A stretch of 45,319 bases of DNA from an uncultured Gammaproteobacteria bacterium (GTDB taxonomy: Bacteria > Pseudomonadota > Gammaproteobacteria > Enterobacterales > Succinivibrionaceae): positions 1-45,319 of the forward strand of contig OMZC01000117.1 of NCBI GenBank assembly GCA_900315395.1. Direction: 5' to 3'. Each line of letters opens with the position of its first letter. Position 1 is the stretch's first letter. This document shows positions 1 through 45,319 of the stretch, one piece after another. Under the pieces are notes generated by a model. It made no database searches. It had not been told where the DNA came from and was given only the letters and a program-made list of their open reading frames with translations. Made by a program: the position numbers and the translations under genes.

Positions 1-313
1 AATTTTTCTTTAAAGATCAAAGGGGTTTACCAAATTTAATTTATAGAACTCCCCTATATTAAATTGAATTAAATTCTTAATGATATAAAGAGTAATATTC
101 GACAGTTGTTAAAGTAAATCTGTTTTAATACAAAGAATTAACTATAAGATGGTTGTAGTAATGTATTGTATTAAATTCTTAATAAAGAGAATAGCAGGTA
201 TTGTTTACACAAACTTATCTTTTTATACCTATAAATTTACAAAAACTGCAAATCGACTTTACCTTCTAACAAGACAATATTCTCATAGTTAAACACATGC
301 TATGGAGAAATAA
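1..313. other. AT-rich upstream region with a 14-bp direct repeat
   Basis: I see no gene in this leading stretch. The 14-mer ATTAAATTCTTAAT occurs at 68-81 and again at 170-183, and its ends (ATTAA/TTAAT) are complementary, so it resembles a paired operator site. A weak sigma-70-like promoter can be proposed at TTGTTT (201-206), a 17-base spacer, and TATACC (224-229), upstream of the HD-domain gene at 314. The left edge of the window cuts off whatever lies before it. Confidence 0.35.
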
Positions 314-1462
314 ATGTCAAATTCAAGTCCCGATCTGTCAAGACGCAATTTTTTTAAGGTATCAGCTGCTGCCATTGCAGCTGTAGGTGTAGCTAACTTC
401 TTAAAGCCATCATATGCTGCTGAGCTTAATGTAAAAACAGTAGCACTTTCTAATCTTCCAAAAGATCCTGTTGAAGTAGCTAAATCCTCAGAACTTGTAC
501 AGAAAGCTTGGGATTACTTATTAGGTGAAATCAATTCATTACATGATCTTGCTTTAAGAGAAAAGGTCTTAAGTTTCTATCAGAATACAGTTCCTACCTT
601 TATGGAACAGCATCAGGGTAAAGCTTCAGTATCTAAGGTATATCAGAAGCTACTACAGGAGAATTTAGTAGATCCTGCTTTAACTGATGAAGCTCATCTG
701 TTCCCACCTTTAAAGGATTTAAACACTAATCCTCAGCCATTTTTCTCAGCACCTGGCAGTGGCTATGGTAGCCATCATGCCTATCCAGGTGGCTTAGCTA
801 CTCATACCGCTGTAAACGTTGAGATCACTAAGTCTATCCTAGCTACTTACTCACACATCATGGATTATGAGTATGGCTATGATATGGCAGTTGCAGGTCA
901 GTTATTACATGATTTGGCAAAGCCATGGGTATTCCAATGGAATAAAGATGGTTCATGTCTGAAAGAGTACACCATTGCAGGTACTGGCGCTCACCACATC
1001 TTCTCAATTGCTGAAGCTATCTACAGAGGAATGCCAGCAGATGAGGTAGTAGCTCAGGCTTGTGCTCACAATCATCCTGGTACTCCAAAAGATGAGGAGT
1101 TAGTTGTAGGTTGGATTAAGGCAGCTTCTATCTTAGCTTTAGTAGATCCTGTTGAGCGCGGTTTATTAGATAAAGACGGTAAGAGATTACCTACACCTCA
1201 TAAACAGGCAGGTTACCTAGTTCACTTAGGTGATCACGATTTCGTTCTATCAGTTCCAGCAGCACAGCAATCTGTAATTGCTCTAAAAGAAGTTGCAGCT
1301 AAAGATTACGGCATGAATGACAAAGAGCTAGAAGGTGAGAAGTTTAATACTTTTAGAAACTACATTGCTTCTCAGTACAGCTTCATGCATATCCATCAGG
1401 CAATGTCTGAGTCCGATCCTTATCTTGCGGTAAAGGCTATTGCTAGAAAGGTTGTGTCTTAA
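314..1462 (+). CDS. Tat-exported HD-domain protein
   Basis: The 382-residue product starts with a twin-arginine signal peptide: SRRNFFK at residues 9-15, then an alanine-rich hydrophobic stretch and a likely signal peptidase I site after PSYA near residue 35. The mature part has an HD-type metal-phosphohydrolase pattern: HHAYPGGLATHT near 155-166, LLHDLAKPW near 197-205, GAHH near 225, and AHNHPG near 254. HD-family enzymes bind divalent metal and hydrolyse phosphate esters; the substrate cannot be read from sequence. A GGAG Shine-Dalgarno precedes the ATG by 7 bases. It lies directly upstream of tatABC, with a hairpin between, so a Tat substrate sits next to its own export machine. HD domains are usually cytosolic, which makes a periplasmic one unusual. 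Confidence 0.8.
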   Translation: MSNSSPDLSRRNFFKVSAAAIAAVGVANFLKPSYAAELNVKTVALSNLPKDPVEVAKSSELVQKAWDYLLGEINSLHDLALREKVLSFYQNTVPTFMEQHQGKASVSKVYQKLLQENLVDPALTDEAHLFPPLKDLNTNPQPFFSAPGSGYGSHHAYPGGLATHTAVNVEITKSILATYSHIMDYEYGYDMAVAGQLLHDLAKPWVFQWNKDGSCLKEYTIAGTGAHHIFSIAEAIYRGMPADEVVAQACAHNHPGTPKDEELVVGWIKAASILALVDPVERGLLDKDGKRLPTPHKQAGYLVHLGDHDFVLSVPAAQQSVIALKEVAAKDYGMNDKELEGEKFNTFRNYIASQYSFMHIHQAMSESDPYLAVKAIARKVVS

Positions 1463-1570
1463 GAGTTAAGAACTAATAAGACAGTTAATTTTCGGGTAAT
1501 CGAATTTAACGAAATTCTAGTTAAGCGTACATTCTTATTGAACATAAATCCAAGTTAAACATAGTTAATT

Positions 1571-1595
1571 GCCACAGGGCACTGTGGCATTTTTT
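1571..1595 (+). terminator. Terminator-like hairpin just before tatA
   Basis: GCCACAG (1571-1577), loop GGCA, CTGTGGC (1582-1588), followed by A and a run of six T. The T-run abuts the tatA Shine-Dalgarno AGGAG (1596-1600). It would end the upstream transcript or attenuate read-through into tatA. Confidence 0.7.
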
Positions 1596-1607
1596 AGGAG
1601 AAATAAA

Positions 1608-1799
1608 ATGGGCATGATGTCTATTTGGCACTGGGCAATCTTATTGTTAGTAGTAGCTCTAGTCTTTGGTACTGGCAAGTTAAAGAACATGGGTAAAGAT
1701 TTAGGTACTGCAATCAGTGGTTTTAAAGCAGGACTTAAAGAAGAGAATAATCAGAATTCAGATTTGACAGTGTCAAAGCATGAAGGTCAGAAAGAATAA
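1608..1799 (+). CDS. tatA: Twin-arginine translocase subunit TatA
   Basis: This 63-residue protein has the TatA/E design: a single N-terminal transmembrane helix ([19 protein letters not shown]), a hinge with the FGTGKL motif, and an amphipathic helix ([14 protein letters not shown]), then a short polar tail. TatA oligomerises at the inner membrane to form the passage for folded Tat substrates. The ATG at 1608 is chosen over the in-frame ATG at 1569 because AGGAG at 1596-1600 is correctly spaced and the longer version would add residues encoded by a terminator-like hairpin. The protein is shorter than the roughly 89 residues of E. coli TatA. It is followed after 7 bases by tatB. Confidence 0.9.
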
Positions 1800-1806
1800 T
1801 AAGACA

Positions 1807-2268
1807 ATGTTTGGGTTTTCATTAGACCAACTGCTGTTGCTTTTTGCTGTGTGCTTTTTAGTCTTAGGACCAAAGAAAACAGTAGAGATGGCATACAGAC
1901 TTGGTATTCAGGCAAGAAAAGTAAAAAGCTATTACGATTCTTGCAAAAAAGAGTTCGGTCTTACCGATCTTGAGGCGGTAAAGAACTCTTTTAGTAAAAG
2001 CTCAAAAGATATGGAGCAAAAAATAAACTCAATGTCTTATGAGCTCAAAAACGCTATGCGCTCAGATCCTCAAGAAATTGATAAGTCTGTATCTGCCTGT
2101 GAAACTAAAAAAGATGACTTATCAAAAGTCAGTCAAAAGCTAAAGCCAAACTTAAACACTCAGATATCGTCTGAAGATAAAGAGCTTAATCTTAGAATTG
2201 CTGCCCTTGAAGTAGAGCTTATTAAGATTAAAGCCAAGCTTTTGCAAAGCAAGAGTGAAAGATTATAA
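1807..2268 (+). CDS. tatB: Sec-independent translocase subunit TatB
   Basis: A 153-residue TatB. It opens with MFGFSLDQLLLLFAVCFLVL followed by GPKK, matching the family pattern of a transmembrane helix ending in a Gly-Pro hinge. A charged amphipathic and probably coiled-coil region follows, rich in Lys, Ser and Glu. TatB works with TatC in recognising twin-arginine signal peptides. An in-frame ATG at 1780 would overlap tatA and add nine residues before the family-typical N-terminus, so the ATG at 1807 is preferred, although no strong Shine-Dalgarno precedes either. Residues beyond about 90 are low in complexity and poorly conserved, as is normal for TatB. Confidence 0.85.
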   Translation: MFGFSLDQLLLLFAVCFLVLGPKKTVEMAYRLGIQARKVKSYYDSCKKEFGLTDLEAVKNSFSKSSKDMEQKINSMSYELKNAMRSDPQEIDKSVSACETKKDDLSKVSQKLKPNLNTQISSEDKELNLRIAALEVELIKIKAKLLQSKSERL

Positions 2269-2298
2269 GAACAGCTAATACCATAAACAATCTTTATC

Positions 2299-3078
2299 AT
2301 GAAGAATAAAAACTCAAAGTCAGATGACAAGCTTTACCGATCACCTTTTGTCTCAAATCTTTTTGTACTGCGTAAAACCATTCTTTTAAGTCTATTAGGT
2401 ATCGCAGTTTGTATTGCAGCTTTAGCTCCCTTTACTAATCTGTTATTTGATGAGGCAACCAAGCCACTTCTGTCATCACTGCCACAAGGCTCAAGAATGT
2501 TGGCAGTAGGCGTAGTTTCACCTGTATTAGGTCCTTTAAAGGTATTGCTCTTTTGTGCCTTTGTGCTCTCGATGCCTTTTACTTTGTATATGATCTGGAC
2601 CTTTGTTTCACCAGCTTTATACAAACATGAAAAAAGAACCGCTCTGCCATTTATCCTGTCATCAGTTTTAATGTTTGCTACAGGTACTTTGTACTGCTAC
2701 TTTGTAGTCTTTAGAGCTCTCTTTCCTTTTATTGCCTCATTTGCTCCTGAGACTGTGAACTTTGCACCTGACATTGAAGCTTATATAAGCTTCCTCTTAC
2801 ATATGTTTTTAGCTTTTGGACTTGCTTTTGAAACACCGGTTGCTGTGTTCTTATTAGCTGCAAGTGGAATTGTAGAGTTAGACAGGTTAAAAAAAGGCAG
2901 ACGTTATGTAATTGTAGGTGCTTTTGCACTAGCAGCAGTACTAACACCTCCTGATGTTACCTCACAGTTACTATTAGCATTGCCTTTACTGGTACTTTAT
3001 GAATTAGGTCTTTTGGTAAGCTCAATCTTTTTAGCAAGAAAACTAAAAAAGCAAAACTCACTTGCAGTAGTTCCATAA
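2299..3078 (+). CDS. tatC: Twin-arginine translocase subunit TatC
   Basis: The 259-residue polytopic protein has about six hydrophobic segments and TatC hallmarks: an N-terminal cytoplasmic stretch followed by LRKTILLSLLGIAV, the loop LPQGSRMLAVGVVSPVLG, FVSPALYKHEKR in the first cytoplasmic loop, and FGLAFETPVAVFLL near residue 175. TatC is the multispanning receptor for twin-arginine signals. It is third in a tatABC operon, 30 bases after tatB, and ends before a strong bidirectional hairpin. The length is typical of the family. Confidence 0.93.
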   Translation: MKNKNSKSDDKLYRSPFVSNLFVLRKTILLSLLGIAVCIAALAPFTNLLFDEATKPLLSSLPQGSRMLAVGVVSPVLGPLKVLLFCAFVLSMPFTLYMIWTFVSPALYKHEKRTALPFILSSVLMFATGTLYCYFVVFRALFPFIASFAPETVNFAPDIEAYISFLLHMFLAFGLAFETPVAVFLLAASGIVELDRLKKGRRYVIVGAFALAAVLTPPDVTSQLLLALPLLVLYELGLLVSSIFLARKLKKQNSLAVVP

Positions 3079-3099
3079 GCTTCATCTCAAATTACATCC

Positions 3100-3133
3100 A
3101 AAATAAAAGCTGTCTTATGACAGCTTTTATTTT
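3100..3133. terminator. Bidirectional terminator between tatC and the acyltransferase gene
   Basis: AAAATAAAAGCTGTC (3100-3114), loop TTAT, GACAGCTTTTATTTT (3119-3133): a perfect 15-bp inverted repeat with A- and T-rich flanks, suited to ending both the rightward tat operon and the leftward acyltransferase gene. Confidence 0.85.
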
Positions 3134-3194
3134 GAGATTAGTTTTTGCTTTGAAAGTTATTTTGAGAAAGTTTTTACTTTGAGATTGTTCTTTA

Positions 3195-5177
3195 TCAGTT
3201 CTCTTCTTTAAAGATCTGACTGAAGACATATTGGCCAATCATATTGCCACCAGGTGTGGTGTAATGGGTCTTGTCATAATAAAGAGCCTTACCGTCATCA
3301 GTTCTGGTTCTGAACTTACCATTTCCAAGATCTTGAGCGGCATTTCTGTCAATAAAGGTTACATTGTCTTTGCTGTTTGCATATTCACGAATGGCATTGT
3401 TAATAAGATCTCTTCTGTAACCTAAGTAGTCTTTAGTAAAATTGCATCTGTCAGTTTTGAAGATATGTCTTAAAGCACTATCCTGTAAATTAGCTTTTAA
3501 GCAATTTACGATAGACTGACTAGTGTTAATACCTTGACCTATGATGTAGAAATTGAGCTTAGGATAATGTTGAATTTCATAATCAAAGTCCTCAATCAAA
3601 GCTTTAATGAAAGCATTAAAGCTCTCATCATTATCTTTTAAATTGAATTCTCTGATGTAATAGGTGTAGTAAACATCCCATCTATTGCCAATTACAACCT
3701 TGTCTCCATCCTGCATTTTATCCAAAACGTATTTGTAAATTCTGTAGAAAGTTTCTCTTTCTTCATGTGTAGAGATAACTTTTACCTTATAGCCAGAGAA
3801 GTTTGGACCATAGCCAATAGTTCCATGCATAAACATGAAATATAAAGGTCTTTTATTGATGTCTCTTAAATAGTAGCTGTAATGCTCACTATGAGAATCT
3901 CCTACTACAAAGGTATGAGCCTTCTCATTCTGATTGCCAAGCTTATAAACCGGTACCTCATTTAAAGTCATCATGATCTTTGGCTTGTAGTTAAGATCTT
4001 TGATGGTATCTAACATCACCATCTTTTTGCCATAAGGATCAATGTAAGGGGAGAGTAGGTTTTTACCATCATCTGAAAAGACAAAGATAGAGGCAATCAT
4101 ACTCAAAACATAAATTAAAGCTGAAAGTCTGTTGCTTACCTGTCTCTTTTCAATATACAGGTATGAAAGAGCAGTAAAGATAGCAACTAAGACTATTGCA
4201 GACACAAGGTGAATGTAATTTGAGCTGTAACCTAAGTCAAAGCAGAAGATAATAACAGGCCAGTGCCATAAGTAGAGTGAGTATGAGAACTTGCCTATAG
4301 AGGTTAATGGTCTAAAGCCTAAAAGAGAATGCTCATTGTGAGCTAGGATAACTAAAGAAGTACCGATCACAGTAAGTAAAGATGTAGATATATACCAAGC
4401 AGCACCGTTACTTAAAGCAGTAGTAAATACTGAGTATAAAAATAAAGCTACACCGATAATTTCAGCTGTGTACTTAAGATACTGCCTTTTAGCAAAGACT
4501 AAACTGTAAACAGTATCTTTATAGAAGAACAGCACTCCACCTAAAAACATTTCCCAAATTCTAGTATGAGTTAAAAGGTAACCCTGACCGCCTTTTGAGA
4601 AAACATAAGAACTTACAAGAGCTAGTGCTAAAACTACACACATAGCTTTTGGAAGATTCTTTAAGCCAAAGAGCTTTACTAACAGCAGTATTAAAAGAGG
4701 GTAGATAAGGTAGAACTGTATAGTAATGCAAAGATACCAGGTGTGAAGCAGTAACTTTTCAGAGGTATCTAGTGCAAAGTAACCGCCAGAGTGAGCAAAG
4801 CGGTAGTTGCCTATGAAGGTTAAAGTATTGATAACCTCCAAAGAGAGCTCTTTGTAAACAGATGGAAATAAAACAAAATATCCTACAACCAAGCAAAAAG
4901 CGCAGACTGCAATTAAAGGAGGCAGGATCCTTAAAAGACGTCTTTTGTAAAAAGCGCTTAAGGAAAAACTTTGGTTTTCTAATTTATAGACAATGCCTGA
5001 AGTGATTAAAAAGCCTGAGATAATTAAAAAGATATCAACACCTAAAAAGCCACCTGAAAAGGTTGTAATAGTTGATGATTCAAATGACTTTAAAAGATCA
5101 AAAAAGTGGTAGAGCACTACCGCTATGATCGCAATGCCTTTAAGTCCGTCTATATCACTACGGAATTTAGCTGCCAT
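3195..5177 (-). CDS. OafA/YrhL-type acyltransferase with C-terminal SGNH domain
   Basis: The 660-residue protein has two parts. Residues 1-360 are a multi-pass acyltransferase-3 membrane domain: FRSDIDGLKGIAIIAVVLYH at the start, FLGVDIFLIISGFLIT, the basic KRRLLRILPPL motif and WYISTSLL/LWHWPVIIF segments. Residues about 390-660 form a periplasmic SGNH-hydrolase-like domain with GDSHSEHY as block I and DKTHYTTPGG as the Asp-x-x-His block. Such two-domain enzymes O-acetylate lipopolysaccharide O-antigen, capsule or other surface glycans using cytoplasmic acyl-CoA. AGGA lies 8 bases before the ATG. The HAD gene lies 32 bases upstream and is probably co-transcribed. The acceptor glycan is unknown. 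Confidence 0.87.
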   Translation of the reverse strand: MAAKFRSDIDGLKGIAIIAVVLYHFFDLLKSFESSTITTFSGGFLGVDIFLIISGFLITSGIVYKLENQSFSLSAFYKRRLLRILPPLIAVCAFCLVVGYFVLFPSVYKELSLEVINTLTFIGNYRFAHSGGYFALDTSEKLLLHTWYLCITIQFYLIYPLLILLLVKLFGLKNLPKAMCVVLALALVSSYVFSKGGQGYLLTHTRIWEMFLGGVLFFYKDTVYSLVFAKRQYLKYTAEIIGVALFLYSVFTTALSNGAAWYISTSLLTVIGTSLVILAHNEHSLLGFRPLTSIGKFSYSLYLWHWPVIIFCFDLGYSSNYIHLVSAIVLVAIFTALSYLYIEKRQVSNRLSALIYVLSMIASIFVFSDDGKNLLSPYIDPYGKKMVMLDTIKDLNYKPKIMMTLNEVPVYKLGNQNEKAHTFVVGDSHSEHYSYYLRDINKRPLYFMFMHGTIGYGPNFSGYKVKVISTHEERETFYRIYKYVLDKMQDGDKVVIGNRWDVYYTYYIREFNLKDNDESFNAFIKALIEDFDYEIQHYPKLNFYIIGQGINTSQSIVNCLKANLQDSALRHIFKTDRCNFTKDYLGYRRDLINNAIREYANSKDNVTFIDRNAAQDLGNGKFRTRTDDGKALYYDKTHYTTPGGNMIGQYVFSQIFKEEN

Positions 5178-5209
5178 AAGTTTTTTCCTAAGATTATGTT
5201 GGCCTTTTA

Positions 5210-6064
5210 CTAAAGCTCTGACTCTTCAAGGTTCTTATAATATTCTTGTTTTAAAGCAAAAGAAGCTTTTGAGTAGTCTATGATTTGTTTTAACAGCTTT
5301 TCAAGCTCTTTATTCTTTGAGTAGTCAGCTGGAGCAAAGTACTTAATTCTCTTGTCTCGAATTAAAGAATGCACGCGCTCTTTATTCTTTAATTTTGGAT
5401 CATAAACACCAATAGCTTGTCCTCCTAATGAGGTTACAAGTTTCATACAAGGAATATCGGTTTGGCTGTCACCAATATAGACGATGTTTTCAAAAGGAAT
5501 TCTTATAGATTCTTTTGGAAAATAACGGTTAACGTCATTGTCGTTAACATTTAGAGTGCCTTTAGAAATTCTAAATAAGAACTGAGTCTTATTGGTGAAG
5601 TTAATGTTTTGAGCAGGCCATACAGCAGTACCGTTTCTGTCATAGAAAAAAGCATTGGCATAAATTGCTTTGAACTTGTCGGCAATAGCAGTGCCTTCAA
5701 TCATTTCTTTTAAACCAGAGGAAATGATGTAGTGCTCAACTTCAATACCACACTTTTTACCATAAGCATTGATCCTGTCAAACCAAGTATCTACGCCTTT
5801 GTAGAGCTGAACCTTAGAACCGAACTCATGTAATTTATCTTTTTTAACCTGAAACTTACCTTTAGCACCGTTTAGCATGAGGTACATATAAGACAGATTA
5901 GGATCCATCTCGTTTTCAACAGCAAGTCTTGTAGCAAGATCCCAGAATTCATCTACATTCTCATTGATTTGCTGAATGTAGCCTTGAGCCTGCATTTCGT
6001 ATGGGGTTAGAGTTCTGTCAAAGTCATAACAGATAGCTAGAACATTGTTTCGATTATATGGCAT
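5210..6064 (-). CDS. HAD-superfamily phosphatase
   Basis: A 284-residue soluble protein with haloacid-dehalogenase motifs: motif I DFDRTLTP near residues 14-21 (nucleophile Asp14, acid/base Asp16), motif II IISSG near 113-117, and motif III/IV YIGDSQTDIPCMK near 196-208. A cap region with aromatic and charged residues lies between motifs I and II. HAD enzymes hydrolyse phosphomonoesters; this one resembles the phosphoserine-phosphatase-like branch, but the substrate is not evident. AAGGA sits 8 bases before the ATG. It precedes the O-acyltransferase gene on the same strand by 32 bases, so a shared envelope role is possible but unproven. Confidence 0.8.
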   Translation of the reverse strand: MPYNRNNVLAICYDFDRTLTPYEMQAQGYIQQINENVDEFWDLATRLAVENEMDPNLSYMYLMLNGAKGKFQVKKDKLHEFGSKVQLYKGVDTWFDRINAYGKKCGIEVEHYIISSGLKEMIEGTAIADKFKAIYANAFFYDRNGTAVWPAQNINFTNKTQFLFRISKGTLNVNDNDVNRYFPKESIRIPFENIVYIGDSQTDIPCMKLVTSLGGQAIGVYDPKLKNKERVHSLIRDKRIKYFAPADYSKNKELEKLLKQIIDYSKASFALKQEYYKNLEESEL

Positions 6065-6150
6065 ATGAGTATTCCTTATTTCATCTTTGCAAGCTTACTC
6101 TAAAAAGAGGAAAAAATATTTGATGTAACTAAAAAAGAGCACTTAAAAAA

Positions 6151-6216
6151 GTACACGTGCAAAAGTACATATGCAAAAGTACATATGCAAAAGTTCACCT
6201 GCAAAAGTTCACCTCC
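6151..6216. repeat. 14-bp tandem repeat, about 4.7 copies
   Basis: Units GTACACGTGCAAAA (6151-6164), GTACATATGCAAAA (6165-6178 and 6179-6192), GTTCACCTGCAAAA (6193-6206) and a partial GTTCACCTCC (6207-6216). A degenerate unit may precede at 6137-6150. The cores CACGTG and CATATG are palindromic. It lies in the divergent gap between the HAD gene and the membrane-protein gene. Confidence 0.85.
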
Positions 6217-6355
6217 ACGAAGAACAAGACTAAACTTAAGCGAAATTTGAAGATAAAAGGTCATTTGCAGTAAGAAAAGCATCTATTCAAAGAATTTGAC
6301 TTAGAAATCTTACAAAAATGAGTACAATATGACTAAGTTTAGATTAGGAGCAACT

Positions 6356-6898
6356 ATGTCAAATACACCTAAAGCAGAGCAGGATTACTTTCAGCAGTCA
6401 AAAGAATTGACCAAAGAACAGGAAAAAGAAGGTCAGACTTTATATGATCCATATAAGAATGCACCTTTGAGCATGAATGAGAGAATTTACTTTAATACCT
6501 CAATTGTCTATGTAACTTTGATCTCTTCATTTGTGTTTGCGCTGGTGATGGTAGCAAGACCATCCTTTTTCAGCGCCTTTTTAGGTTTGGTATGGGCAAT
6601 GCCAGGTCTTTTAGTTTTAATTGGCTTTAACCGTGGCAGAGCTAAAAAGCGCCTACGTACTTTCCATACCTTTATCTTTGTAGCAGAGCTTTTATTCTTG
6701 TGCTATGTGCTCTTGTTAGTAGCAACAGCAGTAGCTTCAGCAAAACTGCAAGACAGCTCACTGCTTTATACAGCTGTATATCCAGTGTTCTACGTCTTTT
6801 ACGTACTAGCTTTAGAGTTTGGTATCTTTAGAATTGTAAAGAAGCATGAAGATGCTTATTACAATGAGAAACTAAAGGATCCTTTGAAAAAGTACTAG
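6356..6898 (+). CDS. Small multi-pass membrane protein of unknown function
   Basis: I do not recognise the family. With the ATG at 6356 the product is 180 residues: a polar, Lys/Glu/Gln-rich N-terminus of about 45 residues, then roughly four hydrophobic segments (near 48-68, 74-90, 103-127 and 137-160) and a basic C-terminus. AGGAG at 6346-6350 fixes this start over the upstream in-frame ATG at 6329. The gene is transcribed alone, with a good terminator about 80 bases after its stop and the tRNA cluster beyond that. Confidence 0.7.
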   Translation: MSNTPKAEQDYFQQSKELTKEQEKEGQTLYDPYKNAPLSMNERIYFNTSIVYVTLISSFVFALVMVARPSFFSAFLGLVWAMPGLLVLIGFNRGRAKKRLRTFHTFIFVAELLFLCYVLLLVATAVASAKLQDSSLLYTAVYPVFYVFYVLALEFGIFRIVKKHEDAYYNEKLKDPLKKY

Positions 6899-6974
6899 TA
6901 CTAATAATCCAAAACGAAAAAAAAGTCCAAAACGAAAAAAGTTCAGAACCTGTTTTCATTAAAGGAAATCGATA

Positions 6975-7009
6975 AAAATGACATCCATTAAAAGTGAATG
7001 TCATTTTTT
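6975..7009 (+). terminator. Rho-independent terminator after the membrane-protein gene
   Basis: ATGACAT (6979-6985) pairs with ATGTCAT (6998-7004), with further pairing towards the loop, followed by six T. Confidence 0.75.
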
Positions 7010-7044
7010 GTAGGAACTGACGTTAAAAAAGTTAATTTTAATTG

Positions 7045-7072
7045 TTGACAATTTTTAATTTGTCCTTATAAT
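7045..7072 (+). promoter_or_regulatory. Strong sigma-70 promoter of the tRNA cluster
   Basis: Perfect -35 TTGACA (7045-7050), 16-bp spacer, perfect -10 TATAAT (7067-7072). Transcription would begin near 7079, about 30 bases before the first tRNA. Confidence 0.9.
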
Positions 7073-7110
7073 GTGTCTCCGTTGTCGAACACAAACGAAA
7101 ATACCTGTTT

Positions 7111-7186
7111 AGGGGTATAGCCAAGTGGTAAGGCAGCGGGTTTTGATCCCGCCATTTCCCTGGTTCGAGTCCAGGTACCCCTGCCA
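7111..7186 (+). tRNA. tRNA-Gln (anticodon UUG)
   Basis: A full cloverleaf with encoded CCA: acceptor AGGGGTA/TACCCCT, anticodon stem GCGGG/CCCGC with loop TTTTGAT, T-arm CCTGG TTCGAGT CCAGG. The first acceptor pair is A1-U72, whereas the two other Gln tRNAs here, like E. coli tRNA-Gln, have U1-A72. The variable region is 6 bases. Confidence 0.95.
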
Positions 7187-7219
7187 CTGAACCAAGTTTT
7201 TGTTTGATAACGGAAATGT

Positions 7220-7295
7220 TGGGGTATCGCCAAGTGGTACGGCAGCGGATTCTGATTCCGCCATTACCTAGGTTCGAATCCTAGTACCCCAGCCA
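7220..7295 (+). tRNA. tRNA-Gln (anticodon CUG), copy 1
   Basis: Acceptor TGGGGTA/TACCCCA, anticodon stem GCGGA/TCCGC with loop TTCTGAT, T-arm CCTAG TTCGAAT CTAG-type pairing, encoded CCA. The gene is identical in sequence to the copy at 7437-7512. Confidence 0.95.
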
Positions 7296-7305
7296 TCAGA
7301 TAAGT

Positions 7306-7382
7306 GGCTATGTAGCTCAGTTGGTTAGAGCGCGGCACTCATAATGCTGAGGTCACTGGTTCGATTCCAGTCATAGCTACCA
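7306..7382 (+). tRNA. Elongator tRNA-Met (anticodon CAU)
   Basis: 77 bases with encoded CCA; anticodon stem CGGCA/TGCTG around loop CTCATAA. The acceptor stem starts with a G1-U72 wobble pair. It resembles E. coli metT/metU elongator tRNA rather than initiator tRNA or tRNA-Ile2. Confidence 0.92.
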
Positions 7383-7386
7383 AACG

Positions 7387-7410
7387 ACCACCTTTAGGTG
7401 GTTTTGTTTT
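7387..7410 (+). terminator. Terminator-like hairpin inside the tRNA cluster
   Basis: ACCACC (7387-7392), loop TTTA, GGTGGT (7397-7402), then a T-rich tail to 7410. It separates the first three tRNAs from the last. No convincing promoter is visible between it and the following tRNA, so read-through or processing is likely. Confidence 0.7.
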
Positions 7411-7436
7411 ATCTGAATTTCCAAATTCTTTTCTAT

Positions 7437-7512
7437 TGGGGTATCGCCAAGTGGTACGGCAGCGGATTCTGATTCCGCCATTACCTAGGTTCGAATCCTA
7501 GTACCCCAGCCA
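7437..7512 (+). tRNA. tRNA-Gln (anticodon CUG), copy 2
   Basis: Identical to the 7220-7295 gene over all 76 bases, including CCA. The Gln-Gln-Met-Gln order resembles part of the enterobacterial metT-leuW-glnU-glnW-metU-glnV-glnX operon. Confidence 0.95.
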
Positions 7513-7652
7513 TCTTGATTTCCCAAATCTAAATTTTAGCTCATAGGGATTACTGTCTTTAAGTTTTTCAAAGCCTGTTCTTACTGGGCCTTAACGCTAT
7601 TTTGAGCCTAAATTCAGGTTCAATCTCAAACTAAAACTCAAAGTGAAAACAC

Positions 7653-7847
7653 CTAGAGCTGAGCTACCACTTTCTTTACCATCTCAACTAGAGAGCAGTT
7701 CTCAATATCAACAGCAAATTGAGAACAACCATAATCAACATAGACATGGTTACCTCTTAAGGTAAGGTTCACATCATCATCTATGGCAAGTATTAGCGCT
7801 TTTGTTAACAGCTTTAAGATCTCATCTTTCTTTTCAATTTCAGTCAT
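7653..7847 (-). CDS. Small acidic hypothetical protein
   Basis: I do not recognise this gene. The ATG whose first base is 7847 is preferred because GGAGG lies 8 bases upstream on the minus strand; an in-frame ATG 15 bases earlier overlaps that Shine-Dalgarno. The product is 64 residues, soluble and mildly acidic, starting MTEIEKKDEILKLLTKAL and containing one Cys pair position (Cys near 44 and 53). Predicted as helix, two strands and helix by eye. It is monocistronic and lies between the tRNA cluster and ydiJ. Confidence 0.6.
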   Translation of the reverse strand: MTEIEKKDEILKLLTKALILAIDDDVNLTLRGNHVYVDYGCSQFAVDIENCSLVEMVKKVVAQL

Positions 7848-8029
7848 CCTAGTATCCTCCATGATCTATGTATTCTCTGTGTTACTGTCTCATTTGAATT
7901 TACTTTGAAACTTTACCATGAAAATAGACTTACCTTATGCTAACTACTCTCCATATTGGTGAGAAATTTAGCGATCTTGTTAAATAGAGCCATAGTTCAC
8001 AAAATACTTTACAATGTTTCACATTAGCT

Positions 8030-8049
8030 CGGAAAGAGGACTCTTTTCG
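8030..8049. promoter_or_regulatory. Palindromic site upstream of ydiJ
   Basis: CGGAAAGAG (8030-8038) GA CTCTTTTCG (8041-8049): nine paired positions around a 2-base centre, one of them G-T. With so small a loop it is more likely a protein-binding site than a terminator. It lies 92 bases before the ydiJ start. Confidence 0.3.
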
Positions 8050-8140
8050 ACGACTTTTGAATATAAACACTCATTTATCAAGCCCTTAAATTAGACAATA
8101 AGACACAGGCTAAAACGAAATTTATCAAAGAGGCAAGCAA

Positions 8141-11100
8141 ATGATCCCTAAGATATCTGACCTTCCACAGTTAGATCCTATCTATGCACAATATCTAAAT
8201 GCTTTAAAAGTATCAGGCTTTAAAGGTGATGTGGAAAGTGCGCATGCATCAAGATTGCTAGTTGCAACAGATAACTCTGTATATCAGAGAATGCCTCAGG
8301 GAGTAATCTTCCCAAAAGATAATGAAGACATCTCTATTGCTTTAAAGTTAAGAGCAACTCCAGTTTATGAGCGCCTGATTATCACTCCAAGAGGTGGTGG
8401 TACCGGTACTAACGGTCAGTCATTAAATGACGGTATTACCATTGACTGCTCTCGCTATATGAAAGCAACCTCAAACTTTGATGCTGATAAGAGAGAAATC
8501 TATGCCCAGTCAGGTGTCATCAAAGATGAGTTAAACGAATTTTTAAAACCATACGGTCTGTTCTTCTCACCTGAGTTATCAACCTCAAGCAGAGCCTGTT
8601 TAGGTGGCATGATTAGTAATGACGCTGCAGGTCAGGGCTCATTACGTTATGGAAGAACCTCAACTCATATTAAAGATGTAACCGTAGTTTTAGCTGATGG
8701 TACTATCACAACCTTCGGTCCTGTAAGTGGTGAAAAACTGCAGGAGTGCCTGAAAAAAGAAGGTTTAGAAGGTGATATCTATCGTGGTTGCTACGCTTTA
8801 TTAAAAGACAACCGTGATGAGATTGAAAAGATCTTCCCTAAATTAAACCGTTTTATGACAGGTTACGATTTAGACCACTCATATGATCCAAAGACTGATA
8901 CCTTAAATTTAGCACGCCTAATCTGCGGTGCTGAAGGTACTTTAGCAGTGATCTGCGGTGCCACCTTAGATTTAACCAAGATCCCTGATTTTAGAGAGCT
9001 GATGGTGGTAAAGTATGAGAACTTTGACAGTGCCTTGCGTCATGCTGTAGATCTGATTGATGCTGGTGTGTTCTCAGTTGAAACAGTAGATTCAAGAGTT
9101 TTATCTTTAGCTAAAAAAGATACCATCTGGTCATCAGTTAAAGACTATATCCATGAAGTTGAAGGTCATGAGATCTTAGGTATCAATATCGTTGAGTTCA
9201 ACGGTTATGATGCTGATACAGAAAGAAGTAAGTTAGAAAAAATCTTTGCTTCTGTAAATAAAAAGGCAGAGACTTTTGAAAACGGTATTTTAGGTGCACA
9301 GTTAGCTCAAACTCCAAAAGCTGTGAGTGCTATTTACGGTATGCGTAAAAAGGCTGTAGGTCTGTTAGGTGCAGCAGCAGGTGACAAGAAACTGGTTGCC
9401 TTCACCGAAGATACTGTAGTACCTCCAAGAAATTTAGCTGACTATATTTTAGAGTTTAGATCTTTATTAGACTCATTACATGTAACCTACGGTATGTTCG
9501 GTCACGTGGACACTGGTCTAATGCATGTACGTCCTGCTCTTGATCTTACAACTGACGAGGACAGAGAAAAATTAGTTACTATCTCTAATAAGGTTGTAGA
9601 ACTGGTTAATAAATACCAAGGACAGATGTGGGGTGAGCACGGTCGTGGTTACCGTTCCTGCTTTGGTGAGGTTTTCTTTAAAACATTATATCCTGTAGCA
9701 CGTAAGGTAAAAGCTCTGTTTGATGCAAAGAATATCTTAAATCCTGGCAAGATCTGCGTTCCATTTGGTAATGAGACCGACAAGATTGTTTCAATTGACT
9801 CTCTTATGAGAGGCGATCTTGATAGAACTATACCATTGACTGTAAGACAGTCTTTTAAAGGTGCTGTAAGCTGTAACGGTAATGGTCAGTGCTTTAGCTA
9901 TCAGACCAGTGCTCTAATGTGTCCTAGCTACCGTTATACCAAGAACCACATCCGTTCACCAAAAGGCTTTAGTGAGTTAATGCGTGAGTGGATGAGACTG
10001 ATGAATGACAGAGGTTATAATATTGCCTCTGAAGAAGTGTCACTAATGACCTCTTCTCCAAATCCAATTAACTTTGTAAAGAGAGTTATCAACACTCTTA
10101 CAACTAAAAAAGAGGATTACTCAACTGAGTATTTAGAGAATATTCAGACCTGTCTGTCATGTAAATCATGTAAGAGTATCTGTCCTGCTCACGTAAATGC
10201 AGCAGATATGAACTCTCGTTTCTTAGCTCTGTACTACAGTCGCTATCTAAGACCTTTAATGGATATCTTAATCCTAAATGCTGAGTTTACTCTGCCTTTA
10301 ATGGCCAAAGTACCTAAGTTATCCAATGCCTTCTTGAGCAACAGCATCATCAAGTCATTAACTAAAAAGATCTTTGGTTTTGTGGATATTCCTCTGTTCA
10401 GTGAAAAGACTTTCCACAAAGAATGTCATGACAATGGTTTTGAAATCTTAACTGCGGATAAGGCAGCTAAGTCAGACTATGAAGTTATCATTGTCACCGA
10501 TCCGTTTACTGTAAGTTATGAAGCTCATGGCTTGATTGCAATGGCTTCATTTATGAGAAACATTGGCTATAAGGTAGCTTTCTTACGCGCTTATGTTAAC
10601 GGCAAGATTAAAGTTATCCGTGGTCAGAGAAGAAGCTTTGTTCATTTTGCAGCAAAGCAGGCTGCTAGACTTGAGCTTATAGCAAAATCAGGCAAAGCAC
10701 TTGTAGGTTATGATCCAGCTTTAACTATCTGTTATCGTGATGAGTACACTCAGATGCTAGGTGACAGACGTGGTGAGTTTGACGTAAAACTCCCTGAAGA
10801 GTGGTTAAATGAGCAGTTTGGCACTAAGACATTTGTAGACCGTTTTGCTAAAATTAAAGATAAAGTTGAACAGGCTGCAAGAGCAGATGAGTTTAAAGAT
10901 CCTTATTTCTTATTTACTCACTGTACCGAAAGAGCTCTAATTACCCAGTCTCCAGTCCTATGGCAGACTTTAATGCAGCACTTCTTCATCAATGTAATTC
11001 CTGAGACTGTAGCTTGCTGTGGTATGGCAGGTCTGTTTGGTCACATTGCAAAAAATCATGATGAAACCTATGCTGTTTATGAGAAAAACTGGAAGGGTAA

Positions 11101-11236
11101 GATTAAGTCACATGACTTTAAGCATTGTTTAATTACAGGCTTTAGCTGCCGTTCACAGGTACACAGAATGGAAGGCAAGGAAGCTGTTCATCCATTATTT
11201 GTATTAAACGACTTATTAAATAAAGCCTTAAAGTAA
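8141..11236 (+). CDS. ydiJ: FAD/FeS D-2-hydroxyacid dehydrogenase, YdiJ family
   Basis: The 1031-residue protein follows E. coli YdiJ (about 1018 residues) from end to end. Residues 1-300 hold the FAD-binding PCMH fold with TPRGGGTGTNGQSLN and PELSTSSRACLGGMI. A FAD-oxidase C-terminal domain follows, with GMFGHVDTG and MWGEHGRGYRS and ending LNPGKIC. The ferredoxin-like region has CLSCKSCKSICP near residue 671. The last part carries the CCG-type motif VACCGMAGLFGH and a terminal HPLFVLNDLL. The YdiJ family oxidises D-2-hydroxyglutarate and related D-2-hydroxyacids, passing electrons through FeS clusters. Start ATG follows AGAGG. The next gene begins 46 bases downstream. Confidence 0.93.
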   Translation: MIPKISDLPQLDPIYAQYLNALKVSGFKGDVESAHASRLLVATDNSVYQRMPQGVIFPKDNEDISIALKLRATPVYERLIITPRGGGTGTNGQSLNDGITIDCSRYMKATSNFDADKREIYAQSGVIKDELNEFLKPYGLFFSPELSTSSRACLGGMISNDAAGQGSLRYGRTSTHIKDVTVVLADGTITTFGPVSGEKLQECLKKEGLEGDIYRGCYALLKDNRDEIEKIFPKLNRFMTGYDLDHSYDPKTDTLNLARLICGAEGTLAVICGATLDLTKIPDFRELMVVKYENFDSALRHAVDLIDAGVFSVETVDSRVLSLAKKDTIWSSVKDYIHEVEGHEILGINIVEFNGYDADTERSKLEKIFASVNKKAETFENGILGAQLAQTPKAVSAIYGMRKKAVGLLGAAAGDKKLVAFTEDTVVPPRNLADYILEFRSLLDSLHVTYGMFGHVDTGLMHVRPALDLTTDEDREKLVTISNKVVELVNKYQGQMWGEHGRGYRSCFGEVFFKTLYPVARKVKALFDAKNILNPGKICVPFGNETDKIVSIDSLMRGDLDRTIPLTVRQSFKGAVSCNGNGQCFSYQTSALMCPSYRYTKNHIRSPKGFSELMREWMRLMNDRGYNIASEEVSLMTSSPNPINFVKRVINTLTTKKEDYSTEYLENIQTCLSCKSCKSICPAHVNAADMNSRFLALYYSRYLRPLMDILILNAEFTLPLMAKVPKLSNAFLSNSIIKSLTKKIFGFVDIPLFSEKTFHKECHDNGFEILTADKAAKSDYEVIIVTDPFTVSYEAHGLIAMASFMRNIGYKVAFLRAYVNGKIKVIRGQRRSFVHFAAKQAARLELIAKSGKALVGYDPALTICYRDEYTQMLGDRRGEFDVKLPEEWLNEQFGTKTFVDRFAKIKDKVEQAARADEFKDPYFLFTHCTERALITQSPVLWQTLMQHFFINVIPETVACCGMAGLFGHIAKNHDETYAVYEKNWKGKIKSHDFKHCLITGFSCRSQVHRMEGKEAVHPLFVLNDLLNKALK

Positions 11237-11282
11237 TGAGGTTTTAAGTTAACGAGTGTTCAGGAAACGAGTGTTTTAGTTA

Positions 11283-11792
11283 ATGAATTTTAAAGATCTG
11301 CTAGCCTATATCTTTGGAAGTGTTCTGCTGTTTTTAGCAGTGCCATCTGTGATGATTTATCTTGGGGTAAATTATACATATGATTTCATGCCCATAGGTT
11401 TGACTAGCAGTATCTTTGGTGCAATCTGTTCAGCCGTTGGTCTGTTTTTTGTCATTTGGTCTAATTATGAATTGATTAAAAAAGGACACGGTGGAGCTGT
11501 AGTTTTAGGTAATGTAAAATTAACTAAACAAACTGACCGCTTGGTAACCGAAGGCCCATACTCTCTTTGCAGAAATCCTATGCATATGGGTATTGTCCTG
11601 TTTTATTTAGGTCTGTGTTGTGCTATAAATTCACTTATAACTTTAGTGATCCCTTGTTTATTTTTAATCTTTGCTCAAATCGTAGCTGTTTATATTGATG
11701 AGCCAAGACTTAAAAGAGATTTCCCTGAAGAATATTCACAGTGGGTACAAAAAGTACCTCAAAGGTTTTGGCCTAAACCTAAAAAAGGCTGA
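11283..11792 (+). CDS. Isoprenylcysteine carboxyl methyltransferase-like membrane protein
   Basis: A 169-residue membrane protein with about four hydrophobic helices. It carries the ICMT/phospholipid-methyltransferase signature near residues 88-103, LVTEGPYSLCRNPMHMG, and the downstream DEPRLKRDFPEEYSQW block that ends in a VPQRFWP motif. Bacterial members are SAM-dependent methyltransferases of unknown substrate. No clear Shine-Dalgarno precedes the ATG; a 10-bp direct repeat AACGAGTGTT (11251-11260 and 11266-11275) lies just upstream. The next gene, ilvI, starts 18 bases after the stop, so the two may be co-transcribed. Confidence 0.78.
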   Translation: MNFKDLLAYIFGSVLLFLAVPSVMIYLGVNYTYDFMPIGLTSSIFGAICSAVGLFFVIWSNYELIKKGHGGAVVLGNVKLTKQTDRLVTEGPYSLCRNPMHMGIVLFYLGLCCAINSLITLVIPCLFLIFAQIVAVYIDEPRLKRDFPEEYSQWVQKVPQRFWPKPKKG

Positions 11793-11810
11793 TTATAAAA
11801 GGAGATTTTC

Positions 11811-13523
11811 ATGACCATGATGTCGGGCGCACAGATGGTAGTGCGCACCTTAGAAGATTTAGGTGTTGATCGCTTATTTGGTTATCCTGGTGGAGCTGTG
11901 CTTGATATTTATGATGCTCTTCTCGAGTCCACAAAGATTAAACACATTCTAGGACGTCATGAGCAGGGCGTAGCCCATGCTGCCGACGGCTATGCAAGAG
12001 CAACAGGTAAAGTCGGTGTATGTTTAGTTACCTCAGGTCCTGGTGCTACTAATACTGTAACTTCAATTGCTACAGCTTATATGGATTCAATCCCAATGGT
12101 AGTTCTTACAGGTCAGGTAGGTACTCCACTTATTGGATCAGATGCTTTCCAAGAAGTTGATACTGTAGGTATCACAAGACCTATAGTAAAGCACTCATAC
12201 TTATGTCAGTGCGCACTGGATATTCCAAAGTATATAAGACAGGCTTTCTATTTAGCTGCATCCGGCAGACCTGGCCCTGTTGTAGTTGATATTCCAAAGG
12301 ATTGTGTAAGACCTTCATTACGCTTTGAATACCCAGAACAGAAAGGTCCTGTAAAGTTACGTTCATACAACCCAACCATGCAGGGGCACCGCGGTCAGGT
12401 AAAGAGAGCTGCTAAATTATTAGCTGAGGCCAATCACCCTGTAATGCTAATCGGTGGTGGTGCTCAGTTATCAGGTGCAACTGATGAAGTGCGTTCAATT
12501 GCTCATCGCTTTAATGTACCAGTAACTGCAACCTTAATGGGCTTAGGTGTATATCCTGGTACTGATAAACAGTTCTTGGGCATGTTAGGTATGCACGGTA
12601 CTTATGAAGCAAACCTTGCTATGGATAAGGCAGACTTGGTCTTTGCTGTAGGTTGCCGTTTTGATGACCGTGTAACCAATAACTTAGCTAAATTCTGTCC
12701 TGCTGCTAAGATTGTTCATATTGATATTGATCCTGCTTCAATCTCAAAGACAGTAAATGCTGATATTCCAATCGTAGGTGATGCTAAGACCGTTTTAAAT
12801 CAGTTCATTGATGCTTTCAATGAGTTTGATTTAAAAGAGAACGAGACTGCGATGAAACAGTGGTGGGCTGAGATTGAGAAGTGGCGTCATATCGATTGCC
12901 TGAATTACCGCCATGACGAGAATTTAATTCAGCCTCAGGAAATCATTGAAGCTGTTTATAAGGCAACTGACGGTAAGGCTATCATTGCAACCGACGTAGG
13001 TCAGCATCAGATGTTTACAGCTTTATACTATAAGTTCGATGAACCTCGTCATCTGTTAACCTCAGGTGGCTTAGGTACTATGGGCTATGGTTTCCCAGCT
13101 GCAATCGGTGCTAAAGTAGGTGAGCCTGATAAAGAGGTTTGCTTATTTACAGGTGACGGTTCATTCCAGATGAATATTCAGGAGTTATCAACCTGTTTAG
13201 AGTTTGGTATTCCACTTAAGATCTTTATCTTAGATAACCACACATTAGGTATGGTTCGTCAGTGGCAGAAAATGTTCTATCACGGACACATCAGTTCTAC
13301 TAACTTAAACTCAAATCCTGACTTTATCGCTTTAGCTAAAGCTTATGGTCATGAAGGCATCAGAATTGAAGATCCTAAAGATCTTGAATCTGGTGTAAAG
13401 AAAGCATTAGCTATGAAAGATAAATTAGTGATTGTAGATATTGTCTGCAACACTGATGCTAAGGTTCTGCCTATGCAACAGATGGGTGGCAGTATGTCAG
13501 ACATGTTCCTAAATGAGGATTAG
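11811..13523 (+). CDS. ilvI: Acetolactate synthase large subunit, copy 1
   Basis: The 570-residue ThDP enzyme aligns with E. coli IlvI along its length. Catalytic Glu51 lies in GRHEQG; the N-terminal PYR domain has FGYPGGAVLDIYDAL; the middle domain has LGMLGMHGTYEAN and the FAD-contacting RFDDRVTNN; the C-terminal domain has TSGGLGTMGYGFPAAIG and the ThDP motif GDGSFQMN. It condenses two pyruvates to acetolactate (valine, leucine), or pyruvate with 2-ketobutyrate (isoleucine). Trp485 in MVRQWQ is the residue equivalent to Trp464 of AHAS II, known to favour 2-ketobutyrate. AGGAG lies 6 bases before the start. The stop is one base from the next start (ilvH). Confidence 0.95.
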   Translation: MTMMSGAQMVVRTLEDLGVDRLFGYPGGAVLDIYDALLESTKIKHILGRHEQGVAHAADGYARATGKVGVCLVTSGPGATNTVTSIATAYMDSIPMVVLTGQVGTPLIGSDAFQEVDTVGITRPIVKHSYLCQCALDIPKYIRQAFYLAASGRPGPVVVDIPKDCVRPSLRFEYPEQKGPVKLRSYNPTMQGHRGQVKRAAKLLAEANHPVMLIGGGAQLSGATDEVRSIAHRFNVPVTATLMGLGVYPGTDKQFLGMLGMHGTYEANLAMDKADLVFAVGCRFDDRVTNNLAKFCPAAKIVHIDIDPASISKTVNADIPIVGDAKTVLNQFIDAFNEFDLKENETAMKQWWAEIEKWRHIDCLNYRHDENLIQPQEIIEAVYKATDGKAIIATDVGQHQMFTALYYKFDEPRHLLTSGGLGTMGYGFPAAIGAKVGEPDKEVCLFTGDGSFQMNIQELSTCLEFGIPLKIFILDNHTLGMVRQWQKMFYHGHISSTNLNSNPDFIALAKAYGHEGIRIEDPKDLESGVKKALAMKDKLVIVDIVCNTDAKVLPMQQMGGSMSDMFLNED

Positions 13524-13524
13524 T

Positions 13525-14028
13525 ATGCGCCAGGTTATTTCAATCTTATTAGAAAACGAAGCTGGAGCTTTATCAAGAGTCGTAGGACTGTTCTCTCAGC
13601 GTGGCTACAACATTGAGAATATTACTGCAGCTCCAACTGAGGATAAATCCATCTCAAGAATCACCATCTTAACAGAAGGTGATGGCACTGTAGTTGAAAG
13701 AATTACCAAGCAGTTACATAAGTTAGTTAATGTAATTAAGGTGTCAAGCCAGCAGGATAATTCCTGTGATATCGTAGAGCGCGAGATCCTCTTTGTTAAG
13801 GTACAGGCAGTAGGTCATACCTTAAGAGAAGAAATTAAGACTTTATGTGATATCTTTAAAGCTGAAATCGTGGATATTACACCAGAGCTTTACATCCTGC
13901 AGTTTGTGAACACTTCATTTGAAGTGGACAGATTTTTAAAGGCTGTCTCAGAGCAAGCTGAAGTCATTGAAACCGTGCGCTCAGGCGTGTGTGGTATCTT
14001 CAGAGGCGAGCATTCACTGCATTCTTAA
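13525..14028 (+). CDS. ilvH: Acetolactate synthase small (regulatory) subunit, copy 1
   Basis: The 167-residue protein begins MRQVISILLENEAGALSRVV, an ACT domain that binds valine in IlvH-type subunits and gives feedback inhibition; GYNIENITAAPTED completes the first ACT half. The C-terminal half, from about residue 80, is the small-subunit activation domain ending in VIETVRSGVCGIFRG. GAGG at 13515-13518, inside the end of ilvI, supports this start over the ATG at 13513. It is translationally coupled to ilvI copy 1, and a terminator follows 20 bases after the stop. Confidence 0.95.
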   Translation: MRQVISILLENEAGALSRVVGLFSQRGYNIENITAAPTEDKSISRITILTEGDGTVVERITKQLHKLVNVIKVSSQQDNSCDIVEREILFVKVQAVGHTLREEIKTLCDIFKAEIVDITPELYILQFVNTSFEVDRFLKAVSEQAEVIETVRSGVCGIFRGEHSLHS

Positions 14029-14048
14029 TTTACAATATTTAAGTATAG

Positions 14049-14071
14049 AGCCTCGCAGTGCGGGGCTTTTT
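14049..14071 (+). terminator. Rho-independent terminator after ilvH copy 1
   Basis: AGCCTCGC (14049-14056), loop AGT, GCGGGGCT (14060-14067), five T. It ends just 5 bases before the ATG at 14077. Confidence 0.85.
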
Positions 14072-14076
14072 AAATT

Positions 14077-15105
14077 ATGACAGAGCAAGAATTTACAACT
14101 TACAAAACTGAGCTTTTAGCAAAAGTAGAAAAGCTTTATAAAAACGATGAATTATTTAAAATCATCGACCTTTTAGAGAACAGTGAGCTTGATTTTGAGC
14201 TGTGCATGGAGCTAGTTAGAACCTATATCAATGCAGCTAACAGAACCTCTGATCCTTTTTCTTTATTTGAAAAATCAGAGATTTTATTAGATAAGTTCTC
14301 ATTAGAAGGTAAGATTTCAGCTAAATACCATTTTTTAAGAGGCTATATCCTTTTTAAGAAAGGACTTATTTCCGATAGCTTAATCCGTTTTGAAGAAGCA
14401 CTAAAACATGCTTCAGTTATGGATGGTCAACTGTTCTCAAACATCACCATCATGATTGATAATGCCAAACGTCTTTTAGATAAAGCTGAGTTTAAAGGTT
14501 TAGATGAGAAGGACTCAAAAGAGCTTTTATCTTTTGTAGAAAAGAACTTTGGTAAAGTAAATCACTTATGTGAGTTCTCACATGTTTCTCTGTATCAAAT
14601 TGCACCTACAAAAGAGCATGACTACAACCTGATTGTAAGTGTTGGTTTGAGTGGTAAAAACACAGAGTCAAGTTCAGAGCTAAAACAAGAGAATATAGAG
14701 CTCTGTCTTGCACTGCCAAAAGACTACAGATTTAATAAAGACTCAAAATCAGCATTTGAGATTTATATGTTAATTGAGATAATAAGCTATCTTATAACTG
14801 AGAAAAATCCTGTAGGTTTTGGCTATTATCTTGAAAAGGAAAATGGCTTTTCAAAGAGAACTGCTTTTACCGGTGCGATGCTAGCTTCATTAGGAGAATA
14901 TCCTAAAGAGAGTCAGTCGGTTATCTTATCCTCTGGCCGCAATGTCAATTTCTATGAATTGTTGCCACTGCGTCCTATGGAACTTAATTTTAGAAAAACT
15001 CACAGTGCGCATGAACTGTTAGAGCTTTTCAAAGAGCATCTTATAAAACTGACTCCTTTTATCAGTACTCGAGATGATGTCTGCCAGAGACTGAATAAAG
15101 AGTAG
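14077..15105 (+). CDS. TPR-containing protein with SUFU-like domain
   Basis: The 342-residue protein has two parts. Residues 1-150 are helical and TPR-like (YHFLRGYILFKKGLISDSLI, RFEEALKHA). Residues 165-340 resemble the bacterial suppressor-of-fused (SUFU-like) fold: a strand-rich core with IELCLALPKDY near 207, a GFGYYLEKENGFS segment, and FYELLPLRPMELNFRK near 290, with a final HELLELF helix. SUFU-like bacterial proteins are often found as immunity proteins or in contact-dependent loci, but no toxin gene lies nearby here. The ATG is only 5 bases past a terminator and has no Shine-Dalgarno, so its promoter must lie inside ilvH or it is translated from read-through. It separates two ilvIH pairs. 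Confidence 0.6.
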   Translation: MTEQEFTTYKTELLAKVEKLYKNDELFKIIDLLENSELDFELCMELVRTYINAANRTSDPFSLFEKSEILLDKFSLEGKISAKYHFLRGYILFKKGLISDSLIRFEEALKHASVMDGQLFSNITIMIDNAKRLLDKAEFKGLDEKDSKELLSFVEKNFGKVNHLCEFSHVSLYQIAPTKEHDYNLIVSVGLSGKNTESSSELKQENIELCLALPKDYRFNKDSKSAFEIYMLIEIISYLITEKNPVGFGYYLEKENGFSKRTAFTGAMLASLGEYPKESQSVILSSGRNVNFYELLPLRPMELNFRKTHSAHELLELFKEHLIKLTPFISTRDDVCQRLNKE

Positions 15106-15156
15106 AATAGTAGGTCATTAAATCAGGTTAAATGCCAGATTACAGAATTTTATTTG

Positions 15157-15228
15157 TAGTAAGCGAAAAAAGAGGAGGCTGCAGCTATGAAATATAACCG
15201 ACAGATCACAATAAACTATTGCTTACTA
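15157..15228 (+). promoter_or_regulatory. Inverted repeat enclosing a candidate leader ORF
   Basis: TAGTAAGC (15157-15164) is the exact reverse complement of GCTTACTA (15221-15228). The pair would close a stem around the Shine-Dalgarno and most of the 18-codon ORF. The second arm also overlaps the palindrome TACTAGTA (15224-15231). No classical terminator with a T-run follows before ilvI copy 2. Confidence 0.35.
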
Positions 15229-15243
15229 GTACGAGTGCGCTAA
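15187..15243 (+). CDS. Candidate leader peptide upstream of ilvI copy 2
   Basis: An 18-codon ORF encodes MKYNRQITINYCLLVRVR. It has an ideal Shine-Dalgarno, AGGAGG at 15173-15178, 8 bases before its ATG, stronger than that of the gene it precedes. Six of 18 residues are Ile, Leu or Val, and its end LLVRVR recalls the branched-chain-rich leader of E. coli ilvB. It lies 67 bases before ilvI copy 2. A leader peptide is inference; it has no run of branched-chain codons as dense as in E. coli leaders, and chance cannot be excluded. Confidence 0.35.
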   Translation: MKYNRQITINYCLLVRVR

Positions 15244-15310
15244 TGACTGTTTGCCTTACATGGCTTATTTGATGTTTTAAAGATTAAAAAAGATTTTAGA
15301 GATAAAAAAT

Positions 15311-17035
15311 ATGGAACAGTTAAACGGTGCACAGCAGGTTGTTAGAGTTTTAGAAGATCTTGGAGTAACCAGAATTTTTGGTTATCCAGGTGCTGCTGTT
15401 ACAGATATTTATGATGAGTTATATGACTCAAAGAAAGTTGTTCATACACTAGCCCGTCACGAGCAGGGCGCAGTTCACATGGCTGACGGTTATGCCAGAG
15501 CTACAGGTAACGTAGGTGTAGCTATCGTAACTTCAGGTCCTGGTGCTACTAACACTGTTACAGCTTTAGCTACAGCTTATGGAGATTCAATTCCACTGGT
15601 TTTAATTACAGGTCAGGTAAGTACAGATTTAATCGGTACTGATGCTTTCCAGGAAGTTGATACTATGGGTGTTACAAGACCTGTTGTAAAGTACAGCTTC
15701 TTATGTAAAAAGCCTGAGGATATCGCTAAAAATTTACGTAAAGCCTTCTTTATTGCTTCAACTGGCAGAAAAGGCCCTGTAGTAGTTGATATTCCAAAGA
15801 ACTGTCAGAGCAGAAACTATTTCTTTGATTATGATACCAACCCTGATGTAAAGATCCGCTCCTATAATCCTACCGTTTATGGTCATAAAGGACAGATAAA
15901 AAGAGCTGTAAACGAGATCTTAAAAGCTTTGCACCCAGTAATGTTAATCGGTGGTGGTGTAGTGCAGGGAGATGCAACAGGAGAAGTTTATAAGATTGCT
16001 AAAAGATTAAACTTACCTGTTGTAAGTACTCTTATGGGGATCTCAGGCTATCCAGCTTCAGATCCTAACTATTTAGGTATGTTAGGTATGCATGGCTTGT
16101 ATGAAGCTAATGAAACCATGCACCACTCAGATTTAATCTTTGCTGTAGGTACTCGTTTTGCTGATAGAGCAACTAATAAAGTATCTAAGTTCTGCCCTGA
16201 TGCAACTATCGTTCATATCGATGTTGATCCTGCTTCAATTTCAAAGACAGTTCAGGCAGATATCCCAATTGTAGGTGATGCTAAGACTGTTTTAAATCAG
16301 ATCATTTCTACATTAGATGAGTCTGATACTTCAAAGCAGCCTGACTTAAAGCCTTGGTGGGACGAGATTAACACCTATAAGCAAAAGCACTGCTTAGCTT
16401 ATGCTAAAAAAGACGGCATCATCAGACCACAGGAAGTAATCGAGACTATCTCAAGAGTAAGTCATGAGTTAGGAATTGACCCATACGTAACCACTGATGT
16501 AGGTCAGCATCAGATGTTTACAGCTCAGTACTTTAAGTTTGAAAAACCGCGTCATTTCATTACATCAGGTGGTTTAGGAACTATGGGCTTGGGCTTCCCA
16601 GCAGCTATCGGTGCCAAGTTTGCAATTCCAGATGCAACCGTACTTTGTATCTCAGGTGACGGCTCTTTCCAGATGAATATGCAGGAATTGGCCGTTTGCA
16701 GAAAGTACAATTTACCAGTTAAAGTTTTCATTCTGGATAACTCTGTATTAGGTATGGTTCGTCAGTTCCAGACTGTGTTCTATGATCACCGCTACAGTGC
16801 TACAAATCTTGATGGAAACCCTGACTTTGTAAAACTGGTTGAAGCATATGGCTTTAAGGGTATTAGAGTAACTGATGAGAGTAAACTTGAGAGCACTGTA
16901 AGAGAAGTACTCAAGGCTAAAGATGAGTTTATCTTAGTGGACGTTATCACTGATACTAATACAAAGGTAATGCCATGGTTAAGAGCTAATGGCTCAATGG
17001 TTGATATGATGTTAAATGATGAGGAGAACAAATAA
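15311..17035 (+). CDS. ilvI: Acetolactate synthase large subunit, copy 2
   Basis: The 574-residue paralogue of the enzyme at 11811 aligns with it nearly colinearly: Glu51 in RHEQ, FGYPGAAVTDIYDEL, LGMLGMHGLYEAN, RFADRATNK and GDGSFQMN. The equivalent of AHAS II Trp464 is Phe486 (MVRQFQ), whereas copy 1 has Trp485. Substitutions at that residue in AHAS II lower preference for 2-ketobutyrate over pyruvate, so this copy may favour acetolactate for valine and leucine; this is inference. The Shine-Dalgarno is weak (AGAG). The stop shares one base with the ilvH start. It has its own upstream region with a candidate leader ORF. Confidence 0.95.
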   Translation: MEQLNGAQQVVRVLEDLGVTRIFGYPGAAVTDIYDELYDSKKVVHTLARHEQGAVHMADGYARATGNVGVAIVTSGPGATNTVTALATAYGDSIPLVLITGQVSTDLIGTDAFQEVDTMGVTRPVVKYSFLCKKPEDIAKNLRKAFFIASTGRKGPVVVDIPKNCQSRNYFFDYDTNPDVKIRSYNPTVYGHKGQIKRAVNEILKALHPVMLIGGGVVQGDATGEVYKIAKRLNLPVVSTLMGISGYPASDPNYLGMLGMHGLYEANETMHHSDLIFAVGTRFADRATNKVSKFCPDATIVHIDVDPASISKTVQADIPIVGDAKTVLNQIISTLDESDTSKQPDLKPWWDEINTYKQKHCLAYAKKDGIIRPQEVIETISRVSHELGIDPYVTTDVGQHQMFTAQYFKFEKPRHFITSGGLGTMGLGFPAAIGAKFAIPDATVLCISGDGSFQMNMQELAVCRKYNLPVKVFILDNSVLGMVRQFQTVFYDHRYSATNLDGNPDFVKLVEAYGFKGIRVTDESKLESTVREVLKAKDEFILVDVITDTNTKVMPWLRANGSMVDMMLNDEENK

Positions 17036-17538
17036 TGAGACACGTAATTTCCATTCTGATTGAAAATGAGGCTGGTGCTCTGTCACGTGTCGTAGGTTTG
17101 TTCTCACAGCGCGGTTATAACATCGACAGCTTAACCGTAGCTCCTACAGATGATGCAACCTTATCACGCTGTTCTATCCTAACCTCCGGAGATAAAAGTG
17201 AGGCTGAGCAAATCACAAAGCAGTTGCATAAGCTTGTTTGTGTATACCGTGTATCTGCTCTTTTAGATGAGGCAGAAGGCGGCATCGAGCGCGAAATGGT
17301 TTTAGTAAAGGTAAATACTCCAAACCGCAATGTAAGAGATGAGGTAAAAAGCCTTGCTGATATCTTCAGTGCTAGGATCATTGATGTTAATGCGGAGATC
17401 TTTACTTTAGAGTATGTCGGTAATTCAGATGATACTGATAACTTTATAAGTACAATCTGTAAGCTTGCTGAAGTGGTTGAGGTGGTACGCTCAGGTGTTC
17501 TTGGTATTGCCAAGGGTACTCATTATATGAAACCTTAA
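17035..17538 (+). CDS. ilvH: Acetolactate synthase small (regulatory) subunit, copy 2
   Basis: The 167-residue IlvH begins MRHVISILIENEAGALSRVV, with GYNIDSLTVAPTDD completing the ACT-domain half and VVEVVRSGVLGIAKG near the C-terminus. It has the same length as copy 1 and overlaps ilvI copy 2 by one base (TAATG), with GAGGAG upstream, so synthesis is coupled. Compared with copy 1 the second half is more divergent (ERE at 83-85 is kept, then VNTPNRNVRDEV), so the two subunits may differ in partner preference or inhibitor response. A strong terminator follows. Confidence 0.95.
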   Translation: MRHVISILIENEAGALSRVVGLFSQRGYNIDSLTVAPTDDATLSRCSILTSGDKSEAEQITKQLHKLVCVYRVSALLDEAEGGIEREMVLVKVNTPNRNVRDEVKSLADIFSARIIDVNAEIFTLEYVGNSDDTDNFISTICKLAEVVEVVRSGVLGIAKGTHYMKP

Positions 17539-17557
17539 CTGAGCAGACTGTCATCAT

Positions 17558-17590
17558 AAAGAAAGACCGGCTGTGTGCCGGTCTTTCTTT
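17558..17590. terminator. Bidirectional terminator between ilvH copy 2 and rmuC
   Basis: AAAGAAAGACCGGC (17558-17571), loop TGTGT, GCCGGTCTTTCTTT (17577-17590): a 14-bp perfect stem serving the converging genes. Confidence 0.9.
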
Positions 17591-17623
17591 ATCAGAAACT
17601 GAGCAAATTTTTAGAGGTTATAC

Positions 17624-19126
17624 TCAGTCTTCACTGTCAATTGTAAAACCTACAGCTCCTGCAGCGCTATTACTGCTCTCTTTTGTATCGCCATCAATAT
17701 CAATAACCTTGTCGTTATCAAGTGCCTTAAGCTCTCTTGATGAATTTGCATCAAATCTGTCTATCATTGATTTGAAGTTGCCTTTGCCTTTATAAAGCCT
17801 GTTCTCAAGCTCATCGACGCTGTCTCTTAATTTCTTTTCAGCAGAGGTTATTTTTTCACAAGAGTCGATGACGTTATTGAACTTTGCGTTAATCTTTTGA
17901 GCAAATGAAGCTAAATCCCTCATTCTGTCAGATTGCTCTGCTAATACCCATAAGTTGCCCACTACTCTTAGAGCAGGTAATAAAGTAGAAGGGGACACTA
18001 AAAAGATCTTGTTCTGTGCAGCTCTGTCATACAGAGATGAATCAGCGTACAGAGCGTCAGTAAGAGCGGCATCAACCGGTACAAACATAAACACAAAGCT
18101 TGGACAGTTAAGGGACTCATAGGAGCTGTAATCTTTTTTTATAAGCTCATTTAAATGAGAGTTTAATGAATCGATGTGAGCTTTCATAGCTGAACTCTTT
18201 TCAATCTCACTCTGAGAGTTGATAAATGAGGTATATGCTGTAAGAGAGCATTTTGCATCAATGATAAGGCAGTGGTTGTCAGGCAGTCTTACCACGGCGT
18301 CGGGTCTTCCTCTCTCTCCTAGGTTTCGGTCACCAGCGACTTCTCTTTCATATTCAATACCAGATCTTAAACCTGAGGCATTTAATACTCTCTCTAACTG
18401 CAGTTCTCCCCACATTCCCTGTGATTTGCCTCCAGAACGCAGAGCTTTGGCAAGCTCTTCGGCCTGTTTTGACAGTGTGGAATGTGATTCTTCTAAGATT
18501 TTTATTTCCTTTTGCAGTTCACCTGAGCGTCTTGCATTACTCTCCTGTGTCTGAGCAATATAGTTCTTGAAGTTAATGAGTTCTTCCTTTAATGGATTAA
18601 CTACCTGTGTAAAGTTCTCCTTTGAAGTCTTTGACAGATCTTCGGTTCCTGCCTTCACAAGGTTGTGCCCCATTACCTTTAGCTGTTCCTGCAGCTCTTT
18701 ATATGAAGTGTCAAAGCGCTTTTGCAGTTCCTGGTTCAGCACTCTGTTGGACTCAATATCCGAATGCAGTGACGCATTCATGGTATTGAGAGAATTTACT
18801 CTGGATACAGCATCGTCAAACTTTACCTTTAACTCAGACAGTTCGTTTGTAAGACGGGTGTTGTCAAAATCCAATCTGTCGCGTTCCGAGACAAGAGAGG
18901 TTCTCTCGGTATTTAAATCATTGAGCTTATCCTGCAGGGATTTTACATATTCACTGCTCTTTGTTAGTGCCTCTTGAGCCGAATGCAGGTTGGCAGCATC
19001 GGTCGCACTCTGTTCGGTAAGTTTTGAATTTTCTTTTGAAATTTCAGTAAATTTATAAATAAAAAAACAGAGCAGCAGTGCCAGCAACACCATCACAAGA
19101 TTTGTCAGAGTAAGTAGGTTTTCCAT
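17624..19126 (-). CDS. rmuC: DNA recombination protein RmuC
   Basis: The 500-residue protein has an N-terminal transmembrane helix (about residues 5-25), a long coiled-coil region (30-220) rich in Ser/Glu/Leu, and the RmuC nuclease-like domain at about 235-440. Family motifs include SQGMWGELQLERVLNASGLR, GRPDAVVRLPDNHCLIIDAK and FVFMFVPVDAAL. RmuC limits recombination between inverted repeats in E. coli and is thought to be a PD-(D/E)XK-like nuclease. A short acidic tail ends the protein. AGGG precedes the ATG by 7 bases. It is monocistronic. Confidence 0.9.
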   Translation of the reverse strand: MENLLTLTNLVMVLLALLLCFFIYKFTEISKENSKLTEQSATDAANLHSAQEALTKSSEYVKSLQDKLNDLNTERTSLVSERDRLDFDNTRLTNELSELKVKFDDAVSRVNSLNTMNASLHSDIESNRVLNQELQKRFDTSYKELQEQLKVMGHNLVKAGTEDLSKTSKENFTQVVNPLKEELINFKNYIAQTQESNARRSGELQKEIKILEESHSTLSKQAEELAKALRSGGKSQGMWGELQLERVLNASGLRSGIEYEREVAGDRNLGERGRPDAVVRLPDNHCLIIDAKCSLTAYTSFINSQSEIEKSSAMKAHIDSLNSHLNELIKKDYSSYESLNCPSFVFMFVPVDAALTDALYADSSLYDRAAQNKIFLVSPSTLLPALRVVGNLWVLAEQSDRMRDLASFAQKINAKFNNVIDSCEKITSAEKKLRDSVDELENRLYKGKGNFKSMIDRFDANSSRELKALDNDKVIDIDGDTKESSNSAAGAVGFTIDSED

Positions 19127-19225
19127 TGATAAGCCCTAATTTCCATAAAGACGAAAATATATCTCTTTGCACCAGCAAAATGATTCAAAAATCGAGTTTT
19201 CGGATTGAGAAGACTCTAAAGAGTA

Positions 19226-19669
19226 CTAATATCTTGTCTGAAGTTGTACTGTTGTAGGAAAAAGCTTGTTTAACATCTCATTTACCTTTTCCTGAGTGTT
19301 AATGAACTTTGTAAAGTTCAGACCGTTTGCTGCATGATATTTTGCAGTTCCCTTTAATTCGCCGTTTTCATAGTATTCATAGCTGATGTCACTTGTAAAG
19401 TTTGCAAGATCCCAGTGTGACTGAGACTGACAGGAGATAACTTTACTGCAGTCTGAAGTATTTGCGGCACTTACTTCTCTTACAGTAAAACCTTTGGCTG
19501 TCAAAGCTTTGATTGTGGAGCTGTAGGCTACTTTTCTGTCTGATACGTCTGGAATTATACAAATCTCATCAGTAGATAAATTTCCTGCAACTGGTGCAAT
19601 AGATGTGGATGAACATGCTGAAACCAGAACAGCAGACACAGACAGACAAATAAGAGATTTTGCTTTCAC
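19226..19669 (-). CDS. Small lipoprotein (possibly Sbal_3080-like)
   Basis: The GTG whose first base is 19669 is chosen because GAGGAA lies about 9 bases upstream and it gives a clean lipoprotein signal, MKAKSLICLSVSAVLVSAC, with lipobox VSAC at residues 16-19. The longer frame starts with TTG at 19717 and adds an unlikely N-terminus. The 147-residue precursor has a small mature domain with CIIPDVSDRKVAYSSTIKAL, an alpha/beta pattern, and GLNFTKFINTQEKVNEML near the end. That pattern resembles the Sbal_3080 family of outer-membrane lipoproteins, recalled from memory with low confidence. Function unknown. It lies about 100 bases downstream of the rmuC start, on the same strand as rmuC. Confidence 0.65.
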   Translation of the reverse strand: MKAKSLICLSVSAVLVSACSSTSIAPVAGNLSTDEICIIPDVSDRKVAYSSTIKALTAKGFTVREVSAANTSDCSKVISCQSQSHWDLANFTSDISYEYYENGELKGTAKYHAANGLNFTKFINTQEKVNEMLNKLFPTTVQLQTRY

Positions 19670-19863
19670 AGTTAAGTTCCTCAATAAGTTTTTTCGTGTA
19701 GTTTTATTATATAACAAAAACTATACAGATAGTTATTATATTGAAATAAATTCACAAAATATGATAAATGAAAAGGTGGTGAAGAAAACAGCTTTATCGT
19801 CAAGTTATGTTTTACGTAAGAACGGAATCAGAACAGTGAATTTTAAAACGTTTATAAGATAAG

Positions 19864-19886
19864 GCTCCAGCCATACTGACTGGAGC
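19864..19886 (-). terminator. Possible terminator of the 19907 lipoprotein gene
   Basis: GCTCCAG (19864-19870) pairs with CTGGAGC (19880-19886). On the minus strand only a weak U-rich tail (CTTATCTTAT) follows. Confidence 0.5.
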
Positions 19887-19906
19887 AAACAGGAAAGAAG
19901 TGGTGG

Positions 19907-20776
19907 TTATTTATCCTGACATAGCTCCAGGTTCTCTGGATCAATTTCTACAACACTTTTGTCGCTTTCCTTTTCAAACCTGAATTTACCATCTTTTGTA
20001 CCTTCAAGTATAAGTCCCGGCTCCTTAGTGTCGATTGTGCACATTCTCATCTTGCCGTTGACAGTGTTCTTTTTGATTAACTCCTGCTGCATCTGACCTA
20101 CCATGGCAAGCTGCTGTAAACCTGGATCGTTAAGAACTTCGCTGTTCAGACCATCTGAAGAAACAGACTGTCCGTTCTGGGCTTCAAGACTGGCTCTGGC
20201 TTCCTGTTTATTCTTTTCACGCTGTTTTGCTCTTTCCTCATCCATGACCTGCTGGATTTCGAGAAGCGTCTTGTCCTTGCCGTTAATCTCATTGAATTTT
20301 TTAAACCTTTCTCTTGCAAAAGTACAATGACCAAACGGCAGTTTCTCTTCAGTTAAGATAGTGGCGGTATGCATTTGTACGTCAGTATGATTCCTAAATG
20401 GCAGGTCTGTTAAGTCAACATTTTCTGGTGCAATCAAGGTGAACACGTTAAAGTTATCATCCTGAGCAAAGTACATAGCCATATTGCAGTCCTCGTCAAG
20501 AAAATAGTAGACAGACAAAACTCCCATGCTCTTAGCATAGGATTCATCTTTTCTTGTTCCTAGAGTTAATCTGTTATCAAGAGCTGCGTTAATCTTTGCA
20601 TATGGAACACCATAAAGACTGTCTCCATAGTTGTTGATCATATAGTCAAGATCTTTGTCACCAGATATACCGATTGAACTGAGTGTACCGTGAACGGCAC
20701 TCTGACCCACTTTTATAAAACCGTTGTACACGGAACAGCCTGTAGCAAGAGACAGACATAATGAGGCTACACACAT
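19907..20776 (-). CDS. Lipoprotein of unknown function with disrupted start
   Basis: From the ATG at 20776 the product is 289 residues and opens MCVASLCLSLATGCSVY, a hydrophobic stretch with lipobox ATGC but no basic n-region. Eight codons upstream, in frame, an ATG (20800-20798) is followed at once by TAA, then AAA AAA GCT TTA AAG GTA. Without that TAA the protein would begin with a textbook lipoprotein signal (MKKALKVMCV...). The AAAGG before the current ATG is only 2 bases away, too close to be a normal Shine-Dalgarno. The mature part has a helical Lys/Glu/Gln-rich segment (about 175-230) and a C-terminal strand-rich tail. No family recognised. Confidence 0.55.
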   Translation of the reverse strand: MCVASLCLSLATGCSVYNGFIKVGQSAVHGTLSSIGISGDKDLDYMINNYGDSLYGVPYAKINAALDNRLTLGTRKDESYAKSMGVLSVYYFLDEDCNMAMYFAQDDNFNVFTLIAPENVDLTDLPFRNHTDVQMHTATILTEEKLPFGHCTFARERFKKFNEINGKDKTLLEIQQVMDEERAKQREKNKQEARASLEAQNGQSVSSDGLNSEVLNDPGLQQLAMVGQMQQELIKKNTVNGKMRMCTIDTKEPGLILEGTKDGKFRFEKESDKSVVEIDPENLELCQDK

Positions 20777-20899
20777 TACCTTTAAAGCTTTTTTTTACAT
20801 GTTTTTTTCTCTTTGAATTTTTTGTTAGCTGTATCTGAAGATTTATGATTTCAGAGCGTATTTATTTTACAGGAAAAGCAAAATGAACGATTTCTTAAG

Positions 20900-21034
20900 A
20901 TGATAAATTTCAAATCGATGTCAGAAAATGTGTGGCAGTCCAGAAGTATTCAGCTTCACTCAGATTTAAGTTGGTCAATATATAAAGAGCATCTGAATTT
21001 AGACAGAATATATTCTTCTTATGAAGTGGAGTGA
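20900..21034 (+). CDS. Possible small ORF, 44 residues, followed by a terminator
   Basis: ATG at 20900 opens a 44-codon frame starting MINFKSMSENVWQSRSIQL and ending YSSYEVE. It is charged, with no transmembrane segment, and I do not recognise it. The Shine-Dalgarno is weak; an overlapping ATG at 20883 has a better one (AGGAAA) but stops after six codons. A rightward terminator-like hairpin follows 40 bases later, which is unexpected unless something is transcribed rightwards here. It could be a small gene or the remains of one. Confidence 0.3.
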   Translation: MINFKSMSENVWQSRSIQLHSDLSWSIYKEHLNLDRIYSSYEVE

Positions 21035-21071
21035 GATGATCTGAAAAGTTCTGATGAGGAGCTGTTATAAA

Positions 21072-21101
21072 GCCCGTTCATGGTCGTGAACGGACTTTTT
21101 A
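21072..21101 (+). terminator. Rightward terminator-like hairpin
   Basis: CCGTTCA (21074-21080), loop TGGTCG, TGAACGG (21087-21093), then ACTTTTTA. The T-run is on the plus strand, although both flanking large genes run leftwards; it also could serve the chemoreceptor gene weakly (GCTTTATA on the minus strand). Confidence 0.65.
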
Positions 21102-21157
21102 TACTCGGATTTGTGTGTCATAAAACTCTGCAAATCCGTAGAATGAGTTTATTACTG

Positions 21158-22768
21158 TCAGATCCTGAATTTACCGACAGTATTGTTTATTCTGACAGTG
21201 ATGTTACTGAAGGTTGAAGAACATGATTCAACATTATGGGCTGTATCTGCCATATCCTTTGTAATTTCCTTGATTGACTGCAGATTTGATGACATTTCCT
21301 TGGAGGTGCTTGACTGCTGTTCGGTTGCAGTGGCAATTTGAGTTATTTCCATGTTGACATCACCTATCTTGGAAGTCATCTGTGTAAGAGTATTTTGCAG
21401 CTGTTCGGCATCTTCAGCAATCTTAACCATTTTCTCCACGGTCTGAGTGATGGATTCATTGGCTTTATTCACACCGTCAGATACAGTTGTAATCATAGAT
21501 GAAATCTGTTTTGTAGCTGATGCTGATCTTACAGCCAGAGCTCTGACTTCATCGGCCACGACAGCAAATCCCTTTCCGTATTCTCCTGCACGGGCAGCTT
21601 CAATAGCAGCATTGAGTGCCAGAAGATTGGTTTGAGATGCAATATCGTCGATGGTTGTAATAATGGTGTTGATTTCCTGTGTCTTTTTATCAAGAGCAAG
21701 AATCAGCTGGGCATCCTCTTTTGTCTTTTGTGAATGGGATCTTATCTCATTGACCGTGTTCTCAACTGACAGCATACCATCGTGAGCCATAGCCATGCTC
21801 TGCTCTGAGCTTGCAGCTGCAAGATTACAGTTGGAGGAGATTTCCTGAGATGTTGCAGCCATCTCCTCGGATGCAGATGAAACAGAAATCAGTTTATCAA
21901 GAACATTGCTTGCCTTGGTATCTATGTCTTCTGATATCCTGGTCATTTCAGAAGATGATGTTCCAAGGACGGAAGCGTCAGAACTCATTTCCCCGATTAT
22001 TTTCTGCAGACTTTCACGCATATGGTTAAGATTCTTTCTTAGTTTTCCAAGTTCATCAGAGCCTAAATATCCCACTTCCTGTGTAAGATTTCCGTCACTG
22101 AATCTGTCGGATGCTTCTGCAAGAATGCGTATTCTTGAAGTGATTGATTTTGAAAGTTTGATAAAGAAGAAAGCATTTAAAACAAGTACAAGCAGCAGAA
22201 ATACAATTGTAACTGTAGGTTTTACGTCTGAGCTTAAATTTTCTGATGACTGTTTTGAATATTCTTCAAGCTTCTTTTCAAGTGTGGCTGTATGTTTATC
22301 AAAACTGTTTCCGATAGGAACCAGTTTGTCACGGATCACAGCTGTAGCCTCTGGAACTTTTCCCTGAGTGCAGAGTGCTGTAAGTTCATTTTTAACTACA
22401 GAGTCGTAATCTGACAGATCCTTTAACAGAGTCTGGGTTTCTTCTTTAGTAAAGACAACGTTTAACGCATTTACAGTATCAGTAATGCTGCCGTAGTCTT
22501 TAGCGTATTTTTCCTTCAGTGCAGAGACATCACCATTTTTGGCAGTAGGCATTTTGATGGCAGAGATTCTCAGTTCCTTAAACAGTCCCGCAAGCACTCC
22601 TAACTCATTGACAGAAGGAATAATCTCATTTACTACAATGTCTGATGAATGACTTGCCTTAACAGCTTTGTAGGTTGATATCATTCCTGCAAGTAAAAGT
22701 AGGAAAAAACTGACAGAAAGTATAAAAGTAAATTTTCCTTTTATGGACAGTTTTTCAAAAAGAATCAT
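21158..22768 (-). CDS. Methyl-accepting chemotaxis protein
   Basis: The 536-residue chemoreceptor has a signal-anchor helix (about 10-30), a periplasmic four-helix-bundle-like sensor (30-185), a second transmembrane helix (about 186-208), a HAMP domain (about 209-262), and a cytoplasmic coiled coil. The conserved hairpin tip is [20 protein letters not shown] followed by [20 protein letters not shown]. It senses a periplasmic ligand and signals through CheW/CheA. There is no C-terminal CheR-binding pentapeptide. No other chemotaxis gene is in the window. A candidate -10 TATAAT lies on the minus strand at 22845-22840, about 72 bases before the start. Confidence 0.92.
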
Positions 22769-22901
22769 GTTTTTTTTCCCGAGTATATCGAATTTTTTGT
22801 AATATCGTTATGCAGTGTCAGATTTCACCACAACATAAAATTATACACATATGACTAATAAAATAAACTTAATGTTTAGAAAAATTCCCATTAGGTCACA
22901 T

Positions 22902-22967
22902 TTACCGTATCAGAATTGTAATATTTTGTGAAAATTATAATTTGGGCTTTTTGAACTGATACGGAAA
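22902..22967. repeat. Inverted repeat around an AT-rich core
   Basis: CCGTATCAG (22905-22913) and CTGATACGG (22956-22964) are exact reverse complements. With one mismatch the arms extend outward to TTTACCGTATCAG and CTGATACGGAAAA. The 42-base core holds a further imperfect palindrome (AATTGTAAT/AATTATAATT). Confidence 0.7.
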
Positions 22968-23232
22968 ATAATACTGGTTTTAAGCTGTACAGGGAAAACT
23001 GCATGAAGGAATTTTTTTTCTGAAAGTGAATATACTGATTCTGACAATTAGATTAGATTGTGAATCTGTGCTTTTAGAATATGTAACAGGTATAAAAAAG
23101 TCAGAATTTTTATTTGTCTCCCAAAATATTACTACAAAAAAATATGATTTAACATATTGTATTATAAAGAATTTGTATTAGTAACTGTAAAACATGTTTT
23201 TACACCTTTGCATTCAACAATACAAAGGTTAC

Positions 23233-23263
23233 AAAAAAGGTCCAGTCACAGGACTGAACCTTT
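23233..23263 (-). terminator. Terminator of the double-DUF805 gene
   Basis: AAGGTCCAGTC (23237-23247), loop ACAG, GACTGAACCTT (23252-23262): one mismatch. On the minus strand it is followed by TTTTTTGT. Confidence 0.85.
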
Positions 23264-23307
23264 GTATAAGGATTTTAACAATGCTGTTTTTTTTCAGGAT
23301 CGTCTGA

Positions 23308-24288
23308 CTATTCACCATCAGTTCTGGAGATAACAGCTGTTTTAGCATCGGTCTCATCAGGTACAGGCCCGAATCTGTTTTCGGTCTCATCACCTTTTCT
23401 AATGGTAAGAATGAAATAAAAGATCCATCCTGCAAGAGTAATAATTACTCCCAGGAAGATCATTAAACCTAATGCTGCATATGATGAATATGGATTTGAG
23501 ACAACATTTGAGTATGCACTTGCAATCATAATTACAGAAATTATCAGAGCTGCATAAGGGATTAAAACAAAGAAGCCTGATTTGTTAATATCGTGCATAC
23601 GGCGAACTGCTACAGCAATATTAGGAATGATCACAGCCAGCGATACAATAATGGAGACAGCTGTTCCCAGGAAAGGGATTACATTTAAGAAACTGATTAA
23701 AGATGCATAGATAAACACAAAGAAATAGGTTGGCCACCAGAACTCAGCACGGCCTGCACGTCCACTGAAGTTAAGATAGTTCTTTATGTAAACCTTTTTC
23801 ATGGCATCTAAAAATTCAAGCTTTAAAGGTGCAGGCAGATTTTCAGCCTTTCCGTAAGCAGATGCAGGATCAGATGGAAGCACTACAAGGTAGGCTATAT
23901 ATGCGTTGAAAAGGGCACTTAAAGCACCTAAAAACTGTGAAAAACTCAAAAGTCCAACACTGAATGAAGAATAGCCAATACCAGCAATTACAAGTGCCAC
24001 AATACCAAGCCCAAAAGGTACCAGAATGTACCAGGCAGGCTTACCCACATCATGCAGACGTCTAGCACTTACTGCAAGAAGTGGAAGAATTACTGCAAGA
24101 GTGTAAAGCACAAAAATAATTGTTCCCAAAACTGGAACAATTAAAAGTATGCCTGCGATTATGAACAGGAAAAGAATGCTTACCAGTACAGAAAAGTACT
24201 CTGTTCTTGTAGCTTTGCCGCTGAAGTTGACATAGTTGTTTTTAACTGAATTCAATGCCAGCTTGAAATATGAAATTAAGGTTTCCAT
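23308..24288 (-). CDS. Membrane protein with two tandem DUF805 domains
   Basis: The 326-residue protein contains two copies of the DUF805 fold. The first starts NYVNFSGKATRTEYFSVL (about residue 15) and has the ARRLHDVGKPAW signature; the second starts NYLNFSGRAGRAEFWWPT (about 172) and has VRRMHDINKSGF. Each has about three to four transmembrane segments; a C-terminal GDETENRFGP motif matches the usual end of single DUF805 proteins. Function of the family is unknown. It is followed on the same strand by nothing close and preceded, about 200 bases upstream, by a single-domain DUF805 gene, so the pair likely arose by duplication. Confidence 0.85.
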   Translation of the reverse strand: METLISYFKLALNSVKNNYVNFSGKATRTEYFSVLVSILFLFIIAGILLIVPVLGTIIFVLYTLAVILPLLAVSARRLHDVGKPAWYILVPFGLGIVALVIAGIGYSSFSVGLLSFSQFLGALSALFNAYIAYLVVLPSDPASAYGKAENLPAPLKLEFLDAMKKVYIKNYLNFSGRAGRAEFWWPTYFFVFIYASLISFLNVIPFLGTAVSIIVSLAVIIPNIAVAVRRMHDINKSGFFVLIPYAALIISVIMIASAYSNVVSNPYSSYAALGLMIFLGVIITLAGWIFYFILTIRKGDETENRFGPVPDETDAKTAVISRTDGE

Positions 24289-24414
24289 GAGGTTGTCCTT
24301 GTTAACATTTGATCATCTGTTGCTCTATCATTAAAAGCACAGTGAAAATGCGATTATACATTCTCATGTGGGCAGGTAAACTTTAAAACGCTTAAAAAAG
24401 CTGACCATAGTATG

Positions 24415-24453
24415 AACCCCATTATTGATCACATGATTGATAATTGGGTTTTT
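24415..24453 (+). repeat. Near-perfect long palindrome
   Basis: A 17-position arm at 24415-24431 pairs with 24434-24450: 14 Watson-Crick pairs, two G-T pairs and one mismatch, followed by TTT on the plus strand. It lies between the two DUF805 genes. It is terminator-like in the rightward direction, though no rightward gene is upstream. A rightward ATG at 24457 opens a 28-codon frame, beginning MKLTYEERLLVIQAV, that runs antisense into the DUF805 gene. Confidence 0.6.
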
Positions 24454-24487
24454 GTTATGAAATTAACTTATGAAGAAAGACTTCTAG

Positions 24488-24880
24488 TTATTCAGGCTGT
24501 GGACCAAAACGGTTATCTCCAGGAGTACCTGCCTGACAGATAAATACAATGTAAACAATCCATGAGATGAAGTTTACGAATGGAATCATACCTAACAGCC
24601 AGAATACCAGAACCAACCAGCCTGATCTGTTGGTGTCGTGCAGTCTTCTGATACCTGCTGTGAATGATGCAATTGAACCTACAATAACGTAAAGAGTAAA
24701 TATAATTCCAATAATTAAAGCTAAAGTAGAATCTGCTCCTAAAGCTGCAACAATGAGTCCAACGATTAAACCGATAACGAAAAATGACAGCTGAAACCAC
24801 CAGAACTCAGAGCGTGATGCTCTGCCTGAAATGGTAAGAGTCTTTTTAAGACAGGTTTTAACTGAATCTAAAAATGTCAT
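24488..24880 (-). CDS. DUF805 family membrane protein
   Basis: The 130-residue protein is a single DUF805 unit: LTISGRASRSEFWWFQLSFF at about residues 15-34, transmembrane helices near 31-50, 55-75 and 95-118, the IRRLHDTNRSGW signature near 77-88, and C-terminal GDNRFGPQPE. This resembles E. coli YhaH/YhaI-type inner-membrane proteins of unknown function. It lies upstream of the two-domain DUF805 gene on the same strand with a 199-base gap that contains a long palindrome. Confidence 0.88.
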   Translation of the reverse strand: MTFLDSVKTCLKKTLTISGRASRSEFWWFQLSFFVIGLIVGLIVAALGADSTLALIIGIIFTLYVIVGSIASFTAGIRRLHDTNRSGWLVLVFWLLGMIPFVNFISWIVYIVFICQAGTPGDNRFGPQPE

Positions 24881-25080
24881 ATTGACCTCTGTAAAAAAGT
24901 AGTAAATATAAAAAATGGCTTACAAGCCCAAGTTTTACCATCATATCCGAATGTCTGTGTTATTTGAATTTTATGCGTTTTATGTTCAAATATTGTGCAA
25001 TATAATGTACAGCAACTGTTAAGGTTTGTTAAAGAATGAAATCTTCAGAAATGAGCATTTTCAGCTTTCATTAAAAATAC

Positions 25081-25105
25081 AAAAGCCTGCTTGAAGCAGG
25101 CTTTT
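25081..25105. terminator. Terminator downstream of ppk
   Basis: AAAAGCCTGC (25081-25090), loop TTGAA, GCAGGCTTTT (25096-25105). The symmetrical A/T ends allow termination in both directions. Confidence 0.88.
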
Positions 25106-25140
25106 ACAGTTAAACTTATTTATCAACAGAGATTTGACTG

Positions 25141-27243
25141 CTAGTCTTTCCTGTCACCATTGGCAAACTCTTTTGCGATCTTTTCCTCTTCCTGAGCCAG
25201 ATACTCATGAATATCAATCTGAGCTCTTACTTGAGGATCACCTGGCTGAGCCTGAACATAAACGTTCTTCTGCTCAGCATCAATGATTCTTGCCTTACGG
25301 TTATCCTGTTCCTGAAGTTTTAAGATACCCTTGATACGTTTCTGCAGTTCAGGATCTAATATTCTTGCACCAACTTCAATTCTTAAATCAAGGTTTCTCT
25401 TCATCCAGTCAGCAGATGAGATGAATAACTCCTCATCACCGCCGTTATTAAACAGCATTACACGAGGGTGCTCTAAGTATCTGTCAACAATAGAGGTGAT
25501 ATAGATATTCTCAGATAAACCTTCAACACCAGGTTTGAGAGAGCACATACCACGAACCACACCGCGGATCTTTACACCAACCTGTGAAGCTTCATAAAGT
25601 TTGTTGATTAAAGGTACATCAACTAAAGCATTTACCTTAAAGTGAATTGATGCATACTGACCCTGTTTTGCAAAATCAATTTCACGGTCAATCATGAACT
25701 TAATTCTGTCACGAGCATTTAGTGGTGATACTAATAAGTTCTCAAACACAGGTCTTGTATATGGGTATTCAATAAAGCTAAAGACATCATCAACTTCTTT
25801 GGTGATCTTCTCATTAGCAGTAAAGAGGGCAAAGTCTGTATAGATCTTAGCTGTCTTTTCGTTGAAGTTACCGGTACCTACGTGAGCATAACGTACGATT
25901 CTGTCGTCATCCTCATGACGGGTAACTAAGCATAGTTTTGAATGGATCTTTAAGGTTGGTAAACCGAACAGGACCTTAACACCAGCCTGAGTTAAACGTG
26001 AAGCCCACTTTACGTTGTTAGCCTCATCAAAACGAGCTTTTAACTCTACCACTACGGTTACACTCTTACCGTTGTTAGCTGCATGAATTAAAGAGTTAAT
26101 TACACGGCTGTTGCTTGCAACACGGTAAATATTGATCTTAATTGAGCTTACCTTTGGATCATATGAAGCATAACGTAAGAACTCAGTGAAGTAATCAAAT
26201 GAGTAGTAAGGGTAGTAGAGTAAAATATCCTTTTTAGAAATAGCTTCAAAAGGAGTTTCAGCCATTTCAAACTGTGATGACTTAATCTCAGATAAGGTAG
26301 GATTTTCCATGTCATCACTGCCTAAGCTTGGGAATGACAGGAAGTCTTTGAAATTGTGGTAACGGTTACCTGCCATCATGGAGTCAATAGAACTCATCTT
26401 AAGTTCTTTTGCCATGAATTTAACCATGTTTTCAGGCATCTGAGCATCATATGAGAAACGTACAGGCATAGCGTTCAAGCGTTGTTTTAAAGCCTCAGAC
26501 ATATTCTCAAGCACTGATCTGTCAATATTTCCTAAAAGATCATATTCAGCATCACGATTCATTTTAATTGAGTAAGCTTCAATTTTGTCATATGAGAATA
26601 AACCGCTGAAGATCTTATGAATACCTACACGAATTACATCATCTAAGAACATGAAGGTAACTGATTTATCAACTGAAGGCAGTCTGATAAATCTTGGGAG
26701 CTTGTCTGTAGGGATCTCAATTAGAGCATGATGTACAGTGTCTCCTTCTGTCATATCAACTAGAAGGTAGGTAAACTCGTCTTTTAAGAAAGCAACTAAG
26801 TCGGTGTCTTCATCAATGATAACTGGGTTGATGTGCTTTAATACATGGTGCTTAAAGTAAGCGATAACCCAGTCTTTTTGCTCTTTGGTAATAGAGTCTT
26901 GGTCTCTCATAAAGATATTATGATCAGCTAACTCTATTAAAAGCTGCTTATAAATATGGTTTAAGGTTTTCTGATAACGGTTAGCTTCATTTTGTACATT
27001 TCTTAAAAGATGTACTTTATCCTCATTATCCCCCTGAGCTTTATTGATAATAATCTGTCTTTTTAACTCAGCAACTCTAACTTTAAAGAACTCATCTAGG
27101 TTGCTTGAATAGATACCTAAAAATCTAACTCTTTCAATTAAAGGAACTGAAGGATCGGCAGCTTCCTGTAAAACTCTTCCGTTAAATGAAAGCCATGACA
27201 GCTCTTTTGGCATGATTTCGTTATCGTAATTTACGTCTGTCAT
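25141..27243 (-). CDS. ppk: Polyphosphate kinase 1
   Basis: The 700-residue PPK1 polymerises ATP gamma-phosphate into polyphosphate at the membrane. The N-terminus has ELSWLSFNGRVLQEA and SSNLDEFFKVRVAELK. The catalytic region has LKIHSKLCLV (autophosphorylated His) and YAHVGTGNFNEKTAKIYTD, and later DRYLEHPRVMLFNNGGDEEL and FISSADWMKRNLD. Length matches the family. The ATG at 27243 is preferred over the longer frame from 27342: GAGG is 6 bases upstream and the family N-terminus fits. No ppx follows. The leader (27244-27433) contains an 11-bp direct repeat. Confidence 0.95.
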   Translation of the reverse strand: MTDVNYDNEIMPKELSWLSFNGRVLQEAADPSVPLIERVRFLGIYSSNLDEFFKVRVAELKRQIIINKAQGDNEDKVHLLRNVQNEANRYQKTLNHIYKQLLIELADHNIFMRDQDSITKEQKDWVIAYFKHHVLKHINPVIIDEDTDLVAFLKDEFTYLLVDMTEGDTVHHALIEIPTDKLPRFIRLPSVDKSVTFMFLDDVIRVGIHKIFSGLFSYDKIEAYSIKMNRDAEYDLLGNIDRSVLENMSEALKQRLNAMPVRFSYDAQMPENMVKFMAKELKMSSIDSMMAGNRYHNFKDFLSFPSLGSDDMENPTLSEIKSSQFEMAETPFEAISKKDILLYYPYYSFDYFTEFLRYASYDPKVSSIKINIYRVASNSRVINSLIHAANNGKSVTVVVELKARFDEANNVKWASRLTQAGVKVLFGLPTLKIHSKLCLVTRHEDDDRIVRYAHVGTGNFNEKTAKIYTDFALFTANEKITKEVDDVFSFIEYPYTRPVFENLLVSPLNARDRIKFMIDREIDFAKQGQYASIHFKVNALVDVPLINKLYEASQVGVKIRGVVRGMCSLKPGVEGLSENIYITSIVDRYLEHPRVMLFNNGGDEELFISSADWMKRNLDLRIEVGARILDPELQKRIKGILKLQEQDNRKARIIDAEQKNVYVQAQPGDPQVRAQIDIHEYLAQEEEKIAKEFANGDRKD

Positions 27244-27374
27244 AAAAACCTCAAAAAGTAATAATGTGAGCGCAAAGTTGTTTGTAATATGGACGTTGTT
27301 TGAACAATGAATCTGTAACCTGATAAAACAGGTAAGGATCATACAAACAGATTGTTAACAAAAAGTCTTATCAA

Positions 27375-27393
27375 ATGTTAAGTTTATGTTAAG
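27375..27393 (-). promoter_or_regulatory. 11-bp-spaced direct repeat upstream of ppk (PhoB-box-like)
   Basis: On the minus strand CTTAACAT occurs twice with an 11-bp period (plus-strand ATGTTAAG at 27375-27382 and 27386-27393). PhoB boxes are 11-bp direct repeats and ppk is a Pho-regulon gene in some bacteria, but the half-site differs from the CTGTCAT consensus, so the link is weak. Confidence 0.25.
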
Positions 27394-27433
27394 ACAATTT
27401 AGACAAAATTGTTTTGATACAGCTTTATTTTTT

Positions 27434-28273
27434 TTAATGATTTTCTGTATCATCAGAAATTTCTTGTTTATTTTCAAAGGAATTATCTTGAATTTGAGCG
27501 TTATTGCTCTCTTCTTCAGAGACAATATCAAAGACGTTTCTGAATAAGACAGAATCTGACAAAAAGACTGAAGCATTGACGTTGTCATGCTTGGCTGACT
27601 CACTTAACATTTGAGCACCAATCTTTACAGTCTTAGGATCTTTTACAAAAATTCTGCCCAAAATGTTGTAGCCTTTACTGATACCTAAAAGGTTAATTAC
27701 ACGTAAAGACCAGTAAGCTCCATTCTCATAGTCATTATGAGCATAGTAAAGTTGAGATATCTTAGCTGAGACAGTAGCTTTGGTAAGATAATAGCCACGA
27801 TATTCAGTAAGTCCTGAAACTGTTGCCTTTTGCAGACACTTTTCAAATTCTAGGTTCAGATCTTTTCTTTGGAAAAAGTACTTATCCTCAATCAGCCCTC
27901 TGTAAAAAGACTTGGCATTATCAGGTACATCCTCAGGAGGGAGGGATGAGATATACATTGATAAAACATCAGGTGCAGCATTCATGTCACCTGTAGTGCA
28001 CTTTTTAGTTAAATCTAAAAACTTTAAGGAGAGGGGACTGTCTTTTTGAGTAGATGTGTCTTTTAGAGGGACAACAATCTTATCCTCAGTCTCATCTTCA
28101 AGGGTACAGCCCTGAATAAAAACAGAAGAGCAGATAACTATCGCTACAGAAAAAATAAAAGATGCAGATTTTACAAAACTACGTCTAAAAAAAGCGAAAG
28201 AATTTTCGCCTTTTTTATTTAATCTTGATGAGTTTTTGCTATTCAGGAAGATCAAAGTCTGCTGCCTTTCCAC
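27434..28273 (-). CDS. Putative lipoprotein overlapping the bamE 3' end
   Basis: The frame opens with GTG at 28273 inside bamE (35-base overlap) and codes for 279 residues; a TTG at 28255, with AAAGG about 9 bases before it, is an alternative. A hydrophobic stretch (about 35-55) ends in lipobox IQGC, so the mature lipoprotein starts at Cys56. The mature part looks alpha-helical and Sel1/TPR-like (YRGYYLTKATVSAKISQLYY, YENGAYWSLRVINLLG, GYNILGRIFV). No ATG, GTG or TTG occurs in frame between the bamE terminator hairpin (28194-28209) and the signal sequence, so the start must lie upstream of the hairpin, giving an unusually long n-region. No family recognised. Confidence 0.6.
   Translation of the reverse strand: MERQQTLIFLNSKNSSRLNKKGENSFAFFRRSFVKSASFIFSVAIVICSSVFIQGCTLEDETEDKIVVPLKDTSTQKDSPLSLKFLDLTKKCTTGDMNAAPDVLSMYISSLPPEDVPDNAKSFYRGLIEDKYFFQRKDLNLEFEKCLQKATVSGLTEYRGYYLTKATVSAKISQLYYAHNDYENGAYWSLRVINLLGISKGYNILGRIFVKDPKTVKIGAQMLSESAKHDNVNASVFLSDSVLFRNVFDIVSEEESNNAQIQDNSFENKQEISDDTENH
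28187..28216. terminator. Bidirectional terminator hairpin inside the lipoprotein reading frame
   Basis: GCGAAA (28194-28199), loop GAAT, TTTCGC (28204-28209), with seven A before and C plus six T after. On the minus strand it ends in seven U, 30 bases past the bamE stop, and falls within codons of the downstream lipoprotein's N-terminus. Confidence 0.75.
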
Positions 28274-28631
28274 CGTTAGGTGCGCTCTTCAGCCCTTCAC
28301 CGAAGGTTGTAGGTTTCTTGTAGTCACCTGACATATCAACTAAGGTATCACCATTGAAGAGTAATACTAGCTTCTGTACAGTAGGAGAGCTCCAACCTTC
28401 ACGTTTGAAACAAACGTAATACCAGCGTGACTTGTCATAAGGATCGATGAGCATTGGAGTTCCCAGAACGAAACGAACCTGTTCTGCAGACATTCCATAA
28501 GCTAGCTGGTTTACTAGATCCTGCTCAACATAGTTACCTTGGTTCAGATCAGCTCTATAAGCACAAGAAGTTGTCAGAAGGGAAACTGTGGTGGCAAAAA
28601 CAGCTACAGATAGTAATTTCTTAATTTGCAT
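28239..28631 (-). CDS. bamE: Outer-membrane assembly lipoprotein BamE
   Basis: The 130-residue SmpA/OmlA protein has a lipoprotein signal ending LLTTSC (Cys23) and a BamE domain: LVNQLAYGMSAEQVRFVLGT, PMLIDPYDKSRWYYVCF and VQKLVLLFNGDTLVDMSGD. BamE is a small lipoprotein of the Bam complex that inserts beta-barrel proteins into the outer membrane. Its C-terminal tail beyond about residue 108 is low in complexity. A lipoprotein gene overlaps its 3' end, and the grpE promoter region lies on the other side. Confidence 0.93.
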   Translation of the reverse strand: MQIKKLLSVAVFATTVSLLTTSCAYRADLNQGNYVEQDLVNQLAYGMSAEQVRFVLGTPMLIDPYDKSRWYYVCFKREGWSSPTVQKLVLLFNGDTLVDMSGDYKKPTTFGEGLKSAPNGGKAADFDLPE

Positions 28632-28723
28632 AATAAATCCTTTGTTACTTTTGAAATTGTAGCAAAAAAATCATTGCTTAAAATTAGAAAAGCAAAGATT
28701 TTTACTAAATTTCTGATACCGGT

Positions 28724-28752
28724 CTTGAATTTTATTTAGCGTAACCCCATGT
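28724..28752 (+). promoter_or_regulatory. Sigma-32 heat-shock promoter for grpE
   Basis: CTTGAA (28724-28729), 15-bp spacer, CCCCATGT (28745-28752). This matches the RpoH consensus CTTGAA-N13-17-CCCCATnT closely and sits 41 bases upstream of the grpE ATG. Confidence 0.9.
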
Positions 28753-28793
28753 ATTCATAAGCGTTAATTCTACGAATTTTTTAAGAGATAAAA

Positions 28794-29540
28794 ATGCAGA
28801 CTGAAGAAACACAAATGCAACAGGCTTTTGAAAAAGCACAGGCAGAAGCTCAAGAAAGAGAGCAAAAGCAAGAAGAAAAGGCTCAAGAGGTCCAGACTAA
28901 TGGTGAAAACCAAGCTCCACAGGATGCAGCAAATGCTACACCTAATGACAATGAGTCAGAAATTGATTTTGATCCAAAAGAGCTTGTAACTGAAAACGAG
29001 CAGTTAAAGTCTCAGTTATCTGCACTTGAAGCTAAGTACAAGGCTGATAACGATAAATTAGTCAGAGCTTTAGCTGAGTGTGAGAACCAGAAAAAGAGAA
29101 TTGAAGCTGACGTTGAGCGTGAGCGTAAATTCGGCAATGAAAAGATTTTAAAGGCTTTAATTCCAGTAGTTGATTCTTTAGAGCTTGCTCTAAAGCATTC
29201 AGATGTTAACGATCCTGCAATTAAGCCTATTGTAGAAGGTGTTCAGAACACTACTACATTACTTCTAAAAGAGTTAGGCAAGTTTGGTGTTGAAGCAGTT
29301 GACCCTCAAGGTCAGCCATTTGATCCAAATCTGCATCAGGCAATATCAATGGTGCCATCACCAGAGGTTGAAGCTCAGCACGTTCTATCTGTAATGCAAA
29401 AAGGTTATACCTTAAACGGTCGTGTAGTAAGACCTGCTATGGTAATTGTATCAGCTGGTGCTCCTGCTGGTGCTAAACCAAATGAGAGTGCATCACAGGA
29501 TAACGGTGAGCAAAAAAATTCTATAAATATTGAAGCTTAG
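28794..29540 (+). CDS. grpE: Nucleotide exchange factor GrpE
   Basis: The 248-residue protein has an acidic, Gln/Glu/Ala-rich N-terminus longer than in E. coli (197 residues total), then the coiled coil (LVTENEQLKSQLSALEAKYK) and the GrpE core: RALAECENQKKRIEADVER, LKALIPVVDSLELAL, FGVEAVDPQGQPFDPNLHQA and a terminal beta-wing with GYTLNGRVVRPAMVIVS. GrpE releases ADP from DnaK. It has a sigma-32-type promoter upstream and is first in the grpE-dnaK-dnaJ series. Confidence 0.96.
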   Translation: MQTEETQMQQAFEKAQAEAQEREQKQEEKAQEVQTNGENQAPQDAANATPNDNESEIDFDPKELVTENEQLKSQLSALEAKYKADNDKLVRALAECENQKKRIEADVERERKFGNEKILKALIPVVDSLELALKHSDVNDPAIKPIVEGVQNTTTLLLKELGKFGVEAVDPQGQPFDPNLHQAISMVPSPEVEAQHVLSVMQKGYTLNGRVVRPAMVIVSAGAPAGAKPNESASQDNGEQKNSINIEA

Positions 29541-29669
29541 ACTTGAAAAAGAAAAATTAAGCTCCATTTAGTAAGACAGAAAAGATTTAGAAAGTTATTA
29601 AAAATAACAGTAAGTTTAAAAGACTGATTATTAAAGATAACGAAAAACAGAATTTAAGAGGATTTTAAA

Positions 29670-31601
29670 ATGGGAAAGATTATTGGTATTGACTTAGGTA
29701 CTACTAATTCATGCGTTGCCGTTTTAGATGGTGACAAAGTTCGTGTATTAGAGAACTCAGAAGGTCGTCGTACCACTCCTTCTATCGTAGCTTACGCAAA
29801 AGATGGCGAAATCATCGTTGGTGATGCTGCTAAGCGTCAGGCTGTTACAAACCCAAAGAATACACTGTTCGCTATTAAGCGTTTAATCGGTCGTCGTTAT
29901 GACGATGCTGAGGTTCAGCGTGATATTGGCATTATGCCATTCAAGATCACCAAGGCAGACAATGGTGATGCTTGGGTTGAGGTTGATGACAAGAAGTTAG
30001 CTCCACCACAGATTTCAGCTGAAGTTTTAAAGAAGATGAAGAAGACTGCTGAAGATATCTTAGGTGAGGAAGTAACAGAAGCTGTTATTACCTGCCCTGC
30101 ATACTTCAACGATTCACAGCGTCAGGCAACTAAGGATGCTGGTCGTATCGCAGGCTTAAACGTAAAGCGTATCATCAACGAGCCTACTGCAGCTGCTATT
30201 GCTTACGGTGAGGACAAGGCTAAGGGTGAGCAGAAGATTGCTGTTTACGACTTAGGTGGTGGTACCTTCGATATCTCAATTATTGATATTGATGAAGTTG
30301 ACGGTGAGAAGACCTTCGAAGTTTTAGCAACTAACGGTGATACTCACTTAGGTGGTGAGGATTTCGATAACCGTATCGTTGACTACTTGATTGACGAGTT
30401 CAAGACTGAACAGGGCGTTGACTTACGTACTGATCCATTAGCTCTACAGCGTTTGAAGGAAGCTGCTGAGAAGGCAAAGATTGAGTTGTCATCATCACAG
30501 CAGACCGATGTAAACTTACCTTACATCACCGCTGATGCTACTGGTCCTAAGCACATGAACATTAAGATCACACGTGCTAAGTTAGAGTCATTAGTTGAAG
30601 AGTTAGTAACTAAGACCTTAGAGCCAGTTAAGACTGCTTTATCAGATGCTGGTTTATCACCATCAGATGTTAACGACGTAATCTTAGTTGGTGGCCAGTC
30701 ACGTATGCCTATGGTTCAGAAGTTAGTAGCTGACTTCTTCGGTAAAGAGCCACGTAAGGACGTAAACCCAGATGAGGCAGTTGCTATCGGTGCTGCAATT
30801 CAGGGTGGTGTTTTAACTGGTGATAAGAAAGACGTTCTGTTACTAGATGTTACCCCACTGTCATTAGGTATTGAGACCTTAGGCGGTGTTATGACTACCT
30901 TAATTGAGAAGAACACCACTATCCCAACTAAGAAGTCACAGGTATTCTCAACTGCTGAGGATAACCAGCCTGCTGTAACCATTCACGTATTACAGGGTGA
31001 GCGTAAGAGAGCTGCTGACAACAAGTCATTAGGTCAGTTCAACTTAGAGGGTATTGAGCCTCAGCCACGTGGAATGGCACAGATTGAAGTTACCTTCGAT
31101 ATCGATGCTGATGGTTTAATCCACGTATCTGCTAAGGATAAGAAGACTGGCAAAGAGCAGAAGATCACTATTAAGTCATCTTCAGGTCTGTCAGACGACG
31201 ATATCAAGCGTATGGTACGTGAGGCAGAAGAGCACTCAGCTGAGGATAAGAAGTTTGAGGAGTTAGCAAACGCACGTAACAGAGCTGATGCTACCGCTCA
31301 TCAGGTTAAGAAGCAGTTAGCTGATCTTGGTGACAAGGTATCAGATGCTGATAAGACCAAGGTTAACAAGGCATTAGCTGACCTAGAGTTAGCTGCTCGT
31401 GGTGACGACAAGGATAAGATTGAGCAGGCTGAAAAGGCTGTAATGGAAGCTGCAACCGCTTTATTACAGGCAGGTCAGGCACAGGCTCAAGCTCAGCAGG
31501 CTCAACAGGCTTCACAGCAACAGTCACAACAGGGTAATTCATCAAAGGATGATAATGTTGTTGATGCTGAGTTCGAAGAAGTTAAAGACGACAAGAAATA
31601 A
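29670..31601 (+). CDS. dnaK: Molecular chaperone DnaK (Hsp70)
   Basis: The 643-residue Hsp70 starts [19 protein letters not shown] (phosphate 1 loop) and has [33 protein letters not shown], the linker [18 protein letters not shown], and the substrate-binding domain and lid. The Gln/Ala-rich stretch near 605-620 is followed by [14 protein letters not shown], the conserved Hsp70 tail. AGAGGA precedes the ATG. Codon use is strongly biased (many TTA Leu, GGT Gly, CGT Arg), as for a highly expressed gene. The grpE-dnaK gap is 129 bases with no second sigma-32 site recognised. Confidence 0.98.
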
Positions 31602-31624
31602 TCTTAAATCATAAAGATTAGTTT

Positions 31625-31656
31625 AAAAGGTGGGTGGAGTATTCCACCTGCCTTTT
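31625..31656 (+). promoter_or_regulatory. Strong hairpin between dnaK and dnaJ
   Basis: Fourteen consecutive pairs (12 Watson-Crick, two G-U) join 31625-31638 to 31643-31656 around loop GTAT. The 3' arm ends in TTTT and GTC follows. It begins 23 bases past the dnaK stop and could partly terminate transcription or protect the dnaK mRNA. Confidence 0.75.
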
Positions 31657-31677
31657 GTCAGTTATAAAGAGGATAAA

Positions 31678-32883
31678 ATGGCCGAAAAACGTGATTACTA
31701 TGAGGTGCTTGGCGTAGACAAAGGGGCAGATGATGCAACAATCAAGCGTGCGTTCAAGCGTCTTGCTATAAAGTATCACCCTGACAGAAATAAGGATCCT
31801 GGTGCAGGTGATAAGTTCCGTGAAATTAACGAAGCTTATCAGGTGTTGTCTGATCCTCAAAAGAGAGCTGCTTACGATCAGTATGGTTTTGCTGGTGCTG
31901 ATGGTTCACAGGCCGGTGGTGGTAATCCATTCGGCGGTGGTGGTTTCAGTGGCGCTGATTTCAGTGATATTTTCGGTGATGCTTTCTCTGATCTCTTCGG
32001 TGGTCGTGGCGGTTTTGGTTCTCGTAACCAGGGACCACGTGAAATTAGAGGTCGTGATATCAGAGCTAAGTTAACCTTAACTTTAGAAGAAGCTGTAAAA
32101 GGTTGCAAGAAGAAGTTAAGTGTTAAGACTTATGTTAAGTGTAAGGACTGCGGAGGCTCAGGCTTAGGCAAGAACGGTAAGAAAGAGACTTGCCCTGATT
32201 GTAAGGGTAGCGGTACTGTTCATGTACGTCAGGGCTTTATGGCTTTTTCTCAGACCTGTTCACGTTGTAATGGTACAGGTACTATTATCACCAACGGTTG
32301 TAAGACCTGCGGTGGCACTGGACGTGTAGTTGATTTAAAGACCTTATCAGTTGATATTCCTGCTGGTGTTGATACTGGCGATAGAATTCGCTTAAGTGGC
32401 GAAGGTGAGGCTGGTTTAAACGGTGCTGGTTCAGGTGATTTATATGTTGTAATCGAAGTAAAAGATCATGAGATCTTTACTCGTGATGGCAATGATTTGT
32501 ACTGTGAAGTACCAATCAGCTTTACAACAGCAGCACTAGGTGGCAAGGTTGAAGTTCCTACATTAGATGGTCCTGTAAATATTACAGTACATCCTGAGAC
32601 CCAGACCGGCGTAATGATGCGTCTGTCAGGCAAGGGAGTTAAGTCTTATAACTCAACCTTTAAAGGTAACCTGTACTGCAAGATTGTAGTTGAGACACCT
32701 GTAAACTTAACTAAAGAACAGAAAGATCTGTTAAAGAAGTTTGAGGAATCATTAAACGGTGATGACAAAGCTTCTACAACAGGGGATAGTAAAAAGAAAA
32801 CTGACACCGCAGCGAAGCATAAGCCAAAGTCAGCAGGCTTCATAAAAGGTGTTAAGAAGTTCTTTGAGGATCTATCAAGTTAA
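31678..32883 (+). CDS. dnaJ: Co-chaperone DnaJ
   Basis: The 401-residue class-I J-protein has a J-domain with HPD (YHPDRNKD) at residues about 33-35, a Gly/Phe-rich region ([12 protein letters not shown]) and four zinc-binding CxxCxGxG repeats ([32 protein letters not shown]), then the C-terminal substrate-binding domain. It stimulates DnaK ATPase. The ATG at 31678 is preceded by AGAGGA; an in-frame ATG at 31630 lies within the hairpin. The C-terminal about 45 residues form a Lys/Ser-rich tail that exceeds typical length. Confidence 0.97.
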
Positions 32884-32919
32884 TAATGTGAGTTGTACAG
32901 CTAATCATAAGTTTTCATA

Positions 32920-32948
32920 TTGAACTAAGTTATAGATTAGGTTATTAT
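32920..32948 (+). promoter_or_regulatory. greA promoter
   Basis: TTGAAC (32920-32925), 17-bp spacer, TATTAT (32943-32948). Start near 32955, only about 12 bases before the terminator-like hairpin below. Confidence 0.75.
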
Positions 32949-32967
32949 CAACTCATATGATCATGAG

Positions 32968-33001
32968 GACGCCTGATGTAACAGTTAGGCGTCATTTTTT
33001 T
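32968..33001 (+). terminator. Terminator in the greA leader (GraL-like arrangement)
   Basis: GACGCCT (32968-32974) pairs with AGGCGTC (32987-32993), then A and seven T. It could end dnaJ transcripts but also lies in the leader between the greA promoter and its ATG (33026), as in the E. coli greA leader that yields GraL RNAs. Confidence 0.75.
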
Positions 33002-33025
33002 ATATTTTAAATTGAGGCTATTATC

Positions 33026-33514
33026 ATGGATCAGACTCCAATGACTCCTCGTGGCGAGGATTTACTTCGCAAAGAATTACAGCGCTTAAAGACTGTAGAG
33101 AGACCTCGCATTGTAGCTGCAATTGCCGAGGCTAGAAGCCATGGTGATCTTAGCGAAAACGCAGAGTACGATGCTGCAAAAGAAGAGCAGGGCCTTTGCG
33201 AAGCAAGAATTAAAGACATCGAAGGCAAGCTAGCAAGTGCTAACGTTATCGATGTATCTAAGTTAAAGACTCCTAACGGTGGCAAGCTAAAGGTTATCTT
33301 TGGTGCAACAGTAACTGTTGTTGATGTTGATACTGACAAAGAGACAACTTACAGAATCGTAGGTGAAGATGAGGCCGACATTCAGGCTAACTTAATTTCA
33401 TACAAGACTCCTATCGCTAAAGGCTTATTAGGCAAGTGCGAAGAAGACGAGATTGAAATTAAGATCCCTAAGGGAACAATCTGCTACGAAATTGAAAAGG
33501 TTGAGTATATCTAA
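33026..33514 (+). CDS. greA: Transcript cleavage factor GreA
   Basis: The 162-residue GreA begins [21 protein letters not shown] and has the acidic tip [20 protein letters not shown] (residues about 35-55), with Asp/Glu that chelate the catalytic Mg2+ in RNA polymerase, then [33 protein letters not shown] and a terminal KVEYI. It rescues backtracked RNA polymerase by stimulating transcript cleavage. Length and motifs match E. coli GreA. It is monocistronic; a terminator follows. Confidence 0.96.
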
Positions 33515-33572
33515 GTGATAACTTAGAACTCATATGTAACTGGAAAATCTTGGTTGCATAATCCAATTTAAC

Positions 33573-33608
33573 AAAACGGAAGTACCTAAAAGTGCCTCCG
33601 TTTTTTTT
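33573..33608 (+). terminator. Terminator after greA
   Basis: AAACGGA (33574-33580) pairs with TCCGTTT (33597-33603), loop of 16 bases with partial inner pairing, then a run of T. It ends just upstream of the 47-bp repeat block. Confidence 0.75.
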
Positions 33609-33623
33609 GATCTTAAGATAATT

Positions 33624-33670
33624 GTAGACTTTAAAAGTAGACTTTAAGTAGACTTTAAAGTAGACTTTAT
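33624..33670. repeat. 47-bp block of four GTAGACTTTA units, left copy
   Basis: Units start at 33624, 33637, 33648 and 33660, with lengths 13, 11, 12 and 11. The same block with the same unit lengths recurs at 34986-35032, flanking the AlbA_2 gene. It ends 3 bases before the gene's Shine-Dalgarno, so it lies in the promoter or leader. Confidence 0.9.
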
Positions 33671-33685
33671 CTAGAGGTAATGATT

Positions 33686-34996
33686 ATGAATTTAGGACAT
33701 GAAAACGAAACTCTTGAGTTCAAAGAGAGTTTAGGTCAGCTTGACAAAGGTCTAAAGTCTATAACTGCAATGTTAAACAGATCTGGCTATGGTTGTGTTT
33801 GCTTTGGTGTATTAGACAATGGAGATGTTAAAGGGTTAACCGTTGGTCCTAATACCTTAATGGATATTAGAAATAAGATTAAGTTTCTTATCAGTCCTCA
33901 GGCTCTGGTTCATATAGAAAAAGTGACAGTTGGAAAGCTTGATTACATCAAGGTAACCGCTCAGGGCTCAGATATTCCTTACAGTTGCGATGGTCGTTAC
34001 TACATTAGAAATGTGGCTGCAGATGAGACTGTATCTAATGAAATATTACGCAAAATGTTAACTACATCAGAGACTGACATCATAAGACGCATACCTTCTG
34101 AAGATCAAGATCTTACTTTTAACCAATTTGATAGTTTTATGTCTAAGTATGGCATTCATACAGAATCCTCTATTTCTTTCCATAAAAATTACGGTTTAAA
34201 AAATGATGAAGGTAAGTTCAATCTAATGGCTTATCTGTTGTCTGATCAAAACAATGTAAGCATTAAAGTTGTTAAATTTGAAGGTACCGATAAAAGCACA
34301 ATGTCAGAGAGAACAGATTTTGGATCTCAATGTCTTTTAAGATCTGTTCAAGAAGTTCTTGAGTATGTAAAAGTAAACAATGCAGTAAAAGTAGATCTTT
34401 CTGGCGGCATAAGGAAAGAAACTCCACTACTAGATTATGAAGCTTTTAGAGAGGCTTGGATAAATGCTTGCTTGCATAACTCTTGGTCGGAGATGTTGCC
34501 TCCATCTGTATTTGTGTATGACGACAGAATGGAGATCGTGTCTTATGGAGGTCTTCCATTTGGTTTGTCTAAAGAAGGATTCTTTAAAGGAACAAGTTTA
34601 CCTGTAAATAGAGGATTGCTAACAATCTTTATTGCGACAGGTTTTGCTGAGCAAAGTGGTCATGGTGTTCCAATTATCGTATCTAAATATAGTGAAGAAG
34701 CTTTTTCTTTTGAAAACGGTATGATAAAAGTTACATTGAATTTTAACTATGAACCTGCTGAAGTAGTTCGTAGAATTGAAATAGAAAAGACTGAAGATAA
34801 TCTCACTGTTAAACAAAGAGAAGTTCTAGAGTTAATAAAAGAAAATGTAAAGATTACCCAAAAAGAACTGTCTGAAAAAGCAAATTTAAGTTTAGCTGGA
34901 GTTAAGAAGATCATGCTTAAATTGCAGAATATGAACTTAATAGAAAGAGTAGGTGCTAAGAAAAATGGTTATTGGACTGTAAAGAGTAGACTTTAA
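33686..34996 (+). CDS. Schlafen/AlbA_2-domain regulator with winged-helix C-terminus
   Basis: The 436-residue protein starts with an AlbA_2/Schlafen-like domain: LEFKESLGQLDKGLKSITAM and CVCFGVLDNGDVKGL, about residues 8-60. An ATP-binding-protein-like middle region follows, with FREAWINACLHNSW near 250-263, MEIVSYGGLPFGL, and FIATGFAEQSGHGVPIIV near 310-327. The C-terminus is a winged helix-turn-helix (LTVKQREVLELIKE, ITQKELSEKANLSLAGVKKI). These are annotated as putative transcriptional regulators. AGAGG at 33673-33677 is 8 bases from this ATG and only 2 from the in-frame ATG at 33680. Its last codons and stop lie inside the right repeat block. Confidence 0.85.
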   Translation: MNLGHENETLEFKESLGQLDKGLKSITAMLNRSGYGCVCFGVLDNGDVKGLTVGPNTLMDIRNKIKFLISPQALVHIEKVTVGKLDYIKVTAQGSDIPYSCDGRYYIRNVAADETVSNEILRKMLTTSETDIIRRIPSEDQDLTFNQFDSFMSKYGIHTESSISFHKNYGLKNDEGKFNLMAYLLSDQNNVSIKVVKFEGTDKSTMSERTDFGSQCLLRSVQEVLEYVKVNNAVKVDLSGGIRKETPLLDYEAFREAWINACLHNSWSEMLPPSVFVYDDRMEIVSYGGLPFGLSKEGFFKGTSLPVNRGLLTIFIATGFAEQSGHGVPIIVSKYSEEAFSFENGMIKVTLNFNYEPAEVVRRIEIEKTEDNLTVKQREVLELIKENVKITQKELSEKANLSLAGVKKIMLKLQNMNLIERVGAKKNGYWTVKSRL

Positions 34997-35032
34997 AAGT
35001 AGACTTTAAGTAAACTTTAAAGTAAACTTTAA
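34986..35032. repeat. 47-bp block of four GTARACTTTA units, right copy
   Basis: Units start at 34986, 34999, 35010 and 35022 with lengths 13, 11, 12 and 11, exactly as in the left copy. The last two units read GTAAAC instead of GTAGAC. The block includes the final codons and stop of the AlbA_2 gene. An inverted partial unit (AAAGTCTATT) lies at 35081-35090. Confidence 0.9.
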
Positions 35033-35141
35033 TTAAGAAATGTCTTTAAAATCTAAAGAGTATAAAATCTTAATAAATTTAAAGTCTATTAAAAGGTACT
35101 ATAAATTTGAATACTAAGTTACAGTTGTAGGCAGTAGAAAT

Positions 35142-35164
35142 AAAAAACGCCTTATTAAAAGGCG
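35142..35164 (-). terminator. Terminator of yhbY
   Basis: CGCCTT (35148-35153), loop ATTAA, AAGGCG (35159-35164); on the minus strand it is followed by six T. Confidence 0.85.
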
Positions 35165-35204
35165 CCTTTTACAATTTGAGTGAACCTAGAAGTTCAACTT
35201 AAAA

Positions 35205-35495
35205 CTAGCGAGGAAGAATGAATCTGCTGTCGTCTTTTCTCTGTCTGAATAGAACAGCAATTCTACCAACTAGAGATACTAATTCAGCATTAACTGTCTT
35301 AGCAGCAGTTTCTGCCTGCTCTTTTCTACCTTCACCAGCATTTAAACGGATCTTGATAAGCTCGTGATGCTCAATGCTGCTGTCTAGCTCTTTAAGCACT
35401 GATTCTGAAAGACCGTCATTGCCTAGTAAGACAACTGGCTTTAATGAATGAGCTTGTGCCTTTAAAAACTGGCGCTGATGTGAATTCAATGACAT
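35205..35495 (-). CDS. yhbY: RNA-binding protein YhbY (CRM domain)
   Basis: The 96-residue single CRM-domain protein has LKAQAHSLKPVVLLGNDGLS at the start (CRM GxxG-like NDGLS), LDSSIEHHELIKIRL and VGRIAVLFR near the end. E. coli YhbY associates with pre-50S ribosomal particles. It is transcribed divergently from rlmE, exactly as in E. coli and relatives, which supports the identity. A good terminator lies downstream. Confidence 0.93.
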   Translation of the reverse strand: MSLNSHQRQFLKAQAHSLKPVVLLGNDGLSESVLKELDSSIEHHELIKIRLNAGEGRKEQAETAAKTVNAELVSLVGRIAVLFRQRKDDSRFILPR

Positions 35496-35553
35496 ACAAA
35501 ACCTATAATAAGAAAAAATATCTGTTAAAAGCTTAATCTATTGTGATTTAGAC

Positions 35554-35583
35554 TTCGCATAAATGTTGTGCAAATTGTATAAT
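35554..35583 (+). promoter_or_regulatory. Candidate promoter for rlmE-ftsH
   Basis: TATAAT at 35578-35583 with a weak -35 (TTCGCA, 35554-35559) and an 18-bp spacer; a second TATTAT overlaps at 35583-35588. It lies 56 bases before the rlmE ATG. Confidence 0.4.
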
Positions 35584-35639
35584 ATTATCGAGTAATTTTA
35601 AACTGAAAAATCTATAGTAATATTTGGGATTTAAATTTA

Positions 35640-36329
35640 ATGCCAGCAAAGAAAAGAACTGCCAGCCAAACTAGATGGTTACAGGAACACTTTTCCGATC
35701 CTTATGTGAAGCAGGCCCACAAGTTAGGACTGCGATCACGCGCTTCATTTAAGCTAGAAGAGTTGCAGAAAAAAGATCACCTGATCCGTCAGGGTAATAT
35801 CGTAGTTGATCTTGGTGCCGCTCCTGGCGGTTGGTCTGAGTATGCCGTAAAGTGCATCGGAGATAGCGGACGAGTTATCGCCTGTGACATTCTGCCAATA
35901 AGACCTATTCGTAACGTACAGTTTTTGCAGGGTGACTTCAGAGAAGATGAGGTCTTCAAAAAACTGTATTCAATGATCGGTGTCGGTGCTCATGTAGTAC
36001 TCTCTGACATGGCTCCTAATATGTCAGGTAACCTAGCTATCGATCAGCCAAGAGCCATGCTGTTATCAGAATTAGCCTTAGATATGGCAAGACGTGTACT
36101 GCGTATTGGTGGTAGTTTTGCTGTAAAAGTTTTCCAGGGTGTAGGTTCTCAAGAGTTTTTAAAAGAATTACATCAGGACTTTACCACTGTTAAAGTAAGA
36201 AAACCTGATGCTTCAAGAGACCGTTCTCGTGAAGTTTATATGGTAGCAATGGGCTTTAAAGGTCATCCTTTAAATGGTGTTGCACCAGGTGCTGAATTTG
36301 AAGAGTCTGAAGATAAGACTTTGGAGTAA
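35640..36329 (+). CDS. rlmE: 23S rRNA 2'-O-methyltransferase RlmE
   Basis: The 229-residue FtsJ/RrmJ family enzyme methylates U2552 of 23S rRNA in the A-loop. The SAM motif [17 protein letters not shown] lies near residues 58-74; the catalytic K-D-K-E set is seen as the Lys of [10 protein letters not shown], Asp in [10 protein letters not shown], Lys in FAVKVFQG and Glu in SREVYMVA. The N-terminus has [20 protein letters not shown]. It precedes ftsH by 10 bases in the conserved rlmE-ftsH order. The C-terminal 20 residues are a short acidic extension. Confidence 0.96.
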
Positions 36330-36339
36330 GTGAGTAAAT

Positions 36340-38331
36340 ATGACAAAAAACCTAATATTATGGCTAGTCATTGCTGTGATTTTAATGACTCTCTTTGAGT
36401 CATTTAACTCATCAGACAATTCAGGTCGTATGGAAGACTACACTAGCTTCGTAAGAGAAGTGCAGTCAGATCAGATACAGGAAGTTGTATTTGATGGCAA
36501 GGTTATCAATGGTGTTAAAAAGAACGGTGAAAGATTCTTAACTGTTATGCCATTGAGCGATCCTGCAATTATCGACTCTCTTTTATCACACAATGTAAGA
36601 GCATCTGGTACTAAGCCTGAAGAGCAGAGCTTATTGCTCTCAATCTTTGTGTCATGGTTCCCAATGCTGCTTTTAATTGGTGTGTGGATCTTTTTCTCAC
36701 GTCAAATGCAGGGCGGTTCTAAAGGCAATCCTCTGTCATTTGGTAAGTCAAAAGCAAAACTACTCTCTGAGAATCAGATTAAAACAACCTTTGATGATGT
36801 AGCAGGTTGTGATGAGGCAAAAGAGGACGTAGTTGAATTAGTAGACTTCTTAAAAGATCCAACCAAGTACTCTAAGTTAGGAGGCCGCATTCCACGTGGT
36901 GTGTTAATGGTAGGTCCTCCAGGTACCGGTAAAACTTTATTAGCAAGAGCAATTGCAGGTGAAGCTAAAGTGCCTTTCTTCTCAATTTCAGGTTCTGATT
37001 TCGTGGAGATGTTCGTAGGTGTTGGTGCTTCTCGTGTAAGAGACATGTTCGCTCAGGCAAAGAAGAATGCTCCATGTATTATCTTCATCGACGAAATTGA
37101 TGCAGTAGGTCGCAAGCGTGGCGTCGGCATGGGCGGTGGTCATGACGAAAGAGAGCAGACCTTAAACCAGTTACTAGTTGAGATGGATGGTTTTGAAGGC
37201 TTTGAAGCTGTAATTATCATCGCAGCAACTAACAGACCTGATGTTCTTGATCCTGCACTGTTACGTCCAGGTCGTTTTGACAGACAGGTCGTGGTAGGTT
37301 TACCTGATGTACGTGGTCGTGAGCAGATCTTAAATGTTCATGTAAAGAAAGTACCTTTAGGTAAAGATGTTGATACTGCAACTATCGCAAGAGGTACCCC
37401 AGGCTTCTCTGGTGCCGAATTAGCAAACTTGGTAAACGAAGCTGCCTTAAACGCAGCACGTCATAACAAGCGAGTAGTAAGCATGAATGAGTTTGAAGAA
37501 GCTAAAGATAAACTCTTAATGGGTGCTGAGCGCAGAAGCATGGCTATGAATGAGCATGAAAAGATCAACACTGCTTATCATGAGGCAGGTCATGCTATCG
37601 TAGGTAAATTGGTTCCAGAGCACGATCCTGTATACAAGGTATCTATTATCCCTCGTGGCAGAGCTTTAGGTGTAACCATGTATCTGCCTGAACAGGATAA
37701 GGTATCTCAAAGCCGTATCGGTCTGTTATCAAACATTTCTACTCTGTTCGCTGGCCGTATCGCCGAAGAGTTAATGTTTGGTACTGATGCTGTAACTACA
37801 GGTGCTTCAAATGATATTGAAAGAGCGACTCAGATTGCTCGTAGCATGGTAACCCGTTGGGGCTTTTCAAAGAGATTGGCTCCTATGCAGTATGAAAAGG
37901 ACAATGAAGGTTCTGCATACTTAGGTGGTTCATCGACTACTATGATTTCAATGTCAGATGAAACTGCTAAGATCATCGATGAGGAAGTAACAGAAATCAT
38001 CAACTCATGCTACAAGAAAGCTCAGGACTTACTTGAAGCTAATAAGGACATTCTTGAGAATATGAAGGATGCTCTATTAAAGTATGAGACCATTGATGCT
38101 GATCAGATTGACGATTTGATGAATCGTAAAGAAGTTCGCCCACCTCGTAAGGTAGGAGATGCTAAATCTTCAGATCAGAAATCAGATGATAACTCAAAAG
38201 ATGAGAAATCAAATGATGTAAAGACTGAGGATAAGTCAACTGACAATCAGTCTGAAAAAGCTAAGACTGAGAACTCTGACAATGAATCAGAGACAAAAAA
38301 AGACGATAATGACAATAATTCAGAGCAGTAA
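36340..38331 (+). CDS. ftsH: ATP-dependent zinc metalloprotease FtsH
   Basis: The 663-residue inner-membrane AAA+ protease has transmembrane helices near residues 4-20 and 100-121 around a periplasmic domain, Walker A GPPGTGKT starting at 192, Walker [13 protein letters not shown], the SRH arginines (RPGRFDRQ), and zinc site HEAGH at 414-418 with a downstream Asp ([17 protein letters not shown]). It degrades LpxC, sigma-32 and misassembled membrane proteins in E. coli. The C-terminal about 50 residues are extremely charged, repeating Lys/Asp/Ser/Glu, longer and more repetitive than usual. Confidence 0.97.
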
Positions 38332-38370
38332 TTAGACAGGACAACTTGTCAAAATTACCATCGTCTCATG

Positions 38371-38401
38371 AAGGATCTCTTGACAGGAGATCCTTTGCTT
38401 T
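38371..38401 (+). terminator. Terminator-like hairpin between ftsH and folP
   Basis: AAGGATCTC (38371-38379), loop TTGACAG, GAGATCCTT (38387-38395), then TGCTTTT. The loop contains TTGACA, which with TAATGT at 38402-38407 (16-bp spacer) could serve as a promoter for the next gene. Confidence 0.7.
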
Positions 38402-38466
38402 TAATGTAGGTTAAATGGGCAAGCTGATTTATATCAGTTTTGTACAAGTTTAGTGTGGGATATTCG

Positions 38467-39327
38467 ATGAAATTAAGACTGCCAAATAGTAAAAGCCTTG
38501 ATTTGTCTTTTACAAAAGTAATGGGAACCATTGCTTTAGAAGAGAATGATACCCGTTCAATTGAAGATCTAGTTTTACTTGCAAATAGCTATGTTAAAGC
38601 TGGTGCTGAGCTACTGGAGATTGGAGCTAAAACTGGTGCTAACGGCATCAACGAAACTCGTGTGATCTCTGTGTTGTGCGCTGTGATGAACAGTGTAGAT
38701 GTTCCTGTAGCACTAAACTCAAACAACTATGAAATTGTTTCACAGGCTATTAAAGCAGGTGTTTCAATTGTTATTACCACAAACGGTCTGTCCACAGAGG
38801 GCATGATCGATCTTGTCAAAGGATCAGAGGTAGCTGTATGCCTTCACTTTGATCCAAAAGAAAAAATTGAAGATGACAGCGATGTGGTAAGTATCATTTC
38901 TGAATACTACTTTGAAAGAATCGATACTCTTTTAAATGCAGGTATTGAAAGAAAGAGATTACTCATTGACCCATCTGTAGTAAATGCTTCTGTAAGTAAC
39001 AGATTAAGACTGTTAGGAAGACTTGAGAGCTTTAAGAGTTTTGCTCTGCCTATCTGTATTGCTCTGCCTCGTTCTTTACCAAAAGAAGACAGATTCATGA
39101 AAGATAATAGAGTGCTTACCTTAACTACAGCTTTATTCTGTTCATCTGTAAGTCCAGTTCAAATCATCAGAACAGCAGATGTAGGTGAAGTTGCAATTGC
39201 AATTGGTTTTTGGCAGATTATGGCAAGTAAGACTAAGCCATTTAAGTTATCAAAGACTATCGTAAGACGTCTAAGACTTCTACGTGATGCAATTCATGAC
39301 TTAAGAAAGAACAAAGAAAAGAATTAA
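38467..39327 (+). CDS. folP: Dihydropteroate synthase homologue with eroded active site
   Basis: The 286-residue TIM-barrel protein sits exactly where folP sits in Gammaproteobacteria (ftsH-folP-glmM). It keeps the N-terminus (MKLRLPNSKSLDLS then VMG) and C-terminal IIRTADVGEV. Residues for pterin, pABA and phosphate binding in DHPS are changed: after VMG comes TIALEEND (21-28) instead of NVTPDSF; EIGAKTGANG (51-60) replaces D-x-GGESTRPG; LNSN (83-86) replaces VDTS; ITT (103-105) replaces IND; DPSVVNAS (168-175) replaces DPGFGFGK; PRSL (201-204) replaces SRKS; RTADV (235-239) replaces RVHDV. Asp168 and Arg235 remain. It is an intact frame, so it is probably expressed but unlikely to be a normal DHPS. 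The ATG at 38467 is preferred over TTG at 38440. Confidence 0.8.
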   Translation: MKLRLPNSKSLDLSFTKVMGTIALEENDTRSIEDLVLLANSYVKAGAELLEIGAKTGANGINETRVISVLCAVMNSVDVPVALNSNNYEIVSQAIKAGVSIVITTNGLSTEGMIDLVKGSEVAVCLHFDPKEKIEDDSDVVSIISEYYFERIDTLLNAGIERKRLLIDPSVVNASVSNRLRLLGRLESFKSFALPICIALPRSLPKEDRFMKDNRVLTLTTALFCSSVSPVQIIRTADVGEVAIAIGFWQIMASKTKPFKLSKTIVRRLRLLRDAIHDLRKNKEKN

Positions 39328-39393
39328 AATTGAGCATCTTTAAAAGTCTAATCTTTTAAAGGTAAATAACTTTTAGAAAAAAAGAAAACAAAG

Positions 39394-40746
39394 ATGAAAA
39401 GAAAATATTTTGGTACAGACGGTGTACGTGGCCGTGTAGGTCAATATCCTATTACTCCTGATTTTGCAGTAAGACTAGGTTTAGCTGCAGGTAAAGTTTT
39501 AGGAAAGAAACATGGCGGTAAAGTTATCATTGGTAAAGATACTCGTCTGTCAGGTTATATGCTAGAAGCTGCCTTAGAGTCAGGCTTTTCAGCAGGTGGT
39601 ATGTCTCCTGTAATGTTAGGCCCTATGCCAACTCCTGCTGTAGCATATTTAACTCGAGCATTCAGAGCAGACCTAGGCGTTGTAATCAGTGCTTCACATA
39701 ACCCATACTATGACAATGGTATTAAGTTCTTCTCAGCTCATGGTACCAAGTTACCTGATGAGGTTGAACTTGAGATTGAGTCTGTATTAGATGCTAAGGA
39801 TATTCCTTTAGCTGCTTCATCAGACTTTGGTCGTGCCTTCAGACAGGATGATGCTCCAGGTCGTTACATTGAGTACTGCAAGAGTACCTTTGCAAGCCAC
39901 TTCTCATTAGAGGGCATGAAGATTGTTTTAGATTGTGCTAACGGCGCTACCTATCACATCGCTCCACTGGTTTTCAGAGAGTTAGGAGCAACTGTTATCA
40001 CCATCGGTGATAAGCCTAATGGCATTAACATCAATGATGGTGTAGGTTCTACTCATCCAGAGGCTTTAGTTGCTAAAGTCCTTTCAGAAAAAGCTGATCT
40101 TGGTATTGCTTTTGATGGCGACGGTGACCGCGTTTTAATGTGCGACAGTCACGGTAACTTACGTGACGGTGACAACCTTCTGTATATCATTGCTAACGAC
40201 ACTAAAAAGCGTGGACGTCTGCCAGGTGGTGTAGTAGGTACTTTAATGACAAACTTAGGTCTTGAGTTAGCTTTAAAGCGTGAAGGTATTCCTTTCTCTC
40301 GTGCTAAGGTTGGTGACAGATACGTTATGGAGCAGTTGTTAGAGAAGAACTGGACTCTAGGCGGAGAGAACAGCGGTCACATCATCAGCTTAAACCATGC
40401 AACCACAGGTGATGGTATCGTATCAGCACTACAGGTCCTAAAGGCTTGTATGTATGCAGGCAAGACAGTTGAAGAGTTATCTGAAGGTCTGACCATGTAC
40501 CCACAGGATCTTATCAACGTAAGATTAACAGCAGGTCTTGATGTAACTCGTGACGAGAAAGTTCAGACTGTTGTAGCTGAAGTTGAAAAAGAGTTAGGCT
40601 CAACTGGTCGTGTGCTTTTACGCAAATCAGGAACCGAGCCTGTGGTTCGTGTAATGGTTGAAGGTGAGAATGCACAGGACGTTCATACTAAAGCTCAAAG
40701 AATTGCTGATGTGATCATCCATCAGGCAGGCTGTGAAAATGCTTGA
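39394..40746 (+). CDS. glmM: Phosphoglucosamine mutase GlmM
   Basis: The 450-residue alpha-phosphohexomutase converts glucosamine-6-phosphate to glucosamine-1-phosphate for peptidoglycan and lipopolysaccharide. It starts [20 protein letters not shown]; the active-site serine is Ser101 in [16 protein letters not shown]; the metal-binding loop is [11 protein letters not shown]; the sugar-binding motif is GGENSGHII; and the phosphate-binding motif [14 protein letters not shown] lies near the end. It follows folP by 66 bases and precedes secG, as in E. coli. Confidence 0.97.
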
Positions 40747-40812
40747 AAAAAAGCATAATAACCTGTAATATTTGCACAGCTTTGTATACGCAAAATAGGA
40801 TGCGTTTTTATT

Positions 40813-41208
40813 ATGTACGAAATTGGTATTGTAGTTTTATTACTAATTGCAATTGCAATGATTGCTTTGATCCTTGTTCAGCAGGGTAAAGGTGCTGGCA
40901 TGGGCGCTTCATTTGGTGCTGGTGCATCAAATACAGTATTCGGTTCAGTAGGATCTGGTAACTTCCTAACTAGATCAACTTGGACTTTAATTATTCTGTT
41001 CTTCGGTGTTTGCTTATTCTTAGGTTACTTACAGAAGTCAGCTCACGAAGAGAAGTCAAGTTTCAGCAATATTTCTGAGACTCCTGCAACAGAGCAGGTT
41101 GAAGAAAAGACTGTTGTTAACACTGATGCTCCTGTAGTTGATACAGATGCACCTGCAGTTTCAGACACAACAGATGCACCTAAGACTGACGCTCCAGAGA
41201 CTAAGTAA
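40813..41208 (+). CDS. secG: Protein-export membrane protein SecG
   Basis: The 131-residue SecG has an N-terminal transmembrane helix (IGIVVLLLIAIAMIALILVQ), the conserved GKGAGMGASFGAGASNTVFG loop, FLTRSTWTLIILFFGVCLFL as the second helix, and a Thr/Asp/Ala/Pro-rich tail. It is the small SecYEG subunit that aids SecA-driven translocation. It is last in the rlmE-ftsH-folP-glmM-secG series and is followed by a strong terminator. Confidence 0.95.
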   Translation: MYEIGIVVLLLIAIAMIALILVQQGKGAGMGASFGAGASNTVFGSVGSGNFLTRSTWTLIILFFGVCLFLGYLQKSAHEEKSSFSNISETPATEQVEEKTVVNTDAPVVDTDAPAVSDTTDAPKTDAPETK

Positions 41209-41222
41209 TAAAAGTTTCTACT

Positions 41223-41253
41223 AAAAAAGACCCACCGTACGGTGGGTTTTTTA
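41223..41253. terminator. Bidirectional terminator between secG and ygfA
   Basis: The palindrome CCCACCGTACGGTGGG (41231-41246) is flanked by AAAAAAGA and TTTTTT, ending both converging genes. Confidence 0.92.
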
Positions 41254-41275
41254 TTGGCGATTTTAGATAAATTGA

Positions 41276-41866
41276 TTAGAAGACGTAGTGCTTGGTAGGA
41301 GTTATGACTTCATGCAAAGGCATATCCCAATGCTCAATAGGTACAGCATCTAAAAGTTGGAAGTCATAAGCTACACCTATTAAAAGACATTGAGCAGAGA
41401 GCTTCTTTAACATTCTGTCGTAATAGCCTCCACCCATACCTAATCTGTTGCCTTTATTATCAAATCCAACTAATGGCACAATCAAAGCTTCAAATTTATC
41501 AGGAGTTACCAGATTCTCTGGTAAATTCTCAGGCTCTAGAATGTGGAAGCGGTTTTCAATTAACCTGTCACCTTTCTTATAGGAATAAAAGTCCATATGA
41601 CCTTTTACGTGAACATCCATAAAAGGTAGAGCTAATTCATGGTGTTCTAGAAGATACTCGTTGATAGGCTCTGTAGATAACTCACCACCTAAGCTTAAAT
41701 ATGATCCCACCATCTTTTTTTGCTGGAAGTGTTTATGGTGACTTAAGATTTTTACAATCTCAACGCCAGCCTCATAGGCTTTTACAGGTGTTACCTGTCT
41801 TCTCTGTTCTAAGATCTGCTGACGCAGCGACTTGCGTAAAACTTTGTTATCGAAAAAATCAGTCAT
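41276..41866 (-). CDS. ygfA: 5-formyltetrahydrofolate cyclo-ligase
   Basis: The 196-residue enzyme converts 5-formyl-THF to 5,10-methenyl-THF using ATP. It starts with a basic region (RKSLRQQILEQRRQV), has the family motif LGMGGGYYDRML near residues 143-154, preceded by ALIVPLVGFDNKGNR, and ends DMPLHEVITPTK. Its start overlaps the end of zapA by 8 bases. In E. coli the same pair is separated by ssrS (6S RNA), which is absent from this spot. Confidence 0.93.
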   Translation of the reverse strand: MTDFFDNKVLRKSLRQQILEQRRQVTPVKAYEAGVEIVKILSHHKHFQQKKMVGSYLSLGGELSTEPINEYLLEHHELALPFMDVHVKGHMDFYSYKKGDRLIENRFHILEPENLPENLVTPDKFEALIVPLVGFDNKGNRLGMGGGYYDRMLKKLSAQCLLIGVAYDFQLLDAVPIEHWDMPLHEVITPTKHYVF

Positions 41867-42164
41867 TGTTGGCTCTCTGAAGTGATACCTTCATTCTGGT
41901 GATAAGTTTCAGTGCTTCATTTTCAAATGGCGTTTTGTCGTTTAGATATCCTTGCAAGGTACTCTCTGAGTCAAGCGCAATTAAGATAGCTGCTTGTGTA
42001 GGAGTTAAATTAGGATTATCTCGCATCATAGAGGATGCTTTAGTTTGTAATGAAACTATCGCTCTTTGAAGATTTTCTTTTTGCTCTTTTGCGCATCTTA
42101 AGTTAAAGCTCTCACCAAAGAGTGCACATTGGACAAAGTCCTGTGAATCGTTTTGATCTGACAT
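41859..42164 (-). CDS. zapA: Cell division protein ZapA
   Basis: The 101-residue protein matches ZapA in size and layout: an N-terminal strand region (VQCALFGESFNLRCAKEQKE), then helices (LQRAIVSLQTKASSMM, LTPTQAAILIALDSES) leading to a C-terminal coiled-coil. ZapA binds and bundles FtsZ. The ATG at 42164 has AAGGA 7 bases upstream and is preferred over one six codons earlier. It is translationally coupled to ygfA. The similarity is modest but the neighbour supports it. Confidence 0.75.
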   Translation of the reverse strand: MSDQNDSQDFVQCALFGESFNLRCAKEQKENLQRAIVSLQTKASSMMRDNPNLTPTQAAILIALDSESTLQGYLNDKTPFENEALKLITRMKVSLQRANND

Positions 42165-42273
42165 ATGTAATTCCTTTTGCACATCCTATTGTAAAGTTAT
42201 TTAACAAAATATCCATAGCATAATCAAAGACAGCTTTTAAAATAAGACGTAGTATCCAGTAATTGCTCCATAA

Positions 42274-42612
42274 AAGAACTTTTGGAAAGTAAAAAAGAGT
42301 TCAGCTTCAAACAAAATCGATTCAAAAGACTGGGACAGAATTATTAAAGAGATTAACGCGTCAATCGCTTCAGGTGAGTTCTACAAAGATGATGAAATGA
42401 CTGATGAAGAGTATATTGAGGATGCCGCTGACTTTGGATACTTTCAAGAAGATGAAGACTTTGACAATGATGAGTTCTTTGATAAAAACTGCTTGCTAGA
42501 ATTGACTAAAGACTACTTTCAGAAGTTTTATTTATTAATTCTTACCGAGAATTTCATATTTTCAAAGCTCTCATGTAAAATAGAGCCTGAAATTTCAATT
42601 TATGCTTTTTAA
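42274..42612 (+). pseudogene. Decayed reading frame, acidic; no credible start
   Basis: An open frame runs from the codon after a TAA at 42271 to a stop at 42610-42612. No ATG, GTG or TTG occurs in frame before an ATG at 42397, yet the upstream codons read like coding sequence (DSKDWDRIIKEINASIASGE, then FYKDDE). From ATG 42397 the peptide is 71 residues, very acidic (EEYIEDAADFGYFQEDEDFD), and its last 30 residues are hydrophobic and compositionally different, overlapping the rluB leader. The likely reading is a 5'-truncated remnant; a short real protein from 42397 remains possible. I do not recognise the family. Confidence 0.45.
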
Positions 42613-42627
42613 AGTAGAAAATATTAT

Positions 42628-43845
42628 ATGACTGAGAAGTTACAGAAAATTTTATCCCGCGCTGGAATTGCTTCACGTAGAGCTCTTGAGCAGATGATTG
42701 ATCAGGGCCGAGTTACCGTAAATGGCAAAATGGCTACCATCGGTGACAGATACGAAGCAGATGACATTTTAGTTAAAATTGACGGTAAGGTAGTATTAAC
42801 ACCTGACAGTCAAAAAGTATCTTGCAGAGTCTTAATGTATCATAAGCCTGAAGGTGAGCTTACTACATTATCAGATCCTGAAAACAGACCAACAGTATTC
42901 GACCATATCCCAAAGCCTCCAACTGGTCGTTGGATCTACATTGGTCGTCTTGATATCAATACCTCTGGTTTACTCTTATTTACCACTGACGGTGAGTTAG
43001 CTAATGCGCTGATGCATCCTAAATATGAGGTTGAACGTGTATACGCAGCTCGTATCTATGGTGAAGTAAGTGAAGATCAAATCGATCAGTTAACCCAAGG
43101 CGTAATGCTAGAAGATGGCAAAGCTCGCTTTAATAAAGTTACTTACGTGGGTGGTGAAGGTCGCAATGTCTGGTACCACGTAACCTTAAAAGAAGGTCGT
43201 AAGAGAGAGGTCCGCCGTCTTTGGGAAGCTGTAGGTCTTAAAGTTTCTCGTCTTATCAGAATTAAGTACGCAGGTATCGATCTTGATCCTGACTTAAAGA
43301 CAGGACAGTTCAGAGAACTTACCTTAAATGAGTTAAATCGTTTAAGAAAAGCTGTTCATTTAGAGCCAGTTGAAGAGTTGGCTCCTGCATTAGACTTAAA
43401 AGCCTCATCTTCAAATAAAGGAAGAAAATCTACAAAAGCTCCTGAAAGAAAGCCTGTTTCATTTAATTCTTCTAAAGAAGAAAATGATGATAAGTCTTCA
43501 AGAAGATCTCCTTACGGAAAGCCTCAAGCTCGTTTAGCAAGAGGCGAGAAATCATCTTTCCCTAAGAAAGGTAAAACTTTTGGAGATAGCAAAGGTCGCA
43601 AGTTTTCAAAAGAATCTTCTTTTGATAAGAATGACAGAAGAAAGACTTTTACTAAAGATGATTCCTCAAAGAAGTTTGGACCTAAGTCAAACAACTCTGC
43701 AAAGCACTTTGTTTCACACACAAATCTTCGCTCTGAGAAAGAAGGTCAGTCTTTTAATAAAGGATATGCTGTAAAGAGCAGAGGCAGTGCTGTATCAAAG
43801 TCTTCTTTTGCAAGACCTAGAAGAACAAATAGAGGTTCTTACTAA
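42628..43845 (+). CDS. rluB: 23S rRNA pseudouridine synthase RluB
   Basis: The 405-residue protein has an S4 RNA-binding domain (residues 1-60, EKLQKILSRAGIASRRALEQ), the synthase core with catalytic Asp109 in IGRLDINTSGLLLF, and KEGRKREVRRLWEAVG. RluB makes pseudouridine 2605 in 23S rRNA. The core ends near residue 245, and the remaining about 160 residues are low-complexity and basic (KGRKSTKAPERKPVSF and SKKFGPKSNNSAKHFV are typical), rich in Lys, Ser, Arg and Phe. E. coli RluB also has a basic tail, shorter than this. Start is the ATG at 42628. Confidence 0.93.
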   Translation: MTEKLQKILSRAGIASRRALEQMIDQGRVTVNGKMATIGDRYEADDILVKIDGKVVLTPDSQKVSCRVLMYHKPEGELTTLSDPENRPTVFDHIPKPPTGRWIYIGRLDINTSGLLLFTTDGELANALMHPKYEVERVYAARIYGEVSEDQIDQLTQGVMLEDGKARFNKVTYVGGEGRNVWYHVTLKEGRKREVRRLWEAVGLKVSRLIRIKYAGIDLDPDLKTGQFRELTLNELNRLRKAVHLEPVEELAPALDLKASSSNKGRKSTKAPERKPVSFNSSKEENDDKSSRRSPYGKPQARLARGEKSSFPKKGKTFGDSKGRKFSKESSFDKNDRRKTFTKDDSSKKFGPKSNNSAKHFVSHTNLRSEKEGQSFNKGYAVKSRGSAVSKSSFARPRRTNRGSY

Positions 43846-43890
43846 GCTTAAGAGCTTTCTTTTAAGAGATAATCGTGAAGGCGGATATTT

Positions 43891-45087
43891 ATGAATGAGC
43901 TTTTAAATTTTGAGATATTTTCAAATGAAGAGCTTGTAGCAAAGGTAACCGCCTTTTCTTCACGAGGACATGATGTCTATGATTTTAGCTATGTTCCTTC
44001 TTGGATAGAAAAAGGCTATTCTCTAGATCCAACATTGTATTTCACTTCTGATATTCAACATGTCCAAGTTCTTCCTCCTTGCTTACAAGATATATGTCCA
44101 GATCGATGGGGAAGGTTAATTCAAAAAAGAAAGTTAGGTTACACTCCTTCTTCAACTGAGTATTTGCTTGGTGTAAGCGATTATTTTCGAATGGGCGCTT
44201 TACGAATCAAAGTCAATGGTAATTTTGTTGATGATTCTACGGATAGACCAAAGTTAACAAGTTTAAATGAGTTAATCGAAGCTTCTAGACAAGTTGAGCT
44301 TGGTAATACGAGTGATCATGATATAAATTTACTGTTTGCTCCAAGTGGCAGTTTAGGAGGAGCAAGACCAAAAGGTTGTGTAGTAGATAAAGGTCAACTT
44401 TTTTTAGCTAAGTTTCCATCAATAAACGATCAAGATATTCAGTTGTCGAAGTGCGAGAAAGTATATTTAGATTTGGCAAAAGAAGCTGGTATCAAAGCTT
44501 GTTCATCTAAAGTTATTGAATCGAAGTTTGGTGATGTTCTTCTTTTACCAAGGTTTGACAGAGATATACATAACAAACGAATTCCTTTTATGTCAGCAAT
44601 GACAGCTCTAGGCTTGTCAGAGAGCGATGAGTTGGATAATTACAGCTATGTAGATCTTGCAATGTCAGATTTCATGACGTCAAAAGAACAAAAGCAAGAA
44701 TTATTCAGAAGAATGCTCTTTAATGGACTTTTTGGAAATACAGATGACCATTTGAGAAATCATGGTTTTTTACGTATCAATGGAGAATGGCAATTATCTC
44801 CAGCCTACGACCTAACACCGAATACAGTTCCCTACAATAAACAACACCACGCTTTATGTTTTGTTGAAGGAAAAGAGCTACCTTCACTTGAGCTTTTTGA
44901 CGAGATAAAAGACTTCTTTGATGTTGATGACAAAATTTATAAATCAATATTGCTTGATATGAAGAAAGCTCAAGAATCATCTCTTACTTTGCTTAAGAAG
45001 AATAAAGTATCTCCCGATAACATAAAACTTCTGCAAAACAATTTTGATCATGATGACTTTAGGAAAATTGGTCTAAACCTATATTGA
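43891..45087 (+). CDS. HipA-family serine/threonine kinase (orphan)
   Basis: The 398-residue protein has HipA-type motifs: PDRWGRLIQKRK (70-81), the Gly-rich loop SGSLGGARPK (152-161), Lys174 in LAKFPS, the catalytic block FGNTDDHLRN (281-290) and YDLTP (306-310) for the metal-binding Asp. HipA kinases phosphorylate aminoacyl-tRNA synthetases in the classic hipBA toxin-antitoxin pairs. No hipB-like helix-turn-helix gene lies upstream or within the window, the gene begins 45 bases after rluB, and the N-terminal domain appears fused in one chain. A partner antitoxin, if any, would have to be beyond 45319. Intact motifs suggest an active kinase. Confidence 0.87.
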   Translation: MNELLNFEIFSNEELVAKVTAFSSRGHDVYDFSYVPSWIEKGYSLDPTLYFTSDIQHVQVLPPCLQDICPDRWGRLIQKRKLGYTPSSTEYLLGVSDYFRMGALRIKVNGNFVDDSTDRPKLTSLNELIEASRQVELGNTSDHDINLLFAPSGSLGGARPKGCVVDKGQLFLAKFPSINDQDIQLSKCEKVYLDLAKEAGIKACSSKVIESKFGDVLLLPRFDRDIHNKRIPFMSAMTALGLSESDELDNYSYVDLAMSDFMTSKEQKQELFRRMLFNGLFGNTDDHLRNHGFLRINGEWQLSPAYDLTPNTVPYNKQHHALCFVEGKELPSLELFDEIKDFFDVDDKIYKSILLDMKKAQESSLTLLKKNKVSPDNIKLLQNNFDHDDFRKIGLNLY

Positions 45088-45104
45088 TTCCCATTAAGAA
45101 CATC

Positions 45105-45282
45105 AACGACGAAAAATAATTCAGCCCGAATAACAAAATATTCGGGCTGAATTATATCCCCACAACGGGGTACCGCCTAAACGGTGCTTTGAATAAATTT
45201 TTATCTAGACTCGTAGTGCTGTTTTAGAGGGGATCTAAAACAGTTCATATGATACCTGAATTTTGATATTTGTAAATAAATA
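45105..45282 (-). ncRNA. Candidate structured RNA gene on the minus strand
   Basis: Read leftwards: a promoter-like TTTACA (45277-45272), 16-bp spacer, TATCAT (45255-45250); then hairpin 1 with perfect 10-bp arms (45243-45234 with 45228-45219), hairpin 2 ACCG/CGGT (45185-45182 with 45175-45172), hairpin 3 CCCC/GGGG (45170-45167 with 45161-45158), and a 17-bp perfect terminator stem (45155-45139 with 45132-45116) followed by TTTTC. No ORF fits. The array of hairpins after a strong repeat-like stem recalls a Cas9 tracrRNA, but no cas gene or CRISPR array is in the window, so only a structured RNA is claimed. Confidence 0.45.
45116..45155. terminator. Terminator with 17-bp stem at the right end
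   Basis: ATAATTCAGCCCGAATA (45116-45132), loop ACAAAA, exact complement at 45139-45155. The minus strand has the better U-run (TTTTC after the stem); on the plus strand it may also end the hipA-like transcript. Confidence 0.85.
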
Positions 45283-45319
45283 TTAGTTTATTTTTTTATA
45301 AAATGTGATGGTGTTAACA

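Follow-up and report, generated by a model that had tools for sequence, protein, structure and literature searches.

The gene that lies between ftsH and glmM in this genome raises a question of identity: it holds the place of folP, the gene for dihydropteroate synthase (DHPS), its reading frame is open, and most DHPS catalytic residues are missing from its product. The window, that is, the whole 45,319-nucleotide stretch of DNA that was analysed (contig OMZC01000117.1, from an uncultured member of the Succinivibrionaceae), carries on its + strand, in this order, an rlmE-like gene and ftsH, then the gene in question, and after it glmM and a secG-like gene, the neighbours being named by eye. The gene, here called DIV, starts with ATG and runs through 286 codons without an internal stop, and both the canonical position and the intact frame reported in the first-pass annotation were confirmed. 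The relocated FolP is called REL below, and the intact FolP at the ftsH-glmM locus of sister genera is called CAN. The features to which the text refers are the following:

36340..38331, + strand, ftsH, the 5' neighbour of DIV (canonical folP context)
38369..38397, + strand, terminator-like stem-loop between ftsH and DIV (consensus scan only)
38467..39327, + strand, DIV, a divergent DHPS paralog of 286 amino acids without most DHPS catalytic residues
38878..38952, + strand, codons 138-162 of DIV, corresponding to E. coli FolP 155-179; almost invariant in DIV, with more variation in the same-genome FolP
38968..38970, + strand, Asp168 of DIV, corresponding to E. coli D185; kept in 25/25 DIV
39001..39048, + strand, codons 179-194 of DIV, corresponding to E. 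coli 197-212; almost invariant in DIV, with more variation in FolP
39169..39171, + strand, Arg235 of DIV, corresponding to E. coli R255; kept in 25/25 DIV
39172..39324, + strand, basic C-terminal tail of DIV, lengthened
39394..40746, + strand, glmM, the 3' neighbour of DIV (canonical folP context)

The consensus scan returned 8 terminator-like sites in the region, compared with a mean of 3.7 (sd 1.8) in shuffled sequence, and the stem-loop ahead of DIV may separate its transcription from that of ftsH.

Profile searches revealed a member of the DHPS superfamily that scores low against the DHPS family model. DIV reached 63.8 bits against PF00809 (the Pterin_bind superfamily; Pfam gathering cut-off 25.5) and 68.5 bits against TIGR01496, the NCBI DHPS model, for which the cut-off is 162.6. 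The REL protein of the same genome scored 340.4 bits against TIGR01496, above that cut-off, and 365 bits against the narrower PRK11613, under its cut-off of 455. The solved structures closest to DIV were those of E. coli-type DHPS, with an E-value of 4.6e-18 for the single sequence and 6e-45 for a 25-row family profile.

When 25 DIV sequences were aligned with E. coli FolP (L150, used for numbering) and a set of 49 FolP rows (8 CAN, 25 REL, and 16 from other families), all seven blocks listed in the first-pass annotation (NVTPDSF, ESTRPG, the VDTS Asp, IND, DPGFGFGK, SRKS, and RVHDV) were found to be altered; that list had overlooked, however, the anchor residues surviving inside them, namely D185 of DPGFGFGK and R255 of RVHDV (25/25 each) and R220 of SRKS (20/25). 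The remaining positions are largely lost in DIV, with N22 kept in 1, T62 in 6, R63 in 1, D96 and N115 in none, G189 in 8, F190 and K192 in 1 each, S219 in none, and K221 and H257 in 1 each of the 25 sequences. Residues N22, R63, D96, N115, K221, and H257, which we take from published DHPS structures to be catalytic or ligand residues, are kept in 48 to 49 of the 49 FolP rows, and the exceptions at the compared residues among CAN, REL, and outgroup sequences amount to one truncated REL gapped at N22, another truncated REL gapped at R255-H257, and one G189 substitution, likewise in REL. Both loops are also shorter: positions 29-31 of loop 1 (NVTPDSFSDG) form a gap in 25/25 DIV, and positions 66-67 of loop 2 (ESTRPGA) are missing in 24/25. 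With most catalytic residues gone and a score far under the TIGR01496 cut-off, the earlier statement that this is not a normal DHPS is borne out by the sequence, and DIV would be devoid of DHPS activity.

DIV has also acquired features of its own. Near-fixed residues without a counterpart in the 49 FolP rows occur at E56 (24/25), P219 (25/25), P223 (22/25), and V251 (22/25), and T256, where the other rows have Ser, is likewise specific to DIV and near-fixed (23/25). The median number of residues after R255 is 49 in DIV, 38 in CAN, 22 in REL, and 21 in the outgroups, and the median net charge of the last 30 residues is +9, +3, 0, and -2, respectively. Since the CAN tail is intermediate (38 residues, +3), lengthening of the tail may have started ahead of the loss of the active site. 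In the DIV fragment at a contig end of genome G016 (L152), YVTPSEAV stands where FolP has NVTPDSFS, so that its loop 1 is nearer to FolP than that of the window copy.

A missing folate pathway and a second true folP elsewhere had both been put forward in the first-pass annotation; the latter proved correct. The same genome encodes another FolP with intact motifs, which scored 293 bits against PF00809 in addition to its 340.4 bits against TIGR01496. An organism without folate synthesis through DHPS is not supported, and loss of the de novo pathway was rejected as an explanation, given this intact FolP, FolK in 56/56 Succinivibrionaceae genomes, and FolB in the window's own genome. A full or near-full FolP is present in 53 of the 56 family genomes; G002 and G018 (87% and 89% complete) are without FolP, and G026 has a FolP fragment at a contig end. 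Among the DIV genomes, 35/38 have an intact or near-full FolP, and one more has a fragment. In 19 of the 24 REL loci fetched, the neighbours include at least one of those beside the window-genome copy (TtcA-like and ZupT-like ORFs, by eye), and ftsH or glmM was seen beside REL in none of these 24 loci, several of which are short. The relocated FolP presumably makes dihydropteroate. The expectation that DIV would not respond to sulfonamides in the usual way holds for the protein itself and does not extend to the cell, whose ordinary FolP should still present sulfonamides with their usual target. REL of G031 (L062) and of G004 (L087) lies on long branches (1.67, and 0.99 and 1.07, respectively) and may itself be diverging.

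Among the folate steps searched (FolP, FolK, FolB, and the chorismate-binding PabB or TrpE type), the pABA branch alone looks incomplete in the window's genome (92.6% complete), in which no PabB or TrpE-type chorismate-binding protein was found. A chorismate-binding match occurs in 13/19 genomes of the window's genus, always as a TrpE-sized frame or a fragment, and is absent from the other 6; a PabB-sized frame was found in 0/19, an assignment made by frame size only, though FolK is present in all. Dependence on external pABA is possible in this genus. A link between DIV and the pABA branch was considered and not adopted, since PabB-sized frames (again by frame size only) occur in g4, g3, and g12, which are DIV genera as well.

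DIV is widespread in the family. It was found in 38 of the 56 Succinivibrionaceae genomes, including the window's, from seven genera, with 52 to 94 bits to PF00809 and a stop-free matched part in 38/38, and an N-terminal piece occurs in a 39th genome (G016), where the ftsH contig takes in the first 50 or so codons of a DIV gene and then stops. Another 15 genomes have one normal FolP together with MetH and are without DIV, and three (G016, G017, and G031) had neither DIV nor MetH in the initial search of the 56 genomes; the ftsH and glmM contigs of G017 and G031 are broken or missing and are therefore uninformative on DIV. A MetH match was found in 0/38 DIV genomes, many of which carry MetE-like frames of about 364-426 amino acids instead, possibly methionine synthases that work without folate (compare the accessible text of PMC7857596) or other MetE homologs.

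The arrangement of the locus was examined in a set of named relatives that includes Succinivibrio dextrinosolvens DSM 3072 and ACV-10, S. faecicola, and Anaerobiospirillum and Avisuccinivibrio MAGs; its 27 loci comprise 25 DIV and two ordinary FolP (L118 and L119). Besides the window, 24 DIV loci were fetched: glmM adjoins DIV in 24/24 and ftsH lies on the opposite side in 22/24, and in L042 just 236 bases of contig follow DIV, fewer than the ORF filter requires. In the two loci where ftsH is not upstream (L048, 1-2880, and L116, 1-2400, both of Anaerobiospirillum type), other genes take its place, including in L116 a Sel1-repeat-like one (by eye), and DIV and glmM remain together. DIV thus stays with glmM where ftsH is absent upstream, which argues that it is not kept merely as a spacer between ftsH and glmM. 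All 8 DIV-less loci fetched (from the 15 genomes; six genera) have an intact FolP between ftsH and glmM, and the folP locus of E. coli has the same ftsH-folP-glmM arrangement. Among the matches listed for the DIV profile in 295 genomes of the order, DIV genes scored at least 344 bits and FolP-type proteins at most 210 bits, with none between.

Some further matches were observed in the order. The DIV profile had two matches each in G103 and G201 and three in G251, which may represent additional copies of folP or sul. In a different family of this order, G037:C45:24588-25259 encodes a PF00809 protein (301-aa frame, 99 bits) found beside FolP and MetH matches, and a single match in G037 reached the DIV profile threshold.

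Phylogenetic analysis supports descent of DIV from the FolP of its own family. The trees and the entropies described below used 25 of the 38 DIV genes, and the FolP of G031 (REL_L062), with a long branch and an odd composition, was excluded from the careful trees and from the wider-set entropy. In the main maximum-likelihood tree of 73 sequences, which has no FolP2 row, DIV forms one clade (100/100), and this clade joins CAN with support of 100/99. When DIV was forced to group with REL, the likelihood fell by 28 units, giving a borderline p-AU of 0.034 for a grouping that had been defined once the first tree was known. In the quick tree, the long stem leading to DIV measures 1.51 changes per site, and long-branch effects on its placement are possible; the placement agrees with the locus. 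As for REL, a common origin with CAN was not rejected in two tests (p-AU 0.25 and 0.476), and its best match outside the family, among 274 class genomes, reached 310 bits and 56% identity. The quick tree suggested a horizontal origin of REL, but the grouping of REL with CAN was not rejected and the outside match is just 310 bits; both a transfer from another gammaproteobacterium and an old duplication are allowed.

DIV is under selection and is not decaying, and its evolution is in general faster than that of FolP. A dN/dS near 1 had been proposed as the sign of a decaying gene; in seven pairs drawn from five genomes of the S. dextrinosolvens group, which are not independent of one another, the dN/dS (NG86) of DIV was 0.034-0.052 at a dS of 0.23 to 0.79. 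For REL it was 0.028-0.064 in the five comparable pairs of the same seven, and dN was lower in DIV in 4/5. Among distant species (8 pairs), dN was higher in DIV in 6/7 comparable pairs, by up to about 2.3-fold, and dS is mostly near or beyond saturation, so that dN/dS at this distance is no main argument; the pair L036/L044 gave 0.375 for DIV and 0.285 for REL. The low values between close species, together with the presence of DIV in seven genera, uphold the earlier view that this is not simple decay.

The constraint on DIV has shifted away from the pocket. Site entropies were compared in a matched test of 19 of the 22 genomes with both DIV and REL, three of four close S. dextrinosolvens-group rows having been removed. 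At 24 positions that we take to form the pocket, the mean entropy of REL was 0.23, compared with 1.16 for random positions (0/20000 draws as low), and that of DIV was 1.60, compared with 1.69 (P 0.30); in the wider set of 25 DIV and 48 FolP sequences, pocket conservation in DIV gave P 0.21. Over the whole alignment, DIV was the more variable protein (mean entropy 1.69 vs 1.16 bits). The order was reversed in two stretches: positions 155-179, which we take to be the helix alpha-5 region, had 1.13 bits in DIV vs 1.53 in REL, and positions 197-212, presumably the helix alpha-6 region, had 0.85 vs 1.50. A gain as large was seen in 1/253 circular shifts for both regions jointly and in 3/253 and 11/253 singly, values that serve as a consistency check and not as independent P values, because the two regions were picked from the wider set, with which the matched set shares rows. 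More than 1 bit of constraint was gained at 24 sites, 16 of which fall inside the 41 of 254 positions that make up the two helix regions. No clear 100-degree helical periodicity was found in the alpha-5 region, and the signal in alpha-6 was broad; the gain in conservation at the C terminus was weak in the matched control (49/253 circular shifts as high). In DHPS, alpha-5 and alpha-6 lie on the exterior of the barrel, with alpha-6 at the dimer face, and the corresponding stretches of DIV would likewise form an outer surface. Rather than marking a binding face, their conservation could come from what a remodelled barrel needs in order to fold.

From these observations, we are close to certain that DIV is a conserved paralog that is not a DHPS. 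For the full account we lean slightly towards a retired DHPS that has become a non-catalytic macromolecule-binding protein at its ancestral locus, with catalysis left to the second FolP. DIV would derive from the folP that the family had originally, and would have stayed where that gene lay. In the common ancestor of one Succinivibrionaceae branch, dihydropteroate synthesis would have passed to a second FolP elsewhere on the chromosome, and the old copy, relieved of this task, could then have shed both catalytic loops and the residues that bind pterin, pABA, and pyrophosphate while being retained as a stable paralog under purifying selection. We infer a pseudoenzyme that binds another macromolecule because constraint left the pocket and settled on the alpha-5 and alpha-6 stretches, and because the basic tail lengthened. 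Candidate partners would be the intact FolP, which DIV might join in a mixed dimer or serve as a regulatory subunit, and also some unrelated protein or a nucleic acid. A new role for the fold, as proposed in the first-pass annotation, is consistent with the evidence, the nature of that role being putative. Against the binding reading stands the retention of D185, R255, and R220, together with three new residues close to the pocket, E56, P219, and T256, that are all but fixed, a pattern that a remodelled ligand site would also explain.

These same residues are what an enzyme or small-molecule sensor with a new ligand would use, and we regard such a protein as unlikely without dismissing it: D185 and R255 (25/25) and R220 (20/25) could serve a remodelled pocket together with E56, P219, and T256, of which E56 (24/25) and P219 (25/25) are absent from the 49 FolP rows, but the 24 pocket positions as a set are only averagely conserved in DIV (P 0.30 matched, 0.21 wider), unlike those of FolP. 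A weak or altered DHPS-like activity that would keep DIV in the folate pathway, for example with a pABA analogue, has very little probability. Its ancestry, the retention of Asp185 and Arg255, the apparent lack of PabB in the window's genome, and the count of 0/19 genus genomes with a PabB-sized chorismate-binding frame are compatible with it, but D96, N115, and S219 remain in 0/25 and N22, R63, K221, and H257 in 1/25, both loops are shortened, and DIV is carried by genera with PabB-sized frames (g4, g3, and g12), so that its occurrence does not track the pABA branch.

It also appears highly improbable that DIV is a slow pseudogene, an inactive relic retained by chance or by its operon position. 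Such a relic would account for the higher dN than FolP in 6/7 distant pairs and for the greater site entropy (1.69 vs 1.16), but not for a stop-free matched part in 38/38 genomes, a dN/dS of 0.034-0.052 between close genomes with dN below that of FolP in 4/5 pairs, the new near-invariant residues, or the persistence of DIV without upstream ftsH. We give scant credence to a partner in methionine metabolism, in which DIV would replace something lost with MetH. This idea draws on the distribution in the 56 family genomes, where 38 have DIV, 15 have MetH, none was seen with both, and 3 with neither; the exclusion may, however, reflect a single split in the family, and full-length MetE was found in just three DIV genomes (G000, which is the window's, G006, and G015), while no MetE-family match was found in six others (G004, G007, G011, G018, G026, and G068). 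DIV also lacks ligands that, we presume, the methyltransferase domains of this fold need. The MetH link was not adopted, its exclusivity being compatible with one family split and other losses. The retired, macromolecule-binding paralog remains our preferred reading.

Three known systems bear comparison with DIV. The FolP/DHPS of Gammaproteobacteria (TIGR01496 and PRK11613; E. coli folP, 1AJ0) represents its ancestor according to the tree, and the E. coli-type protein shares with it the ftsH-folP-glmM locus, an alignment over nearly the whole length, and the conserved D185 and R255. DIV differs in having lost the catalytic loops and most ligand residues, in scoring under the curated DHPS cut-off, in the movement of constraint off the pocket, and in its longer basic tail. 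Sul1-Sul4 are DHPS homologs that occur beside a chromosomal folP, as DIV does beside another folP, but Sul enzymes are active DHPS and DIV is without the active site; DIV scored 36.0, 24.9, and 20.0 bits against the NCBIfam models of Sul4, Sul2, and Sul3 (cut-offs 600, 575, and 475) and had no match to Sul1.

The third system, actinobacterial FolP2 (M. leprae folP2; M. tuberculosis Rv1207, 2VP8), is likewise a second DHPS-derived protein beside a working FolP. According to the accessible text of PMC1971073, M. leprae folP2 failed to complement an E. coli folP mutant; in high-GC gram-positive bacteria, folP2 clusters with cell wall genes. An excerpt of PMC7809127 describes M. tuberculosis FolP2 as predicted to be defective and its deletion as raising susceptibility to sulfamethoxazole, and the excerpted part of PMC3352284 names FolP2 as a DHPS and nothing more. 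The two proteins are not close: the DIV profile matched 2VP8 with an E-value of 2e-4 and E. coli FolP with 6e-45. By these E-values DIV is not closer to FolP2 than to the FolP of its own lineage, and the tree (without a FolP2 row) puts it with CAN. They also differ in arrangement, since in the DIV genomes it is the altered copy that holds the ancestral locus and the intact copy that lies elsewhere. In the open-licence literature searched, no paper on a folP paralog in Succinivibrionaceae was found.

A "folP" of these rumen and gut bacteria that is named by position and a Pfam match is, at this locus, probably neither a DHPS nor the sulfonamide target. We consider it an even matter whether DIV is a branch-wide pseudoenzyme that acts through its newly constrained alpha-5/alpha-6 surface and basic tail, possibly regulating the replacement DHPS, as an independent parallel of FolP2. 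If true, this parallel would be one in which the change of constraint can be read site by site, and a second example beside actinobacterial FolP2 would allow a shared role to be sought. For the Succinivibrionaceae, the locus offers a clean natural example of an enzyme of core metabolism that was retired without leaving its locus and apparently put to another use: one position holds an intact FolP in the sister genera and the altered protein in the DIV branch, and the intact enzyme of the same genome serves as the control.
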